DNA of 64,000 bases, from assembly GCF_016756595.1 (NCBI RefSeq), contig NZ_AP023257.1, forward strand, positions 3,612,001 through 3,676,000, given 5' to 3'. A model generated the notes under the pieces. It saw only the letters and a list, made by a program, of their open reading frames with translations. It did not search any database and was not told where the DNA came from. Below are positions 1 to 64,000 of the stretch, one piece after another. The translations under genes were made by a program, and so were the position numbers. Each line of letters opens with the position of its first letter. Position 1 is the stretch's first letter. The stretch comes from Mesorhizobium sp. L-2-11. Its GTDB lineage: Bacteria; Pseudomonadota; Alphaproteobacteria; Rhizobiales; Rhizobiaceae.

Positions 1-2898
<2,898 letters not shown>

Positions 2899-3041
2899 CG
2901 CCGGTCGCCGCCTCAGATCTGAAATCTCGTTGGGATGGCGGGTTGTCCCGACCATCCCCTATGTAGGTAATTTTGCCACCGTTTCGAGAGAACTCTCGAC
3001 CAAAGCCTTTAACCGTCTTTCGCGCGGGCGAGCAAGCGGAA

Positions 3042-3070
3042 AGAACAAAGGTCGAACAAGCTCCTGACAA
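3042..3070 (-). promoter_or_regulatory. uvrA promoter with LexA (SOS) box
   Basis: On the minus strand GTTC at 3057-3054, seven bases, then GTTC at 3046-3043 match the alphaproteobacterial LexA site GTTC-N7-GTTC exactly. A possible -35 TTGTCA (3070-3065) lies 17 bp from a possible -10 TGTTCT (3047-3042) that overlaps the box, the same arrangement as at ssb. The box match is direct; the promoter elements are inference. Confidence 0.75.
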
Positions 3071-3192
3071 AAGCGTTCATCAAACAAGCTTCGCGGGGCG
3101 GCCCGTCGGCATGGCGAAAGGCTTAAGAGTTGTCATATGCGGCCACTGCAGCCATATTCCGCCTGACAACGAACTCGAATGAGGCAGGCGAC

Positions 3193-3597
3193 ATGGCCGA
3201 GGAGAGAACCGGGACGGAAGGGCGGCTGCTGCCGACGCTCGAAGCCCTGATCGATTCGCAGAAGCGGATGTTGGCATCGCTCGCCACGGTCACAGACAGG
3301 TTCGATAGAATAGACACGGAGATGGTGAAGCTCACCCGGCAGGGCTTGAAGCTGCAGTCGGAGCTTTCGGGTCTTCGGTCCGACATCACCGTTCGGCTCG
3401 ATGCCGTCGGCAGCAGACTCGGGGAACTCGAGCATCTCGCCGACCAGAACGCGGTCGAGATCAAGGGCGCCAGGTCTGAGATCGTTGCCCAGCAGAACGA
3501 AATCCTGAACGCACTGCAGGCCGGTCTACGCAATGTCAGCGACGCCAACGACGTCAGGGATCGCCTGGACGAAATTGAGAGGCGTTTCGGGCCATAG
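3193..3597 (+). CDS. Hypothetical coiled-coil protein
   Basis: A 134-residue soluble protein with no enzyme motif. Almost the whole length is heptad-like helix (for example VTDRFDRIDTEMVKLTRQG and RLGELEHLADQNAVEIKG), so a coiled-coil oligomer or scaffold is likely. No signal peptide or membrane span is seen. I chose ATG 3193 because a purine-rich GAGGCAGG precedes it; an in-frame start at 3130 would add 21 residues. It lies between uvrA and ssb, genes that are often direct divergent neighbours, and may be inserted there. Function unknown. Confidence 0.6.
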   Translation: MAEERTGTEGRLLPTLEALIDSQKRMLASLATVTDRFDRIDTEMVKLTRQGLKLQSELSGLRSDITVRLDAVGSRLGELEHLADQNAVEIKGARSEIVAQQNEILNALQAGLRNVSDANDVRDRLDEIERRFGP

Positions 3598-4262
3598 GGC
3601 GTGTCGAACACGAACGCGGTCCGGCGCTTCGCCAGCACGGGCCGCTTGCGACGGTGGTGCTCATCCGACCTCGCTTCGCGAGGGCCCTCTTCTCCCACAG
3701 GCAGGGGGAGAAGGGGAGCGGTGCCACGCCGCGCTGCTCAAAACGGATGCAAATTTCGGATTCGCCACACAAGCGATCACGTTTTTGGTAAATCGGCTAT
3801 CCAGCTGTTGACGTCTCAGCCTTGGGGAGTCAGACTCCAAACGTCACCGAAGCCGACTATCTTTCGATGGCCTCGCCGCCCTAAGGCGTGCCTGCACGAT
3901 ATGCAGGCTTTTGCGATATGCGCTTCGGCGACCCAGTCGCAATGGACAGAAGAGGAGAGCAGAGGAATGACTCCACCGGACAGTCCCTTGAGGCTCCACG
4001 TGTCGTTGGAGCCGCGGCAGGCATAAGTGCCAGGGCCAGGCGTTTGCGCCGCCCGACAAACCGTGACCTGCCGATCCCCACCAAAATCAGAGACTACTAG
4101 TCGGATCGTCGGCTGAACGCCGCGAAGCATCCGAGATCAAGAGCCGGCAGTGCGCTCCCGGCAATTGGATTTTAGATCCAGGAAAGCCCCGACCGTTTGC
4201 GGAAGCAGCGGCGGGGCTATCGTTTTCAGTGGCCCAAGCGAGTTGTGGTAGCGATAAAGGCC
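3598..4262. other. Intergenic stretch with repeats, no convincing gene
   Basis: No reading frame here has a plausible start site plus protein-like composition. It holds a small perfect hairpin, CCTCGCTTCGCGAGG, near 3669-3683, next to a purine-rich stretch of the kind found in rhizobial intergenic repeats, and a terminator-like hairpin near 3890 listed separately. Confidence 0.4.
3890..3912 (+). terminator. Candidate rho-independent terminator
   Basis: GCCTGCA (3890-3896), loop CGATA, TGCAGGC (3902-3908), then TTTT. It is nearly 300 bp past the coiled-coil gene, so the link to that gene is weak. Confidence 0.35.
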
Positions 4263-4556
4263 CTATCGCCGCTTTCGCCGGGGGGCTTCGATCGCGCCGG
4301 CGCCGACATCGAAGTTTACGCTGCCGGAAATCCTGACGTCGGTATCGCCGATCTTGAACTGGCCGTTGCCGCTGGGCGCGGCATCGTCGGGCTCGGGAGC
4401 CGGTTTGGCGATGCGGTAGTCGCTGGTCACGCCGGGCAGCGTGCCCTGGTGCGGCGGCGTTGAATTGTCTTCGGCGAACGCCGTGCCGGAGGTTATCGCC
4501 GCGACGGCGATGCCGATAATCAGCCGGTTCAAGCAAATGCGTGAAATCCTGGACAT
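4263..4556 (-). CDS. Small exported hypothetical protein
   Basis: A 97-residue protein starting MSRISRICLNRLIIGIAVAA. A basic n-region, a hydrophobic core and a cleavage site after TAFA near residue 28 give a clear signal peptide. The mature part of about 70 residues is rich in Pro, Gly and Asp and ends in a basic tail, PRRKRR. An earlier in-frame start at 4607 would put 17 residues before the signal peptide, so I prefer ATG 4556. No known domain recognised; probably a periplasmic protein of narrow distribution. Confidence 0.5.
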   Translation of the reverse strand: MSRISRICLNRLIIGIAVAAITSGTAFAEDNSTPPHQGTLPGVTSDYRIAKPAPEPDDAAPSGNGQFKIGDTDVRISGSVNFDVGAGAIEAPRRKRR

Positions 4557-4656
4557 CGGCGGACTGTATCGCCGCACTCTGGCCGAAGCCAGACCGGTGG
4601 CGATCAACCTGGCCGAACGACTTGGCTGTTATCGCTCATGGCGTTCGGCATCCCTT

Positions 4657-5262
4657 TCAAGCCGCCTGTTTGCGCGTATCAAAAACATGGTCGACAAGCC
4701 CCCACGTCTTTGCCTCCGCGGCGGTCATGAAATGATCGCGGTCGAGCGTGCGTTCGACCTCTTCGAACGTGCGACCACAGTGGTGCGCGTAAAGCTCGGT
4801 CATCCGCCGCTTTGTCTTCAGGATGCCTTCGGCGTGGCGCTGGACGTCGGAGGCCTGGCCCTGGAAACCGCCTGACGGCTGGTGCAGAAGGATGCTGGTG
4901 TTGGGCAGTGCGATGCGCCGGCCCGGCGTTCCCGCCATCAGCAGGAACGAGGCCATCGACGCGGCAAAGCCCATGCAGACGGTGGATACGGGGCAAGAAA
5001 TGTACTGCATCGTGTCGTAGATGGCGAAACCGCTGGTCACCACACCGCCCGGCGAGTTGATGTAGAGGGAAACCTCCTTGTCGGGATTGTCGGATTCCAG
5101 CGACAGAAGCTGGGCGCAGACCAGCGCCGACACATTGTCGTCGATCGGGCCATTGATGAAGACGATGCGCTCGCGCAGCAGCCGCGAAAAAATGTCGAAG
5201 GCGCGTTCGCCGCGGCTCGACTGCTCGATCACCATCGGCACCAGGTTGGCAAAACCGCTCAT
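4657..5262 (-). CDS. clpP: ClpP-family serine protease (paralogue)
   Basis: ClpP forms the double-heptamer proteolytic chamber served by ClpA/ClpX unfoldases. The 201-residue protein shows the fold landmarks YINSPGG (67-73), the serine motif MGFAASMAS with Ser102, and the histidine motif LLHQPSGG with His127. The usual acidic member lies in ERDT(E/D)RD; here the segment reads [10 protein letters not shown], placing Thr172 at the Asp position, with Asp174 two residues on. No ClpX gene is adjacent, so this is likely a secondary ClpP rather than the housekeeping copy. Family assignment is sure; full activity is not. Confidence 0.9.
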
Positions 5263-5283
5263 CGCTCTTCTCCGTTGTGCCGC

Positions 5284-5754
5284 TCAGGCCGCGCGCAGGG
5301 AGAGGCGAGGCGTGTTTGCGGCTATGGTCCGTTTGGGGTTGTGTGCGTTGAGCGAAAGCCGGCAACAGGCGCCGGCAACCGCAGGCGTAGCTACCCGCGC
5401 AAATCCGTCGTGGACGATGCGCAGATGCGTGCCGCCTGAAATGGTGCGGTCGAGCGTGAAGGTGACGAAACTGTCCAGCGGATTCGCTGTATTGCCAGGC
5501 GCCGGCCGCTCCCGCCAGGAATAACGCAGCAGGCGTTCGGGCTCGGCGTCGAGGATTTCGCACTCGATCGGTGCATCCGCCTTGGCAAAGGCAAAGCGGC
5601 TGCCGACCTCCGGCTTGATGTCGTTCGGCATCATCCAGGCCGCGAGCAGGTCCGGCACCGTCAGCGCCCGCCACACTTTTTCCGGCGGGTCTGGAAGCTC
5701 GCACTCGAACTCGATCGAGTCAGCCGTCATGTCTGAATGCTGTTTTGCCGTCAT
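5284..5754 (-). CDS. SRPBCC (AHSA1-like) domain protein
   Basis: A 156-residue protein of the START/Bet v1-like SRPBCC superfamily, AHSA1 type: an N-terminal strand with LPDPPEKVWRALTVPDLLAAW, a middle CEILDAEPERLLRYSWRE segment and FVTFTLDR. Such proteins bind small hydrophobic ligands and are often encoded behind an ArsR repressor. Its start overlaps the stop of the upstream ArsR gene by 4 bp (5751-5754), so the two are translationally coupled. The last 25 residues look unconserved. The ligand is unknown. Confidence 0.8.
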   Translation of the reverse strand: MTAKQHSDMTADSIEFECELPDPPEKVWRALTVPDLLAAWMMPNDIKPEVGSRFAFAKADAPIECEILDAEPERLLRYSWRERPAPGNTANPLDSFVTFTLDRTISGGTHLRIVHDGFARVATPAVAGACCRLSLNAHNPKRTIAANTPRLSLRAA

Positions 5755-6065
5755 TGGTCCATATCCTTCAAAACCGCCTTGAGCCGTTCGATACGCTCGG
5801 GCCAGAACGCACGGTAACGCTCGATCCAGCCGAGCAGAGGATCAAGCCCTTGCGGATCGGCGCGATAATAGGCGTTGCGGCCGGCTCGCCGCTCGGCCAC
5901 CAGGCCGGCGCCGCGCAGCACCGCGAGATGCTGCGAGACGGCCGGTTGCGACACGCTCATGCCGCGGCGCAGTTCCGACACCGTCATCTCGCCGGCGGTG
6001 AGCCGCTCGTAGACGGCGCGGCGCGTCGGGTCGGCAAGCGCTCGGAAAATCTCAGCTTCGATCAT
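5751..6065 (-). CDS. ArsR-family transcriptional regulator
   Basis: A 104-residue winged-helix repressor. Seen: IFRALADPTRRAVYERL, then the recognition region MSVSQPAVSQHLAVLRGAGL and the wing ERRAGRNAYYRAD. The metal-binding CxC of classical ArsR/SmtB proteins is absent, which fits the subclass paired with SRPBCC proteins and sensing something other than metal. It is first in a two-gene unit, and a palindrome just upstream is the probable autoregulatory operator. Confidence 0.88.
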   Translation of the reverse strand: MIEAEIFRALADPTRRAVYERLTAGEMTVSELRRGMSVSQPAVSQHLAVLRGAGLVAERRAGRNAYYRADPQGLDPLLGWIERYRAFWPERIERLKAVLKDMDQ

Positions 6066-6074
6066 CGCAGAAGC

Positions 6075-6090
6075 ATAAGTCTACACTTAT
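6075..6090 (-). promoter_or_regulatory. Probable ArsR operator
   Basis: Perfect inverted repeat ATAAGT-CTAC-ACTTAT, 10 bp before the ArsR start codon. Size and place fit an autorepression site; no binding data. Confidence 0.55.
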
Positions 6091-6160
6091 TGATTTAGCA
6101 AGCAGTCTTTTCGCGCCCATAGGGAACGGTGCGGCGGAACCCATCGATTGCTGACATTCC

Positions 6161-6200
6161 TTGACAATACGGATTGATGAGCCTAGAACGAAAAGAGAAC
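6161..6200 (+). promoter_or_regulatory. ssb promoter with LexA (SOS) box
   Basis: TTGACA (6161-6166), 17 bp, then TAGAAC (6184-6189) as a weak -10. GAAC (6186-6189), seven bases, GAAC (6197-6200) is the LexA site in reverse orientation and overlaps the -10, so LexA would block polymerase. Confidence 0.7.
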
Positions 6201-6301
6201 AAAAACCTTGTGGGAAAAGCCAGCCACGGCAGGCGGTGATTGTCCGCAGTCTATAAGGTGAGCGACAGAAATTTTGTTTCGTATGAGCGCGGAGAAGTAT
6301 C

Positions 6302-6820
6302 ATGGCGGGTAGCGTCAACAAGGTCATTCTGGTGGGCAATCTCGGGGCGGACCCGGAAATCCGCCGTTTGAATTCGGGTGAGCCGGTCGTCAACATCCGC
6401 GTCGCCACGTCGGAAAGCTGGCGCGACAAGACTTCCGGCGAGCGCAAGGAAAAGACCGAGTGGCACAATGTCGTGATCTTTAACGAGCAGCTCGCCAAGG
6501 TCGCCGAGCAGTATTTGAAGAAGGGTGCAAAAGTTTATGTCGAGGGCCAGCTGCAGACGCGCAAGTGGCAGGACCAGACCGGCAATGACCGCTACACGAC
6601 CGAAATCGTGCTGCAGAAATTCCGCGGCGAGCTCCAGATGCTCGACTCACGCGGGCAGGGCGAGGGCGGTCAGGTCGGCAGCTATGCCGGTGGCGGCAGC
6701 AGCCGCGGTTCCGATTTCGGCCAGTCCGGCCCGGGCGAGAGTTTCGATCGCGGCGGCGGTGGCGGCAACAAGGGTGGCGGCGGTTCGTCGCGCGAACTCG
6801 ACGACGAAATTCCGTTCTGA
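6302..6820 (+). CDS. ssb: Single-stranded DNA-binding protein
   Basis: SSB coats single-stranded DNA in replication, recombination and repair and recruits partners through its C-terminal tip. The 172 residues show an OB fold at about 1-110 ([53 protein letters not shown]), a Gly/Ser-rich disordered linker (about 120-160) and the acidic tip DDEIPF. Length and layout are typical. A LexA box overlaps its promoter. Part of its 3' coding sequence recurs 620 bp downstream. Confidence 0.97.
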
Positions 6821-6883
6821 TTGATGAGGAGCGAACGGCTCTGCGCGAGCTGACAACGCCAGCTACTTGAGGCCACGCATTGG

Positions 6884-6916
6884 CGTCCCGAAAATCTGTC
6901 TTGGATTTTCGGGACG
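6884..6916 (+). terminator. Hairpin after ssb
   Basis: Perfect 13-bp stem CGTCCCGAAAATC (6884-6896) / GATTTTCGGGACG (6904-6916) with a 7-nt loop, 64 bp after the ssb stop. The downstream T-run is poor, so termination may be partial. Confidence 0.55.
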
Positions 6917-6955
6917 TTGTGCGTTTGAGTAGTGCGCAGTGAAAGGACGTATCAG

Positions 6956-7381
6956 ATGAAAGCACGGGTCAAATGGGTCGAGGAGCGCACTTTCGTCGGC
7001 GAGTCCGGCAGCGGCCACAAGGTGGTTCTGGGGACCGCGTTCGGACCGGATGGCAAGACGCCGGGACCGAGCCCGATGGAACTGGTGCTGCTCGGCACTG
7101 GCGGCTGCTCGGCCTATGATGTCGTCCACATCCTCGAAAAGGGCCGCGAGGCGGTCGAAGACTGCGTGGTCGAACTCGACGCCGACCGGGCGGAGAAGGA
7201 GCCGCGGGTGTTCACGCGCATCCATATGCGCTTCATCGTCAAGGGCCGCGCCCTTTCGCGCGACAAGGTGAAACGGGCGATCGACCTGTCGATCGAAAAA
7301 TACTGCTCGGCCACGGCGATGATGGCCAAGACCGCCACCGTCACGCATGATTTCGAGGTTATTGATACGACGGCGAAGTAG
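6956..7381 (+). CDS. OsmC family protein
   Basis: A 141-residue OsmC/Ohr-like protein, closest in layout to the YhfA-type branch. OsmC proteins reduce organic hydroperoxides with two cysteines. Both candidates are seen: one in LLGTGGCSAYDVV and one in EKYCSATAMMAKTA. Start ATG 6956 is chosen because GAAAGGA stands 8 bp upstream; an in-frame GTG at 6932 is less likely. The gene lies between the two copies of the ssb tail sequence, so it may have arrived with that rearrangement. The true substrate is unknown. Confidence 0.88.
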   Translation: MKARVKWVEERTFVGESGSGHKVVLGTAFGPDGKTPGPSPMELVLLGTGGCSAYDVVHILEKGREAVEDCVVELDADRAEKEPRVFTRIHMRFIVKGRALSRDKVKRAIDLSIEKYCSATAMMAKTATVTHDFEVIDTTAK

Positions 7382-7392
7382 GATGGCGCCCA

Positions 7393-7427
7393 GTGGCGGC
7401 GGTTCGTCGCGCGAACTGGACGACGAA
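7393..7427 (+). repeat. Displaced copy of the ssb 3' coding sequence
   Basis: Positions 7393-7427 repeat ssb positions 6774-6808 with one mismatch (34 of 35 bases). They would encode the [11 protein letters not shown] part of the SSB tail, followed at once by a stop. There is no start site, so this is a vestige, not a gene. Confidence 0.7.
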
Positions 7428-7430
7428 TGA

Positions 7431-7467
7431 CGGCCTCGGCAATAAAGCGCGAGGCCGCTTTCATTTT
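7431..7467 (+). terminator. Terminator between osmC and marC
   Basis: CGGCCTCG (7431-7438), 11-nt loop, CGAGGCCG (7450-7457), then CTTTCATTTT. It lies between convergent genes and could serve the plus-strand transcript; its 3' edge touches the marC stop. Confidence 0.6.
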
Positions 7468-8096
7468 CATGCTGCCATCAACGCCTTGACGCCGTCGGCG
7501 ACGAACTGCACGGCGAGCGCCGCCAGGATGACACCGAGCAGCCGGGTCAGGATCGAGCGGCCGGTCTGGCCGAGGACCCGGTCGATGCGCTCGGCCAGCA
7601 CGAACACCAGGTAAGTGATGACAAGGCAGATCGCGATGATGCCGACAAGGGCTGCCTGCGCGCCAAGACCTGGAAACGAGCCGGACAGCAGGACGGTCGC
7701 TGAAATCGCGCCCGGACCGGCGATCAGCGGGATCGCCAGCGGAAAGGCGGCGATGTTGTGGATCATGTCCTTGGTGATGGCGACGTCGCCGATCTTCTCC
7801 TTGCGGTCCTGCCGGCGCTCGAACACCATTTCGAAGGCGATGAAGAACAGCAGGAACCCGCCGGCGACGCGGAACGCCGGCAGCGTGATGCCGAACACCG
7901 ACAGGATCGACGCGCCGGCGATTGCAAACAGCGCCATCACCAGGAAACCAATGATCGAGGCGCGCACGGAAACCTGGTTGCGCTCCTCGCGGTTCATGCC
8001 GCGCGTCACGGCGAGGAAGAGCGGCGCCAGGCCAGGCGGGTCGATGGTCACCAGAATGGTGACGAACGCGTTGAACAGGCTGTCGAAGCTCGGCAT
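7467..8096 (-). CDS. MarC family integral membrane protein
   Basis: A 209-residue inner-membrane protein with six predicted membrane spans: ITIL-type N-terminal helix, VMALFAIAGASILSVFGI, GGFLLFFIAFEMVF, a polar cytoplasmic loop with ERRQDRKEK, then AFPLAIPLIAGPGAIS and two C-terminal hydrophobic segments. DPPGLAPLFLAVT and the AIPLIAGPGAI motif are typical of MarC. The family was once linked to antibiotic resistance but its function remains unclear. It stands alone, with repeats upstream. Confidence 0.9.
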   Translation of the reverse strand: MPSFDSLFNAFVTILVTIDPPGLAPLFLAVTRGMNREERNQVSVRASIIGFLVMALFAIAGASILSVFGITLPAFRVAGGFLLFFIAFEMVFERRQDRKEKIGDVAITKDMIHNIAAFPLAIPLIAGPGAISATVLLSGSFPGLGAQAALVGIIAICLVITYLVFVLAERIDRVLGQTGRSILTRLLGVILAALAVQFVADGVKALMAA

Positions 8097-8612
8097 CTCT
8101 GACCCTCCCCGCCGGGCCGTGCCCGAGACATCAGTATTGGTAGAGCAAAGCAGGGGCGGTGAAAACTGGTGGTGGAAAAGCGGGTTCGCGTGCCGGGAAA
8201 TTCAACCTTTTGATGCCGGAGGGACAGCGCCCCCCTCTGTCCTGCCGGACATCTCCCCCACAAGGAGGGAGATTGGGCAGCTCAGCTAGCCGCGCCATCC
8301 TGTTCAATGTTGGAGATCCGATCCCCCCTTGCGGGGTTGAGGAGAGGGGGGCGCTGTCGCTCGACCTCTCAAGGCTTGGGTTCCTCGCCGCCGCCAAAGG
8401 CGGGGGAGAGGTGGCCGCGAAGCGGCCGGAGAGGGGGCTTTCGTAGGGCGCAGTCCCCCTCTCCGTCTCGGCTTCGCCGAGCCACCTCGCCCCCACTTCG
8501 TGGGGGCGAGGAACCCAAGCTGAAATGAAGCCGCGATCCAAACTCCCCTAGGCCCTCTGCCCTGCCGGGCATCTCCCCCACAAGGGTCCCCCTGCGGGTC
8601 CCTTGTGGGGGA
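8097..8612. repeat. Cluster of rhizobial-type intergenic repeats
   Basis: No gene is seen in these 516 bp. Two direct copies of a 30-bp motif with core TGCCGGACATCTCCCCCACA lie at about 8237-8267 and 8556-8586 (GGG for GGA in the second). A large inverted repeat pairs GCTTGGGTTCCTCGCC (near 8374) with GGCGAGGAACCCAAGC (near 8505), enclosing smaller hairpins such as TCGGCTTCGCCGA and CCCCCACTTCGTGGGGG. The transcript could fold strongly. This looks like decayed dispersed repeats. Confidence 0.65.
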
Positions 8613-9149
8613 TTAATTTCCACCCGCGCGCCGCGCCAGGAACTCGACTTCGAGCCGCCACGTCGCGCCGTCGTCCTGCGAGCGTTCGCCCAGCCAGCGG
8701 AACGAATCTTCGGTGATCCGGGAAAAACTCCAGCGCACCGAGGCGCCGGTGCCGTCGGCGCCCTGCTGGACGATGATGTCGCCCTCGGCGCGGCCGAGCT
8801 GGCGGCTGTAATATTGGGTGCGCGGATCGCTCCAGAAGATATGCCAGGCGTCGACGCCGGGGTCATAGACGCGCAATGTCGTGCCATAGAAGGTCCATTT
8901 GCCGAGCGAGCTCTGTGCGCCAGTGTTCCGCGCGGGCAAGATCCATACGTCCTGGATCGCGCGGCCCTCGAGCACCCAGCCGAAATGCACCTCGCCGCGT
9001 CCGGTCAGCACCTGGCCGTCTTCGAGATGGCGCGTGGCGTCGAACGTCCAGGCGCCGACGAAGCGGCCGTAAAGGTTCAGTTTTTCGGCAAGGTCTGCGG
9101 CTGGCCCGTCACTGTGCAGGGCTTCGGCAAAGGAAGATGAATTGAACAT
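8613..9149 (-). CDS. Hypothetical protein, DUF1579-like
   Basis: A 178-residue soluble protein. The pattern LNLYGRFVGAWTFDATRHLEDG, GRGEVHFGWVLEGRAIQDVWI, and GTTLRVYDPGVDAWHIFWSDP resembles beta-barrel, lipocalin-like proteins that measure or bind small ligands. No catalytic motif and no signal peptide. It is divergent from the AraC gene with an 86-bp gap, so the regulator may control it. The family label is tentative. Confidence 0.65.
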   Translation of the reverse strand: MFNSSSFAEALHSDGPAADLAEKLNLYGRFVGAWTFDATRHLEDGQVLTGRGEVHFGWVLEGRAIQDVWILPARNTGAQSSLGKWTFYGTTLRVYDPGVDAWHIFWSDPRTQYYSRQLGRAEGDIIVQQGADGTGASVRWSFSRITEDSFRWLGERSQDDGATWRLEVEFLARRAGGN

Positions 9150-9235
9150 AGTTTCTGCCCACGTTGTCAGGAGAATGGGATGAGTACGCCGCGCCAGGCT
9201 TCTTGCGCTTGGGAAAAATTGCTATGTTTTCGGCC

Positions 9236-10090
9236 ATGACGACGAGCGTGCATACACTGGCGTCCGGAAAAGGCTGGCGGGTGTCGGACGTGATCTGCAC
9301 TGCTGGCGTCGCTGATCGCCCGTTCGAGGAAGAGCATCGCAACTTCTGCGTCGCAGTGGTGACCAACGGCACCTTCCGCTACCGCGCACGCCAGGGCACG
9401 GCGATGCTGATGCCGGGCGCAATTCTGCTCGGCAATCCCCACACTTGCTACGAGTGTGGACACGAGCATGGCGCCGGCGACCGCTGCATCTCCTATCATT
9501 TCAGCCCGACCTATATGGAACAGATCGCCGCCGACACACCGCGCGCGAAGAAGCTGGCCTTCGAGACGCCGCTTCTGCCGCCCTTGCCGGCGCTGGCACG
9601 GCTGCTGGCCGAGGCGGAAGCCGCGCGCGAGATGGCCGACATCGAGGCGTTCGAGGAACTCGGACTGCGGCTTGCCGGCGCAGCCGTCGCCTCCGGTATC
9701 ACCCCCGCTGCCCGGTCACCGAGCCGCCGCGACCAGAAACGCGTTGCGGAGGCGGTGCGGCGCATCGAAAAGGATGCCGAAAGGCCGGTCTCGCTCGCCG
9801 AGCTTGCAAGCGAAACGGCGACCAGTCCTTACCATTTCCTGCGCAGCTTCCGGCATGTCGCGGGCATGACGCCCTACCAGTTCGTGCTGAAAACCCGGCT
9901 GCACAGGGCGGCGGTGCGGCTGCGCATGTCGGACGAGGCGATCTCGACGATCGCCTTCGAGGCCGGGTTCAACGATTTGTCGACCTTCAACCGCCGTTTC
10001 CGGCGTGTGATGGGGGAGGCGCCTGGCGCCTACCGGCTCCGGCAGCGAGGCGATAAAGCGCCGACCACGTCCGCCGTTCCGGCTTTGTGA
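9236..10090 (+). CDS. AraC-family transcriptional regulator
   Basis: About 284 residues from the ATG at 9236. The N-terminal half is a cupin-like sensing domain carrying CYECGHEHGAGDRC, a Cys/His cluster that could bind metal. The C-terminal 100 residues have two helix-turn-helix motifs: VSLAELASETATSPYHFLRS and AISTIAFEAGFNDLSTFNRR, the standard AraC signature. In-frame starts at 9164 and 9224 are possible; none has a clear ribosome site. It is divergent from the DUF1579-like gene, its likely target. Confidence 0.85.
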   Translation: MTTSVHTLASGKGWRVSDVICTAGVADRPFEEEHRNFCVAVVTNGTFRYRARQGTAMLMPGAILLGNPHTCYECGHEHGAGDRCISYHFSPTYMEQIAADTPRAKKLAFETPLLPPLPALARLLAEAEAAREMADIEAFEELGLRLAGAAVASGITPAARSPSRRDQKRVAEAVRRIEKDAERPVSLAELASETATSPYHFLRSFRHVAGMTPYQFVLKTRLHRAAVRLRMSDEAISTIAFEAGFNDLSTFNRRFRRVMGEAPGAYRLRQRGDKAPTTSAVPAL

Positions 10091-10280
10091 AGCAAAATTG
10101 GCCTGACAATGAGCTTTGCCCCGGCGGCCATGAAAGCGCCTCGGCCATATCGTCGCAATCAGTGATATCCTTTTGAAATCACCACAAAAACCGACATTGG
10201 AAAACTGCCGCGGACATTGGAGTTTCGGCCCGGCTTCCTATATAAGCACCGAGTGATTCCCGATTAGATTGTGACCTGAT

Positions 10281-13091
<2,811 letters not shown>

Positions 13092-13147
13092 GTCTTGATA
13101 GCAATGCCGGCCCGACGGACCGGCGCCGTCAACAGATGGCGGCCGGT

Positions 13148-13300
13148 TTAGAAGTGGCGTGAAGGCTTGCGGATACCGAAGCCTCCGAACCGCTTGGCAT
13201 TGGACTTGGCGCGGACGCGCTCTGCTTCCTGATGTAGCCCGAATACGGTGGCGATCAGCATGGCGACGGTCATTGCGGTGGCGAGCATGTAGATCAGCAT
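13148..13300 (-). CDS. Small membrane protein, 50 residues
   Basis: This short frame starts MLIYMLATAMTVAMLIATVF, a single membrane helix, followed by the basic tail HQEAERVRAKSNAKRFGGFG and ends RKPSRHF. An AGGAGAA ribosome site lies 8-10 bp before the ATG at 13300, which makes translation credible. Topology by the positive-inside rule puts the C-terminus in the cytoplasm. It lies between gyrA and coaD on the opposite strand. Function unknown. Confidence 0.6.
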   Translation of the reverse strand: MLIYMLATAMTVAMLIATVFGLHQEAERVRAKSNAKRFGGFGIRKPSRHF

Positions 13301-13637
13301 GTGCGAGTTCTCCTGCACCTAGCAACGATCAAATGGGGTTTTGGTTTCATCTTCTGAAGCTGCAATCTAATGAACGCTGCGTGAGGCCTTCGTGATCGAC
13401 CCATTCATTGGTCGTTCATCTCGGCCAAAAGGTTCACTCGAAACGCATCGCGATTACCGTGGCTCAGGCGATGCGCTTTGAAGTCCCCGTTTGGGTGGAT
13501 GCAGTTGTTCCAAACGGCTGCGCACCCTCGGTCAGACCCTTGGGTCAGGCCCAAGAGCAGGCTTTTGCGGCGACCTGCATTGGCGGCTCGCCGATCGGAT
13601 TTGCCTTTGTGAGAGAGGCTCGCTAGAAGCACCTGCC
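13301..13637. other. Gap between small membrane gene and coaD
   Basis: No gene supported. It contains an inverted repeat CGCATCGC (13444-13451) / GCGATGCG (13468-13475), probably a transcript hairpin. Longer frames through it lack ribosome sites and known motifs. Confidence 0.4.
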
Positions 13638-14138
13638 ATGACCGAACGCATCGCCCTTTATGCCGGCTCCTTCGACCCGCCGACCAACGGCCATCTCGAC
13701 GTGCTGAAGGCGTCGCTGGCCGTGGCGGACACCGTCTATGCGGCGATCGGCATTCATCCCGGCAAGAAGCCGCTGTTTTCGTTCGAGGAACGGGTCGGCC
13801 TCATCGAAGCAGCGACGAAGGCCGAATTCGGCCGCGACGGCGCGCGGATCAAGGTCGTTGCTTTCGATGGGCTGGTCATCGACGCTGCCAGGAAGCAGGG
13901 CGCCTCGATCATGATCCGTGGTCTGCGCGACGGCACCGATCTCGACTACGAGATGCAGATGGCCGGTATGAACGAAACCATGGCGCCTGAACTGCAGACG
14001 GTTTTTCTGCCCGCCAGCCCTTCGGTGCGAACCATTACCGCCACACTTGTCCGTCAGATAGCCTCGATGGGCGGCGACATCCGCCCCTTCGTGCCGGCGG
14101 CCGTGGCTGGCGCACTCACCGCCAAATTTGCGAAATGA
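13638..14138 (+). CDS. coaD: Phosphopantetheine adenylyltransferase
   Basis: CoaD transfers AMP from ATP to 4'-phosphopantetheine, the fourth step of coenzyme A synthesis. The 166-residue protein has the nucleotidyltransferase motif [16 protein letters not shown] (HxGH form TNGH) near the N-terminus, the phosphopantetheine segment [21 protein letters not shown], and the C-terminal [14 protein letters not shown] in place of the usual ISSTLVRE loop. ATG 13638 gives the canonical N-terminus [14 protein letters not shown]. Typical length. Confidence 0.96.
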
Positions 14139-14139
14139 T

Positions 14140-14183
14140 GCATGTCGTCCAAACGTGGAACCGGTTTTGGGGCAACGACATGC
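14140..14183. repeat. Divergent copy of the ~45-bp palindromic repeat
   Basis: Perfect 9-bp ends GCATGTCGT (14140-14148) / ACGACATGC (14175-14183) enclose GTGGAACCGGTTTT. The core matches the repeats at 21067-21236; the ends carry TCGT instead of ATCC. Confidence 0.55.
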
Positions 14184-14212
14184 GTGAAACAAAGGTTTTC
14201 GGAGAAAGATCC

Positions 14213-14803
14213 ATGCAGCTCAAAAGGCTCGCCACCTGCCTTGTCGTTCTTTTCGGCCTTGTGACCGCCTCCGTTTCGGCGTACGCCGCCGATCCGGAAA
14301 ACACCATGATCATCACGCTGAAGGACGGCGACGTGACCGTCGCGCTCAGGCCCGACCTCGCGCCGAAGCATGTCGAGCAGATCAAGAAGCTGGTGCGCCA
14401 GGGCGCTTATGACAACGTCGCTTTCCACCGTGTCATTGACGGCTTCATGGCGCAGACCGGCGACGTGAAGTTCGGCAACATGAAGAGCGGCTTCAGCGCC
14501 GACGCTGTCGGCACCGGCGGTTCCGATCTTCCCGACCTGCCGGCTGAATTCTCGAAGACCGAGCGCTATGAGCGTGGCGTGGTCGGGATGGCCCGCTCGC
14601 AGGACCCGGATTCCGCCAATTCGCAGTTCTTCATCATGTTCGCGCCGGCGCCGCCGCTCGATGGCCAGTACACCATCGTCGGCAATGTCGAGAACGGGAT
14701 GGCGTTGGTGGACAAGATCAAGAAAGGCGACGCGGCGCAGAACGGGGTCGTCACCGATCCCGATCGCATGATCAAGGTGCGCATCGCCGCCGACGGCAAG
14801 TAA
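14213..14803 (+). CDS. ppiA: Peptidyl-prolyl cis-trans isomerase, cyclophilin type, exported
   Basis: A 196-residue cyclophilin with a signal peptide (MQLKRLATCLVVLFGL, cleavage after AYA near residue 25), so it folds proteins in the periplasm. Seen: VAFHRVIDGFMAQTGD (catalytic Arg in FHRV), GVVGMARSQDPDSANSQFFI and DGQYTIVGNV. ATG 14213 is chosen for the GGAGAAAG ribosome site just before it; an upstream in-frame start lies inside a repeat. It is 29 bp before the cytoplasmic paralogue, almost certainly co-transcribed. Confidence 0.93.
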   Translation: MQLKRLATCLVVLFGLVTASVSAYAADPENTMIITLKDGDVTVALRPDLAPKHVEQIKKLVRQGAYDNVAFHRVIDGFMAQTGDVKFGNMKSGFSADAVGTGGSDLPDLPAEFSKTERYERGVVGMARSQDPDSANSQFFIMFAPAPPLDGQYTIVGNVENGMALVDKIKKGDAAQNGVVTDPDRMIKVRIAADGK

Positions 14804-14832
14804 ACCCCATTTGTTGCAAAGGATATTCTGAC

Positions 14833-15345
14833 ATGGCCGAGATCAAGGACCGCGAGAACGCGCTCATCATGGAAACGACCAAGGGCAAGGTCGTCATCGA
14901 ACTGTTTCCCGATCTGGCGCCTGGCCATGTCGGCCGCATCAAGGAACTGGCGCGCGAAGGCGCTTATGACGGGGTGGTGTTCCACCGCGTCATCGACGGT
15001 TTCATGGCGCAGACCGGCGACGTGAAATTCGGCAATTCCAGCAAGCCCTCTTTCGCACCGGCGCGCGCCGGCACCGGCGGCTCCGACAAGCCCGACCTGA
15101 AGGCAGAGTTCTCCAACGCCAATCACGGCCGCGGCACCTGCTCGATGGCCCGCTCGCAGAACCCGAACTCGGCCAACTCGCAGTTCTTTATCTGCTTCGA
15201 CGATGCCGCCTTCCTCAACCGCCAATACACGGTCTGGGGCCAGGTCATCGAAGGCATGGACAATGTCGACAAGATCAAGCGCGGCGAGCCGGTGCCGGAT
15301 CCCGATAAGATCGTGTCGCTGAAGGTCGCGGCTGACGTGGAATGA
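14833..15345 (+). CDS. ppiB: Peptidyl-prolyl cis-trans isomerase, cyclophilin type, cytoplasmic
   Basis: A 170-residue cyclophilin without a signal peptide. It shares with the preceding gene YDGVVFHRVIDGFMAQTGD, CSMARSQNPNSANSQFFICF and NRQYTVWGQV, so the pair comes from a tandem duplication with one copy exported. Catalytic Arg, Phe and Gln positions (FHRV, SQFF) are intact. Its stop overlaps the ATG of a 31-codon frame. Confidence 0.95.
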   Translation: MAEIKDRENALIMETTKGKVVIELFPDLAPGHVGRIKELAREGAYDGVVFHRVIDGFMAQTGDVKFGNSSKPSFAPARAGTGGSDKPDLKAEFSNANHGRGTCSMARSQNPNSANSQFFICFDDAAFLNRQYTVWGQVIEGMDNVDKIKRGEPVPDPDKIVSLKVAADVE

Positions 15346-15437
15346 CCTACCGGGCTGTCGCGGCTATCACTGTGATGCTTGCCGCGGCGGCCGCTCCGCC
15401 GCTGGCGACGGAATCGGTCGTCTGCAGCCGGCGATGA
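15342..15437 (+). CDS. Possible small leader-like peptide, 31 residues
   Basis: ATG 15342 overlaps the ppiB stop by 4 bp (ATGA), typical of translational coupling. The product MTYRAVAAITVMLAAAAAPP continues to LATESVVCSRR. It looks like a signal peptide with almost nothing after it, so it may be a decayed exported protein or chance. It lies before the TTG start of queA. Confidence 0.3.
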   Translation: MTYRAVAAITVMLAAAAAPPLATESVVCSRR

Positions 15438-15466
15438 CCTGCCCGGAACTTTGAAGCGGGATTTTC

Positions 15467-16579
15467 TTGCGCGTCGATCTTTTCGACTTTGATTTGCCGG
15501 AGGAGCGCATCGCGCTTCGACCGGCAGAACCGCGCGACAGCGCCAAAATGCTGGTTGTCAGGCCGGATGAGGGCCTCGAAGACCGGACGGTGCGCGAGCT
15601 GCCGTCGCTGCTCGAGACCGGTGACGTGCTGGTCTTCAACGACACCAAGGTCATTCCGGCACAGCTGAAGGGCATCAGGCGGCGCGGCGAAGCGGCGGCG
15701 CAAATCGAAGCCACGCTACACATGCGGGTGGCGCCGGATCGCTGGCTGGCTTTCATGAGGCCGGGCAAGCGCATCGCCGCTGGTGACCGCATCCATTTCG
15801 GCCATGACGCCAATTCCTGCTTTCTCGGCCAGCTCGATGCCACGGTGATCGAGAAGGGCGAGGCCGGCGAGGCTTTGCTTCGTTTTGACCTCTCAGGTCC
15901 GTTTCTCGACGAGGCGCTGCACGCCGTCGGCCACATTCCGCTGCCGCCTTATATCGCTTCGAAGCGCGACGACGACGAACGCGACCGCAGCGACTACCAG
16001 ACGATCTATGCCAGGGAGGAGGGGGCTGTGGCGGCCCCCACTGCCGGCTTGCATTTCACGCCCGAGCTTTTCGCTGCGCTCGATGCCAAGGGCGTCGAAC
16101 GGCGCTTCGTCACCCTGCATGTCGGCGCCGGCACGTTTCTGCCGGTGAAAGTCGACGACACCGCCGATCATAAGATGCATGCCGAGATCGGTTCGGTCAG
16201 CCCGGAAACTGCCAAGGCGCTGAACGCGGCAAAGGCGCGTGGCGGGCGCATCATCGCCGTCGGCACGACGTCGCTGCGCCTGCTGGAGAGCGCCGCGCGG
16301 GAGGACGGCATGCTGGCCGGATGGTCGGGTCCGACCGACATCTTCATCACCCCCGGCTACCGTTTTAAGGCCGCCGACATGCTGATGACCAATTTCCATC
16401 TGCCGCGCTCGACGCTGTTCATGCTGGTTTCGGCGTTTTGCGGTCTGGAAACGATGCGTGCGGCCTATGCGCATGCCATCGAGAACCGCTACAGGTTCTA
16501 CTCCTACGGAGATGCAAGCCTTCTGTTCAAAGCGGAGAACGATGGACGCGCGCCCGGTATAGAACAGGGAATTCAATGA
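15467..16579 (+). CDS. queA: S-adenosylmethionine:tRNA ribosyltransferase-isomerase
   Basis: QueA moves the ribosyl part of SAM to 7-aminomethyl-7-deazaguanine in tRNA, giving epoxyqueuosine. The 370-residue product begins at TTG 15467 with [19 protein letters not shown], the standard N-terminus. Seen: [17 protein letters not shown], the core [28 protein letters not shown] and [20 protein letters not shown]. It is slightly longer than E. coli QueA (356). Its stop overlaps the tgt start (ATGA), so the two queuosine genes are coupled. Confidence 0.96.
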
Positions 16580-17706
16580 CTAAGGCGTTCACCTTCAAGG
16601 TGCTGGCGACCGACGGCAAAGCGCGGCGCGGCTCCATCACCATGCCGCGCGGAGAAATCCGCACGCCGGCCTTCATGCCGGTCGGCACCGGCGGCACGGT
16701 CAAGACCATGTATATGGATCAGGTGCGCGGCGTCGGCTCGGACATCATCCTTGGCAACACCTATCATCTGATGCTGCGGCCGGGCGCCGAGCGTGTGGCG
16801 CGGCTTGGCGGTCTGCATGAATTCGCCCGCTGGCCGCATCCGATTCTGACCGACAGCGGCGGCTTCCAGGTGATGTCGCTGTCGAAGCTGAGGAAACTGA
16901 CCGAAAAAGGCGTCACCTTCCGCTCCCATATCGACGGCGCCGCCTATGAGATGTCGCCCGAGCGCTCGATCGAAATCCAGGGACTGCTCGGCGCCGACAT
17001 CCAGATGCAGCTCGACGAATGCACCGCGCTGCCGGCCATGGAGAAGGAGATCGAGCGGGCGATGGAGCTGTCGCTGCGCTGGGCCGAGCGTTGCAGGACG
17101 GCGTTCGGCGACCAGCAGGGCAAGGCAATGTTCGGCATCGTCCAGGGCGGCGACATACCGGGCCTGCGGCTGCGCTCAGCGCAGGCGCTGAAAGCGATGG
17201 ATCTCAAGGGCTACGCGATCGGCGGGCTGGCGGTCGGCGAGCCGCAAGCGGTGATGCTCGAAATGCTCGACATCACCTGCCCGGAGCTCCCGGCGGACAG
17301 GCCGCGCTATCTGATGGGTGTCGGCACGCCCGACGACATATTGAAATCGGTGGCGCGCGGCATCGACATGTTCGATTGCGTGATGCCGACACGCGCCGGC
17401 CGTCATGGCCTAGCCTACACAAGGCGCGGCAAGGTCAATCTGCGCAACGCCCGCCATGCCGACGATCCGCGCCCGCTTGACGAGGATAGTGACTGCCCGG
17501 CCGCCAGGGATTATTCACGTGCCTATCTGCACCATCTCGTCCGCTCGCAAGAGGCGCTGGGAGCGATGCTTCTGACCTGGAACAATCTTTCCTACTATCA
17601 GAAGCTGATGCAGGACATTCGTGCCGCCATCGAGGCCGGCGCGTTCGAGGCACGGGCGGCAGAGATCTCCGACGGCTGGGCGAGGGGCGATATTCCGGCG
17701 ATGTGA
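16576..17706 (+). CDS. tgt: tRNA-guanine transglycosylase
   Basis: Tgt swaps G34 of GUN anticodons for preQ1. The 376-residue protein keeps Asp93 in [14 protein letters not shown] in GIVQGGD and the nucleophile Asp267 in [14 protein letters not shown]. The zinc site is altered: CxCxxC is SDCPAA (Ser305, Cys307, Ala310) and the distal His is Asn336 in TWNNL, so three of four ligands are missing. ATG 16576 overlaps queA by 4 bp; upstream in-frame starts lie within queA. The function is well supported, the structural zinc is not. Confidence 0.95.
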
Positions 17707-17928
17707 GCGAGCGCTCCGGTGCTCAGCGAAGTACCGTGCGCAGGATGCTGCCAGTGATGCGGAAACTGCCGTTGAGCAATCCTTGCCGTCCGGCCCGACG
17801 ATCGGCACATTTCGGCGAATGGCTCACCCAAGCCGCGTTCTGCCTGGGCTCCGTCCTGAAGCTTGAAAGCCGGGCGGCACTCTGCCACAAGGGCGGCCTA
17901 TGCGTGCAAGCTTGAGCAGGATCCGGCA

Positions 17929-18165
17929 ATGAAGGCATTTTTCGTGCAGATAAAGTGCGATCTGGGCAAGTCCTATGAGGTTGCCGGCGCATTGGCCGAT
18001 GCCGAGATCGCCTCGGAAATCTACTCGACAGCCGGCGATTACGATCTGCTCGCCAAATTCTATGTCGACGACGAGGAGGACATCGGCCACTTCGTCAACG
18101 AGAAGGTGCAGATTCTTCCAGGCATCAAGGACACGTTTACAGTCGTCACCTTCCGCGCGTTCTGA
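17929..18165 (+). CDS. Stand-alone Lrp/AsnC ligand-binding (RAM) domain protein
   Basis: Only 78 residues: the alpha-beta RAM domain of Lrp/AsnC regulators without a DNA-binding domain (MKAFFVQIKCDLGKSYEVAG, STAGDYDLLAKFYV, LPGIKDTFTVVTF). Stand-alone RAM proteins bind amino acids and form rings; some are thought to modulate full-length Lrp partners. AGCAGG precedes the ATG at 17929. The 222 bp between tgt and this gene show nothing coding. A composite hairpin repeat follows. Confidence 0.85.
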   Translation: MKAFFVQIKCDLGKSYEVAGALADAEIASEIYSTAGDYDLLAKFYVDDEEDIGHFVNEKVQILPGIKDTFTVVTFRAF

Positions 18166-18240
18166 GAGACCGTTTGGAAACTCTACTCTGGCGGCCATCT
18201 GATGGCGTTTTCTGCGCTTCCGGTGCTCACGGACCAGCGA

Positions 18241-18340
18241 ATGACCCCGGAAACCCATTTCGGTTTCCGGAAAGGATCATGCGAAAATGCAGAGTGTTAG
18301 AGCGTCCCTTGCGCGTCCAATTGGACGCGCGGCGCTCTAA
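18241..18340. repeat. Composite double-hairpin repeat, copy 1
   Basis: First hairpin CCGGAAACC (18247-18255) / GGTTTCCGG (18262-18270), closing with GGATCATGCG. Second, nested hairpin TTAGAGCG (18297-18304) and CGCTCTAA (18333-18340) around the perfect 20-bp palindrome at 18311-18330 (GCGCGTCCAA and its complement). The same two-part design recurs at 44441-44543. Confidence 0.7.
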
Positions 18341-18560
18341 TGTCCGCTGCGCGCCGGTTCTCGAAACCACCACCATATGACTCGCCAGAGCGAATTTCGA
18401 AACAGTCTCTGAGCGACGCCGGCCGCCTGCCCGGGCACAAGGCAAAGCCTGACCCAGGCCTATCGGCGCTGCCCTAATTTTAGGCAGGCCGCGACATACT
18501 GAGCGCCAACATCCTCCAAATCACCGATTGCGCTTGATTTTCTCCGGTGACGCCAGTGAA

Positions 18561-19997
18561 ATGGCCTCACAGGGGAGTATGCCATTGGCAGCGTTCGACG
18601 AAATGCTTCCGGAAATCTCCGGATTGAGAAAACCGTATTCGGCTTACGATCGCTGGCTGAAGGAGCAGGATCCGGCCAGGCTTAGCGAAAAGATGCAGGA
18701 CGCCGAACGCGTCTTTCGCAAGACCGGCATCACCTTTGCCGTCTATGGCGAGCAGGAAGCCTCCGAGCGCCTTATTCCCTTCGACATCGTTCCGCGCATC
18801 ATTTCCGGCAATGAATGGCGACGGCTGACGCAAGGCATCGAGCAGCGCGTCCAGGCGCTGAACGCTTTTCTCGACGATATCTACCACCGCCAGGAGATTT
18901 TGCGCGCCGGGCGCGTCCCCAAGGAATTGATCGCCAAGAACGAGGCGTTCCTGCCGGAGATGATCGGAGTGCGGCCGCCGGCCGGCGTCTACACCCATAT
19001 CATCGGCGTCGATATCGTTCGCATCAGCGAGAACGAATTCTACGTGCTGGAGGACAATGCGCGCACGCCGTCCGGCGTCTCCTACATGCTGGAGAACCGC
19101 GAGACGATGATGCAGCTCTTTCCCGAGCTGTTCCAGCAGATCAAGGTGCGGCCGGTGGAAAACTATCCCCAGCTCTTGCGCCAGTCGCTGGCGGCAGTGC
19201 GGCCGCATGGCACCAAGGGCGCGCCGACCATCGCCGTGCTGACGCCGGGCAGCTTCAACTCCGCCTATTTCGAACATGCCTTCCTTGCCGACCAGATGGG
19301 TGTGCAGCTTGTCGAGGGGCAGGATCTGCGCGTCGTCGATGGCCACGTCGCGATGCGCACAACCGAAGGCTACAAGCAGATCGACGTGCTTTATCGAAGG
19401 GTGGACGATTCTTTCCTCGATCCGCTGACCTTCCGTCCCGACTCGGCACTGGGTGTGCCGGGCATCATGGACGTCTACCGGGCCGGCAACATCACCATCG
19501 CCAATGCACCGGGAACCGGCATCGCCGACGACAAGGCGATCTATTCCTACATGCCCGAGATCGTCGAATTCTACACCGGCCGCAAAGCGATCCTCGGCAA
19601 CATCCCGACCTGGCGCTGCTCGGAGCCGGACAGCCTGAAATACGTGCTCGAACATATCGACGAGTTGGTAGTGAAGGAGGTGCATGGCTCCGGCGGCTAC
19701 GGCATGCTGGTCGGGCCGGCGGCGACCAAGAAGGAATGCGAGGAGTTTTCCAGGAAACTCGCGGCAAAACCGTCGAACTACATCGCCCAGCCGACGCTGG
19801 CACTGTCGACCTGTCCGATCCTGACCGACAAAGGGCTGGCGCCGCGCCATGTCGATCTCAGGCCCTACGTGCTGGTTTCCGATCGCATCCAGATCGTGCC
19901 GGGCGGGCTGACGCGTGTGGCGCTGAAGGAAGGCTCGCTGGTGGTCAATTCGTCCCAGGGCGGCGGGACGAAGGATACGTGGGTGCTGGATGATTAG
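18561..19997 (+). CDS. Circularly permuted ATP-grasp protein (CP_ATPgrasp family)
   Basis: About 478 residues. ATP-grasp enzymes make amide or thioester bonds via acyl phosphates; this circularly permuted group is predicted to be a peptide amidoligase. Seen: ERLIPFDIVPRIISGNEW, FYVLEDNARTPSGVSYMLEN, LTPGSFNSAYFEHAFLA, then the ATP-binding part VVKEVHGSGGYGMLVGP and ending with LVVNSSQGGGTKDTWVL. The start is uncertain: ATG 18561 is used; ATG 18579 has a ribosome site too close, TTG 18528 is possible. First gene of the alpha-E, transglutaminase and Anbu set. Confidence 0.9.
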   Translation: MASQGSMPLAAFDEMLPEISGLRKPYSAYDRWLKEQDPARLSEKMQDAERVFRKTGITFAVYGEQEASERLIPFDIVPRIISGNEWRRLTQGIEQRVQALNAFLDDIYHRQEILRAGRVPKELIAKNEAFLPEMIGVRPPAGVYTHIIGVDIVRISENEFYVLEDNARTPSGVSYMLENRETMMQLFPELFQQIKVRPVENYPQLLRQSLAAVRPHGTKGAPTIAVLTPGSFNSAYFEHAFLADQMGVQLVEGQDLRVVDGHVAMRTTEGYKQIDVLYRRVDDSFLDPLTFRPDSALGVPGIMDVYRAGNITIANAPGTGIADDKAIYSYMPEIVEFYTGRKAILGNIPTWRCSEPDSLKYVLEHIDELVVKEVHGSGGYGMLVGPAATKKECEEFSRKLAAKPSNYIAQPTLALSTCPILTDKGLAPRHVDLRPYVLVSDRIQIVPGGLTRVALKEGSLVVNSSQGGGTKDTWVLDD

Positions 19998-20124
19998 AGA
20001 GTGAGTAGTCAGTAGTCAGTAGTCAGGGAAAGAACAATGCCATACTCCGTCGAAATCCAAACACTCACTACCCACTACCCACTACCCACTATTCACTACT
20101 CACTAGCCCGAAGGGCCCTTTTCC
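19998..20124. repeat. Short tandem repeats able to form a long imperfect hairpin
   Basis: Near 20005-20024 the unit AGTAGTC is repeated three times; near 20065-20105 a CACTACC-type unit is repeated about five times with variants. The two arrays are largely complementary in opposite sense, so the transcript between the ATP-grasp and alpha-E genes could fold into one long stem. Confidence 0.6.
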
Positions 20125-21066
20125 ATGCTTCTCGGCCGCACCGCCAACGGGCTCTACTGGATGAACCGCTACATCGAGCGGGCGGAAAACATGGCGCGGC
20201 TGGTCGATGCCGGGCTGCGCATGGCGCTTACCCGAACCCAGAACGCTTCCGAAGAATGGAATTCGGTGCTGCTCAGTGCTGGTTCGGACGCTGCCTTCAC
20301 GCAGAAATATTCCGACTATACCGCCGCCAATGTCGCCGATTTCCTGCTGCGCGACACATCCAATCCGTCGAGCACGATGGCTTCGATCGAAACGGCCCGT
20401 AACAATGCCCGCATGGTGCGCACCGCGCTGACGCGTGAAACCTGGGAAAGCATCAACGAGGCCTGGATGTCACTGAAGCGCATGCTGGCCAAGCCGATCG
20501 ACGAACGTGATTTGCCCAGCGTACTCGACGCGATCAAGCGCGAAACTGCGCTGATCCGCGGCGCGTTCTACGGCACCATGCTGCGCAACGAGATTTTTGA
20601 TTTCTCGCAGCTCGGCACTTATGTCGAACGCGCCGACAATACGGCCCGCATCCTGGACGTGAAATACTACGTGCTGTTGCCGTCGATCTCGTGGGTCGGC
20701 TCCACGCTCGACAATTACCAGTGGGAATCGATCCTGCGCTCGGTGTCGGCGCACCGTTCCTATCGCTGGGTCTACGAGGCCGACTACAAGCCGAGCAACA
20801 TCGCCGACTATCTGATCCTCAACGTTCGCATGCCGCGCTCGCTGACCTTCTGCTACCGTTTCCTGACGGAGCATCTCAGATTCCTTGGCGATGATTATGG
20901 CGAGCGCCATGCCTGTCATGTGACGGCCGGCAAGACCCAGGCGATGCTGGCCGCCGGCTCGATCAAAGACATATTCGACGCCGGCCTGCATGAATTCCTG
21001 GCCAATTTCATCCGCGACAACATCAGGCTCGGCGACGAGATCGCGCAGGACTACAGGTTTTATTAG
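20125..21066 (+). CDS. Alpha-E domain protein (DUF403)
   Basis: A 313-residue, almost wholly helical protein. Landmarks: LLGRTANGLYWMNRYIERAENMARL at the start, YVERADNTARILDVKYYVLLP and a repeat-like second half (SAHRSYRWVYEADYKPSNIADYLILN). Alpha-E proteins occur next to or fused with CP_ATPgrasp proteins and are thought to assist them, perhaps by binding substrate. No membrane span or signal. It sits 127 bp after the ATP-grasp gene, across a repeat tract, and is followed by three tandem repeats. Confidence 0.9.
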   Translation: MLLGRTANGLYWMNRYIERAENMARLVDAGLRMALTRTQNASEEWNSVLLSAGSDAAFTQKYSDYTAANVADFLLRDTSNPSSTMASIETARNNARMVRTALTRETWESINEAWMSLKRMLAKPIDERDLPSVLDAIKRETALIRGAFYGTMLRNEIFDFSQLGTYVERADNTARILDVKYYVLLPSISWVGSTLDNYQWESILRSVSAHRSYRWVYEADYKPSNIADYLILNVRMPRSLTFCYRFLTEHLRFLGDDYGERHACHVTAGKTQAMLAAGSIKDIFDAGLHEFLANFIRDNIRLGDEIAQDYRFY

Positions 21067-21236
21067 CATGATCCCGGAAAGTGGAAGGCGGTTTCCGGAA
21101 AAGATCATGCTCAGGGGGACGAGCATGATCCCGGAAAGTGGAAGCCGGTTGCCGGAAGAGATCATGCTCAGGGGGACGAGCATGATCCCGGAAAGTGGAA
21201 GCCGGTTGCCGGAAAAGATCATGCTCAGGGGACGAG
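21067..21236. repeat. Three tandem 57-bp copies of the palindromic repeat
   Basis: Copies begin at 21067, 21124 and 21181, spaced exactly 57 bp. Each carries CATGATCCCGGAAAGTGGAA, a GCCGGTTKCCGGAARAG middle and GATCATGC, then CAGGGGGACGAG. The ends CATGATC/GATCATG are inverted. Copies 2 and 3 are nearly identical; copy 1 differs at a few sites. They fill the gap between the alpha-E and transglutaminase genes. Confidence 0.85.
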
Positions 21237-21240
21237 AGCA

Positions 21241-22035
21241 ATGCGGCTGAAGATCACCCACCGGACCGAATACCGCTATGATGCGCCGGTGCACTATCTG
21301 TTGCAGCGGTTGCGGCTGCTTCCAGTCAGCGGACCGACGCAGACCGTCTTGTCCTGGACGCTGAAGATCGAAGGGGCGCGCGAAGAAGTGCGTTTCACCG
21401 ACCATTTCGGCAACGACACGCGGCTTTTGAGCGTCGAAGGCGAGCGCGATTTCATCACCGTCGAGGCATCGGGTGAGGTGGTTACACGCGACACATCAGG
21501 CGTTTGCGGGCCACATCAGGGTTTCGCGCCGCTCTGGCTGTTTGACCAGGAAACGCCGTTGACCACGATCGGCAGCGGCATTCGCGAACTCGCGGCCTCG
21601 GTCGGCGAGGGGGCCGATATCGAAAGATTGCACCGGCTGATGGCGGTGATCGGCGAGCGCGTCGCCTATACGCCGGGCACCACCAACGCGGCGACCCCGG
21701 CCGAGGACGCGCTGGCGCTCAAGACCGGCGTCTGCCAGGACCACAGCCACATCTTTGCCGCCGCCGCGCGAGCCATGGGGTTTCCGGCCCGCTACGTCAG
21801 CGGCTATTTGATGATGGATGCCGCGGTCGAGCAGGCGGCGAGCCATGCCTGGGCCGAAGCGCATGTTGCGGGCCTTGGCTGGGTCGCGTTCGACGTCGCC
21901 AACGGCATTTCGCCCGACGAACGCTATGTGAAGGTAGCAACCGGCCGTGATTACCGCGACGCCACGCCCGTATCAGGAATTCGACTGGGACAAGCGGAAG
22001 AACTGCTTGCGGTGACCGTCACCGTGGAGCAGTAA
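21241..22035 (+). CDS. Transglutaminase-like family protein
   Basis: A 264-residue protein with a bacterial transglutaminase N-terminal beta domain (MRLKITHRTEYRYDAPV) and a papain-like core. The triad is intact: Cys165 in KTGVCQDHSHIF, His202 in SHAWAEAHV, Asp218 in VAFDVANG. Such enzymes cleave or form isopeptide bonds; in this context a role as peptidase acting on ATP-grasp-made amide bonds has been proposed for the family. No signal peptide, so cytoplasmic. It begins just after the 57-bp repeats and is 32 bp from the Anbu gene. Confidence 0.9.
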   Translation: MRLKITHRTEYRYDAPVHYLLQRLRLLPVSGPTQTVLSWTLKIEGAREEVRFTDHFGNDTRLLSVEGERDFITVEASGEVVTRDTSGVCGPHQGFAPLWLFDQETPLTTIGSGIRELAASVGEGADIERLHRLMAVIGERVAYTPGTTNAATPAEDALALKTGVCQDHSHIFAAAARAMGFPARYVSGYLMMDAAVEQAASHAWAEAHVAGLGWVAFDVANGISPDERYVKVATGRDYRDATPVSGIRLGQAEELLAVTVTVEQ

Positions 22036-22067
22036 TCCCTGGCAAGATTTGCTGCCAAAGGGATTCG

Positions 22068-22798
22068 ATGACCTATTGCGTCGGCCTGAAGATCGATCGC
22101 GGGCTCGTGTTCATGTCGGACACACGCACCAATGCCGGCATGGATTCGATCTCGACCTTCAAGAAGATGCATGTCTGGGAGGAGCCGGGCGAGCGCGTCA
22201 TCGTGCTGATGTCGGCCGGCAATCTGGCGACGACGCAAGCTGTCGTCAGCCTGCTCGACGAACGCACCAAGGCGGTGGCCGATCGCCACGCCACGCTGCT
22301 TGAAACGCCGTCGATGTACCAGACGGTGCGGCTGGTCGGCGACACCGTTAAGGAAGTCATCGCCAGTTCGACGCCGGCTGGCGAAAAGGCCGATTCCTAT
22401 TTCAATGCCTCCTTCATCCTCGGCGGCCAGATCAAGGGCAGCGCGCCGCGGCTGTTCATGATCTATCCGGAAGGCAATTTCATCGAATCGACCGAAGACA
22501 CGCCGTTCTTCCAGATCGGCGAGACCAAATACGGCAAGCCGATCATCATCCGCGCCTATGAGAAGGCGATGAGTTTCGCCGAGACGGTGAAACTGCTGCT
22601 GGTGTCGTTCGACTCGACGCTGAAATCGAACCTGTCGGTCGGCCTGCCGCTCGACCTGCTGTTCTACGAAAAGGACGCCTTAAAGTCAGCCTGAAGAAGC
22701 GGATAGCCCACGACGACCAATATTATCGGACGATCTCGGACGGCTGGTCGAATGCACTGAAGGCTGCTTTTGCGAGCCTGCCCGATTTTCCCGAGTGA
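22068..22798 (+). pseudogene. Anbu-type proteasome-like protease, frameshifted
   Basis: Anbu is a bacterial homologue of proteasome beta subunits with a catalytic N-terminal Thr. The frame from 22068 starts MTYCVGLKIDRGLVFMSDTR (Thr2 as nucleophile; Asp in SDTR, Lys33-type site in FKKMHVW) and stops at 22694 after FYEKDALKSA. The missing C-terminus continues in another frame: LKKRIAHDDQYYRTISDGW and NALKAAFASLPDFPE, ending at 22798. The span is 731 bp, one short of a whole number of codons; one lost G near 22690 explains it. Corrected length is 243 residues, normal for Anbu. Either a real mutation or a sequencing error. The truncated 208-residue form keeps the catalytic core. Confidence 0.85.
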
Positions 22799-22847
22799 AA
22801 GCCTCGGTTTTTCGTGCTCTTTGATCGCTAATGCGACGGAGAGCAAG

Positions 22848-24257
22848 ATGAATAGCAACGAATTCCGGGAATGGTCGCTGCGCGCGGCCGAATGGGGTGC
22901 CGACTACAGGAGCACACTTCGCGAAAGACCGGTGCGGCCGCTCGTCGAGCCGGGCGAAATTTTTAGAAGCATCGACGTCTCGCCGCCGGAACATGGCGAA
23001 ACGATGCAGGCAATCTTCACCGATTTCGAGCGAAAAATCCTGCCCGGCATGACGCATTGGCAGCATCCGCGCTTCTTCGCCTATTTCCCGGCCAATGCCG
23101 CACCGGTCTCAGTGGTGGCCGAATATCTGGTCTCGGCGATGGCCGCGCAATGCATGCTCTGGCAAACCTCGCCGGCAGCGACCGAACTCGAGACGCGCGT
23201 CGTCGACTGGATGCGTCAGGCGCTTGGCCTGCCGGAAGGGTTTTCCGGCGTCATGCAGGATTCGGCATCGTCGGCGACGCTCGCCGCCGTGCTGACCATG
23301 CGCGAGCGCGCGCTCGACTGGCAGGGCAACAGGATGGGCCTGCAAGGCCAGCCGATATTGCGCGTCTATTGTTCCGATCAGGTCCACACCTCGATCGATC
23401 GGGCAATCTGGGTGTCGGGCGTCGGCGAGGACAATCTCGTGCGCATTCCGGTTGCCGGCCGCTTCCGCGCCATGGATGTCGCAGCTCTCGAAGCGGCTAT
23501 CGTCGCCGACCGGCAAGCCGGCATGCTGCCGGCCGGCATCATCGCCTGCGTCGGCGGCACCAGCACCGGCGGCACCGATGATATCGCCGGCGTCGCCGCG
23601 GTGGCGAAACGGCAGGGGCTCTATCTGCATGTCGATGCCGCCTGGGCCGGATCGGCGATGATATGCCCGGAATATCGGCATTTCTGGGCGGGTGTGGAGC
23701 AGGCGGATTCCATCGTCTTCAACCCGCATAAATGGCTGGGCGCGCAGTTCGACTGCTCGATGCAGTTCATCCGCCGGCCGGAAGACCTGGTGCGGACGCT
23801 GGCCATCAAACCGGATTACCTGGAGACGCATGGGCGCGACGGCATCATCAACTATTCCGAATGGTCGGTGCCGCTCGGGCGGCGCTTTCGCGCACTGAAA
23901 CTCTGGTTCCTGCTGCGCGCCCACGGGCTGGAAAATCTGCGGACGATGATCCGCAACCATGTCGCCTGGAGCGCAGGGCTGGCCGAGCGGCTGGCGGGGG
24001 AACCGGATTTCGAGATCGTCACGGAGCCGATGCTGTCGCTGTTCTCGTTCCGGCATCTGGTGGCCGGCACCGATTCGGACCAACACAATCTGCGGTTGGT
24101 CAATGCGATCAACGACGATGGCCGCATCTACCTGACGCAGACACGGGTGGACGGCCAAGTCGCGATCCGCTTTCAGGTCGGTCAGTTCGAGACGACGGCG
24201 GCGGATGTCGACATCGCTTTCGAGGTCATCACCGAAATCGCCCGCGGGCTGACCTGA
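22848..24257 (+). CDS. Group II PLP-dependent decarboxylase (aromatic amino acid type)
   Basis: A 469-residue enzyme of the DDC family, which decarboxylates aromatic L-amino acids such as Tyr, Trp or Phe. Seen: THWQHPRFFAYFPANAAP, SGVMQDSASSATLAAVL, LHVDAAWAGSAMICPEYR (Asp and Ala of the cofactor site) and the lysine motif SIVFNPHKWLGAQFDCS, which forms the Schiff base. GGAGAGCAAG precedes ATG 22848. The gene follows the Anbu locus closely but has no evident link to it. The substrate cannot be read from sequence. Confidence 0.92.
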   Translation: MNSNEFREWSLRAAEWGADYRSTLRERPVRPLVEPGEIFRSIDVSPPEHGETMQAIFTDFERKILPGMTHWQHPRFFAYFPANAAPVSVVAEYLVSAMAAQCMLWQTSPAATELETRVVDWMRQALGLPEGFSGVMQDSASSATLAAVLTMRERALDWQGNRMGLQGQPILRVYCSDQVHTSIDRAIWVSGVGEDNLVRIPVAGRFRAMDVAALEAAIVADRQAGMLPAGIIACVGGTSTGGTDDIAGVAAVAKRQGLYLHVDAAWAGSAMICPEYRHFWAGVEQADSIVFNPHKWLGAQFDCSMQFIRRPEDLVRTLAIKPDYLETHGRDGIINYSEWSVPLGRRFRALKLWFLLRAHGLENLRTMIRNHVAWSAGLAERLAGEPDFEIVTEPMLSLFSFRHLVAGTDSDQHNLRLVNAINDDGRIYLTQTRVDGQVAIRFQVGQFETTAADVDIAFEVITEIARGLT

Positions 24258-24334
24258 AACTGGTCGGCAGGTTGCGTCGAGGTTTGTCTTTCGACGCATG
24301 TCGTTTCGTTATCCGGCTTGTGCCTGTTCATCAC

Positions 24335-24367
24335 TTTCGTTTTGCGCTATAGACAAGAAAAACGAAA
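24335..24367 (+). promoter_or_regulatory. Probable GlpR operator at glpR
   Basis: Perfect inverted repeat TTTCGTTTT (24335-24343) / AAAACGAAA (24359-24367), just before the GGGAGG ribosome site of glpR. TTTCGTTT elements also precede glpD, which points to one regulator for both. Confidence 0.5.
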
Positions 24368-24381
24368 ACGGGAGGTCATCA

Positions 24382-25149
24382 ATGTATCTGTCGCCGCGTC
24401 ATTCCGAAATCATTCAGATGGCCAAGGACAATGGCCGCGTGCTGGTCGACGACCTGGCAACGCATTTCAACGTGACGCCGCAGACCATCCGCAAGGATCT
24501 CAATGATCTGTGCGACCAGCGGCTGCTTTCCCGTATCCATGGCGGGGCGCTGTTCCCTTCGGGCATCGAGAACATGGAATATGAAGCGAGGCGCAAGATC
24601 GCCGCCGACGAGAAGGAGGCGATCGGCCGCGCCGCAGCCAGGCTGATCCCCGACAACGCCTCGCTGTTCATCAATATCGGCACCACGACGGAGGCGGTCA
24701 GCAAGGCGCTTCTCGATCATGCCGGCCTGATGGTCATCACCAATAATATCAATGTTGCCAATAGGATGCGCATATATCCTTCCATCGAAGTCGTTATTGC
24801 CGGCGGCGTCGTGCGTGGTTCCGACGGCGGTGTGGTCGGCGAGGCGGCGGTCGATTTCATCAGGCAGTTCAAGGTCGACTACGCGGTGATCGGCGCCTCG
24901 GCGATCGACCTTGACGGTGCGTTGCTCGATTTCGATTTTCGCGAGGTGAAGGTGGCGCAGGCGATCATCGCCAATGCCCGGCATGTCATCCTGGTTTCCG
25001 ACCAGACCAAGTTCGAGCGGACGGCGCCGGTTCGCATCGGCCACCTGTCGCAGGTCAACACTTTCATCACCGACCGCTGCGACATCCCGTCGGTGCGCAA
25101 GATATGCCAGGAAGCAGAGGTTCAACTGATCGAAACTGCGCTCTCCTAG
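24382..25149 (+). CDS. glpR: DeoR-family repressor of glycerol genes
   Basis: A 255-residue DeoR-type regulator. The N-terminal helix-turn-helix reads VDDLATHFNVTPQTIRKDLN, followed by LLSRIHGGALFPSG. The C-terminal sugar-phosphate sensing domain shows INIGTTTEAVSKAL and VIGASAIDLDGALLDFD. Position directly before glpD identifies it as GlpR, which would release DNA on binding glycerol-3-phosphate. ATG 24382 follows GGGAGG. A palindrome upstream suggests autoregulation. Confidence 0.92.
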   Translation: MYLSPRHSEIIQMAKDNGRVLVDDLATHFNVTPQTIRKDLNDLCDQRLLSRIHGGALFPSGIENMEYEARRKIAADEKEAIGRAAARLIPDNASLFINIGTTTEAVSKALLDHAGLMVITNNINVANRMRIYPSIEVVIAGGVVRGSDGGVVGEAAVDFIRQFKVDYAVIGASAIDLDGALLDFDFREVKVAQAIIANARHVILVSDQTKFERTAPVRIGHLSQVNTFITDRCDIPSVRKICQEAEVQLIETALS

Positions 25150-25181
25150 AGATGCCGTTGCGGCAACCGCTGCTGTTTATA

Positions 25182-25212
25182 TTTCGTTTGACATTCGTTC
25201 TAATTTCGAAAT
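25182..25212 (+). promoter_or_regulatory. Probable GlpR-binding region before glpD
   Basis: Three TTCG elements: TTTCGTTT (25182-25189), TTCGTTC (25194-25200) and TTTCGAAAT (25204-25212), 65-95 bp before the glpD start. They match the half-sites at glpR. Inference only. Confidence 0.45.
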
Positions 25213-25276
25213 AATCCCATCACGGTTTCGTAAAAACCTAAAAATGCTGCAATGCGAAATCCGGGAGGGACTTTTT

Positions 25277-26803
25277 GTGAGCGCATCCCCGATCCATGAC
25301 ATCTTCGTCATCGGTGGCGGTATCAACGGCTGCGGCATTGCCCGCGACGCGGTTGGGCGCGGCTTCTCGGTCTTCCTTGCCGAAATGAACGATCTGGCCA
25401 GCGGCACGTCTTCCGGCTCGACCAAACTGATCCATGGCGGCTTGCGCTATCTTGAGTTTTACGAGTTTCGCCTGGTGCGCGAGGCGCTGATGGAGCGCGA
25501 GATCCTCTGGAAGAACGCGCCGCACATCATCTGGCCGATGCGCTTCGTGCTGCCCTATGCCAGGGGCCTGCGTCCGGCCTGGCTGATCAGGCTCGGTCTT
25601 TTCCTTTACGACCACATTGGCGGGCGCAAATTGCTGCCGGCGACCAAGACGCTGGACATGGCAAGGGACCCAGCCGGCAAGCCGCTGAAGCCTTTGTTTG
25701 GCAAGGCCTTCGAATATTCCGACGGCTGGGTCAACGATGCGCGGCTGGTGGCTCTGAACGCTCGCGACGCAGCCGATCGCGGCGCGACGATCCGAACCCG
25801 CACGAAAGTCGTCAGCGCACGCCGTGAAGGCGAGTTTTGGACGGTCAGGCTGGAAAACACGCGAACCGGCGACACCGAGGAGATCAAGGCGCGGCTTTTG
25901 GTCAACGCCGCCGGCCCATGGGTCGACCACGTGCTGTCGGCTACGGTCGGCTTGAACGACGTGCATAATGTCCGGCTGGTACAGGGCAGCCACATCGTCA
26001 TCAGCAAGAAATTCGACGATCCGCGCGCCTATTTCTTTCAGAACAAGGATGGCCGCATCATCTTCGCCATCCCCTACGAGGATGAGTTCACGCTGATCGG
26101 CACCACCGACCAGGACTTTTCCGGCGACCCGCGCGACGTGAAGATCAGCGACGCCGAGATCGATTACCTCTGTGCTGCGGCGAGCGAATATTTCACGCAG
26201 CCGGTCAAGCGTTCCGACATCGTCTGGACCTATTCCGCCGTGCGTCCGCTTTATGACGACGGCGCCTCGAAGGCGCAGGAAGCGACCCGCGACTATGTGC
26301 TGAAGACCGACGGCGGCGAAGGCATGGCGCCGATCATCAACACCTTCGGCGGCAAGATCACCACCTATCGCCGGCTGGCGGAATCGATGCTCGAGAAAAT
26401 CGAAGGTTTTCTCGGCAAGCGCGGCAAGCCGTGGACGGCAAACGCGCCGCTGCCGGGCGGCGATTTCCCGGTCAGCGGCTTCGACGCCGAAGTGGCGAAA
26501 CTGAAGACGGCCTATCCGTTCCTCGATACGCGTCTGGCGCGCCGCCTGACCCGGCTTTACGGAACTCGCGCAAGGATGCTGCTGGGCCTCGCCAGATCGA
26601 ATGCCGACCTTGGCCGCAACTTTGGCGCCGATCTCTACGAGGCAGAGGTGCGCTACCTCGTTCAAAATGAATGGGCGATGACCGCCGAAGATGTATTGTG
26701 GCGCAGGACCAAGCGCGGCCTGCAACTGAGCCGCGAACAGGCGGCAGCGCTCGACGAATTCATGCGCGGGATAAGCCGGCGCCATGTCGCGGCTGCCGAA
26801 TAG
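25277..26803 (+). CDS. glpD: Aerobic glycerol-3-phosphate dehydrogenase
   Basis: GlpD is a membrane-associated FAD enzyme that oxidises glycerol-3-phosphate to dihydroxyacetone phosphate and passes electrons to quinone. The 508 residues show the FAD site DIFVIGGGINGCGIARDAVG, the substrate region SSGSTKLIHGGLRYLE, and FGGKITTYRRLAE. GTG 25277 is chosen because GGGAGGGA stands 7 bp upstream; an ATG at 25244 lacks one. It opens the glycerol operon, 29 bp ahead of glpS. Confidence 0.96.
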   Translation: MSASPIHDIFVIGGGINGCGIARDAVGRGFSVFLAEMNDLASGTSSGSTKLIHGGLRYLEFYEFRLVREALMEREILWKNAPHIIWPMRFVLPYARGLRPAWLIRLGLFLYDHIGGRKLLPATKTLDMARDPAGKPLKPLFGKAFEYSDGWVNDARLVALNARDAADRGATIRTRTKVVSARREGEFWTVRLENTRTGDTEEIKARLLVNAAGPWVDHVLSATVGLNDVHNVRLVQGSHIVISKKFDDPRAYFFQNKDGRIIFAIPYEDEFTLIGTTDQDFSGDPRDVKISDAEIDYLCAAASEYFTQPVKRSDIVWTYSAVRPLYDDGASKAQEATRDYVLKTDGGEGMAPIINTFGGKITTYRRLAESMLEKIEGFLGKRGKPWTANAPLPGGDFPVSGFDAEVAKLKTAYPFLDTRLARRLTRLYGTRARMLLGLARSNADLGRNFGADLYEAEVRYLVQNEWAMTAEDVLWRRTKRGLQLSREQAAALDEFMRGISRRHVAAAE

Positions 26804-26831
26804 TCATGCAGAAAGCCTGGGAGGAGGCATC

Positions 26832-27914
26832 ATGCTGGAACTGAGAAACGTGTCGAAGACGGTCGGCGCGACGGAGCATATACGCGACGTCTCGCTGACG
26901 CTTCAGCACGGCTCGCTCAACGTCCTTCTCGGACCGACGCTTTCCGGCAAGACCAGCCTGATGCGGCTGATGGCCGGCCTTGACGTGCCGACATCCGGCT
27001 CGGTCTGGTTCGATGGCAAGGATGTCACCGGCATCCCGGTGCAGAAGCGAAACGTCGCCATGGTCTACCAGCAGTTCATCAACTATCCGGCGATGACGGT
27101 TTACGAGAACATCGCTTCGCCGCTGAGGGTGGCCGGTGCCGAGCGGGCAAAGATCGACAAGGAGGTGCGCAATGCCGCAGCCCTTCTCAAACTGACGCCC
27201 TTTCTCGACCGCACACCGCTCAGCCTCTCCGGCGGCCAGCAGCAGCGCACCGCGCTGGCGCGCGCAATCGTCAAGAACGCCAGCCTCGTGCTGCTCGACG
27301 AGCCGCTCGCCAACCTCGACTACAAGCTGCGCGAGGAGTTGCGTGCGGAATTGCCGAAAATCTTCGCGGCAACCGGCACCATCTTCGTCTACGCCACGAC
27401 CGAACCGCACGAAGCCTTGCTGCTCGGCGGCAACACGGCGACGCTCTCCGAAGGCCGCATCACCCAGTTCGGCCCGACGATCGACGTCTTCCGCAGGCCG
27501 AACGACCTCGTCACAGCCAGGACGTTCGCCGATCCGCCGCTCAACACGATCGTGCTGAAGAAGAGCGGTTCGAGCTTCCTTCTTGAAGGTGGGGTGAGCC
27601 TCCCGGTGCCGGCCGAACTCGCCGGTATTGCCGATACGAGTTACACGATCGGCTTCCAGCCCCACCATCTTTCCCTTGCCCGGCCGAGCCCGTCGGCGGT
27701 GCCGGTGAGAGCCAAGGTGTCGGTCACCGAGATCACCGGTTCTGAAAGTTTTGTGCATCTCGATTTCGCCGATGTCCGCTGGGTGATGCTGGAGCACGGC
27801 ATCCTGGTGTTCGAGCCGGACCAGACCATCGAGGTATTCATCGATCCGCGGCACATCATGGTGTTCGACGCGAACGGCCGCTCGGCCGCGCCGACACAGA
27901 TGCTGGCGGCTTGA
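26832..27914 (+). CDS. glpS: Glycerol ABC transporter ATPase GlpS
   Basis: One of two unlike ATPases of the rhizobial glycerol importer GlpSTPQUV. The 360 residues contain Walker A GPTLSGKT (34-41), the canonical signature LSGGQ (132-136), Walker B LVLLDEP (152-158) and a C-terminal regulatory domain. The switch histidine is lost: the usual THD reads TTE (Thr190). It therefore lacks one catalytic element that its partner GlpT keeps. GAGGAGG precedes ATG 26832. The gene order glpD-S-T-P-Q-U-V matches the characterised Rhizobium leguminosarum operon. Confidence 0.92.
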   Translation: MLELRNVSKTVGATEHIRDVSLTLQHGSLNVLLGPTLSGKTSLMRLMAGLDVPTSGSVWFDGKDVTGIPVQKRNVAMVYQQFINYPAMTVYENIASPLRVAGAERAKIDKEVRNAAALLKLTPFLDRTPLSLSGGQQQRTALARAIVKNASLVLLDEPLANLDYKLREELRAELPKIFAATGTIFVYATTEPHEALLLGGNTATLSEGRITQFGPTIDVFRRPNDLVTARTFADPPLNTIVLKKSGSSFLLEGGVSLPVPAELAGIADTSYTIGFQPHHLSLARPSPSAVPVRAKVSVTEITGSESFVHLDFADVRWVMLEHGILVFEPDQTIEVFIDPRHIMVFDANGRSAAPTQMLAA

Positions 27915-27926
27915 GGAGGAGGGCAC

Positions 27927-28997
<1,071 letters not shown>

Positions 28998-28999
28998 GC

Positions 29000-29866
<867 letters not shown>

Positions 29867-29867
29867 A

Positions 29868-30788
<921 letters not shown>

Positions 30789-30790
30789 TC

Positions 30791-31072
30791 ATGAGCTTCT
30801 CCTGGATGGCCTGGACTTGGCCGACCGCCGCCTTCTTCGGCACCATCTTCCTGCTGCTCTGCGGCATGGCGGTCTGGGAATACGCCTCGCCGGGCGGCAA
30901 TCCGCGCATCGGCGTCTTGCGCTTCGAGACGACGCGCGGCGACCGTCTCTTCCTATCGCTGCTTGGCAGCGCCTTTATCCATCTCGCTTGGCTGGGTCTT
31001 GTCGGACCCAACCTGTGGTGGGCTCTCGCTCTCTCCGTGGTCTACGCCATCGGCGTGTTCCGCTACGTATAG
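30791..31072 (+). CDS. glpU: Small membrane protein GlpU (DUF2160-like)
   Basis: A 93-residue protein with three predicted membrane helices (TAAFFGTIFLLLCGMAVW, FLSLLGSAFIHLAWLGLVG, WWALALSVVYAIGVF) and the polar loop YASPGGNPRIG. Proteins of this type appear only within glycerol ABC operons and their role is not established; an accessory transporter subunit is plausible. The GGGGAGGG site precedes ATG 30791, 2 bp after glpQ. Confidence 0.85.
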   Translation: MSFSWMAWTWPTAAFFGTIFLLLCGMAVWEYASPGGNPRIGVLRFETTRGDRLFLSLLGSAFIHLAWLGLVGPNLWWALALSVVYAIGVFRYV

Positions 31073-31085
31073 AGGGGGAAACTGT

Positions 31086-31110
31086 TGGAGCATGCCCGGG
31101 GGCTGCTCCA
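31086..31110 (+). other. Hairpin between glpU and glpV
   Basis: TGGAGCA (31086-31092), 11-nt loop, TGCTCCA (31104-31110), without a T-run. Hairpins before binding-protein genes often protect the downstream mRNA and raise binding-protein yield; that role is inferred here. Confidence 0.45.
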
Positions 31111-31144
31111 GATAGCACTTGGAACTGAACAGTGGAGGAAACAC

Positions 31145-32866
<1,722 letters not shown>

Positions 32867-32905
32867 GCATCGGTCCGGGCGTCCGCGCCCGCATAGCAAC
32901 GATCG

Positions 32906-32932
32906 GGGGAGGCGGCAAATTGCCGTCTCCCC
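32906..32932 (+). terminator. Strong hairpin between glpV and glpK
   Basis: GGGGAGGCGGCAA (32906-32918) pairs with TTGCCGTCTCCCC (32920-32932) through one G-U pair, followed by TGTTTG. It could end part of the transcription before glpK, or stabilise the glpV message. Confidence 0.55.
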
Positions 32933-32975
32933 TGTTTGCGCCAGGGAGTGAAGCCGTGGCGCCGAGGGAGTGAGA

Positions 32976-34469
<1,494 letters not shown>

Positions 34470-34490
34470 ATTGGCGCACCGAATAGAAAA

Positions 34491-34523
34491 AGCCTGCGCG
34501 TTGCCAGCGCAGGCTCTTCTCTT
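34491..34523. terminator. Bidirectional terminator between glpK and the BA14K gene
   Basis: AGCCTGCGC (34491-34499), loop GTTGCCA, GCGCAGGCT (34507-34515). AAAAA precedes and CTTCTCTT follows, so it can stop transcripts from both convergent genes. Confidence 0.75.
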
Positions 34524-34555
34524 CAACGGCTCTTGTTCAGCTCTGCCCCGGCTTA

Positions 34556-35131
34556 TCAATAGGGCGAGATGCACTGCCGGCGGGGACCGTAGTAAGGCTG
34601 ATACGTGTTGTCCCATGCTCGGTAAGATCTGTAGCGGCTGTAGCACCACTCCACATGCGCATCGCCGCGATAGATGCGGCGGGGCTGACTGTTGATGATC
34701 GCGCCGGTGATCAGTGCGCCGGTGGCGAAGGCCGCCAGCGGGAACCAGTAGTCGTTGTAGCGACGATAGCCAGGACGATAGTAGCGATAGCCGCGATAGC
34801 CGCGCCAATACCTGAAATCGTCATCACGGGCGAAACGACGAAAATCGCGGCGGGAAAAATCGCGACGGGCAAAATCGCGACGGAAATCACGGCGGAATTC
34901 GCCACGGCGGAAGTCGCGACGGAAATCACGGCGGAAGTCGCCGCGACGGAAATCACGACGGAAATCGCCGTCGAAACGTCTCCACCGCCTGTGCTCGACA
35001 GTCTGGACATCCGACGAGACGCTCTGGCCTAGTGGCACGTAGATAGGCTGGGCGTTGACAGGCGCGATCCCTGCTACAATGAATGACGCTGACAGCGCGG
35101 TCGCCAACAAGCCCGACATGATCCTGTTCAT
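34556..35131 (-). CDS. BA14K-family exported protein with Arg/Phe/Asp repeat
   Basis: A 191-residue protein. A signal peptide ([20 protein letters not shown], cleavage after VNA near residue 27) is followed by a low-complexity stretch at about 50-95 built of [12 protein letters not shown] units, a Tyr/Arg-rich part ([18 protein letters not shown]), a hydrophobic segment and a C-terminal BA14K motif ([19 protein letters not shown], then GPRRQC). BA14K was described in Brucella as an immunoreactive, lectin-like protein. AAGGAGAAG precedes ATG 35131. The repeat is in near-15-bp DNA units, so its length may vary between strains. About half of the repeat residues are Arg, suggesting surface or nucleic-acid binding. 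Confidence 0.85.
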
Positions 35132-35394
35132 AGTCTTCTCCTTGAAAGCGTCGTCCCTTGTGCCGACAAAAACGGGCAGGTTGCGCAATTGTTCCGCGAA
35201 AAAAAGCAAGCTGCTGATTTGTAATAGGTCTCGGCTTTTGTGCGAGACAGCCACTGCGATCTTGTCGTGACGGTTTGAGAGGCGTCAGGAGACTGCGAAA
35301 AGTCCGGCTTGCGAGGCCTCTTTTTCCGGTTGACCGTTCGAGACACTCTCCCTATGTTCCGCGCAATTTCGAGGGCGGCATCCTGAGCCCGCGG

Positions 35395-35470
35395 GAGCGC
35401 GTAGCTCAGCCGGTAGAGCAACTGACTTTTAATCAGTAGGTCCAGGGTTCGAATCCCTGCGCGCTCACCA
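35395..35470 (+). tRNA. tRNA-Lys (anticodon UUU)
   Basis: A complete 76-nt cloverleaf: acceptor GAGCGCG (35395-35401) with CGCGCTC (35460-35466), D-arm GCTCAGCCGGTAGAGC, anticodon stem ACTGA/TCAGT with loop CTTTTAA (anticodon TTT), T-arm with GGTTCGAATCC, and an encoded CCA (35468-35470). Unique in the window. Confidence 0.97.
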
Positions 35471-35766
35471 AAAACATCAAGAAAACCAATGAAATAGCGA
35501 ATGGAACCAAAACGGCTTTTGGCTCCGAATCGAATTTGGTTCCAAATTTGGTTCCAAGTCGGAAAGAGGGAAGGACGACGCCGAAGGCCACTGCCCTGAT
35601 TGCGGCCATCGTGGTTTCGTCATCGGCCCGCAGGGGGCGGCGCGGCGATCAACATCGAGTGCGGCAATCTCGCGGAACGCCGGCTTTTGTGAACACCGCC
35701 GTTGATTTGAGCGTGGCAGAGGGGCCGCGCCGCGCATGTCTTCAAGAACATGCCGCTCCTGGCAGC
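35471..35766. other. Region 3' of tRNA-Lys, no gene
   Basis: No coding sequence supported. It starts AT-rich and contains two direct copies of AATTTGGTTCCA near 35533-35556. It lies between a tRNA 3' end and an AT-richer acyltransferase gene, as in sites used by integrative elements, but no integrase and no second tRNA 3' copy were found. Confidence 0.35.
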
Positions 35767-36774
35767 CTAACCAGGCGCCGCTTGCGCCATTCGCGAGTCT
35801 CGACGCTGTAGGAAGTCACTGATTGGTCGCTCAACCACGAGATGGAAAGTAATCCCGGCTCCAGTTGCCGCAGCGATCGCGCAAATGAGCGCGATCGACG
35901 GAGAAAGTTCTGGATACAGCTTTGAGAGCAGCTTGTTGGTTCCGATGAGCGTTGGATAGTGAACCAGGTACAAGGAGTAGGACGCCGCGCCCAACAGCAG
36001 CAATGGCTTTGGCCATGAAGTGGGCGATTTCAGGTCCATGCTGCAAAGACCGACAATGATCACCATGCTGGAGACGGCGTAGCACAAGTGGCGAGCCACC
36101 TCGCCGAGATGCTGTTCGGCAACGGCACAAGCAGCAAAGAGGCACACTCCACCTGCCGCGATAGCGACGCCATAGCGAAGGTTTAAGCCCCTCGATTGGA
36201 GCGCGGCCGCCATACCCATGGCGAAATGAGCAGGATAGGGCGCGAAAATGAAGGAGTTCGCGTCGGGAAAGGCCATGGCGCCCAACAGCCAGCCAGCCAT
36301 TAAGACGATTCCGGCTATCGGCGCGAATATCAAGATGCCGAACAGGGTATAGAAAAGCATCTCGTAGCAAAGTGTCCACGCGACGCCGAGAATCTGCCCG
36401 TCTGGATTGGGGAATAACAAGATCGCGCGGAACAGAGACGACGCCTCCAATTCGCTGCCAGTTCCCGCTTCCGGCATCACGGCAAAAATCGAAATCACAC
36501 AGGCCAGGGCGACCCAATAGGTCGGATAGATTCTGCGCAAACGCCTCATCGTATAGTTTGCTAGCCTGGACTTGTACCCGATGTCGCGGCTGTGCACCCA
36601 CCAAATGATGAAACCTGACAGGACGAAGAAGAAGTCGACCCCTGCCTTGCCAAAGAGCAGCGCGCCATTCGTGATGGGCGCGCCGAAATATTTGGTGACG
36701 GCGAGTTCCGAATGCAGCAGAACAACCAAGACCGCTGCGGCTCCGCGCCCCACCTGAATGCTGTCAAGTCGCAT
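35767..36774 (-). CDS. Acyltransferase 3 family membrane protein
   Basis: About 335 residues from ATG 36774, of the OafA/ExoZ-type acyltransferase 3 family, which moves acetyl or other acyl groups to cell-surface or exported sugars. Seen: MRLDSIQVGRGAAAVLVVLL with His in LLHSELAV, GVDFFFVLSGFIIWWVHSRD, the conserved YTMRRLRRIYPTYW and about ten membrane spans; the C-terminus has YSLYLVHYPTL and ERPISDFL. Its codon use is less GC-biased than that of neighbours, hinting at transfer. An earlier start (36861) would add 29 unlikely residues. Confidence 0.88.
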   Translation of the reverse strand: MRLDSIQVGRGAAAVLVVLLHSELAVTKYFGAPITNGALLFGKAGVDFFFVLSGFIIWWVHSRDIGYKSRLANYTMRRLRRIYPTYWVALACVISIFAVMPEAGTGSELEASSLFRAILLFPNPDGQILGVAWTLCYEMLFYTLFGILIFAPIAGIVLMAGWLLGAMAFPDANSFIFAPYPAHFAMGMAAALQSRGLNLRYGVAIAAGGVCLFAACAVAEQHLGEVARHLCYAVSSMVIIVGLCSMDLKSPTSWPKPLLLLGAASYSLYLVHYPTLIGTNKLLSKLYPELSPSIALICAIAAATGAGITFHLVVERPISDFLQRRDSRMAQAAPG

Positions 36775-37081
36775 TTCCTTGAGCCCCCAGATGCCCTTTT
36801 GGGGGCACGATAAGCGCTGGCAACGCCGAACAGTCAAACCCGCAATTTCCGCACCCTGCAATTAACGATTGTGCCCGACGTCTATTCTGCCGGCAACCAC
36901 AGGAGGTTTTCGGCATGGCAAAAGGCAAGGCACAGGATCTGTCTCGTTCGAAGGCGGCGACCGGGATTTGCAAGCAAAGATTGATCTGCCGCGACAAACG
37001 CGACCGGCAATAGCCGGATGGTGCCAACATCGGAACAGGTTCTCATAAGGTTCGTGTGCTGAGACATCCGGAAAATCTCGA
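36775..37081. other. Gap between acyltransferase and dprA
   Basis: 307 bp without a supported gene. A frame here that would extend the acyltransferase N-terminally lacks a ribosome site. The base composition changes from AT-richer to GC-rich near 37050, at the dprA end. Confidence 0.35.
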
Positions 37082-38206
37082 TCACACCAGCGAGACATTG
37101 CCGCCGGCGTGGCGCTCCAGCCGGCCGGCGAGGTCGAGTTCCAGCAGCACCATGAAAACTTGGGCGGGATGCAGGCCGGTGTGACGGATGATTTCGTCGA
37201 CCGCCACCGGCGTCGGGCCGAGCGCTTCGATGACGCGGGCGCGGTCGTCTTCGCCGGGTGGCGGCGTTGCCGAAAAGTCGGGCGGCTCTTCGAGCAGCGG
37301 CGTCCTTGGCGCCAGTGCGCCGACCAGCGGCGCGATCGCACCGGTAATGTCCGATGCTTCGGTGACCAGGGTGGCGCCGTCTTTGAGCAAGGCGTTGGCG
37401 CCGGCGGCGCGCGGATCGAGCGGCGAGCCGGGGACGGCGAAGACCAGCCGGCCCATCTCGCCGGCAAGCCTGGCGCTGATCAGCGAGCCGGAACGTAGCG
37501 CCGCCTCGACCACGACCAGCCCCAATGCCGCACCGGCGACAAGGCGGTTGCGGCGCGGAAAATCCTGGGCGCGCGGCTGCCAGCCGAACGGCATCTCTGA
37601 AATGATGGCGCCGCCGCGCTCGGCAATCTCGTTGCATAGGCCGGCATTCTCGGGCGGGTAGGGCAGGTCGAGGCCGCCGGCCAGCACACCGATCGTGCCT
37701 GACGCAAGGCTGCCCTGATGGGCTGCCGTGTCGATGCCGCGCGCCAGGCCGGAGACGATGCCGAAGCCGTCGCGGCCGAGTTCGGCGGCGAGCGTCCGCG
37801 CCATCTTGATGCCGGCCAGCGAGGCGTTGCGGGCGCCGACTATGGCGACCGCCGGCAGCCGGAACACCGCGCCTTCGCCCTTGACCGCGAGCAGCGGCGG
37901 CGGATGGTCCATGCTTTTCATCAGCGGCGGATAGTCGGCCTCGCCAATGCCGACGAAGCGGGCGCCGGCGCGCCGGGCAGTCTCCAGTTCCGCCTCGGCC
38001 TCGGCCATCGTCGGAATGCCGACGACTTTTCTGGCGCCGCCCGAAACCATCAGCTCGGGCAGCATCTCGAGCGCCGTCTCGGCCGAGCCAAATCGGTTGA
38101 TCAGGTCGCGAAAGGTAGCCGGGCCGACATTCGGCGTACGGATCAAACGAAGCCAGCTCAACCGCTGCCGGTCGCTGAGCCGCGTCCCGGCGGCGCGCTG
38201 GCTCAC
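37082..38206 (-). CDS. dprA: DNA-processing protein DprA
   Basis: DprA binds incoming single-stranded DNA and loads RecA during natural transformation; it is also kept in many species not known to be competent. The 374 residues have an N-terminal SAM-like part, then the Rossmann-like core [56 protein letters not shown] and PRRNRLVAG, and a C-terminal winged helix ([20 protein letters not shown]). It overlaps plsY by 4 bp. Confidence 0.95.
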
Positions 38207-38790
38207 TCCTTGGCCCCGATCTTGTTCTCGGTGCCGGCCAGCAGCCGGGTAATGTTGGCCCGGTGTTTTACGAAGACGATGAGACTCATCAGCGCGAACA
38301 GCCCGGCAATCTCAGGCGTGCTGAGGACATAGAGCGCGATCGGAACGACGATTGCTGCCGTCAGCGCCGCCAGCGAGGAATAGCGGAACAGGAAAGCCAT
38401 GGCCAGCCAGACGAGGGCGAAGATCAGCGCCACCTGCCAGGCAAGCGCGATCAGCACGCCGAGATAGGTGGCGACCCCCTTGCCGCCCTTGAAACCGAGC
38501 CAGACCGGGAAGAGATGTCCGAGAAAGGCGCCGAGGCCGGCCCAGAGCCCGAGCTCCGGGGCAAAATAACCGGCGATCAGCACCGCCGCCGTGCCTTTCA
38601 GCGCGTCGAGCAGCAGCGTGGCGGCGGCCAGGCCCTTGTTGCCGGTGCGCAGCACATTGGTGGCGCCGATATTGCCGGAGCCGATGTTGCGGACGTCGCC
38701 AAGGCCGGCAGCACGGGTGATCAGAAGGCCGAACGGGATCGAGCCGAGCAGATAGCCGAACACCAGCGCCAAGACGATGCCGTAAGCCAT
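38203..38790 (-). CDS. plsY: Glycerol-3-phosphate acyltransferase PlsY
   Basis: PlsY acylates glycerol-3-phosphate from acyl phosphate, the first step of membrane phospholipid synthesis. The 195-residue inner-membrane protein has five predicted helices and the three family motifs: [25 protein letters not shown] and [19 protein letters not shown]. It sits between pyrC' and dprA, with a 4-bp overlap to the latter, an arrangement I recall from other rhizobia. Confidence 0.96.
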
Positions 38791-38808
38791 TGTTCCCCCA
38801 GCTAGCCT

Positions 38809-40095
38809 CTAGGCCGAAAACACTGTGCGGCCCGCAACCATCGTTTGCAAGACCTTGCCCTGCAGCCGCGCGCCTTCGAAACAGGTGTTTTTCGAGCGCG
38901 AACGGATGCCGCTTTCGCTGACGATCCATGGCTCGTCGAGATCGACCAGCGCTAGATCGGCGACCGCACCCGGCTTCAGCGTGCCGCCGGACAGGCCGAA
39001 CAGTCTTGCCGGGGCAGTGGACAAGGTCTCAACCAACCTGAGCAGCGTCATATCGCCATTGTGATAGAGCCGCAGCGCCGCGCCGAGCAGCGTTTCCAGT
39101 CCGATGGCACCGGCCGCGGCGTCGGCGAAAGGCAGGCGCTTGGTGTCGACGTCCTGCGGGTCGTGCGACGATACGATGATGTCGATCGTGCCGTCCTTGA
39201 CCGCTTCGATCATCGCCAGCCGGTCTTCCTCGGCGCGCAGCGGCGGCGTCAGCCGGAAGAAGGTGCGGTATTCGCCGACATCGTTCTCATTGAGCGACAG
39301 ATTGTGGATCGAGACGCCTGCTGTGACGTTGGCGCCGTCGGCCTTGGCCCTCGTTACCGCGTTTGCCGCCATGGCAGTCGAAATCTTGGCCGCGTGATAG
39401 GCGCCGCCGGTCAGCCGCGCCAGCGCAAGATCGCGCTCCAGAGGAATGGACTCGGCCTCGCGCGGAATGCCGGCAAGGCCGAGCCAGCTGGCATAGAGGC
39501 CTTCGTTCATGACGCCTGATGAAGCGAGGTCGGCGTCTTGGGTTTCATGCGCGATCACGCCGCCGAAATCGCGCGCATAGGTCAGCGCACGGCGCATCAC
39601 CAGTGCGCTCGATATGGTGTGCCGCCCGTCAGTGAAGGCGATCGCGCCGGCCTCGCGCAGCAGGCCGAATTCGGTCATCTCGCGGCCTTCGAGGCCTTTG
39701 GTGATCGCCGCCGCCGGAAAGATATTGACGACGGCCGTGTCCTTGGCGGTGCGCAGCACGAATTCGACCAGCGCGACATTGTCGATCACCGGGTCGGTGT
39801 CGGGCATCATGACGATGGAAGTGACGCCGCCGGCGGCCGCCGCCACGCTGGCCGAGGCGATGGTCTCGCGGTGCTCGCCGCCCGGTTCGCCGATGAAGAC
39901 GCGCGCATCGATCAGGCCGGGAATGATTGTTTTGCCGGCGCAGTCGATGACGGTAGCATCCTGCGCGGCGCCCTGGTTCAAGGCCGCCTTGCCGGCGGCG
40001 ACGATCTTGCGGCCCTCGACAATGACCGTGCCGACCTCGTCGATGCCGCGCGACGGATCGACAATGCGGGCCCGGCTGAACACCGTTGTGCTCAT
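38809..40095 (-). CDS. pyrC: Dihydroorotase-like protein, probably inactive PyrC' subunit
   Basis: A 428-residue amidohydrolase of the dihydroorotase family. The enzyme's metal ligands are missing: the HxH of PGLIDxHxH reads ARVF (Arg65, Phe67), the later metal His of HVST is Lys in AAKIST, PHHL is IHNL, and TDHAPH is SSHDPQ (Ser310 for Asp). It overlaps pyrB by 4 bp. In Pseudomonas such a PyrC' pseudo-enzyme holds the aspartate transcarbamoylase complex together; the same is likely here, with the active dihydroorotase elsewhere. The gene symbol should be read as pyrC'. Confidence 0.88.
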
Positions 40096-41054
40096 CGGGC
40101 AGCTTCGCGGTTGCGACGGGGATCGAGCAGCGCTTCCATCACCGCCATGCGCACGGCGACACCCATCTCCACCTGTTCCTGGATGACGCTCTGCGGACCG
40201 TCGGCGATTTCCGAGGCGATCTCGACGCCGCGGTTCATCGGGCCGGGATGCATGACCAGAGCGCCGTCCTTGGCCGCCTTCAGTTTTTCGGCGTCGAGGC
40301 CGAAATAGTGGAAATACTCACGCACCGAAGGTACGAAGGCGCCTTCCATCCGCTCGCGCTGCAGCCGCAGCATCATCACCACATCCGCGTCCTTGATCCC
40401 TTCGGCCATCGAACGGGTGACGATCACGCCCATTTTCTCGATGCCGGCGGGCAAAAGCGTCGATGGCGCCACGACGCGCACCTGCGCGCCGAGCGCATTG
40501 AGCAGCATGATGTTGGAACGCGCCACGCGCGAATGCAGGATGTCGCCGCAGATCGCCACGATCAGCTTCGACAGCGGGCCCCTGGCGCGGCGGATGGTCA
40601 GCGCGTCGAGCAGCGCCTGCGTCGGGTGCTCATGGGCGCCGTCGCCGGCATTGATCACCGAGCAGCCGACCTTTTGCGCCAGCAGCGCGGCGGCACCCGC
40701 CGACTGGTGGCGGATGATCAGGATGTCGGGGTGCATGGCGTTCAGCGTCATCGCCGTGTCGATCAACGTCTCGCCCTTCTTCACCGAAGAACTGGCCACC
40801 GACATGTTCATGACGTCGGCGCCGAGCCGTTTTCCGGCCAGTTCGAACGACGATTGCGTCCGGGTCGAAGCTTCGTAGAAGAGGTTGATCTGGGTGCGGC
40901 CACGCAGCGTCGAGGCCTTCTTCTCCGACTGCCGCGAGATCGCCACCGACCGGTCCGCCCTGTCCAGCAAAAGCTCGATATCGGCAGGGGAAAGATCGCG
41001 GATGCCCAGAAGATGGCGGTGGGGATAGAGTGGCAGGGACGAAGCGTCGGTCAT
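40092..41054 (-). CDS. pyrB: Aspartate carbamoyltransferase catalytic subunit
   Basis: PyrB joins carbamoyl phosphate to aspartate, the first committed step of pyrimidine synthesis. The 320 residues show the carbamoyl phosphate site [44 protein letters not shown], and [14 protein letters not shown]. The usual STRTR has Gln for the last Arg (STRTQ). No pyrI is nearby, consistent with a PyrB-PyrC' holoenzyme. The promoter is likely within 41055-41214. Confidence 0.96.
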
Positions 41055-41214
41055 CTCAAGGCGCTGCTATAGGGTGGAGGACCTTTGGCTGCAAGCACCA
41101 GCTTTGCATTGCGGCCTTTCTCCCCGGTATTTTCGTCGCGTTCGTTGCGCGGCTTGGGCTATATCTAGCTGATGGCTTCGGATTCGTGGCCTTGTGTGAC
41201 GATAAGGACAGTGT

Positions 41215-42843
41215 GTGACCGACGACGTGACGAACCAGCCGCCGCCGCTGGCAGGCGGCAACGCCTGGCGGGGCGATCCGTTGCTGATCCAGCTTGCCGA
41301 GCGTTTTTCCGATCCGGTGCGCAAGGATATCGATGGGCTTGGCCGTTTCGTGCTGACGCAGGAGGCGCAGGAACTGGCTCGCCTCGCCAATGTCGAGACG
41401 CCGAAGCTCAGGACCCATGACCGCCAGGGCCGGCGCATCGATCTGGTCGAGTTCCATCCAGCCTATCATGCGCTGATGCGCCGGTCGGTGGCGAATGGGC
41501 TGCATTCGTCGGTCTGGGAAAATGGCGATGCCGAGATCGGCCGCCGCCATCAGGTGCGCGCCGCCCGTTTCTACCTGACGGCGCAGCTCGAAACCGGGCA
41601 TCTCTGTCCCATCACCATGACCAGCGCCTCGCTGGCAGCGCTGATGGCAAGCCCCAAACTGTTTCGCGAATGGGCGCCACGGGTGACGACACGCAAATAC
41701 GACCAGAGCCAGAAGCCGCCGGTCGAAAAGGGCGGGCTGACGCTCGGCATGGGCATGACTGAGAAGCAGGGCGGCACCGACGTCCGCGCCAACGTCACCA
41801 GGGCCGAGCGCGCCGGAAGCAGCTTCTATCGGCTGACCGGCCACAAATGGTTCATGTCGGCGCCGATGTCGGATGCGTTCCTGGTGCTTGGACAGGCGCC
41901 GGAAGGGCTTTCGTGCTTTCTCGTTCCCCGCATTCTCGGCGATGGCTCGGGCAACGGCTTCCGCTTCCAGCGGCTGAAGGACAAGCTTGGCAACCGCTCC
42001 AACGCCTCGTCCGAAGTCGAGTTCGTCAATGCCATCGGCGAGATGGTCGGCGAGCCCGGGGCAGGCGTCAAGACGATCATGGATATGGTGACGCTGACCC
42101 GGCTCGACTGCGCGATCGCCTCGTCGGCGATCATGCGAGCCGGGCTGGCCGAAGCCGTCCACCACAGCCGTCACCGCCAGGTGTTTGGAACAAATCTGAT
42201 CGAGCAGCCGCTGATGCAGCGCGTGCTGGCCGACATGGCGCTCGACGTCGCCGCCGCCACCGCGCTGTCATTCCGACTGGCGCGCTCCTTCGACGAGGCG
42301 GCGGGCGACCGCGGCGAGGCGGCCTTCGCCCGCGCCATGACGCCGGTGGTCAAATACTGGGTCTGCAAGATCGCGCCGCCGCTGCTCTATGAGGCGATGG
42401 AGTGCCTCGGCGGCAATGGCTATGTCGAGGAGGCGCCGCTCGCCCGCTACTATCGCGAGGCTCCGGTCAACGCGATCTGGGAGGGATCCGGCAACGTCAT
42501 GGCGCTGGACGTGCTGCGCGTGCTGGGCCGCGCACCCGGCCTGTTCGAGGAGGTGCTGGCCGGCATCGATCGCGATCTCGGCGCCGGCGGACGCGGCACC
42601 GTCGGTGTGCTCAAGGCAGCAATGCAGGTCGCGGCAACCGATGAGGGCTCGGCGCGTCTGCTCACCGAGCAACTGGCGCTGTCGGCGGCGGCGGCGGAGC
42701 TTCGCAGGCTGGGGGCAGGGCGGATCGCCGACGCCTTCGTCGAGACGCGCCTCGCCGGCCAGTGGCGCAACACCTATGGTATGCTCGACTCACGCCATGA
42801 CGCGCGTATGATCATCGATACTCTCTACCCACCGGTCACCTGA
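41215..42843 (+). CDS. aidB: AidB-like acyl-CoA dehydrogenase
   Basis: A 542-residue flavoprotein close in length and motifs to E. coli AidB (adaptive response to alkylation), which binds DNA and may destroy alkylating agents. Seen: LGMGMTEKQGGTDVRANVTR, TGHKWFMSAPMSDAFLVL, VKYWVCKIAPPLLYEAMECLGGNGYVEE and YREAPVNAIWEGSGNVMALD. The start is GTG 41215, with AAGGA 7 bp upstream. Isovaleryl-CoA-type activity cannot be excluded. Stands alone, divergent from pyrB. Confidence 0.88.
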   Translation: MTDDVTNQPPPLAGGNAWRGDPLLIQLAERFSDPVRKDIDGLGRFVLTQEAQELARLANVETPKLRTHDRQGRRIDLVEFHPAYHALMRRSVANGLHSSVWENGDAEIGRRHQVRAARFYLTAQLETGHLCPITMTSASLAALMASPKLFREWAPRVTTRKYDQSQKPPVEKGGLTLGMGMTEKQGGTDVRANVTRAERAGSSFYRLTGHKWFMSAPMSDAFLVLGQAPEGLSCFLVPRILGDGSGNGFRFQRLKDKLGNRSNASSEVEFVNAIGEMVGEPGAGVKTIMDMVTLTRLDCAIASSAIMRAGLAEAVHHSRHRQVFGTNLIEQPLMQRVLADMALDVAAATALSFRLARSFDEAAGDRGEAAFARAMTPVVKYWVCKIAPPLLYEAMECLGGNGYVEEAPLARYYREAPVNAIWEGSGNVMALDVLRVLGRAPGLFEEVLAGIDRDLGAGGRGTVGVLKAAMQVAATDEGSARLLTEQLALSAAAAELRRLGAGRIADAFVETRLAGQWRNTYGMLDSRHDARMIIDTLYPPVT

Positions 42844-42856
42844 GGTGCGCAGCGAG

Positions 42857-43282
42857 ATGCCAATGGCAGTCAATTTCAGCGAGCTTCTGGACGCGTTCGA
42901 ATTCGTGAACACCGGCGGAGCCGGCGAAAATGAGGCCTATCTGTGCAAGGAGACAGGCAAGATCTACTGGCATTCCGAATGGGCGGACGATGTTGAAGAA
43001 CTGCCTGACGACGTCGAGGACGACGAAAGATACATCGCCATCCCGGACAAGCGCGAACTCGATCTCAGCAAACCGCTGGTGCTGGCATTCGCGCGCCACC
43101 ACCTGCCCGACGATTTCGACAAGGTTCGAGAGATCTTCAGCCGGGCGGGTGCCTATGCCCGCTTCAAGGATCTTTTGGAGCACAGGGGCGCCGTTGATCG
43201 ATGGTACGACTTCGAGCAAAAAGCCACGGAAGAAGCGTTGAAGACCTGGTGCGCGGATAACGACATCAAGGTCAGCAGCTGA
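42857..43282 (+). CDS. UPF0158 family protein
   Basis: A 141-residue acidic soluble protein matching the UPF0158 pattern: NEAYLCKETGKIYWHSEW, ELPDDVEDDERYIAIPDKRE, and a C-terminal RFKDLLEHRGAVDRWYDFEQ. No catalytic motif is known. ATG 42857 is preferred; ATG 42863 and GTG 42845 are also in frame. It starts 14 bp after the AidB-like gene and may share its transcript. Confidence 0.75.
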   Translation: MPMAVNFSELLDAFEFVNTGGAGENEAYLCKETGKIYWHSEWADDVEELPDDVEDDERYIAIPDKRELDLSKPLVLAFARHHLPDDFDKVREIFSRAGAYARFKDLLEHRGAVDRWYDFEQKATEEALKTWCADNDIKVSS

Positions 43283-43471
43283 AGCTGAGGTATCAAGCGT
43301 CTGGTACGTCCTTACCACTTCCCGGCCGTTCCGAGAATTCTCCGCGATCACGAGCGTATCAGGCGAGATAACGTTCACCACCGCTGTGGATTGCCGTTAA
43401 CCTTAACAAATGGTTTCCATTGCGGCGGCAGGCCGCAAAGCCCACTGTCCTGTTACGGAAGCAGGAACGCT

Positions 43472-44041
43472 ATGCGGCATATATTGAGCTCCTTTCTGGC
43501 CTTGCACTGGGCGGTCGTTTTCGCCCTGCTGGCGTTCATCTGCATCGATGGGAATCGCGGTGTTGCGGCAGCGCTCGACGTGCTCGGCGTCGCCGTCCAG
43601 AACACCCGCTTCGGCGCCCTCGAAAACGCCGTCGTGGTGGCGCTGCTTGCCGTGGCGCTGCTGGTCGTCGCGGTGCTGTTCTGCTGGGCCTTTGTCGAGG
43701 CTCTGTTTAGCGACCCGAAGAATCCGGACGCGACCGATAGCGTCGTGCGGGTCGCCTTCATCTCCGCCTCCGGCGTGCTGTCGCTGATCGTCGTCGGCGG
43801 CGCCGCGCAAGGCATCAACGGGCTGTTCATGGCCGTCGCGGTGCAACTGGCGGCACTGCTGGCTTCCTATGTCGCCATGCTGGCAGAGCGGCGGTCGGCC
43901 CTGGCTGCAGCGGTTCCGGGCACCGGAGAAGTCAGTGCCGCCGCGCATATGATGGCGAAGGCGGCGGCGCCGGCGCTCTTGCGCATTTCCGGCCGGCTGG
44001 ACACCGAATTGAGGCCGGACACTTACTTGAGGGACCGCTGA
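43472..44041 (+). CDS. Hypothetical membrane protein
   Basis: A 189-residue protein with four hydrophobic helices: ILSSFLALHWAVVFALLAF, VVVALLAVALLVVAVLFCWA, VAFISASGVLSLIVVGGAA and GLFMAVAVQLAALLASYVAM, then an Ala-rich cytoplasmic tail. AGGA lies 5-8 bp before ATG 43472. Its stop overlaps the next ATG by 1 bp, so the two form a coupled pair. No family recognised. The 189 bp before it hold no gene. Confidence 0.65.
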   Translation: MRHILSSFLALHWAVVFALLAFICIDGNRGVAAALDVLGVAVQNTRFGALENAVVVALLAVALLVVAVLFCWAFVEALFSDPKNPDATDSVVRVAFISASGVLSLIVVGGAAQGINGLFMAVAVQLAALLASYVAMLAERRSALAAAVPGTGEVSAAAHMMAKAAAPALLRISGRLDTELRPDTYLRDR

Positions 44042-44352
44042 TGCGCACCTTGTTCGCGCTGTGGGCGGCGCCGCTCGCCCTGTTCTGGGGCTGGTTCTTC
44101 CTGTCCCTCAACGACATCAATTTCGGCTATGTCATGCTGAGCCGCCAATTGCATGACCTCGTCTTCCAGCTGTATGGCGAGATGCTTGGCATCGATCCGG
44201 CGCTCATTCCCGGCATGGTGGCGAAGGCCTGCATCGTCGACAGCCTGCTGCTCATGGCGTTCTGGGCATTTCGCCGCCGCCGCGTGATCGCTAGCTGGAT
44301 CAGGATAATGCGCGACCGCTATTTCGACCAGGCCTCGACGCCGAGCGCCTGA
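44041..44352 (+). CDS. Small membrane protein, DUF6105-like
   Basis: A 103-residue protein with two membrane helices (LFALWAAPLALFWGWFFLS and VDSLLLMAFWAF), separated by DLVFQLYGEMLGIDPALIPG and followed by a basic end, FRRRRVIASWIR. It begins on the last base of the preceding stop codon. I believe similar rhizobial proteins are labelled DUF6105, but the label is from memory. Function unknown. Confidence 0.65.
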   Translation: MRTLFALWAAPLALFWGWFFLSLNDINFGYVMLSRQLHDLVFQLYGEMLGIDPALIPGMVAKACIVDSLLLMAFWAFRRRRVIASWIRIMRDRYFDQASTPSA

Positions 44353-44440
44353 AGTCTGTTTGATAACTCGCTATGCCGAGGCGGATGATTTGGGTTTCGA
44401 GAACCGGAGCGGAGCCGACACCAGGTCGGTGAGCTTCGCG

Positions 44441-44543
44441 CATGACCCCGAAAATCGGAGTCGATTTTCGGAGAGGATCATGCGCAAAATTAAAAAGTGC
44501 TACAGCGTCCTTTGCGCGTCCGAAAGGACGCGTGGCGCTGTAG
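44441..44543. repeat. Composite double-hairpin repeat, copy 2
   Basis: First hairpin CCGAAAATCG (44448-44457) / CGATTTTCGG (44462-44471), closing with GGATCATGCG. Second: CTACAGCG (44500-44507) / CGCTGTAG (44536-44543) around CGCGTCC-GAAA-GGACGCG (44515-44532). Same order, spacing and conserved blocks (CATGACCCC, GGATCATGCG, AGCGTCC, GCGCGTCC) as at 18241-18340, with compensating changes in the stems. Confidence 0.7.
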
Positions 44544-44558
44544 TAGCGCAGAAAGCCG

Positions 44559-45050
44559 TCAGGTGTCCGGCAGAGTAGAGTTTGCAAGCAGACTTTGAAG
44601 CCGGTCGAGAACGCCCTGCAAAATAAAGGCCGCCGCGGCCGAATCGATCTTGCCGGCGCGTTTGCGGCGCGAAAAGTCCATCTCGATCAGCGTCCGCTCG
44701 GCCGCCACCGTCGACAGCCGCTCGTCCCACAAGACGAAGGGCAGGTCGGTCAAACCAGCCATGTTGCGGGCGAAGGCGCGGGATTTCTGGGCGCGCGGGC
44801 CTTCCGACCCGTCCATGTTGACCGGCAGGCCGAGCACCACGGCCCCGACATTCTCTTTCTCCAGCAAGTCGAGCAGCACTGTGGCATCCAGCGAGAATTT
44901 CCTGCGCATGATGACGGGACGCGGGTGGGCGAAGGCAAAGCCCCGGTCGGAAACCGCCACGCCGATCGTCTTGTCGCCAAGGTCGAGCCCGGCCAGCGTC
45001 TTGCCGCCGCCGAGCCGCGCCGGCAACTCCTCGATGGTGATGATGCTCAA
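44559..45050 (-). CDS. ruvX: Holliday junction resolvase-like protein RuvX (YqgF)
   Basis: A 163-residue RNase H-fold nuclease of the YqgF family, linked to pre-16S rRNA 5' processing and possibly junction resolution. Seen: [15 protein letters not shown] (first catalytic Asp), [36 protein letters not shown] (Glu) and [17 protein letters not shown] (Asp). TTG 45050 is chosen since AGGAAAG precedes it; another TTG at 45077 would add 9 residues. It is divergent from the UPF0173 gene. Confidence 0.92.
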
Positions 45051-45150
45051 CGGCTTTCCTCGGACTTTACGCCGCAAAGGACGCTGTGGGACTTTAATTT
45101 CACTGCCGGCGTTCTATCCTTTGCCGAAGCAAAAATCGAGGAAGGCATTC

Positions 45151-45858
45151 ATGAAACTGACCTGGTACGGACATTCCGCATTTCGCGTCGAAACCGCCGA
45201 GGCGAAAATCCTCATCGATCCCTACCTGATCGGTAATCCGTCATGGACGGGCGGCTGGGAAGAGCCGGCGGAAGGGGTCACGCATGTTCTGTTGACCCAC
45301 GGCCACAGCGACCACATCAGCGGTGCGCTTGAAGTGCTTGGGAAAAGCGGCGCCATGCTGGTCGCCAATTTCGAGATCTGCATGTACCTGGTCGGCAAGG
45401 GCGTCAGCGACAAGAAGATCAATCCCGGCAATATTGGCGGCACTGTCGATTGCGGCGGCTTCACCACCACCTTCGTCCAGGCGCTGCATTCCTCGTCGTT
45501 CCCGGGCGACAAGGGCCAGAACACCTATCTCGGCAATCCCGGCGGCCTTGTCCTGCATTTCGAGGAAGACAAGACGCTCTATCATATGGGCGACACCGAC
45601 ATCTTTTCCGACATGGCGCTGATCAACGAACTGCATGAGCCGAAGATCGGCATCGTGCCGATCGGCGATCGCTTCACCATGGGCGGCGCGGTGGCAGCCC
45701 TTGCCTGCCGGCGCTTCTTTCAGTTCGAGACGGTCATCCCCAGTCACTTCGGCACATTTCCGATCATCGACCAGACCGCCGACAAGTTTGTCGCGGGGTT
45801 GGAGGGTTCCGGTGTGAAGGTGGCGTTGCCGGAGATCGGCGGGACAATCGCCTTATAG
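45151..45858 (+). CDS. Metal-dependent hydrolase, UPF0173 family
   Basis: A 235-residue metallo-beta-lactamase-fold hydrolase. Metal ligands are present: LLTHGHSDHISGAL (HxHxDH), HMGDTDIFSDM (Asp) and VIPSHFGTFPIIDQ (His). The N-terminus KLTWYGHSAFRVETAEAKIL is typical. GAGGAAGG precedes ATG 45151. Substrate unknown. In related genomes, as I recall, ruvX and this gene lie near gatC; here 12 kb of catabolic genes intervene. Confidence 0.92.
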   Translation: MKLTWYGHSAFRVETAEAKILIDPYLIGNPSWTGGWEEPAEGVTHVLLTHGHSDHISGALEVLGKSGAMLVANFEICMYLVGKGVSDKKINPGNIGGTVDCGGFTTTFVQALHSSSFPGDKGQNTYLGNPGGLVLHFEEDKTLYHMGDTDIFSDMALINELHEPKIGIVPIGDRFTMGGAVAALACRRFFQFETVIPSHFGTFPIIDQTADKFVAGLEGSGVKVALPEIGGTIAL

Positions 45859-45904
45859 AGCATGCACCTTGCAGAGCATGCCAAAGGCGCAAGCAATTTC
45901 CTTT

Positions 45905-46942
45905 CTATCCTAGAACGATGCGTTCGCCGCTTGCCGCCGATTGTTTAACGGCCATAATAACCTTCAGCGTGTTCAGCCCTTCGCGACCGCTGACCAGCGG
46001 CGGTTCTTTACCGCGGATCACCTTGCAGAACTGCCGGATCTGCAGCACCAGCGGATCTTCGTCTTGAACGGCTACGCGGCGCTTTTGGAAGGGCTCCCAC
46101 CAGCTGCGTCTTATACCGTTCGTCCACACGTCCAGCGCCGGGATCGTCAGGGATCCGTGGGTCCCGCCGATTGCGTAACATGCCTCTTCCGTTTTCGGGT
46201 AAGCTGGGTTTTCGCCCGCCGTCATCTCCCAGCTCCAGGGCGCGACGACGGAGTCCGAAACGGACGCCGTGGCAAGAAGACCGCTTTCGAATTCCATCAG
46301 GATCACTGAGGTCTCCTCGACAGCATTGCCGCGGACGGCGCTGGATTCGCGCGCCTGGACGGCAACGATGTCGCCGAAAAGGTAGCGCAGGTTGTCGACG
46401 TCGTGGATCAAGTTGAGGAAGACCGGGCCGGCGCCGGCCTGGCGCCGCCAGTCGATGTCGAAATAGTCGTCCGGCTTGAACAGCCAGAACATCGCATTGG
46501 CCACGAGGATGCGGCCAAGCTCGCCGCTGTCGATGATCTCTTTCGCCTTCTGGATCATCGGATTGTGGCGGCGATGGTGGCCGACCAGAAGGGGAACGCC
46601 GGCGGCTTCTGCCGCGCCGATCAGGTTTTCACCGGCAGCGATATCATCGGCGATCGGCTTTTCGATCAGCGCCGGCACACCGGCGGCAACGGCTTCGAGA
46701 CCATTGGCGACATGGACCTGGTTGGGCGTCGCGACGATAATGCCGTCGGGACGATCCGTCTCGATCATTGCGGCAAAGCTCGCAAACCATTTAGCGCCGG
46801 ATTCCTGCGCGATCTGCTGCCCGAGCGGCATCGGGTCGACGACGGCAAGAAGTTCCGCCTGCGGCTCGGCAAGCACGTGCTGGATATGTCGCTTGCCGAT
46901 CAGGCCGGCGCCGAGCACCGCAAGCCTTACTTTCCGATCCAT
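45905..46942 (-). CDS. Gfo/Idh/MocA family oxidoreductase
   Basis: A 345-residue NAD(P)-dependent dehydrogenase. The Rossmann start is VRLAVLGAGLIGKRHIQHVL; ALIEKPIADD carries the EKP catalytic lysine; GPVFLNLIHDVDNLRYLFGD holds the His/Asp pair. Members oxidise or reduce sugars, inositol and related ring compounds, and some act on shikimate/quinate-type substrates. It is the last gene of the leftward island operon, 16 bp after the dehydroquinase. Substrate is inferred only from context. Confidence 0.88.
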   Translation of the reverse strand: MDRKVRLAVLGAGLIGKRHIQHVLAEPQAELLAVVDPMPLGQQIAQESGAKWFASFAAMIETDRPDGIIVATPNQVHVANGLEAVAAGVPALIEKPIADDIAAGENLIGAAEAAGVPLLVGHHRRHNPMIQKAKEIIDSGELGRILVANAMFWLFKPDDYFDIDWRRQAGAGPVFLNLIHDVDNLRYLFGDIVAVQARESSAVRGNAVEETSVILMEFESGLLATASVSDSVVAPWSWEMTAGENPAYPKTEEACYAIGGTHGSLTIPALDVWTNGIRRSWWEPFQKRRVAVQDEDPLVLQIRQFCKVIRGKEPPLVSGREGLNTLKVIMAVKQSAASGERIVLG

Positions 46943-46958
46943 GCCGAGCCGCTTCCCG

Positions 46959-47408
46959 TCACTTCTTCTCGGCAGACGTGATCAGGCTTGCCAGCCTTCG
47001 GATCGCAAGCTGATAGCCTTCGGTGCCAAGACCGGCGATCACGCCGTCGGCGCGGTGCGAGACGAAGGAATGATGGCGGAAGGGTTCGCGCTTGTGGACG
47101 TTGGAAATATGCACCTCGATCACCGGCTGCTCGAAGGTATTCAGCGCATCGAGAATAGCAACGGAGGTATGGGTGAAGGCGGCTGGATTGATGACGATGC
47201 CGGCGCCGTCCTCGCGCGCCTCATGGATCCAGTCGATGATTTCGTATTCGCGGTTGCTCTGGTGAAAGCGGACGTCGTGACCGAGTTCAGAGGCGAGCCG
47301 GCGGCAATCGGCTTCGACATCGGCGAGCGTTTCGTGGCCGTAGATATGCGGCTGGCGCTTGCCGAGCAGATTGAGATTCGGACCGTTGAGAACATAGATC
47401 AGGCTCAT
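46959..47408 (-). CDS. aroQ: Type II 3-dehydroquinate dehydratase
   Basis: A 149-residue dodecameric-type dehydroquinase that interconverts 3-dehydroquinate and 3-dehydroshikimate. Seen: [21 protein letters not shown] (catalytic Arg and Tyr), [36 protein letters not shown] and [19 protein letters not shown]. It lacks acc gene neighbours and sits with AroE-like and TIM-barrel genes, so a catabolic (quinate/shikimate) role is likely. ATG 47408 gives the standard N-terminus [11 protein letters not shown]. Confidence 0.93.
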
Positions 47409-47436
47409 TCTTCTTCCTTTCGAATCGCCGGAATGG

Positions 47437-47803
47437 TCACGGCAGCGTGGTCTCGTGGATCGCAAAATCGGGATCCGACTGGATGAGATCGGCACGCAGG
47501 GCGCAGCGTCCCTCATCGAGTGCCGAACGTGCGACGCCTTCGGCTGCGTCATAGACCGTCTGCAATATCGCTCGCTGTTCGGCCGCCGAGCGTCCGGGCG
47601 CGATGCGTAGGATGATCTGCACGAACTGGTTGGCGGGATGCTCGTCGGCGACCAGCGAATGCGTGGCCTCGCGCAAAGGTGCGCACGGCATTCGGCTTGA
47701 CCGCGCCGCTGTCTCGCACGCTGCGATGAACGGCCTTCACCAGCGCCGGCATGTCGATGCGGCTCCCGGCTCCCTCGCTGTATTCGATCACGATGTGCGG
47801 CAT
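47437..47803 (-). pseudogene. 5-carboxymethyl-2-hydroxymuconate isomerase-like gene, frameshifted
   Basis: The first frame begins [20 protein letters not shown] (Pro2 as the catalytic base of this tautomerase-fold family) and goes wrong after KPNAVRT; the family pattern resumes in the next frame with [20 protein letters not shown] and [15 protein letters not shown], ending at 47437. The span of 367 bp has one base too many; an extra T in the AAA/TTT run at 47675-47677 accounts for it. Corrected length 121 residues, normal for CHMI. It could be a real mutation, slippage site or sequencing error. Confidence 0.8.
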
Positions 47804-47828
47804 TGTGTTTCTCCTTTGCCAGCCTGGA

Positions 47829-48704
47829 TCAAGAGGCTTTGCAAAGTGCGGTGAAATGGCTGCTCATGCGTTCGGCGTCGGGTTCGATTCCGCTGAAGAG
47901 CTTGAACGCGGCGGCCGCCTGAAACACCGTCATCCCGCCACCCGGCAGGGTGCGGCAGCCAAGCCGGGTTGCAAGCGCAAGAAGCTCGGTTACCAGCGGC
48001 ATGTAAACGATGTCGGCGACCCAGTGGCGGGGTTCCAGCCAGCTCTCTTCGATGGGCAAGCCCGGATGGTTCTTCATGCCGGTCGGGGTGGCGTGGATGA
48101 GTCCGTCGGCAGTCCTCATCGCTTCCTCGACATCGATGATCGCAAAGGCCCGGTCGGCGGAAAACCGGCGGTTCAGATCTTCGGCCAAGCGATCTGCGCG
48201 AGAAACATCCTGATCGAAAATCGCGAGACGCTCGATGCCGAGTTTCATCGCGGCATGCGCGACCGCGACGCCGGCGCCGCCCGCGCCGAGAAGGACAGCC
48301 CGATGCCGCGGAACGTCTGGAAGGCCGCGCCCGAAATTTTCGTAAAAACCGTGCCAGTCGGTGTTGTGGCCGGTTCGTTTTCCATCCTTGAACACGACCG
48401 TGTTGACCGCGCCCAGCATGCGGGCGTCCTCGGACAGATCCGCCAGATGCGGAATCACCGTCTGCTTGCAGGGATGGGTGATGTTGCTGCCGGCAAAGCC
48501 ACGCGCTTCCTGTTCCGCAAGGAGATCAGGCAGGGCGGTGGCCGTAAGGCCGCGCTCCGCAAGGTCGAGGAGTTCATAGCGATAGTCGAGCCCCTGAAGC
48601 GCCCCTTCGCGCTCGTGCAGGGCAGGAGATTTCGACATCTGAATATCCGCGCCGATCAGTCCCACCAACACAGCGCGTTTTGTCGTTTCGGTTGAAACCG
48701 TCAT
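47829..48704 (-). CDS. aroE: Shikimate/quinate dehydrogenase (AroE family)
   Basis: A 291-residue enzyme that interconverts shikimate (or quinate) and the 3-dehydro acid. Seen: LIGADIQMSKSPALHEREG (Ser-x-Ser substrate site), NITHPCKQTVIPHLADLS with catalytic Lys, LGAVNTVVF, GHNTDWHGF with catalytic Asp, and the cofactor motif LLGAGGAGVAVAHA. NTDWHGF instead of NTDGxG and its genomic place suggest a catabolic paralogue rather than the biosynthetic AroE. 124 bp separate it from the ABC ATPase start side; the next gene upstream ends at 48717. Confidence 0.88.
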   Translation of the reverse strand: MTVSTETTKRAVLVGLIGADIQMSKSPALHEREGALQGLDYRYELLDLAERGLTATALPDLLAEQEARGFAGSNITHPCKQTVIPHLADLSEDARMLGAVNTVVFKDGKRTGHNTDWHGFYENFGRGLPDVPRHRAVLLGAGGAGVAVAHAAMKLGIERLAIFDQDVSRADRLAEDLNRRFSADRAFAIIDVEEAMRTADGLIHATPTGMKNHPGLPIEESWLEPRHWVADIVYMPLVTELLALATRLGCRTLPGGGMTVFQAAAAFKLFSGIEPDAERMSSHFTALCKAS

Positions 48705-48716
48705 CTGCGGATCGCC

Positions 48717-49478
48717 TTAATGATGAGCCAGGATTTCGCCGAGAAAGGCCCGGGTGCGCGGATGCGACGGATTGCGGAAGAATGTTTCCGGCGGCGCTTC
48801 TTCGATGATTTCGCCGGAGGCCATGAAGATCACGCGGTCGGCCACCTGCCGGGCAAAGCCCATTTCATGGGTGACACAAATCATCGTCATGCCGTCTCTG
48901 GCCAGACCGATCATCGTGTCGAGGACTTCCTTGACCATCTCAGGGTCGAGCGCACTGGTCGGCTCATCGAACAGCATGGCTTTCGGCTCCATGCAGAGCG
49001 CACGTGCAATGGCAACACGCTGCTGTTGCCCGCCGGAGAGTTGGGCTGGGTACTTGTCGGCCTGATCGAGAATGCGAACGCGCTCTAGATATTTACGGGC
49101 GATTTTCTCCGCTTCGGCCTTGCCTGTTCCACGCACCCGCATCGGCGCAAGCGTGCAGTTTTCCAGGATTGTCATGTGCGGAAAAAGATTGAAGCTCTGG
49201 AACACCATGCCGACTTCGCGCCGGACGGCGTCGATCGATTTGCCACTGTCATCCAGCTTTGTCCCCTCGACCATGATCATGCCCTTCTCGATTTTCTCGA
49301 GCGCATTGATGCAGCGGATAAGCGTGGACTTGCCAGATCCGGACGGTCCGCAAAGGACGATTCTCTCGCCTTTGCGAACCGTAAGGTTGATGTTCTTCAA
49401 CGCATGGAATTCGCCGTACCATTTATCCACGGCTTCCATGGAAAGAAGCGGGCTTTGCGTGTCAGCGGCGTGCGGCAC
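48717..49478 (-). CDS. Polar amino acid-type ABC transporter ATPase
   Basis: A 253-residue GlnQ/HisP-like ATPase: Walker [17 protein letters not shown]-loop [13 protein letters not shown], signature [19 protein letters not shown], Walker [16 protein letters not shown] and switch His in VTHEMGFA. It lies with a binding protein and two permeases, so it powers the island's importer. Despite the amino-acid label, relatives carry other small charged solutes; an aromatic or cyclic acid is possible here. Confidence 0.93.
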
Positions 49479-49502
49479 GGCGATCTCCTGCGTAGAACGT
49501 GT

Positions 49503-50345
49503 TCAGTTGATGGTGAAGGGGATGTTCGGAATGGATTCGGGGAACTTCGGAACTTCCACCTTCATCCACTTCGCATAGACCTTGGCGTGCTCGCCGTTCG
49601 ACAGGATCTTGTCGAGGAAGGCGTTGACGGTTTCATTCCAGTCCTTCTCGCCAAGTCGTGTTCCGACGCCATTGAATGTCGTGAGGAAATCGATCTTGCG
49701 TTCATATGTGCCGGCACTGGCTGCTTCCAGACGGTCGAGGTAGAACTGGTTGCCGCCGACCGCCTGCACCTGGCCGGAAAGCAGCGCCTGGATGGTGGCC
49801 GCATCATCGTCGAAGCGGCGTACCGTTGCGTTGGAGCCGACCGCGTCGGTCACCGCCTTATCCTGAGAGCTTGAGCGTGGGACGCCGATTTCGACGCCTG
49901 CCAGATCCGCGATCTCGGCCATCTTCTTGTCCTTCGGTCCGTAAAGCGAAATCGTGTTGCCAGCATATGGCTTGCTGTACTGGATCGACTTGGCCCGTTC
50001 CTCCGTCATTGCCATGGTGGCAAACAGGATATCGACCTTGCCGGTGACAAGCGCCGGAATGCGGTTGGCGACCGCGAGCGGTGCGAATTCGACCTCCACG
50101 CCCAGTTCCTTGGCGAAGAGCTTGGCGATGTCGGCATCGAAACCGTCCTGAACGCCGCTCGAATTGACAAAGCCCCAGGGCGCGTTGTCGCCCTGAATGC
50201 CGACGATGATCTTGCCCTTGGCTTTGACCTCCTCCACCGTCGCGGCTTGGGCAGACATCGGCGATAGCCACGGGGCCATCATCAGAGCTGCTACTGCGAA
50301 CAGAATTCCACGGCGCTTCAGACCGGTATTAAAGCTGCTGATCAT
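49503..50345 (-). CDS. ABC transporter substrate-binding protein
   Basis: A 280-residue periplasmic binding protein of the polar amino acid family (SBP_bac_3). Signal peptide with AVAALMMAPWLSPMSAQA, cleaved near residue 34. Mature part: GKIIVGIQGDNAPWGFVNSS, DGFDADIAKLFAKELGVEVE, NRIPALVTGKVDILFATM. In this fold an Arg after xxR-I usually binds a carboxylate (VANRIPAL). It precedes the ATPase by 24 bp in the operon. Confidence 0.92.
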   Translation of the reverse strand: MISSFNTGLKRRGILFAVAALMMAPWLSPMSAQAATVEEVKAKGKIIVGIQGDNAPWGFVNSSGVQDGFDADIAKLFAKELGVEVEFAPLAVANRIPALVTGKVDILFATMAMTEERAKSIQYSKPYAGNTISLYGPKDKKMAEIADLAGVEIGVPRSSSQDKAVTDAVGSNATVRRFDDDAATIQALLSGQVQAVGGNQFYLDRLEAASAGTYERKIDFLTTFNGVGTRLGEKDWNETVNAFLDKILSNGEHAKVYAKWMKVEVPKFPESIPNIPFTIN

Positions 50346-50396
50346 TACGCTCTCCTCCTTGGTTGATAGAGCTTATGCGTTCGTTGGATTGCCAAC

Positions 50397-51047
50397 TTAC
50401 CGGACGGCCTTTGCCATCCGATTTTCGAGCCGGGCCCCGTAGAGAGACAAAGGCCAGCAAATGATGAAGTAAATCGCGCCGACGATGCCGAAGATAAGCA
50501 ACGGCCGGTACGTCTGGTTCGAGACGATCTGTCCGGCGCGGGCGAGCTCGATGAAGCCGACGATGGCGGCAAGCGACGTGCCTTTGATGAGCTGAACGAG
50601 AAAACCGATGGTTGCCGGCAACGATACTTTGAACGCCTGCGGAAGGACCACGTCCTTCATCCGCGACACATAGTGAAGCCCCAGCGCATTGGCGGCCTCG
50701 GTCTGGCCCCTCGGGATTGCCTGGATACCACCACGCCAGACCTCGCCCAGGAATGCGCTCGCATGCAGCGTGAAGGCGATCGCGACAGCCACCCAGGCCT
50801 CGACGCTGACGCCGAGAAGCGCGATCCCGTAGTAGACGACGAAGAGCTGCATCAGCAGCGGTGTACCCTGGAAGACTGAGATATAGCCCGCCGCCGTCTT
50901 GCGGAGGGCTGAGAGTTCAGATGTGCGGGCAAGCGCGATGACGAGTCCGAATACCCCGCCGCCGATGAAGCCGATCGCAGATAGAAGCAATGTCCACTTC
51001 AGGCCCTGCAGCAGGAATAGCATTTCGTTTTGGCCGATAACACCCAT
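50397..51047 (-). CDS. ABC transporter permease (HisM-like)
   Basis: A 216-residue permease of the amino-acid family with five predicted spans. EAA loop: GQTEAANALGLHYVSRMKDV followed by VLPQAF. GTPLLMQLFVVYYG is typical of this group. It lies 10 bp after the partner permease gene. Confidence 0.92.
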   Translation of the reverse strand: MGVIGQNEMLFLLQGLKWTLLLSAIGFIGGGVFGLVIALARTSELSALRKTAAGYISVFQGTPLLMQLFVVYYGIALLGVSVEAWVAVAIAFTLHASAFLGEVWRGGIQAIPRGQTEAANALGLHYVSRMKDVVLPQAFKVSLPATIGFLVQLIKGTSLAAIVGFIELARAGQIVSNQTYRPLLIFGIVGAIYFIICWPLSLYGARLENRMAKAVR

Positions 51048-51057
51048 TGTCCTGTCC

Positions 51058-51726
51058 CTACCGCACCGGATAGCTGAAGAAATGCCGCGAGATCAGCGCA
51101 AACAGCCCCATCATCATCCAGGAAATGACGAGGTACATCAGCGTGATCGTGAAATAGACCTCGAAGCTGCGGAACGTGTCGGACTCGATGATCTGCGCGA
51201 CGGAGGTCAGCTCGTAAGCCGCGATAGACGTGCAGACCGATGTCGTCAGCGTCAGCATGATGAACTGGCTGGTCAGCGAGGGGTAAATTGCCCTGAGCGC
51301 CGGTTTCAGAACGATCAGGCGAAACACCTGCGCCTTGTGAAGGCCGAGTGCGAGCCCGGCTTCAACCTGACCTTTGTGGATGCTGTCGACACCGCCACGA
51401 ATGATTTCGATGGCATAGGCGCCGCCATTGATGGCGAGCGCGATGATCGCCGTGACAGTGGGATTGAGGCGAACACCCATCATAGGCAGGGCGAAGAAAA
51501 TGAAGAAGATTTGCACCAGGAAAGGGGTATTGCGGACCACTTCAACGAAGGCGATGACCGCCGCTTGCAAGGGACGGATATTCGATGACCGGGCCGCGAC
51601 GCCGATCACACCGATCACCAGCGCCAGAGACATGCCGGCCAGGGCAAGACCGATCGTCGCCAGAGCCGCCATCAGCAGGTCGGGCATCTTTTCGAAGACA
51701 ACGCTGAAATCCAGCACGTAGTTCAT
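51058..51726 (-). CDS. ABC transporter permease (HisQ-like)
   Basis: A 222-residue permease related to the preceding one: VVRNTPFLVQIFFIFFALP, GGAYAIEIIRGGVDSIHKGQ and the EAA loop QVEAGLALGLHKAQVFRLIV. Two unlike permeases make up a heterodimeric channel. It follows the TIM-barrel gene by 76 bp. Confidence 0.92.
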   Translation of the reverse strand: MNYVLDFSVVFEKMPDLLMAALATIGLALAGMSLALVIGVIGVAARSSNIRPLQAAVIAFVEVVRNTPFLVQIFFIFFALPMMGVRLNPTVTAIIALAINGGAYAIEIIRGGVDSIHKGQVEAGLALGLHKAQVFRLIVLKPALRAIYPSLTSQFIMLTLTTSVCTSIAAYELTSVAQIIESDTFRSFEVYFTITLMYLVISWMMMGLFALISRHFFSYPVR

Positions 51727-51802
51727 GACAATATCTCTCTCCGCCGACAGGCTCCTCAGCCTGTCTCCGTGTCGTAGTTAGCTGTTGCGCCGTTGCTCGT
51801 GC

Positions 51803-52633
51803 TTAGCCGGCCAACGCACGGGCGGCATCATGCAGGTGACGCAAATGCTCCTCCGGCGCCTGGCTGGAATGGATAGGCACCTCTACCGAGACGGCGGCGC
51901 CTGCGGGCAACACCCTCATCAGGCTCGCAACGGGAAGCTCACCCAGCCCCGGCGCAAAACGTCCCGTTCTGGCCTCGCTGACCTTTTGATCCGCCGTTAT
52001 CGGCGCAGGTCCCCGCGCATCGCAGAGCTGAATGCTCCTGACCATGCCTTGAGGGGCAGCTAAGACATCCTTGGCTTGGCCGCCATTGCGGAAGAAGTGC
52101 AGCGCATCGACCAGCGCGCCGGCATTGTCCCGGCTCGATCCCTGCACGATCGACAGGCTGTCATGAAAGCTGGCGACGGTGCGCCAGCCCATGTTCTCCA
52201 GGTCGACGCCCATGCCGAAGGTGGCCGCGAGGTCGCAAAGCGCTGCAAAATTGGCAATCAGGCGCCCCCGATCCGGGTCGTCGCCGCAAACGCTGAGACG
52301 TCGCGCACCGAGCGCGCTGGCGGCTTCAAGCATTGACACCAGGGCAATGACATCGAAGTGCGGCCCGATGACAACGAATTCGATGTCATAGAGCGAAATA
52401 CCTTCGCCATCGAGGCGGGCTTTTACGTCGCGAGCTGCGTCGCTTCCCACCGGCAACTCATAATAGGGAGCGCCGGGAAAAGCCGGATGAAGGCGCAGGC
52501 CAACCGATGAAAAACCGGTGGCCGCGGCAAGCGACACGAACTTCGCCGGCGCGACATCAATCGCTGAGAAATGCGCGACCCCCAGCGGCGATGCCGAAGC
52601 GTTGGGTGGTATGGTTTCCTCCCGGGTCTCCAT
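51803..52633 (-). CDS. Xylose isomerase-like TIM-barrel protein
   Basis: A 276-residue AP-endonuclease-2/sugar-isomerase-type barrel. Possible metal ligands: Glu in DIEFVVIGPHFD, Glu in MGVDLENMGWRTV, Asp/His in NAGALVDALHFFRNGG and Glu in VSVEVPIHSS. The same fold is used by 3-dehydroshikimate dehydratases that make protocatechuate, and the neighbours (AroE-like, type II dehydroquinase) produce exactly that substrate; this is the best guess but unproven. An epimerase is the alternative. Its ATG directly follows the gntR stop. Confidence 0.75.
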   Translation of the reverse strand: METREETIPPNASASPLGVAHFSAIDVAPAKFVSLAAATGFSSVGLRLHPAFPGAPYYELPVGSDAARDVKARLDGEGISLYDIEFVVIGPHFDVIALVSMLEAASALGARRLSVCGDDPDRGRLIANFAALCDLAATFGMGVDLENMGWRTVASFHDSLSIVQGSSRDNAGALVDALHFFRNGGQAKDVLAAPQGMVRSIQLCDARGPAPITADQKVSEARTGRFAPGLGELPVASLMRVLPAGAAVSVEVPIHSSQAPEEHLRHLHDAARALAG

Positions 52634-53419
52634 TCAGGCAATTCCCTTTTCAGCGAGATGCCGTCGCAGATTTGTGCCGGTACGATGGATGTGCTCGCGC
52701 AGCCGGTCGCAGGCATAGTCCATATCCCGCGCCACGGTCCCTTGCGCGATTTCACTATGTTCAACGCTGACATTGCGGTCGCCGGACGTGCGGGTAAGAA
52801 AGGTGCGCCGGTAGCGGTCGTTCAAGTTCAGCATGGTCTTGCAGAAGCTGAGAAGCAGCGGTTTACGGCAGCCCGCAATCAGGGTGAGATGAAACTCCCG
52901 GTGGACGGCTTCCCACTGCTCAAGCGTTTCGGGTTTTGCTGCATCCCGTTCCGTGCGGTTCAGGCGGTGCAGCGCACGCATGACATTGCCTTCCCAATCG
53001 ACATCGCCGACGCGCATGGATTCCCGCAGCGCGTAGGTTTCGAATTCCTCACGCAAACTGGTGATCTCTTCGAGGTTCGAAAGTGAAACGGGCGACACGC
53101 GGTAGCCGCGATTGTCTTCGAACTCGACCAACCCGTCCGAAATCAAACGCGCCAACGCCTCCCGCAAAGGACTGAGACTGACGTTAAAGCTTTGCTTTGC
53201 GCGATCGAGATTGATCTTGCTGCCCGCCTCGAGCTGGCCGGAAATGATCGCTTCGCGCAGACGTGAAACAAGCTGACTGGCGATCGTGTTCTTGCCGTCA
53301 TCGGGAAAGGATGGCGTTGCCGCCTCCGCGCCACTTTCCAAAATGAGGCTCCCGGGCCCTGATCGCAATTGACATCCTCCCCAGATGGTTCCCGCCACGT
53401 TTTCTGGTAGCGGATTCAT
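52634..53419 (-). CDS. GntR-family regulator (FCD domain)
   Basis: About 261 residues. Winged helix: ASQLVSRLREAIISGQLEAG, then LDRAKQSFNVSLSPLREALA and LVEFEDNRGYRVSPVS. The FCD effector domain carries the metal-binding His/Asp pattern (REFHLTLIAGCRKP, EHSEIAQG). About 50 residues precede the winged helix, more than usual; the start may be further in, and ATG 53419 is a guess with 53434 as another option. It leads the leftward operon and faces the dioxygenase operon, so it likely controls both. Confidence 0.88.
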   Translation of the reverse strand: MNPLPENVAGTIWGGCQLRSGPGSLILESGAEAATPSFPDDGKNTIASQLVSRLREAIISGQLEAGSKINLDRAKQSFNVSLSPLREALARLISDGLVEFEDNRGYRVSPVSLSNLEEITSLREEFETYALRESMRVGDVDWEGNVMRALHRLNRTERDAAKPETLEQWEAVHREFHLTLIAGCRKPLLLSFCKTMLNLNDRYRRTFLTRTSGDRNVSVEHSEIAQGTVARDMDYACDRLREHIHRTGTNLRRHLAEKGIA

Positions 53420-53659
53420 TGATCGACGATCCATATAATAAACGATTATTTTTGTCAAACAGTTTTGGTGAAATGTGGAGTTGAGCCTCCATTAGAATTG
53501 CCAGAAGTGGAATTTTATATAATGAAATCAATTCTATACGGACAACAATCGTGATTCTATAAAGAGAATTTAGGGAGAATCTCCCGGCCGTAAAGCAATG
53601 TCGGCTTGACAAATAATCGATGATTTATCAAAACAGGCACGCCCACAGGGAGGTGTGAG
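53420..53659. promoter_or_regulatory. Divergent control region of the catabolic island
   Basis: AT-rich 240 bp. Near each gene is TTGACAAA...TAATCG: plus strand TTGACAAATAATCGATGATT (53606-53625) and minus strand TTGACAAAAATAATCGTTTA (53457-53438). The TTGACA parts can serve as -35 boxes; on the minus strand a -10-like TATGGA follows at 17 bp. AATAATCG in both is a candidate GntR half-site. Confidence 0.5.
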
Positions 53660-54553
53660 ATGGTGATACGGACCCAAGAGGATGTGACGGCGGCTGTTCT
53701 GAAGGCTATGGAGCAGACCTCGGACCACCGGCTTCGCGAGATCCTGACGGCGCTGGTGAAGCATCTGCACGCCTTTGTTCGTGAAGTCCGCTTGACGGAG
53801 CCGGAGTTTCGCGATGCCACGGCGGTCCTCAACGAAATCGGCCAATTGCAAACGGACAGCCATAACGAGTTCGTCCTGATCTCGGGCTCGCTGGGCGTTT
53901 CGACGCTGGTCTGCCTGCTCAACAACGGCGATCGGGGACAGACGGAAACGTCCCAGTCGCTGCTTGGTCCCTTCTGGCGCCTCAACTCACCGCGGGTCGA
54001 CAACGGCGGCACGATTATCCGTTCGGATACGCCCGGGTCTCCGCTGTTTGTGCGGGGCTTGGTTGTTGACAGACACGGAAGTCCGATCGCCGGCGCCGAC
54101 GTGGACGTCTGGCATGCCTCGCCCGTCGGCCTCTACGAGAACCAGGATCCCGATCAGGCCGAAATGAATCTGCGAGGTAAATTCACGACGGATGCGGAGG
54201 GCCGCTTCTGGTTCAGCACGGTGAAGATGATCGGATATCCGATCCCGGTGGACGGTGTCGTCGGTCGGCTTTTGAAGGCGCAAGGACGTCACCCTTATCG
54301 CCCGGCGCATCTGCACGCGCTGATCTTCAAGCAAGGTTACAAGACCCTGATTTCGCAGGTCTTCGACCCCAGCGATCCGAACATCGATACCGACGTGCAG
54401 TTCGGGGTGACGTCCGCGCTGACGGGCGATTTCGTGCAGCATGACGAACCACATCCGGACGATCCGAATGTGAACGTTCCCTGGTTTTCCCTGGAATACA
54501 CATACGTGATGGAGCCGGGCGAAGCGGTTCTGCCGCGCGCGCCAATCAAATAA
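53660..54553 (+). CDS. Intradiol ring-cleavage dioxygenase (hydroxyquinol/catechol type)
   Basis: A 297-residue non-haem iron(III) enzyme that cuts aromatic rings between two adjacent hydroxyls. It has the helical N-terminal Dioxygenase_N part (about 20-95) found in catechol and hydroxyquinol dioxygenases, then the catalytic core: Tyr in DVWHASPVGLYENQDPDQ, Tyr in KMIGYPIPVDGVVG, and the His pair in HPYRPAHLHALIF. The pattern best fits hydroxyquinol 1,2-dioxygenase. First gene of the rightward operon. Confidence 0.9.
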   Translation: MVIRTQEDVTAAVLKAMEQTSDHRLREILTALVKHLHAFVREVRLTEPEFRDATAVLNEIGQLQTDSHNEFVLISGSLGVSTLVCLLNNGDRGQTETSQSLLGPFWRLNSPRVDNGGTIIRSDTPGSPLFVRGLVVDRHGSPIAGADVDVWHASPVGLYENQDPDQAEMNLRGKFTTDAEGRFWFSTVKMIGYPIPVDGVVGRLLKAQGRHPYRPAHLHALIFKQGYKTLISQVFDPSDPNIDTDVQFGVTSALTGDFVQHDEPHPDDPNVNVPWFSLEYTYVMEPGEAVLPRAPIK

Positions 54554-54573
54554 ACAAACGGGAGAACCACATC

Positions 54574-55356
54574 ATGTTGACGGATGAAGAACGACGCAGC
54601 GCGGCGCAGGCATTGCTGGGCGCCGAGGAAAGCCGGGTGCCGATCCCGCAACTCAGCAAGACCTATCCCCAGATTGAGATCGAGGATGCCTATCGCATCC
54701 AGGATCTTTGGGCGGAGGGCAGGATTGCCAAAGGTGCGCGCGTCGCGGGCCACAAGATCGGCCTGACATCAAGAGCCATGCAGATGGCATCGAAGATGAC
54801 CGAGCCGGATTACGGGCGCATCCTTGATGATGCTCTTTTCAATGACGGCGCCCAGATCAGGGCCGACCTCTTCATCAAGCCGCGCCTCGAAGTGGAACTT
54901 GCCTTCATCATGGGCGAGAATCTCGAGGGCCCGAGCACCCGAATCTACGACGTTATGCGCGCCACCGAATTCATTGTGCCGGCGCTCGAAATCATCGACT
55001 ACAGAACCGAGGTTCCGCGCGCGATCACTGATACCATCGCGGATAACGCAGCCTTCGGCGCCATCGTCGTCGGAGGTCGCGTCATCCGTCCGATGGACAT
55101 CGACATCCGGTGGATCGGGGCAACGCTTTCCAAGAACGGGATCATCGAGGAATCGGGTGTTTCGGCCGCCGTCATGGGGCATCCCGCAGCGGGTGTCGCC
55201 TGGCTTGTCAATAAGCTCCATGCGGTCGGGGGCAAGCTGGAAAAGGGGCAGATCGTGCTTGCGGGCTCGTTTACGCGGCCCGTCGATATCGCCGCCGGCG
55301 ATGTCGTCCAGGCGGATTACGGTCCGATCGGCGCGCTCGGAGTATCGTTCTTATAG
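54574..55356 (+). CDS. 2-keto-4-pentenoate/2-oxo-hepta-3-ene-1,7-dioate hydratase (HpaH-like)
   Basis: A 260-residue member of the FAH-related hydratase family, which adds water to 2-oxo-4-enoic acids of meta-cleavage pathways. Seen: VAGHKIGLTSRAMQMASKM, DDALFNDGAQI, PRLEVELAFIMGENL (metal-binding Glu pair), ALEIIDYR and GSFTRPVDI. GGGAGAACC precedes ATG 54574. Together with the next gene, an aldolase, it makes a typical lower meta pathway pair, unusual behind an intradiol dioxygenase. Confidence 0.9.
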   Translation: MLTDEERRSAAQALLGAEESRVPIPQLSKTYPQIEIEDAYRIQDLWAEGRIAKGARVAGHKIGLTSRAMQMASKMTEPDYGRILDDALFNDGAQIRADLFIKPRLEVELAFIMGENLEGPSTRIYDVMRATEFIVPALEIIDYRTEVPRAITDTIADNAAFGAIVVGGRVIRPMDIDIRWIGATLSKNGIIEESGVSAAVMGHPAAGVAWLVNKLHAVGGKLEKGQIVLAGSFTRPVDIAAGDVVQADYGPIGALGVSFL

Positions 55357-55364
55357 GTGGTGTC

Positions 55365-56132
55365 GTGAATCTTCCGAAAAACCGCTTCAAGCGTGCACTG
55401 GCCGAGAAAAGGCAGCAAATCGGTCTCTGGTGCAGCCTCCCGGGCAGCTATGCCGCCGAAATCGTCGCGCCCTCCGGGTTCGACTGGCTGCTGTTCGACA
55501 CCGAGCACTCGCCGGGCGACGTCCTGACGGTCTTGCCGCAGTTGCAGGCAGTTGCGGCCTACGACGTCTCGCCCATCGTGCGCCCTGCCAGCAACGATGC
55601 GGTGCTGATCAAGCGCTATCTCGACATCGGTGCGCAGACACTGCTCATTCCCTATGTGCAGAACCGGGAAGAAGCCGAAGCCGCGGCTTCCGCCATGCGC
55701 TACCCACCTGCCGGTATCCGCGGTGTGTCGGGGCTGACGCGGGCGACGCGGTTTGGGCGTGTCACCGGCTACGCTAAGCGGGCAGAGGAGGAGCTGTGCC
55801 TGCTGGTGCAGTTGGAAACCCGTGCGGCAGTGGAGGCGTTAGAGGCCATTGCACAGGTAGATGGTGTCGATGGTGTCTTCATCGGCCCGGCGGATCTTGC
55901 CGCCATCCTTGGATATCCGGGGGAGCCCGGCCATCCTGAGGTCGTGGCTGCCGTCGAGGGTGCGATCCGCCGCCTTGCGGCTCTCGGTAAGCCCGCAGGC
56001 ATCCTGACGCCCGACATCACCTTCGCTGCACGCTGTATCGAACTTGGCACCACCTTTACCGCGGTCGGTGTCGACGCCGGCCTTCTCGCACGCGGAACCG
56101 AGGCGCTGGCAGCGAAATTCAGGCAACAGTGA
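55365..56132 (+). CDS. HpaI/HpcH-type aldolase
   Basis: A 255-residue class II pyruvate aldolase, splitting 4-hydroxy-2-oxo acids to pyruvate (or a relative) and an aldehyde. Seen: GLWCSLPGSYAAEIVAPSGF, DWLLFDTEHSP (catalytic His), RYLDIGAQTLLIPYVQN, LVQLETRAAVEALEAI (metal Glu) and VFIGPADLAAILG (metal Asp). The start is GTG 55365, 8 bp after the hydratase stop. Confidence 0.92.
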   Translation: MNLPKNRFKRALAEKRQQIGLWCSLPGSYAAEIVAPSGFDWLLFDTEHSPGDVLTVLPQLQAVAAYDVSPIVRPASNDAVLIKRYLDIGAQTLLIPYVQNREEAEAAASAMRYPPAGIRGVSGLTRATRFGRVTGYAKRAEEELCLLVQLETRAAVEALEAIAQVDGVDGVFIGPADLAAILGYPGEPGHPEVVAAVEGAIRRLAALGKPAGILTPDITFAARCIELGTTFTAVGVDAGLLARGTEALAAKFRQQ

Positions 56133-56167
56133 CCGCAAGATTGCACTGTCCGGCGGGAGATCGAGAC

Positions 56168-56896
56168 ATGACCGACGATATCGCAGCTCCGCTCACCGCA
56201 CTGATCCCCAAAGGCTATCTGCGCGCGGCGGTAAACCTCGCCAATATCGCTTTGGTGCAGTTCGATTCGAATACAGGAGTCTTTGAAGGTGTCAGCCCAC
56301 AACTCGCCAGAGAGTTTTCAGAGCGCCTCGGTTGTCGCGTCGAATTCGTCGTCTATCCGTCGGCAGCCAGCATCCTGGAGCGGGTCGATCAGGACGAGTG
56401 GGACATCGCTTTCCTGGCCGCCGACCCGGCGCGCGAAGACAGGCTGCTGTTTTCGCCTGCCTATGCGCTGATCGAGGGCACGCTTGTGGTTCGAGAGGCA
56501 ACACCGTATCACACGTTTCAAGACGTCGACGCGCAGGGCGTGGAAATTTGCGCCACACGAAACGCTGCTTATGACCTTTATTTGTCGCGGCGTCTCGCGC
56601 ATGCCAAAATCGTTCATTCGTCTACCCCAGGGGAAGCCCTTGAAATGTTTGTCGAAGGCAAACATCACGCCGCGGCGGGTGTGCGGCAAGCGCTTGAGCG
56701 CTTTGCGAGCGCGCGTGAGGGTTTCCGCGTCCTAGCGGAACCATTCCTCGTTATCAGACAAACGATCGCTGTCAGTTGTTCCCATCCAGCGGCGGGTCTC
56801 CTGGTGCGCGAATTTGTCGAGGAGGCTCTTCGAGGAGGTTTCTCGGAAAACGTCATCCGCGATGCGCAACGCAATGGCGTTGCTTTGGCAAATTGA
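56168..56896 (+). CDS. Solute-binding-like protein without signal peptide
   Basis: A 242-residue protein with the SBP_bac_3 fold: YLRAAVNLANIALVQFDSNT, GVSPQLAREFSERLGCRVEF, WDIAFLAADPAREDRLLFSP. Unlike the transporter binding protein at 49503-50345 it has no hydrophobic leader, so it should be cytoplasmic. It may be an intracellular ligand binder or an enzyme of this fold. GGGAGA precedes ATG 56168; a GTG at 56129 overlapping the aldolase stop would add 13 residues, still without a signal peptide. Confidence 0.75.
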   Translation: MTDDIAAPLTALIPKGYLRAAVNLANIALVQFDSNTGVFEGVSPQLAREFSERLGCRVEFVVYPSAASILERVDQDEWDIAFLAADPAREDRLLFSPAYALIEGTLVVREATPYHTFQDVDAQGVEICATRNAAYDLYLSRRLAHAKIVHSSTPGEALEMFVEGKHHAAAGVRQALERFASAREGFRVLAEPFLVIRQTIAVSCSHPAAGLLVREFVEEALRGGFSENVIRDAQRNGVALAN

Positions 56897-57148
56897 GCTA
56901 ATCCAAATTGGGATAGCGGCCGCAGGACCCGTTCATTCGCGCATAGAGGTGATGTGGTGGACGGCCACACCTCCGAGTTCTGTGTCAAGCCACGTGATGT
57001 CGGTGGCGGCATCAGCTCAGCAGCGTGGGCAGGCTCCGGGTCTGCGTGATAAAGGAGTGCTACGATGCCTCACAAACGCGGGCTTGAACTAAGGCACGAA
57101 GTCGACGCATGCGGGTTCCGGAGCCGTCAGTCCCGGGGAACCGATTTT

Positions 57149-57790
57149 TTAAAGCTTTGCGAAAACAAACTGCTTGGCTTGGCCGACGGCGTGTTCAAGC
57201 GACCTCCCATTCGCCAGGTGCGCGGCAATCGCGCAGGCCAACATGCAGCCCGTTCCGCGCATCGATCCGGCAAGGCGCGGCGCATCGAAGCTGATGGGTT
57301 CTTGACCGGAACGCAGCAGAATTTCCGTGGACCGAGGCCCCGTTGCGTGCCCGCCCTTGGCCAGCACGATCTGCGACCCGGTGGCCAGCAATCCTTGTCC
57401 TTGGCGCAAGATCTCGCAGTCGTCCACCGCCGGTCGTGAGCCGGCGAGGATGGCCAGCTCGACGAGGTCGGGTGTGACGAGACGGCAGAGCGGCATGAGA
57501 TTTCGTGTCAGCGAGCCGATCGCGCTTGCCTCCAGAAGCGGTCCGCCCGAAGAGGAGGCCAGCACCGGGTCGAGCACGGCCGGGATATGCCGATTTTCCG
57601 CGCAGCACAGCCGCAACGCCGGCAATGATGTGCTCCGTCGCGAGCATGCCGATCTTGATGGCCGCCACCTTGGCTTGCAGGGCGGCGTGCATCTGGTCGG
57701 CCACCAGCCCGGCTGGCAAATTCGCCGACTGCGTTGTGCTGCCATCGACCTTCCGGGCCGGTTCTCGGCACGATGCATGTTGCGCGGCAC
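57149..57790 (-). pseudogene. Remnant of a ThiD-like (hydroxymethylpyrimidine phosphate) kinase
   Basis: Reading leftward, one frame has [20 protein letters not shown] and [19 protein letters not shown]; near 57600 similarity moves to another frame with [40 protein letters not shown] and the anion-hole and Cys motif GSMRGTGCMLACAIAAHLA, ending FVFAKL at 57149. The ThiD N-terminus (GSDxSGGAG) is missing. The gene is thus 5'-truncated and frameshifted. It lies at the right edge of the catabolic island. The 252 bp between it and the binding-like gene hold nothing I recognise. Confidence 0.75.
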
Positions 57791-57839
57791 GCGCCGCGCC
57801 GCTATAGCGCGGACTGGTTTTCCCGAGGCACAAGCAAAT

Positions 57840-58127
57840 ATGTCCGTTGATCTGCAAACAGTGAAGCGCGTCGCGCGTCTCGCCCGCATTGCGGTGAGCG
57901 AGACGGATGCCGAGCGCATGACCGGCGAGTTGAACGCCATTCTCGGTTTTGTCGAGCAGTTGAACGAGGTCGACGTCTCCGGCGTCGAGCCGATGACGTC
58001 GGTCATTCCGATGGAGATGAAGAAGCGTCCGGACGTCGTCACCGACGGCAGCAAGGCTGCCGACATCGTCGCCAACGCACCGGCGACCGAAGAGAATTTC
58101 TTCCTCGTTCCGAAGGTCGTGGAGTAG
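57840..58127 (+). CDS. gatC: Glutamyl-tRNA(Gln)/aspartyl-tRNA(Asn) amidotransferase subunit C
   Basis: GatC clamps GatA and GatB in the enzyme that amidates mischarged Glu-tRNA(Gln) and Asp-tRNA(Asn). The 95 residues match the family: [40 protein letters not shown] and [12 protein letters not shown]. Followed after 7 bp by a GNAT gene and then gatA. Confidence 0.96.
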
Positions 58128-58134
58128 CGGACCG

Positions 58135-58593
58135 ATGGCAATCCAGATCGCCATCGAAACGCCGCTGCAGGACGACGTACGCGGGCTGGTCAAGGAGCTC
58201 AACGCCACGCTGCTGGAATTGACGCCGCCGGAGCACTGCTCTCACATGACCGTCGAGCAGATGGCCGACAACGACACGACTGTCTTCATCGCTCGCGACA
58301 ACGGCCTCGCCATCGGCTGCGGCGCGCTGAAGCGCCACGACGGTGCCGTCGGCGAGGTCAAGCGCATGTACACGCGGCCTTCGCATCGCGGACAGAAGAT
58401 CGGCGCAAGGATCGTCGAGCGGATCGAGGCGCTGGCGCGCAATGAAGGGCTGAAGCGTCTGGTGCTGGAAACCGGCGACCGCCATCCGGCCGCGTGGACC
58501 GTCTATGAACGCGCCGGATTTTCGCGCTGCGGCCCGGTGCTGGACTATCCCGATTCCGGGTGGTCGGTATTTTACGAAAAGAGCCTTGCCTGA
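58135..58593 (+). CDS. GNAT-family N-acetyltransferase
   Basis: A 152-residue acetyl-CoA-dependent acyltransferase. The CoA-binding motif is [20 protein letters not shown] (R/Q-x-x-G-x-G/A form), with [20 protein letters not shown] downstream. It lies between gatC and gatA and overlaps gatA by one base (TGATG), so all three are translated together. Substrate unknown. Confidence 0.92.
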
Positions 58594-60161
58594 TGAGCGA
58601 CCTGACCCAGCTGACGATTTCGCAGGCCCGCGCCAAGCTGCGCGCCAGGGAAATCACCGCATCCGAGATCACCGAAGCCTATCTCCAGGCGATCGAGCGG
58701 GCCAATCCGACGCTCAATGCCTATGTCGTGGTAACCGATGACAAGGCGCGCGACATGGCCAAGGCCTCGGACGCAAAGCTGGCGAAGGGCGAGGGCAGGT
58801 CGCTCGAAGGCATTCCGCTCGGCATCAAGGACCTGTTCGGCACCGAAGGCATCCACACCCAGGCCTGCAGCCATGTGCTGGATGGGTTCAAGCCGCACTA
58901 CGAATCGACCGTCACCGCCAATCTGTGGGCCGACGGCGCCGTCATGCTCGGCAAGCTCAACATGGACGAGTTCGCCATGGGCTCGTCCAATGAGAGCTCC
59001 TACTACGGCCCAGTCGTCAATCCGTGGCGGCGTTCACGCGTCGACACGATGGTGATGCCGACCACGCATCAGGGCGATGGCGGTTTTGTCTCGGCCGGCG
59101 GCACCAGGACCGCGCGCACGCTGGATAATGCCCGGCTCGTGCCGGGCGGCTCGTCGGGTGGCTCGGCCTCCGCCGTTTCGGCGCTCCTGTGTGCCGGCGC
59201 CACCGCCACCGACACCGGCGGCTCGATCCGCCAGCCCGCCGCCTTCACCGGCACGGTCGGCATCAAGCCGACCTACGGCCGCTGCTCGCGCTGGGGCATC
59301 GTCGCCTTCGCTTCGTCGCTCGACCAGGCCGGACCGATCGCCCGCGACGTGCGTGACGCCGCGATCCTCTTGAAATCGATGGCCTCGGTCGATCCGAAGG
59401 ACACCACCTCGGTCGACCGCCCGGTGCCGGACTACGAAGCGGTGATCGGCAAGCCGATCAGGGGCATGAAGGTCGGCATCCCCAGGGAATATCGCGTCGA
59501 CGGCATGCCCGACGAGATCGAGGCGCTGTGGCAGAAAGGCATTGCCTGGCTGAAAGATGCCGGCGCCGAGATCGTCGACATTTCGCTTCCGCATACCAAA
59601 TACGCGCTGCCGGCCTATTACATCGTCGCGCCCGCCGAAGCGTCGTCGAACCTCGCCCGCTATGACGGCGTTCGCTACGGGCTGCGCGTGCCGGGCAAGG
59701 ATATCGTCGACATGTACGAAAAGACCCGCGCCGCCGGCTTCGGCCGCGAGGTCAAGCGCCGCATCATGATCGGCACCTATGTGCTCTCCGCCGGCTACTA
59801 CGACGCCTACTATCTGCAGGCGCAGAAGGTGCGCAACCTCATCAAGCGGGATTTCGAAAACGCATTCACTGCCGGCGTCGATGTCATCCTGACACCGGCA
59901 ACGCCGTCGGCAGCCTTCGGCATCGCCGACGAGGACATGGCCGCCGACCCGGTCAAGATGTACCTCAACGACATCTTCACGGTGACCGTGAACATGGCCG
60001 GACTGCCGGGCATCGCCGTGCCCGCAGGGCTTGACGCCAAGGGCCTGCCGCTTGGCCTGCAGCTCATCGGCCGGCCGTTCGACGAGGAAACCTTGTTCCA
60101 GACCGCCCATGTCATCGAACAGGCGGCGGGCACGTTCCAGCCGGAAAAGTGGTGGTGGTAG
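58593..60161 (+). CDS. gatA: Glutamyl-tRNA(Gln)/aspartyl-tRNA(Asn) amidotransferase subunit A
   Basis: GatA releases ammonia from glutamine for transamidation. The 522 residues carry the amidase triad: Lys in PLGIKDLF, cis-Ser and Ser in [13 protein letters not shown] and [12 protein letters not shown]. An insert of about 35 residues ([20 protein letters not shown] and [14 protein letters not shown]) lies before the VPGGSSGGS loop; I recall the same insert in other Mesorhizobium-type GatA proteins, which explains the length above the usual 480-490. ATG 58593 gives [13 protein letters not shown]. Confidence 0.96.
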
Positions 60162-60188
60162 TGTCATCTCCCATCTGAAGGGTGAGGG

Positions 60189-60998
60189 ATGTTCTACTAT
60201 CTTTCCAAAATATTCTGGCTCCTCGTCCAGCCATTGAACCTGGCGATCATCCTGCTGCTGGTTGCTTTGCTTGCTGCGTTGGTCCGGCGCAGAAAGCTGT
60301 TTGCCCTCGGCAGCGGGCTGGCGTTTCTCGTCCTCGCCCTCTCGACCTGGACCTCGCTCGGAGCACTGTTGCTCAATCCGTTGGAAGAACGTTTTCCGCG
60401 CCCGCCGCTGCCGGAAAAGGTCGATGGCATCGTCGTGCTGGGGGGCGGCATGGAGGGCGCCGTCAATTTCGTGCGTGGCGGCTATGAACTGAGCGCAAGC
60501 GGCGATCGGATGGTTGCGGCGGCCGTGCTGGCGCGGCATTATCCGACAGCGAAAGTCGTAATCTCTGGGGGCGGCATCGCAATGATCGGCGATGGTGAGG
60601 GCGATGCAGAGACAGCGCCGCGGCTGTTCGCCGCGCTTGGTGTGACGGCCGATCGGCTGATCCTCGAGAAAAAATCCCGCAACACCGACGAGAACGCCGC
60701 CTTCACCCGGGGACTGGTCACCCCAAAACCGGGCGAGACCTGGCTGCTGGTGACCTCGGCCTTCCACATGCCGCGCGCCAAGGCGCTGTTCGACAAGGTC
60801 GGCTTTGCCACCGTTCCCTGGCCGGTCGATTACCGCACCTCCGGCAAGGAAGGCATAGGCCTGTCTCGCGACGATCCCTTCAATTCGCTGCAGACCACCA
60901 GCACGGCGGTCCGCGAATGGATCGGGCTCGTCGCCTACCGGCTGTCGGGCCGCATCGATCGGCTTTTTCCCGGACCGGGTGTCGGCTCGGGTGGCTGA
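60189..60998 (+). CDS. YdcF/ElyC-type DUF218 membrane protein
   Basis: A 269-residue protein with two N-terminal membrane helices (LVQPLNLAIILLLVALLAAL and FALGSGLAFLVLALSTWTSL) and a periplasmic DUF218 domain: DGIVVLGGGMEGAVNFVRGG, AKVVISGGG, EKKSRNTDENA and LLVTSAFHMPRAKALFDKVG. Relatives ElyC and SanA act in envelope integrity. The gene starts 27 bp after gatA and its 3' end overlaps the convergent DUF599 gene by 64 bp. Confidence 0.9.
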   Translation: MFYYLSKIFWLLVQPLNLAIILLLVALLAALVRRRKLFALGSGLAFLVLALSTWTSLGALLLNPLEERFPRPPLPEKVDGIVVLGGGMEGAVNFVRGGYELSASGDRMVAAAVLARHYPTAKVVISGGGIAMIGDGEGDAETAPRLFAALGVTADRLILEKKSRNTDENAAFTRGLVTPKPGETWLLVTSAFHMPRAKALFDKVGFATVPWPVDYRTSGKEGIGLSRDDPFNSLQTTSTAVREWIGLVAYRLSGRIDRLFPGPGVGSGG

Positions 60999-61705
60999 CC
61001 GATCACGGCTTGCCGCGCCGCCGAGAAGAACTGGCGACGCACCAGAACCGCCAGCAACAGCAGCGTCGACAGCACGAACACTTTTGGGTCGACGAACCAG
61101 CCGAGATAGCCGATCGAGAAGAACACGCCGCGCATGCCGGAATTGAAATGTTTTCCGGCCAGCATGTTCATGCGCGCCGCCCGCCATACTGCTGTCTCGC
61201 TGACCGGGTTGTGTGAAGCCTCTCCGTGCGGGATCGGCACCGCACCGATCAGGATCGAGCAATAGTTGAACAGCCGGTAGGCCCAGCCGAACTTGAAAAA
61301 GGAATAGGCAAGGATCAGCACCAATCCGAACACCTTCATCTGAAAAGCCGGCATCTGAAAGGCGGAGCGGGACGAAGTCGCGCCGAGCGGCAGGTCGCTC
61401 AGCACCGAGACAACCTGCTCGGAGGCGCCGAGCAGGGCAAAGCAGCCGCCGATCGCAATCAGCGAACTGGAGGCGAAGAAGGCGGTTCCCTGTTGAAGGC
61501 CGGCCATGATGGCGGTGTCGACAATGCGGACTTCGCGTTCGGCCATGTTCCGCATCCAGGCTTGACGCTGGACGTTCATCGCCGTCGTCAGCGACATGCG
61601 CCTGACCAGCTTTCCGTCGGAGGCGAGCGTATGCATCACCCACACGAAAAGGAAGAAACCCAGCGCAACGAGGTCTGCCGTCGACAAATGGAAGGAATCG
61701 CCCAT
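60935..61705 (-). CDS. DUF599 family membrane protein
   Basis: A 256-residue protein with four or five membrane helices: DLVALGFFLFVWVMHTLA, FFASSSLIAIGGCFALLG, VFGLVLILAYSFFKFGWAYR and VFVLSTLLLLAVLVRRQF. Family marks: MAEREVRIVDTAIMAGLQQG and WRAARMNMLAGKHFNSGMRG. Function unknown. The C-terminal 20 residues lie in the overlap with the DUF218 gene and are proline-rich. Confidence 0.88.
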   Translation of the reverse strand: MGDSFHLSTADLVALGFFLFVWVMHTLASDGKLVRRMSLTTAMNVQRQAWMRNMAEREVRIVDTAIMAGLQQGTAFFASSSLIAIGGCFALLGASEQVVSVLSDLPLGATSSRSAFQMPAFQMKVFGLVLILAYSFFKFGWAYRLFNYCSILIGAVPIPHGEASHNPVSETAVWRAARMNMLAGKHFNSGMRGVFFSIGYLGWFVDPKVFVLSTLLLLAVLVRRQFFSAARQAVIGQPPEPTPGPGKSRSMRPDSR

Positions 61706-61866
61706 GCAACCCTCTTACCACAAGCGGTGGTGGTGCTTCGATGGCGGAACGCAACGATGTCGCTGGCGGAGCAAACAAGGTCGGCAGGTGCAGCGCCGCA
61801 ATCTTCGAAAGAGCGGAAACATCACAGGAATTCCTATATGTAAATTCCAATAGGAGAGAGCGGCGC

Positions 61867-63270
61867 GTGTTCCTTTCGGTTTTCGACCTGTTCAAGATCG
61901 GCATTGGACCATCGAGTTCGCACACGATGGGACCGATGACGGCTGCGCGGCGTTTTCTCGACGAGGTCGCGGGGGATGACTGGCCGCGCCCGGCCGGCGC
62001 CAAGGTTGATCGCATCGCCGCCAGCCTGCACGGCTCGCTTGCCTATACCGGCATCGGCCATGGTTCAGATCGCGCCGTCGTGCTCGGCCTTGCCGGCCAG
62101 ACGCCGCAGACGGTAGACCCCGATCAGGCGGACAGCATCGTCGAGCGTATCGCCGCCGAGAAGCGGATTTCGCCGCCCGGCCACCCATCCTATCGCTTCG
62201 ACCCGGCCACGGATCTGGTGCTGGATCGCAAGACGCCGCTTTCCGGCCACGCCAACGGCCTGGCTTTCTGCGCCTATGATGCCGACGACCGCCTGCTGCT
62301 CAAGCGCATCTACTATTCGATCGGTGGCGGCTTCGTTGTTTCCGAGGAAGAACTGCAGCGGATGAAGGCGAAGGGCTCGGCGACGAGCGAAGGCAAGAAG
62401 GTTCCATACCCCTTCAAGAATGCTGTCGAGATGCTGTCGATGGCCGCGAAAAGCGGTCTTTCCATCGCCGACATGAAACGCGTCAACGAAGAGACGCAGA
62501 TGACGCGCGAGGAGCTCGACGCCGGCCTCGACGGCATCTGGAGCGCCATGAAGGGCTGCATCGAGCGCGGCCTGTCGCAGGATGGCATCATGCCGGGCGG
62601 CCTGAAGGTGCGCCGACGCGCGCGGCAGTTGCATGACAGGCTGCAGGAGCAGTGGCGGCAGAACCGGCCCAATCCGCTGCTCGCCAACGACTGGCTGTCG
62701 ATCTATGCCATGGCGGTGAACGAGGAGAACGCCGCCGGCGGGCGCGTCGTCACCGCGCCGACCAATGGTGCTGCAGGCACGCTGCCGGCGGTGCTGCGCT
62801 ATTGGCTGCATTTCCACCCCGAGGCCGACCAGCCTAGCATCCGCGACTTTCTGCTGACCGCGGCAGCGATCGGCGGCATCATCAAGACCAACGCTTCGAT
62901 CTCGGGCGCCGAAGTCGGCTGCCAGGGCGAGGTCGGTTCGGCTTCGGCGATGGCGGCAGCGGGGCTGTGCGCCGTGATGGGCGGCACGCCCGAGCAGGTC
63001 GAGAACGCCGCCGAGATCGCGCTCGAGCATCATCTCGGCATGACCTGCGATCCGGTCGGCGGGCTGGTGCAGGTGCCTTGCATCGAGCGCAACGCGCTCG
63101 GCGCCGTCAAGGCGGTGACTGCCGCGTCGCTGGCCATCAAGGGCGACGGCGTTCATTTCGTGCCGCTCGATGCCGCAATCGAGACCATGCGCCAGACCGG
63201 CCTCGACATGAACGAGAAATACAAGGAAACCAGCCTCGGCGGCCTGGCCGTCAATATCGTGGAATGCTGA
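61867..63270 (+). CDS. sdaA: L-serine ammonia-lyase, iron-sulfur type
   Basis: The enzyme deaminates L-serine to pyruvate using a 4Fe-4S cluster. The 467 residues are of the single-chain form: beta domain [20 protein letters not shown], then alpha domain with [19 protein letters not shown], cluster cysteines in [18 protein letters not shown] and [22 protein letters not shown] 61867 is chosen because TAGGAGAGAG precedes it; an ATG at 61741 would add an unlikely leader. Standard length. Confidence 0.96.
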
Positions 63271-63271
63271 G

Positions 63272-63388
63272 CCAGACTTTGCACTATGGCCAAACTTTGC
63301 ACTGTGGCCAAACTTTGCACTGGGGATTGACGCCGTGGAGAACAGCGGCACTGGGGAGAAAGTCGGCACTGTGGAGAAAGTCGATTGG
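63272..63388. repeat. Two adjacent 18-bp tandem arrays, three copies each
   Basis: Array A: CCAGACTTTGCACTATGG (63272-63289), CCAAACTTTGCACTGTGG (63290-63307), CCAAACTTTGCACTGGGG (63308-63325). Array B: GTGGAGAACAGCGGCACT (63335-63352), GGGGAGAAAGTCGGCACT (63353-63370), GTGGAGAAAGTCGATTGG (63371-63388). The arrays share GCACTGTGG-type edges. They lie just after sdaA, 40 bp before the DUF1489 gene. Confidence 0.85.
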
Positions 63389-63428
63389 GCCGGTTGACGC
63401 CTTTGCGCCGCGGACTAAACCTTAATCC

Positions 63429-63866
63429 ATGTCCCTCAATCTCATAAAGCTCTGCGTTGGCTGCGACAGCGTCGAAGATCTCGAAGAGTGGATCGCCTTC
63501 CGCCTCGATGAACGGCGGCGCGCCGGTGAACCGGTCGAGCACTACCATACCACCCGCATGACGCCGACGCGCAGCGCCGAGGTCACCGATGGCGGTTCCC
63601 TCTACTGGGTGATCAAGGGCAATGTGCAATGCCGCCAGTTGATCACCGAAATCCGTCCTTTCACCGATGACGAGGGTATCGGCCGCTGTCACCTGATCCT
63701 CGATCCCGCGGTCGTGCTGACCGAATGGCAGCCGCGCCGCGCCTTTCAAGGCTGGCGCTATTTGAAACCGTCGGACGCACCGGCCGATCTCTCCAAGGGC
63801 AAAGCGGGATTGGTCGAAATGCCGCCGAAACTCAGGCGCGAGCTTGCCGATCTCGGCCTGCTCTAG
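63429..63866 (+). CDS. DUF1489 family protein
   Basis: A 145-residue soluble protein of an alphaproteobacterial family of unknown function. Marks: LIKLCVGCDSVEDLEEW, TTRMTPTRSAEVTDGGSLYW, VIKGNVQCRQLITEIRPF and GWRYLKPSDAPADL. Two cysteines (LCVGC) near the N-terminus are conserved in my memory of the family. No neighbour suggests a role. Confidence 0.9.
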   Translation: MSLNLIKLCVGCDSVEDLEEWIAFRLDERRRAGEPVEHYHTTRMTPTRSAEVTDGGSLYWVIKGNVQCRQLITEIRPFTDDEGIGRCHLILDPAVVLTEWQPRRAFQGWRYLKPSDAPADLSKGKAGLVEMPPKLRRELADLGLL

Positions 63867-63962
63867 GAAGGCCCCAAAATTCAAGCTGCGGTGATCGCCG
63901 GCCCTCCAGATCGCCCCATGCTGGGCTTGCAAGCTGTGCGACAACGCCACATCTTGAATGTC

Positions 63963-64000
63963 ATGAGTGACAAGAAGCAGCCCGTGCCCGCAAAGGCCAA
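63963..64000 (+). CDS. Possible start of a gene cut by the window edge
   Basis: ATG 63963 opens MSDKKQPVPAKA and runs off the window. No clear ribosome site is visible, so this is only a candidate. The 96 bp before it hold nothing recognisable. Confidence 0.3.
   Translation, partial: MSDKKQPVPAKA

Follow-up and report, generated by a model that had tools for sequence, protein, structure and literature searches.

The Anbu operon of Mesorhizobium sp. L-2-11: a frameshifted Anbu gene beside a putative small-amide ligase

What does an operon do that joins a proteasome-like Anbu subunit to the genes of a putative ligase? In the window (the whole 64-kb stretch of DNA analysed here), four genes on the + strand point in the same direction, in the order ATP-grasp, Alpha-E, transglutaminase-like protein, Anbu. 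Pfam matches were obtained for all four products, and the four-gene set is the known Anbu operon. An earlier note on this DNA had described four such genes in a row, and its account of the genes and their families held and its ligase pair was supported; its intact Anbu and its proteolysis centred on Anbu did not. The features are as follows.

18579..19997, + strand: standalone circularly permuted ATP-grasp ligase (PF14403, PF04174, PDB 3n6x, motifs)
20000..20104, no strand assigned: dispersed inverted repeat in the ATP-grasp/Alpha-E gap (arms 20000-20023 and 20081-20104)
20125..21066, + strand: Alpha-E, all-helical, with a predicted internal tandem duplication (PF04168, predicted model, half-versus-half alignment)
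21065..21235, no strand assigned: three 57-bp direct repeats in the Alpha-E/transglutaminase gap (sequence)
21241..22035, + strand: transglutaminase-like protein, C165, H202 and D218 present (PF08379, PF01841, alignment)
22068..22694, + strand: Anbu, shortened reading frame of 208 aa (PF00227, solved Anbu sequences, full-length query)
22664..22795, + strand: out-of-frame remnant of the Anbu C-terminus (full-length query residues 200-243, E 2.9e-18)

The order ATP-grasp, Alpha-E, transglutaminase, Anbu was found in 57 of 80 named loci; these are the best 80 of 508 confirmed matches and so lean to near relatives (42-95% identity). The neighbourhood survey proposed in the earlier note showed the operon co-occurring beyond close relatives as well, and the four-gene grouping exceeds chance. 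That the set had already been recognised by comparative genomics was also correct: the available text of PMC5666114 credits the operon and the idea of a peptide ligase and peptidase to Iyer 2009 and Valas 2008, and that of PMC6376114 describes the conserved gene order. A wider conserved neighbourhood was considered and rejected, no flanking ORF cluster being common to more than 10 of the 80 loci (best 80 of 508).

The first gene product matched PF14403 (E = 1.4e-167) and PF04174, with scores above the family cut-offs (557.9 and 497.1 bits, respectively), and PDB 3n6x (E = 2.6e-198). The motifs EDNxRxPSG, VVKxxxGSGGYG and NSSQGG are all retained. The earliest possible start codon of the frame is at 18528; a start at 18579 appears more likely than one at 18561, as given earlier, since in two relatives stop codons shortly precede 18579. 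The predicted fold aligned over its full length with glutathione-type synthetases, and the model has the ATP-grasp architecture of glutathione and glutathionylspermidine synthetases. Judged by this model, the protein is built as the small-peptide synthetases are and not as the protein-modifying RimK. The Z gap between glutathione-type synthetases and RimK is due in part to chain order and would reflect shared architecture more than shared chemistry: non-permuted enzymes cover only the second half of the model, and glutathione-type synthetases share its circular permutation. A fold in common does not fix the substrate. At E ≤ 0.001 the sequence matched solely CP_ATPgrasp models, with no family match to glutathionylspermidine synthetase, and at the same threshold no amidase domain was found in the polypeptide. 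Release of orthophosphate from ATP has been published for the Y. bercovieri ATP-grasp protein; the available text of PMC6376114 reports no stimulation of ATP-grasp by glutamine or glutamate.

Alpha-E matched PF04168 (E = 1.3e-92, 311.1 bits, over the cut-off), and its predicted model had a pLDDT of 90.6. The two halves of the protein aligned with a probability of 99.1 (E = 5.8e-19), nine control comparisons giving 0.6 at most; on the predicted model, Alpha-E is a tandem duplication. The conserved ER motif occurs twice, as E18-R19 and E168-R169. No recognised structural relative was found among solved structures, which we counted against the explanation favoured below. A weak fold match to NasR hints at a NIT (nitrate/nitrite-sensing) domain, PF08376. 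The ATP-grasp and Alpha-E genes were adjacent in 126 of 129 loci, the remaining 3 being interrupted by contig ends; the pair is the constant core of the operon. This inseparable pairing, the retained motifs and the structural class all support the earlier proposal that the two proteins act as an amide ligase. Among six members of the genus, including the window, dN/dS was low for ATP-grasp (0.045, a value for the Anbu-bearing group with the true start used), Alpha-E (0.074) and transglutaminase (0.162).

The transglutaminase-like protein carries Bact_transglu_N (PF08379) and Transglut_core (PF01841), and alignment bore out the intact Cys165-His202-Asp218 claimed for it. The catalytic Cys was substituted in 10 of the 80 loci (best 80 of 508); transglutaminase chemistry is therefore not always required, which weakens both the reversing or trimming step assigned to this protein earlier and the amidase role proposed below. 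Within 49 hand-picked phylum regions, a same-strand transglutaminase gene lay within 1.5 kb of Alpha-E in 31 (16 of 20 Anbu-near regions, 11 of 20 Alpha-E-only regions and 4 of 9 Alpha-E regions of genomes with a distant Anbu), so the gene is less constant there than in the 80 loci (best of 508). An apparent association of Cys replacement with a missing Anbu (Fisher p 0.013; 80 loci, best of 508) was dropped: there were only 4 independent pairs on supported branches, with a median p of 0.5.

The reading that we favour, while giving it somewhat less than an even chance, is a small-amide ligase of nitrogen limitation with a transglutaminase-like amidase and Anbu as an accessory. The core would be a two-protein amide ligase, ATP-grasp with its constant partner Alpha-E, which would activate a carboxylate with ATP and couple it to an amine, giving a small peptide or a peptide-amine compound in the manner of glutathione and glutathionylspermidine synthetases. 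The amide so made would most likely be cleaved or exchanged by the transglutaminase-like protein, the two activities forming a make-and-break pair comparable with glutathionylspermidine synthetase/amidase. Anbu would add a further, dispensable hydrolase, whose substrate is probably that compound or a peptide related to it. Nitrogen limitation would turn the operon on through sigma-54 and NtrC in many proteobacteria. We infer the small product and the roles of the amidase and of Anbu, and likewise that a three-gene version works in this genome.

The Anbu frame matched PF00227 (E = 5.2e-08) and five solved Anbu sequences (best E = 1.8e-82). It starts Met-Thr and contains T2, D18 and K33 (Thr1, Asp17 and Lys32 after removal of Met), which confirms the N-terminal Thr; Thr, Asp and Lys were invariant in 60 of 60 Anbu sequences from the 80 loci (best 80 of 508). 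An intact subunit of 243 aa, as assumed earlier, was not found: the frame from 22068 stops at 22694 after 208 aa, versus 243 aa in relatives. The rest of the C-terminal sequence is encoded in another frame at 22664-22795, and the end at 22798 given in the earlier note therefore covers an out-of-frame tail. Read from the sequence, a frameshift removes the putative C-terminal helix, and the window frame, ending at residue 208, lacks this part of an Anbu subunit. According to the available text of PMC5666114, the helix is required for the Anbu dimer and for assembly, and truncating it in P. aeruginosa Anbu blocked assembly. Of 119 genomes of the genus, 110 carried Anbu; in 109 of these a full-length query ran uninterrupted by stops to residue 242 or 243, and the genome of the window was the only one of the 110 with Anbu split into two frames. 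In one of the 109 (G042), the full-length Anbu was spread over two contigs. An error-ridden assembly was rejected as the cause, since 43 of 48 coding-signal frames of a near relative were full in the window; of the other 5, 2 had no counterpart there and 3 were incomplete (Anbu, a frame at the right edge of the window and another at 41.2 kb). Either a sequencing error or a true mutation could account for the frameshift.

Anbu is an optional member of the operon. A phylum sample of 200 genomes included 112 with Alpha-E, and in 44 of these Anbu was undetected; this search used one query (E ≤ 0.001) and reached matches at 33% identity, so absence may be overcounted. Of the 80 loci (best 80 of 508), 20 had no Anbu inside the fetched stretch, which is how absence was defined for this set. 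These include L227, L257 and L263, where the sequence ends soon after the transglutaminase gene and which were left out of the tree; on the tree of the other 77 loci, the presence of Anbu changes at least 5 times. As it went undetected in so many Alpha-E genomes and is truncated in the window, Anbu does not serve as the core protease here, contrary to the earlier claim; a central role for Anbu was considered and rejected, and degradation centred on Anbu is unlikely as the core function.

Protein tagging, the reading of the earlier note, retains Anbu as a protease: proteins would be given an amino acid or peptide by ATP-grasp and Alpha-E, which the transglutaminase would remove or edit, and Anbu would degrade the tagged proteins. 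The available text of PMC5666114 and PMC6376114 credits forms of this idea to Iyer 2009 and Valas 2008. The proteasome-like fold and invariant residues of Anbu argue for it, protein turnover would suit nitrogen starvation, and at least 59 of 69 phylum Anbu genes lay within 6 kb of an Alpha-E match (10 of 69 did not, among the matches listed; one of the 69, in G263, is a 43-residue fragment). However, Anbu was not detected in 44 of 112 Alpha-E genomes, comes and goes on the tree and is broken in the window, the modelled ATP-grasp architecture is that of small-peptide synthetases rather than RimK, and the available text of PMC6376114 reports purified Anbu proteins without detected peptidase or amidase activity and no specific complex of the operon proteins. 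On balance we consider tagging unlikely.

Of 121 loci, 49 had a sigma-54 site with at most 2 mismatches 5' of the ATP-grasp gene, against an expectation of 3 to 6.5, and a site was present in 21 of 72 regions of the 80-locus set (best 80 of 508). Neither the window (best 4 mismatches) nor six other loci of the genus (best 4 to 6) had a -24/-12 site ahead of ATP-grasp, and the link to nitrogen is therefore drawn from relatives. No excess was seen for a second, looser NtrC palindrome. The published text available to us places the operon in nitrogen regulons, with NtrC/sigma-54 dependence in P. putida and B. cenocepacia. The ligase and hydrolase genes are co-induced under starvation in published data; in the wild type of PMC7801951, however, Anbu rose only 1.12-fold against 11- to 15-fold for the three partner genes, which speaks against the favoured reading. 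Given the missing promoter and the broken Anbu, the three-gene version of the favoured ligase system would likely be the working form in this genome.

The same observations could mean decay, in which two repeat insertions, loss of the promoter and the Anbu frameshift have left an operon that may do little. Dispersed repeats fill two gaps (the inverted repeat had 13 matches in its own genome, 12 of which lie at other sites; the 57-bp repeat, with two copies searched, had 19 own-genome matches, 17 of which lie at other sites), and the frameshift is found in 1 of 110 Anbu-bearing genomes. Yet the ATP-grasp, Alpha-E and transglutaminase genes are undamaged, retain their motifs and show low dN/dS, the sigma-54 site is missing at other loci of the genus too, and the frameshift could be a sequencing error; we regard decay as very unlikely. 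Least probable is a nitrogen store or salvage route, with the ligase building an oligomeric amide in excess and two hydrolases releasing it under starvation: nitrogen control fits, as does the finding that in marine metagenomes DUF403/404/407 and Bact_transglu_N are associated with urea-metabolism domains (available text of PMC3597751), but co-induction of ligase and hydrolases under starvation fits poorly.

An optional Anbu, a constant ATP-grasp/Alpha-E core and the many sigma-54 sites together shift the focus from the degradation target of Anbu to the small amide that the ligase would make at nitrogen shortage. Anbu has solved structures, and the survey recasts it as optional. Within the genus, genomes that retain the trio but have no Anbu or a broken one provide a natural experiment. 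A bolder version, which we think doubtful, is that where the sigma-54 promoter is kept, the operon is a proteobacterial nitrogen-starvation system making and recycling an undiscovered peptide-amine metabolite, with Alpha-E as second ligase subunit and Anbu and transglutaminase as removable trimming enzymes; the proteasome likeness of Anbu would have drawn attention off the ligase. The sigma-54 sites, the Alpha-E duplication and the glutathione-synthetase-like ATP-grasp fold look new, as we found no earlier account in the open literature; Iyer 2009, Valas 2008 or the P. putida NtrC study may already describe the duplication in Alpha-E or the degenerate fused protein (see below).

Among known systems, the Anbu operon of P. 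putida (PP_2685-2688) and Yersinia bercovieri has all four families in common with the window. Unlike that operon, the window has an Anbu without the C-terminal helix, gaps widened twice by intergenic repeats and no sigma-54 site. In Burkholderia cenocepacia, I35_5080-5083 (PMC5491218) has ATP-grasp, Alpha-E and transglutaminase in a row as in the window, with no Anbu nearby; in two other Burkholderia (L200, L201) the transglutaminase adjoining Alpha-E has its Cys substituted. The Anbu-free trio also occurs in Rhizobium, Shinella, Sinorhizobium, Agrobacterium and related loci (L202-L209, L212, L214, L230; best 80 of 508), none of which has Anbu in its vicinity; in the window a broken copy is present. 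A fused CP-ATP-grasp/Alpha-E protein with a large transglutaminase-domain protein was seen near 1.82 Mb on contig C1 of the window's own genome (G000) and at L070; its domain families are common to the window operon. All three motifs are missing from the fused ATP-grasp, both in 120 of 120 cases among the relatives listed and in 6 of 6 diverse cases, and so it is probably a pseudo-enzyme. Glutathionylspermidine synthetase/amidase, trypanothione synthetase and YgiC/YjfC gave no sequence-family match and have no counterpart of Alpha-E; in the window the functions are on separate polypeptides. RimK and RloC systems, in the available text of PMC12239564, combine an ATP-grasp protein with a peptidase partner, as the window does.

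Four co-directional genes in the window, within a genome of 7.4 Mb whose closest named proteins come from Mesorhizobium, were assigned by family matches as follows:

18579..19997, + strand: ATP-grasp protein (PF14403, PF04174; match to PDB 3n6x at 2.6e-198)
20125..21066, + strand: Alpha-E protein (PF04168)
21241..22035, + strand: transglutaminase-like protein (PF08379 plus PF01841; C165, H202, D218)
22068..22694, + strand: Anbu (PF00227; five solved Anbu sequences match, best 1.8e-82)

The earlier note had named these four families in a row and the three transglutaminase residues from the sequence alone, and both assignments held. Dispersed repeats were seen in two of the three intergenic gaps (window 20000-20104 and 21065-21235). 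These gaps measure 127 and 174 bases; the medians of the same domain-to-domain gaps are 16 and 28 bases in the named loci, which are the 80 best of the 508 hits confirmed when 84,980 species genomes were scanned.

Anbu is an optional part of the operon. In 200 genomes sampled across the phylum, searches detected Anbu in 69 and Alpha-E in 112 (both in 68, Anbu alone in 1, Alpha-E alone in 44), and at least 59 of the 69 Anbu genes have an Alpha-E match no more than 6 kb away. Anbu was present in 60 of the 80 named loci, with at least five changes of state on a quick tree of 77 of them. In 119 genomes of the genus, Alpha-E was found in 117 and Anbu, searched for with a relative's full-length protein, in 110. 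In five of the nine Anbu-less genomes the ATP-grasp, Alpha-E and transglutaminase genes keep the same chromosomal position, and Anbu is missing from the stretch that separates the transglutaminase gene from the following gene; two (G003 and the 79% complete G067) have only a fused Alpha-E, and two lack Alpha-E as well. Over the 10 pairs among the five genomes, median dN/dS was 0.021 for ATP-grasp, 0.024 for Alpha-E and 0.091 for the transglutaminase; purifying selection thus acts on the three genes there. Anbu lies far from the other operon genes at loci L172-L177, L179 and L181, and genome G209 has Anbu with no Alpha-E detected.

ATP-grasp and Alpha-E form the core pair. Of the 49 Alpha-E regions that we took from the phylum sample, 20 have Anbu nearby, 9 have it at a distance and 20 have none. 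ATP-grasp adjoins Alpha-E on the same strand in all 49, and a transglutaminase gene is nearby on that strand in 31. Of the 80 named loci, 77 contain ATP-grasp (the remaining three lie on contigs that start just ahead of Alpha-E) and all contain the transglutaminase; its Cys is substituted in 10, with at least six changes on the quick tree of all 80. The three ATP-grasp motifs are kept in 71 of 72 full-length standalone proteins, the exception (L270) having a variant glycine loop. Outside the four genes, no flanking reading frames formed a cluster common to more than 10 of the 80 loci.

The window's Anbu frame stops after 208 residues; that of its relatives has 243. In 109 of the 110 positive genus genomes the match reaches residue 242 or 243 without a stop (including G042, where it is spread over two contigs), and only in the window's genome is it split into two frames. 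The active-site residues are still there; among what is missing is the C-terminal helix, whose shortening prevented assembly of P. aeruginosa Anbu in the available text of PMC5666114. The frameshift may be a sequencing error. The corresponding region of a near relative has 48 coding frames; the window carries 43 of them in full and 3, including Anbu, in part, and lacks the other 2. Another possible frameshift was seen at window 41059-41438, where the relative's 126-residue frame is split over two frames. A second proteasome-family gene with an open frame, on contig 1 of the window's genome (407429-407944), is probably HslV.

The same contig holds a second set of these families near 1,818,500-1,825,200 (3487-10238 of locus L070), in which a fused protein, near 1.82 Mb, lies between two transglutaminase-domain proteins:

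transglutaminase-domain protein of 1137 residues
fused ATP-grasp/Alpha-E protein whose ATP-grasp motifs are degenerate
small transglutaminase-like protein

All three motifs are missing from fused proteins (120 of 120 among the relatives listed, 6 of 6 diverse cases) and kept in 15 of 15 standalone proteins compared with them. Since ATP-grasp motifs bind ATP, the fused protein probably does not act as a ligase that uses ATP. A second, lower-scoring ATP-grasp adjoins the active standalone set at L151, L158, L161, L165, L168, L169 and L182, and also at L200 and L201; where checked (L151, L165, L169 and L182) it was of the fused, motif-less type. The two may work together.

Published data, as far as the available portions of these reports go, link the operon to nitrogen. 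Genes of the P. putida operon PP_2685-2688 are induced by nitrogen limitation or nitrate (PMC7801951, PMC8050072, PMC3325844), and the operon was placed under NtrB/NtrC (PMC7801951). In the wild type the three Anbu partners rose 11- to 15-fold and the Anbu gene only 1.12-fold (PMC7801951), unlike PMC8050072 and PMC3325844, which describe strong Anbu induction. In B. cenocepacia, I35_5080-5083 are NtrC- and sigma-54-dependent; they are listed as DUF404/407, DUF403 and two transglutaminase-like proteins, a listing without Anbu (PMC5491218). In marine metagenomes an association of these domains with urea metabolism was found (PMC3597751), and a Bradyrhizobium CP_ATPgrasp_1 gene is among predicted RpoN targets (PMC13207237).

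We therefore searched for the sigma-54 pattern in the 400 bases preceding each of 121 ATP-grasp genes, of which 72 belong to the 80 named loci and 49 to the phylum regions. Sites with at most two mismatches were found in 49 regions, against 4.3 expected from shuffles, 3 from the reverse strand and 6.5 from random windows, the counts not being independent as the rows are related. Forty-two of the 49 sit 54 to 170 bases ahead of the ATP-grasp domain start. Site state changed at least nine times on the tree, and only 21 of the 72 regions from the best 80 loci carry a site; none was found upstream of ATP-grasp in the window or six other loci of its genus. Among the 49, eight had an NtrC-like site with at most one mismatch to one pattern (0.9 expected) and six matched a longer pattern with at most two (0.4 expected); a looser pattern gave no excess.

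On our preferred reading, when nitrogen is limiting, ATP-grasp and Alpha-E would make a small peptide or peptide-amine amide that the transglutaminase-like protein would open or exchange; Anbu would be an accessory hydrolase. Alpha-E's role is the weakest step. That ATP-grasp and Alpha-E instead tag proteins for degradation by Anbu seems less likely, being weakened by the dispensability of Anbu. The survey makes the function of the operon more testable.

The available text of PMC6376114 supports ATP turnover by ATP-grasp and reports that neither Anbu activity nor a specific operon complex was found. The sigma-54 core at locus L260 is that of the predicted Bradyrhizobium target, as given in the accessible part of PMC13207237. 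The system is already known, and the window copy is a member of it with a truncated Anbu.
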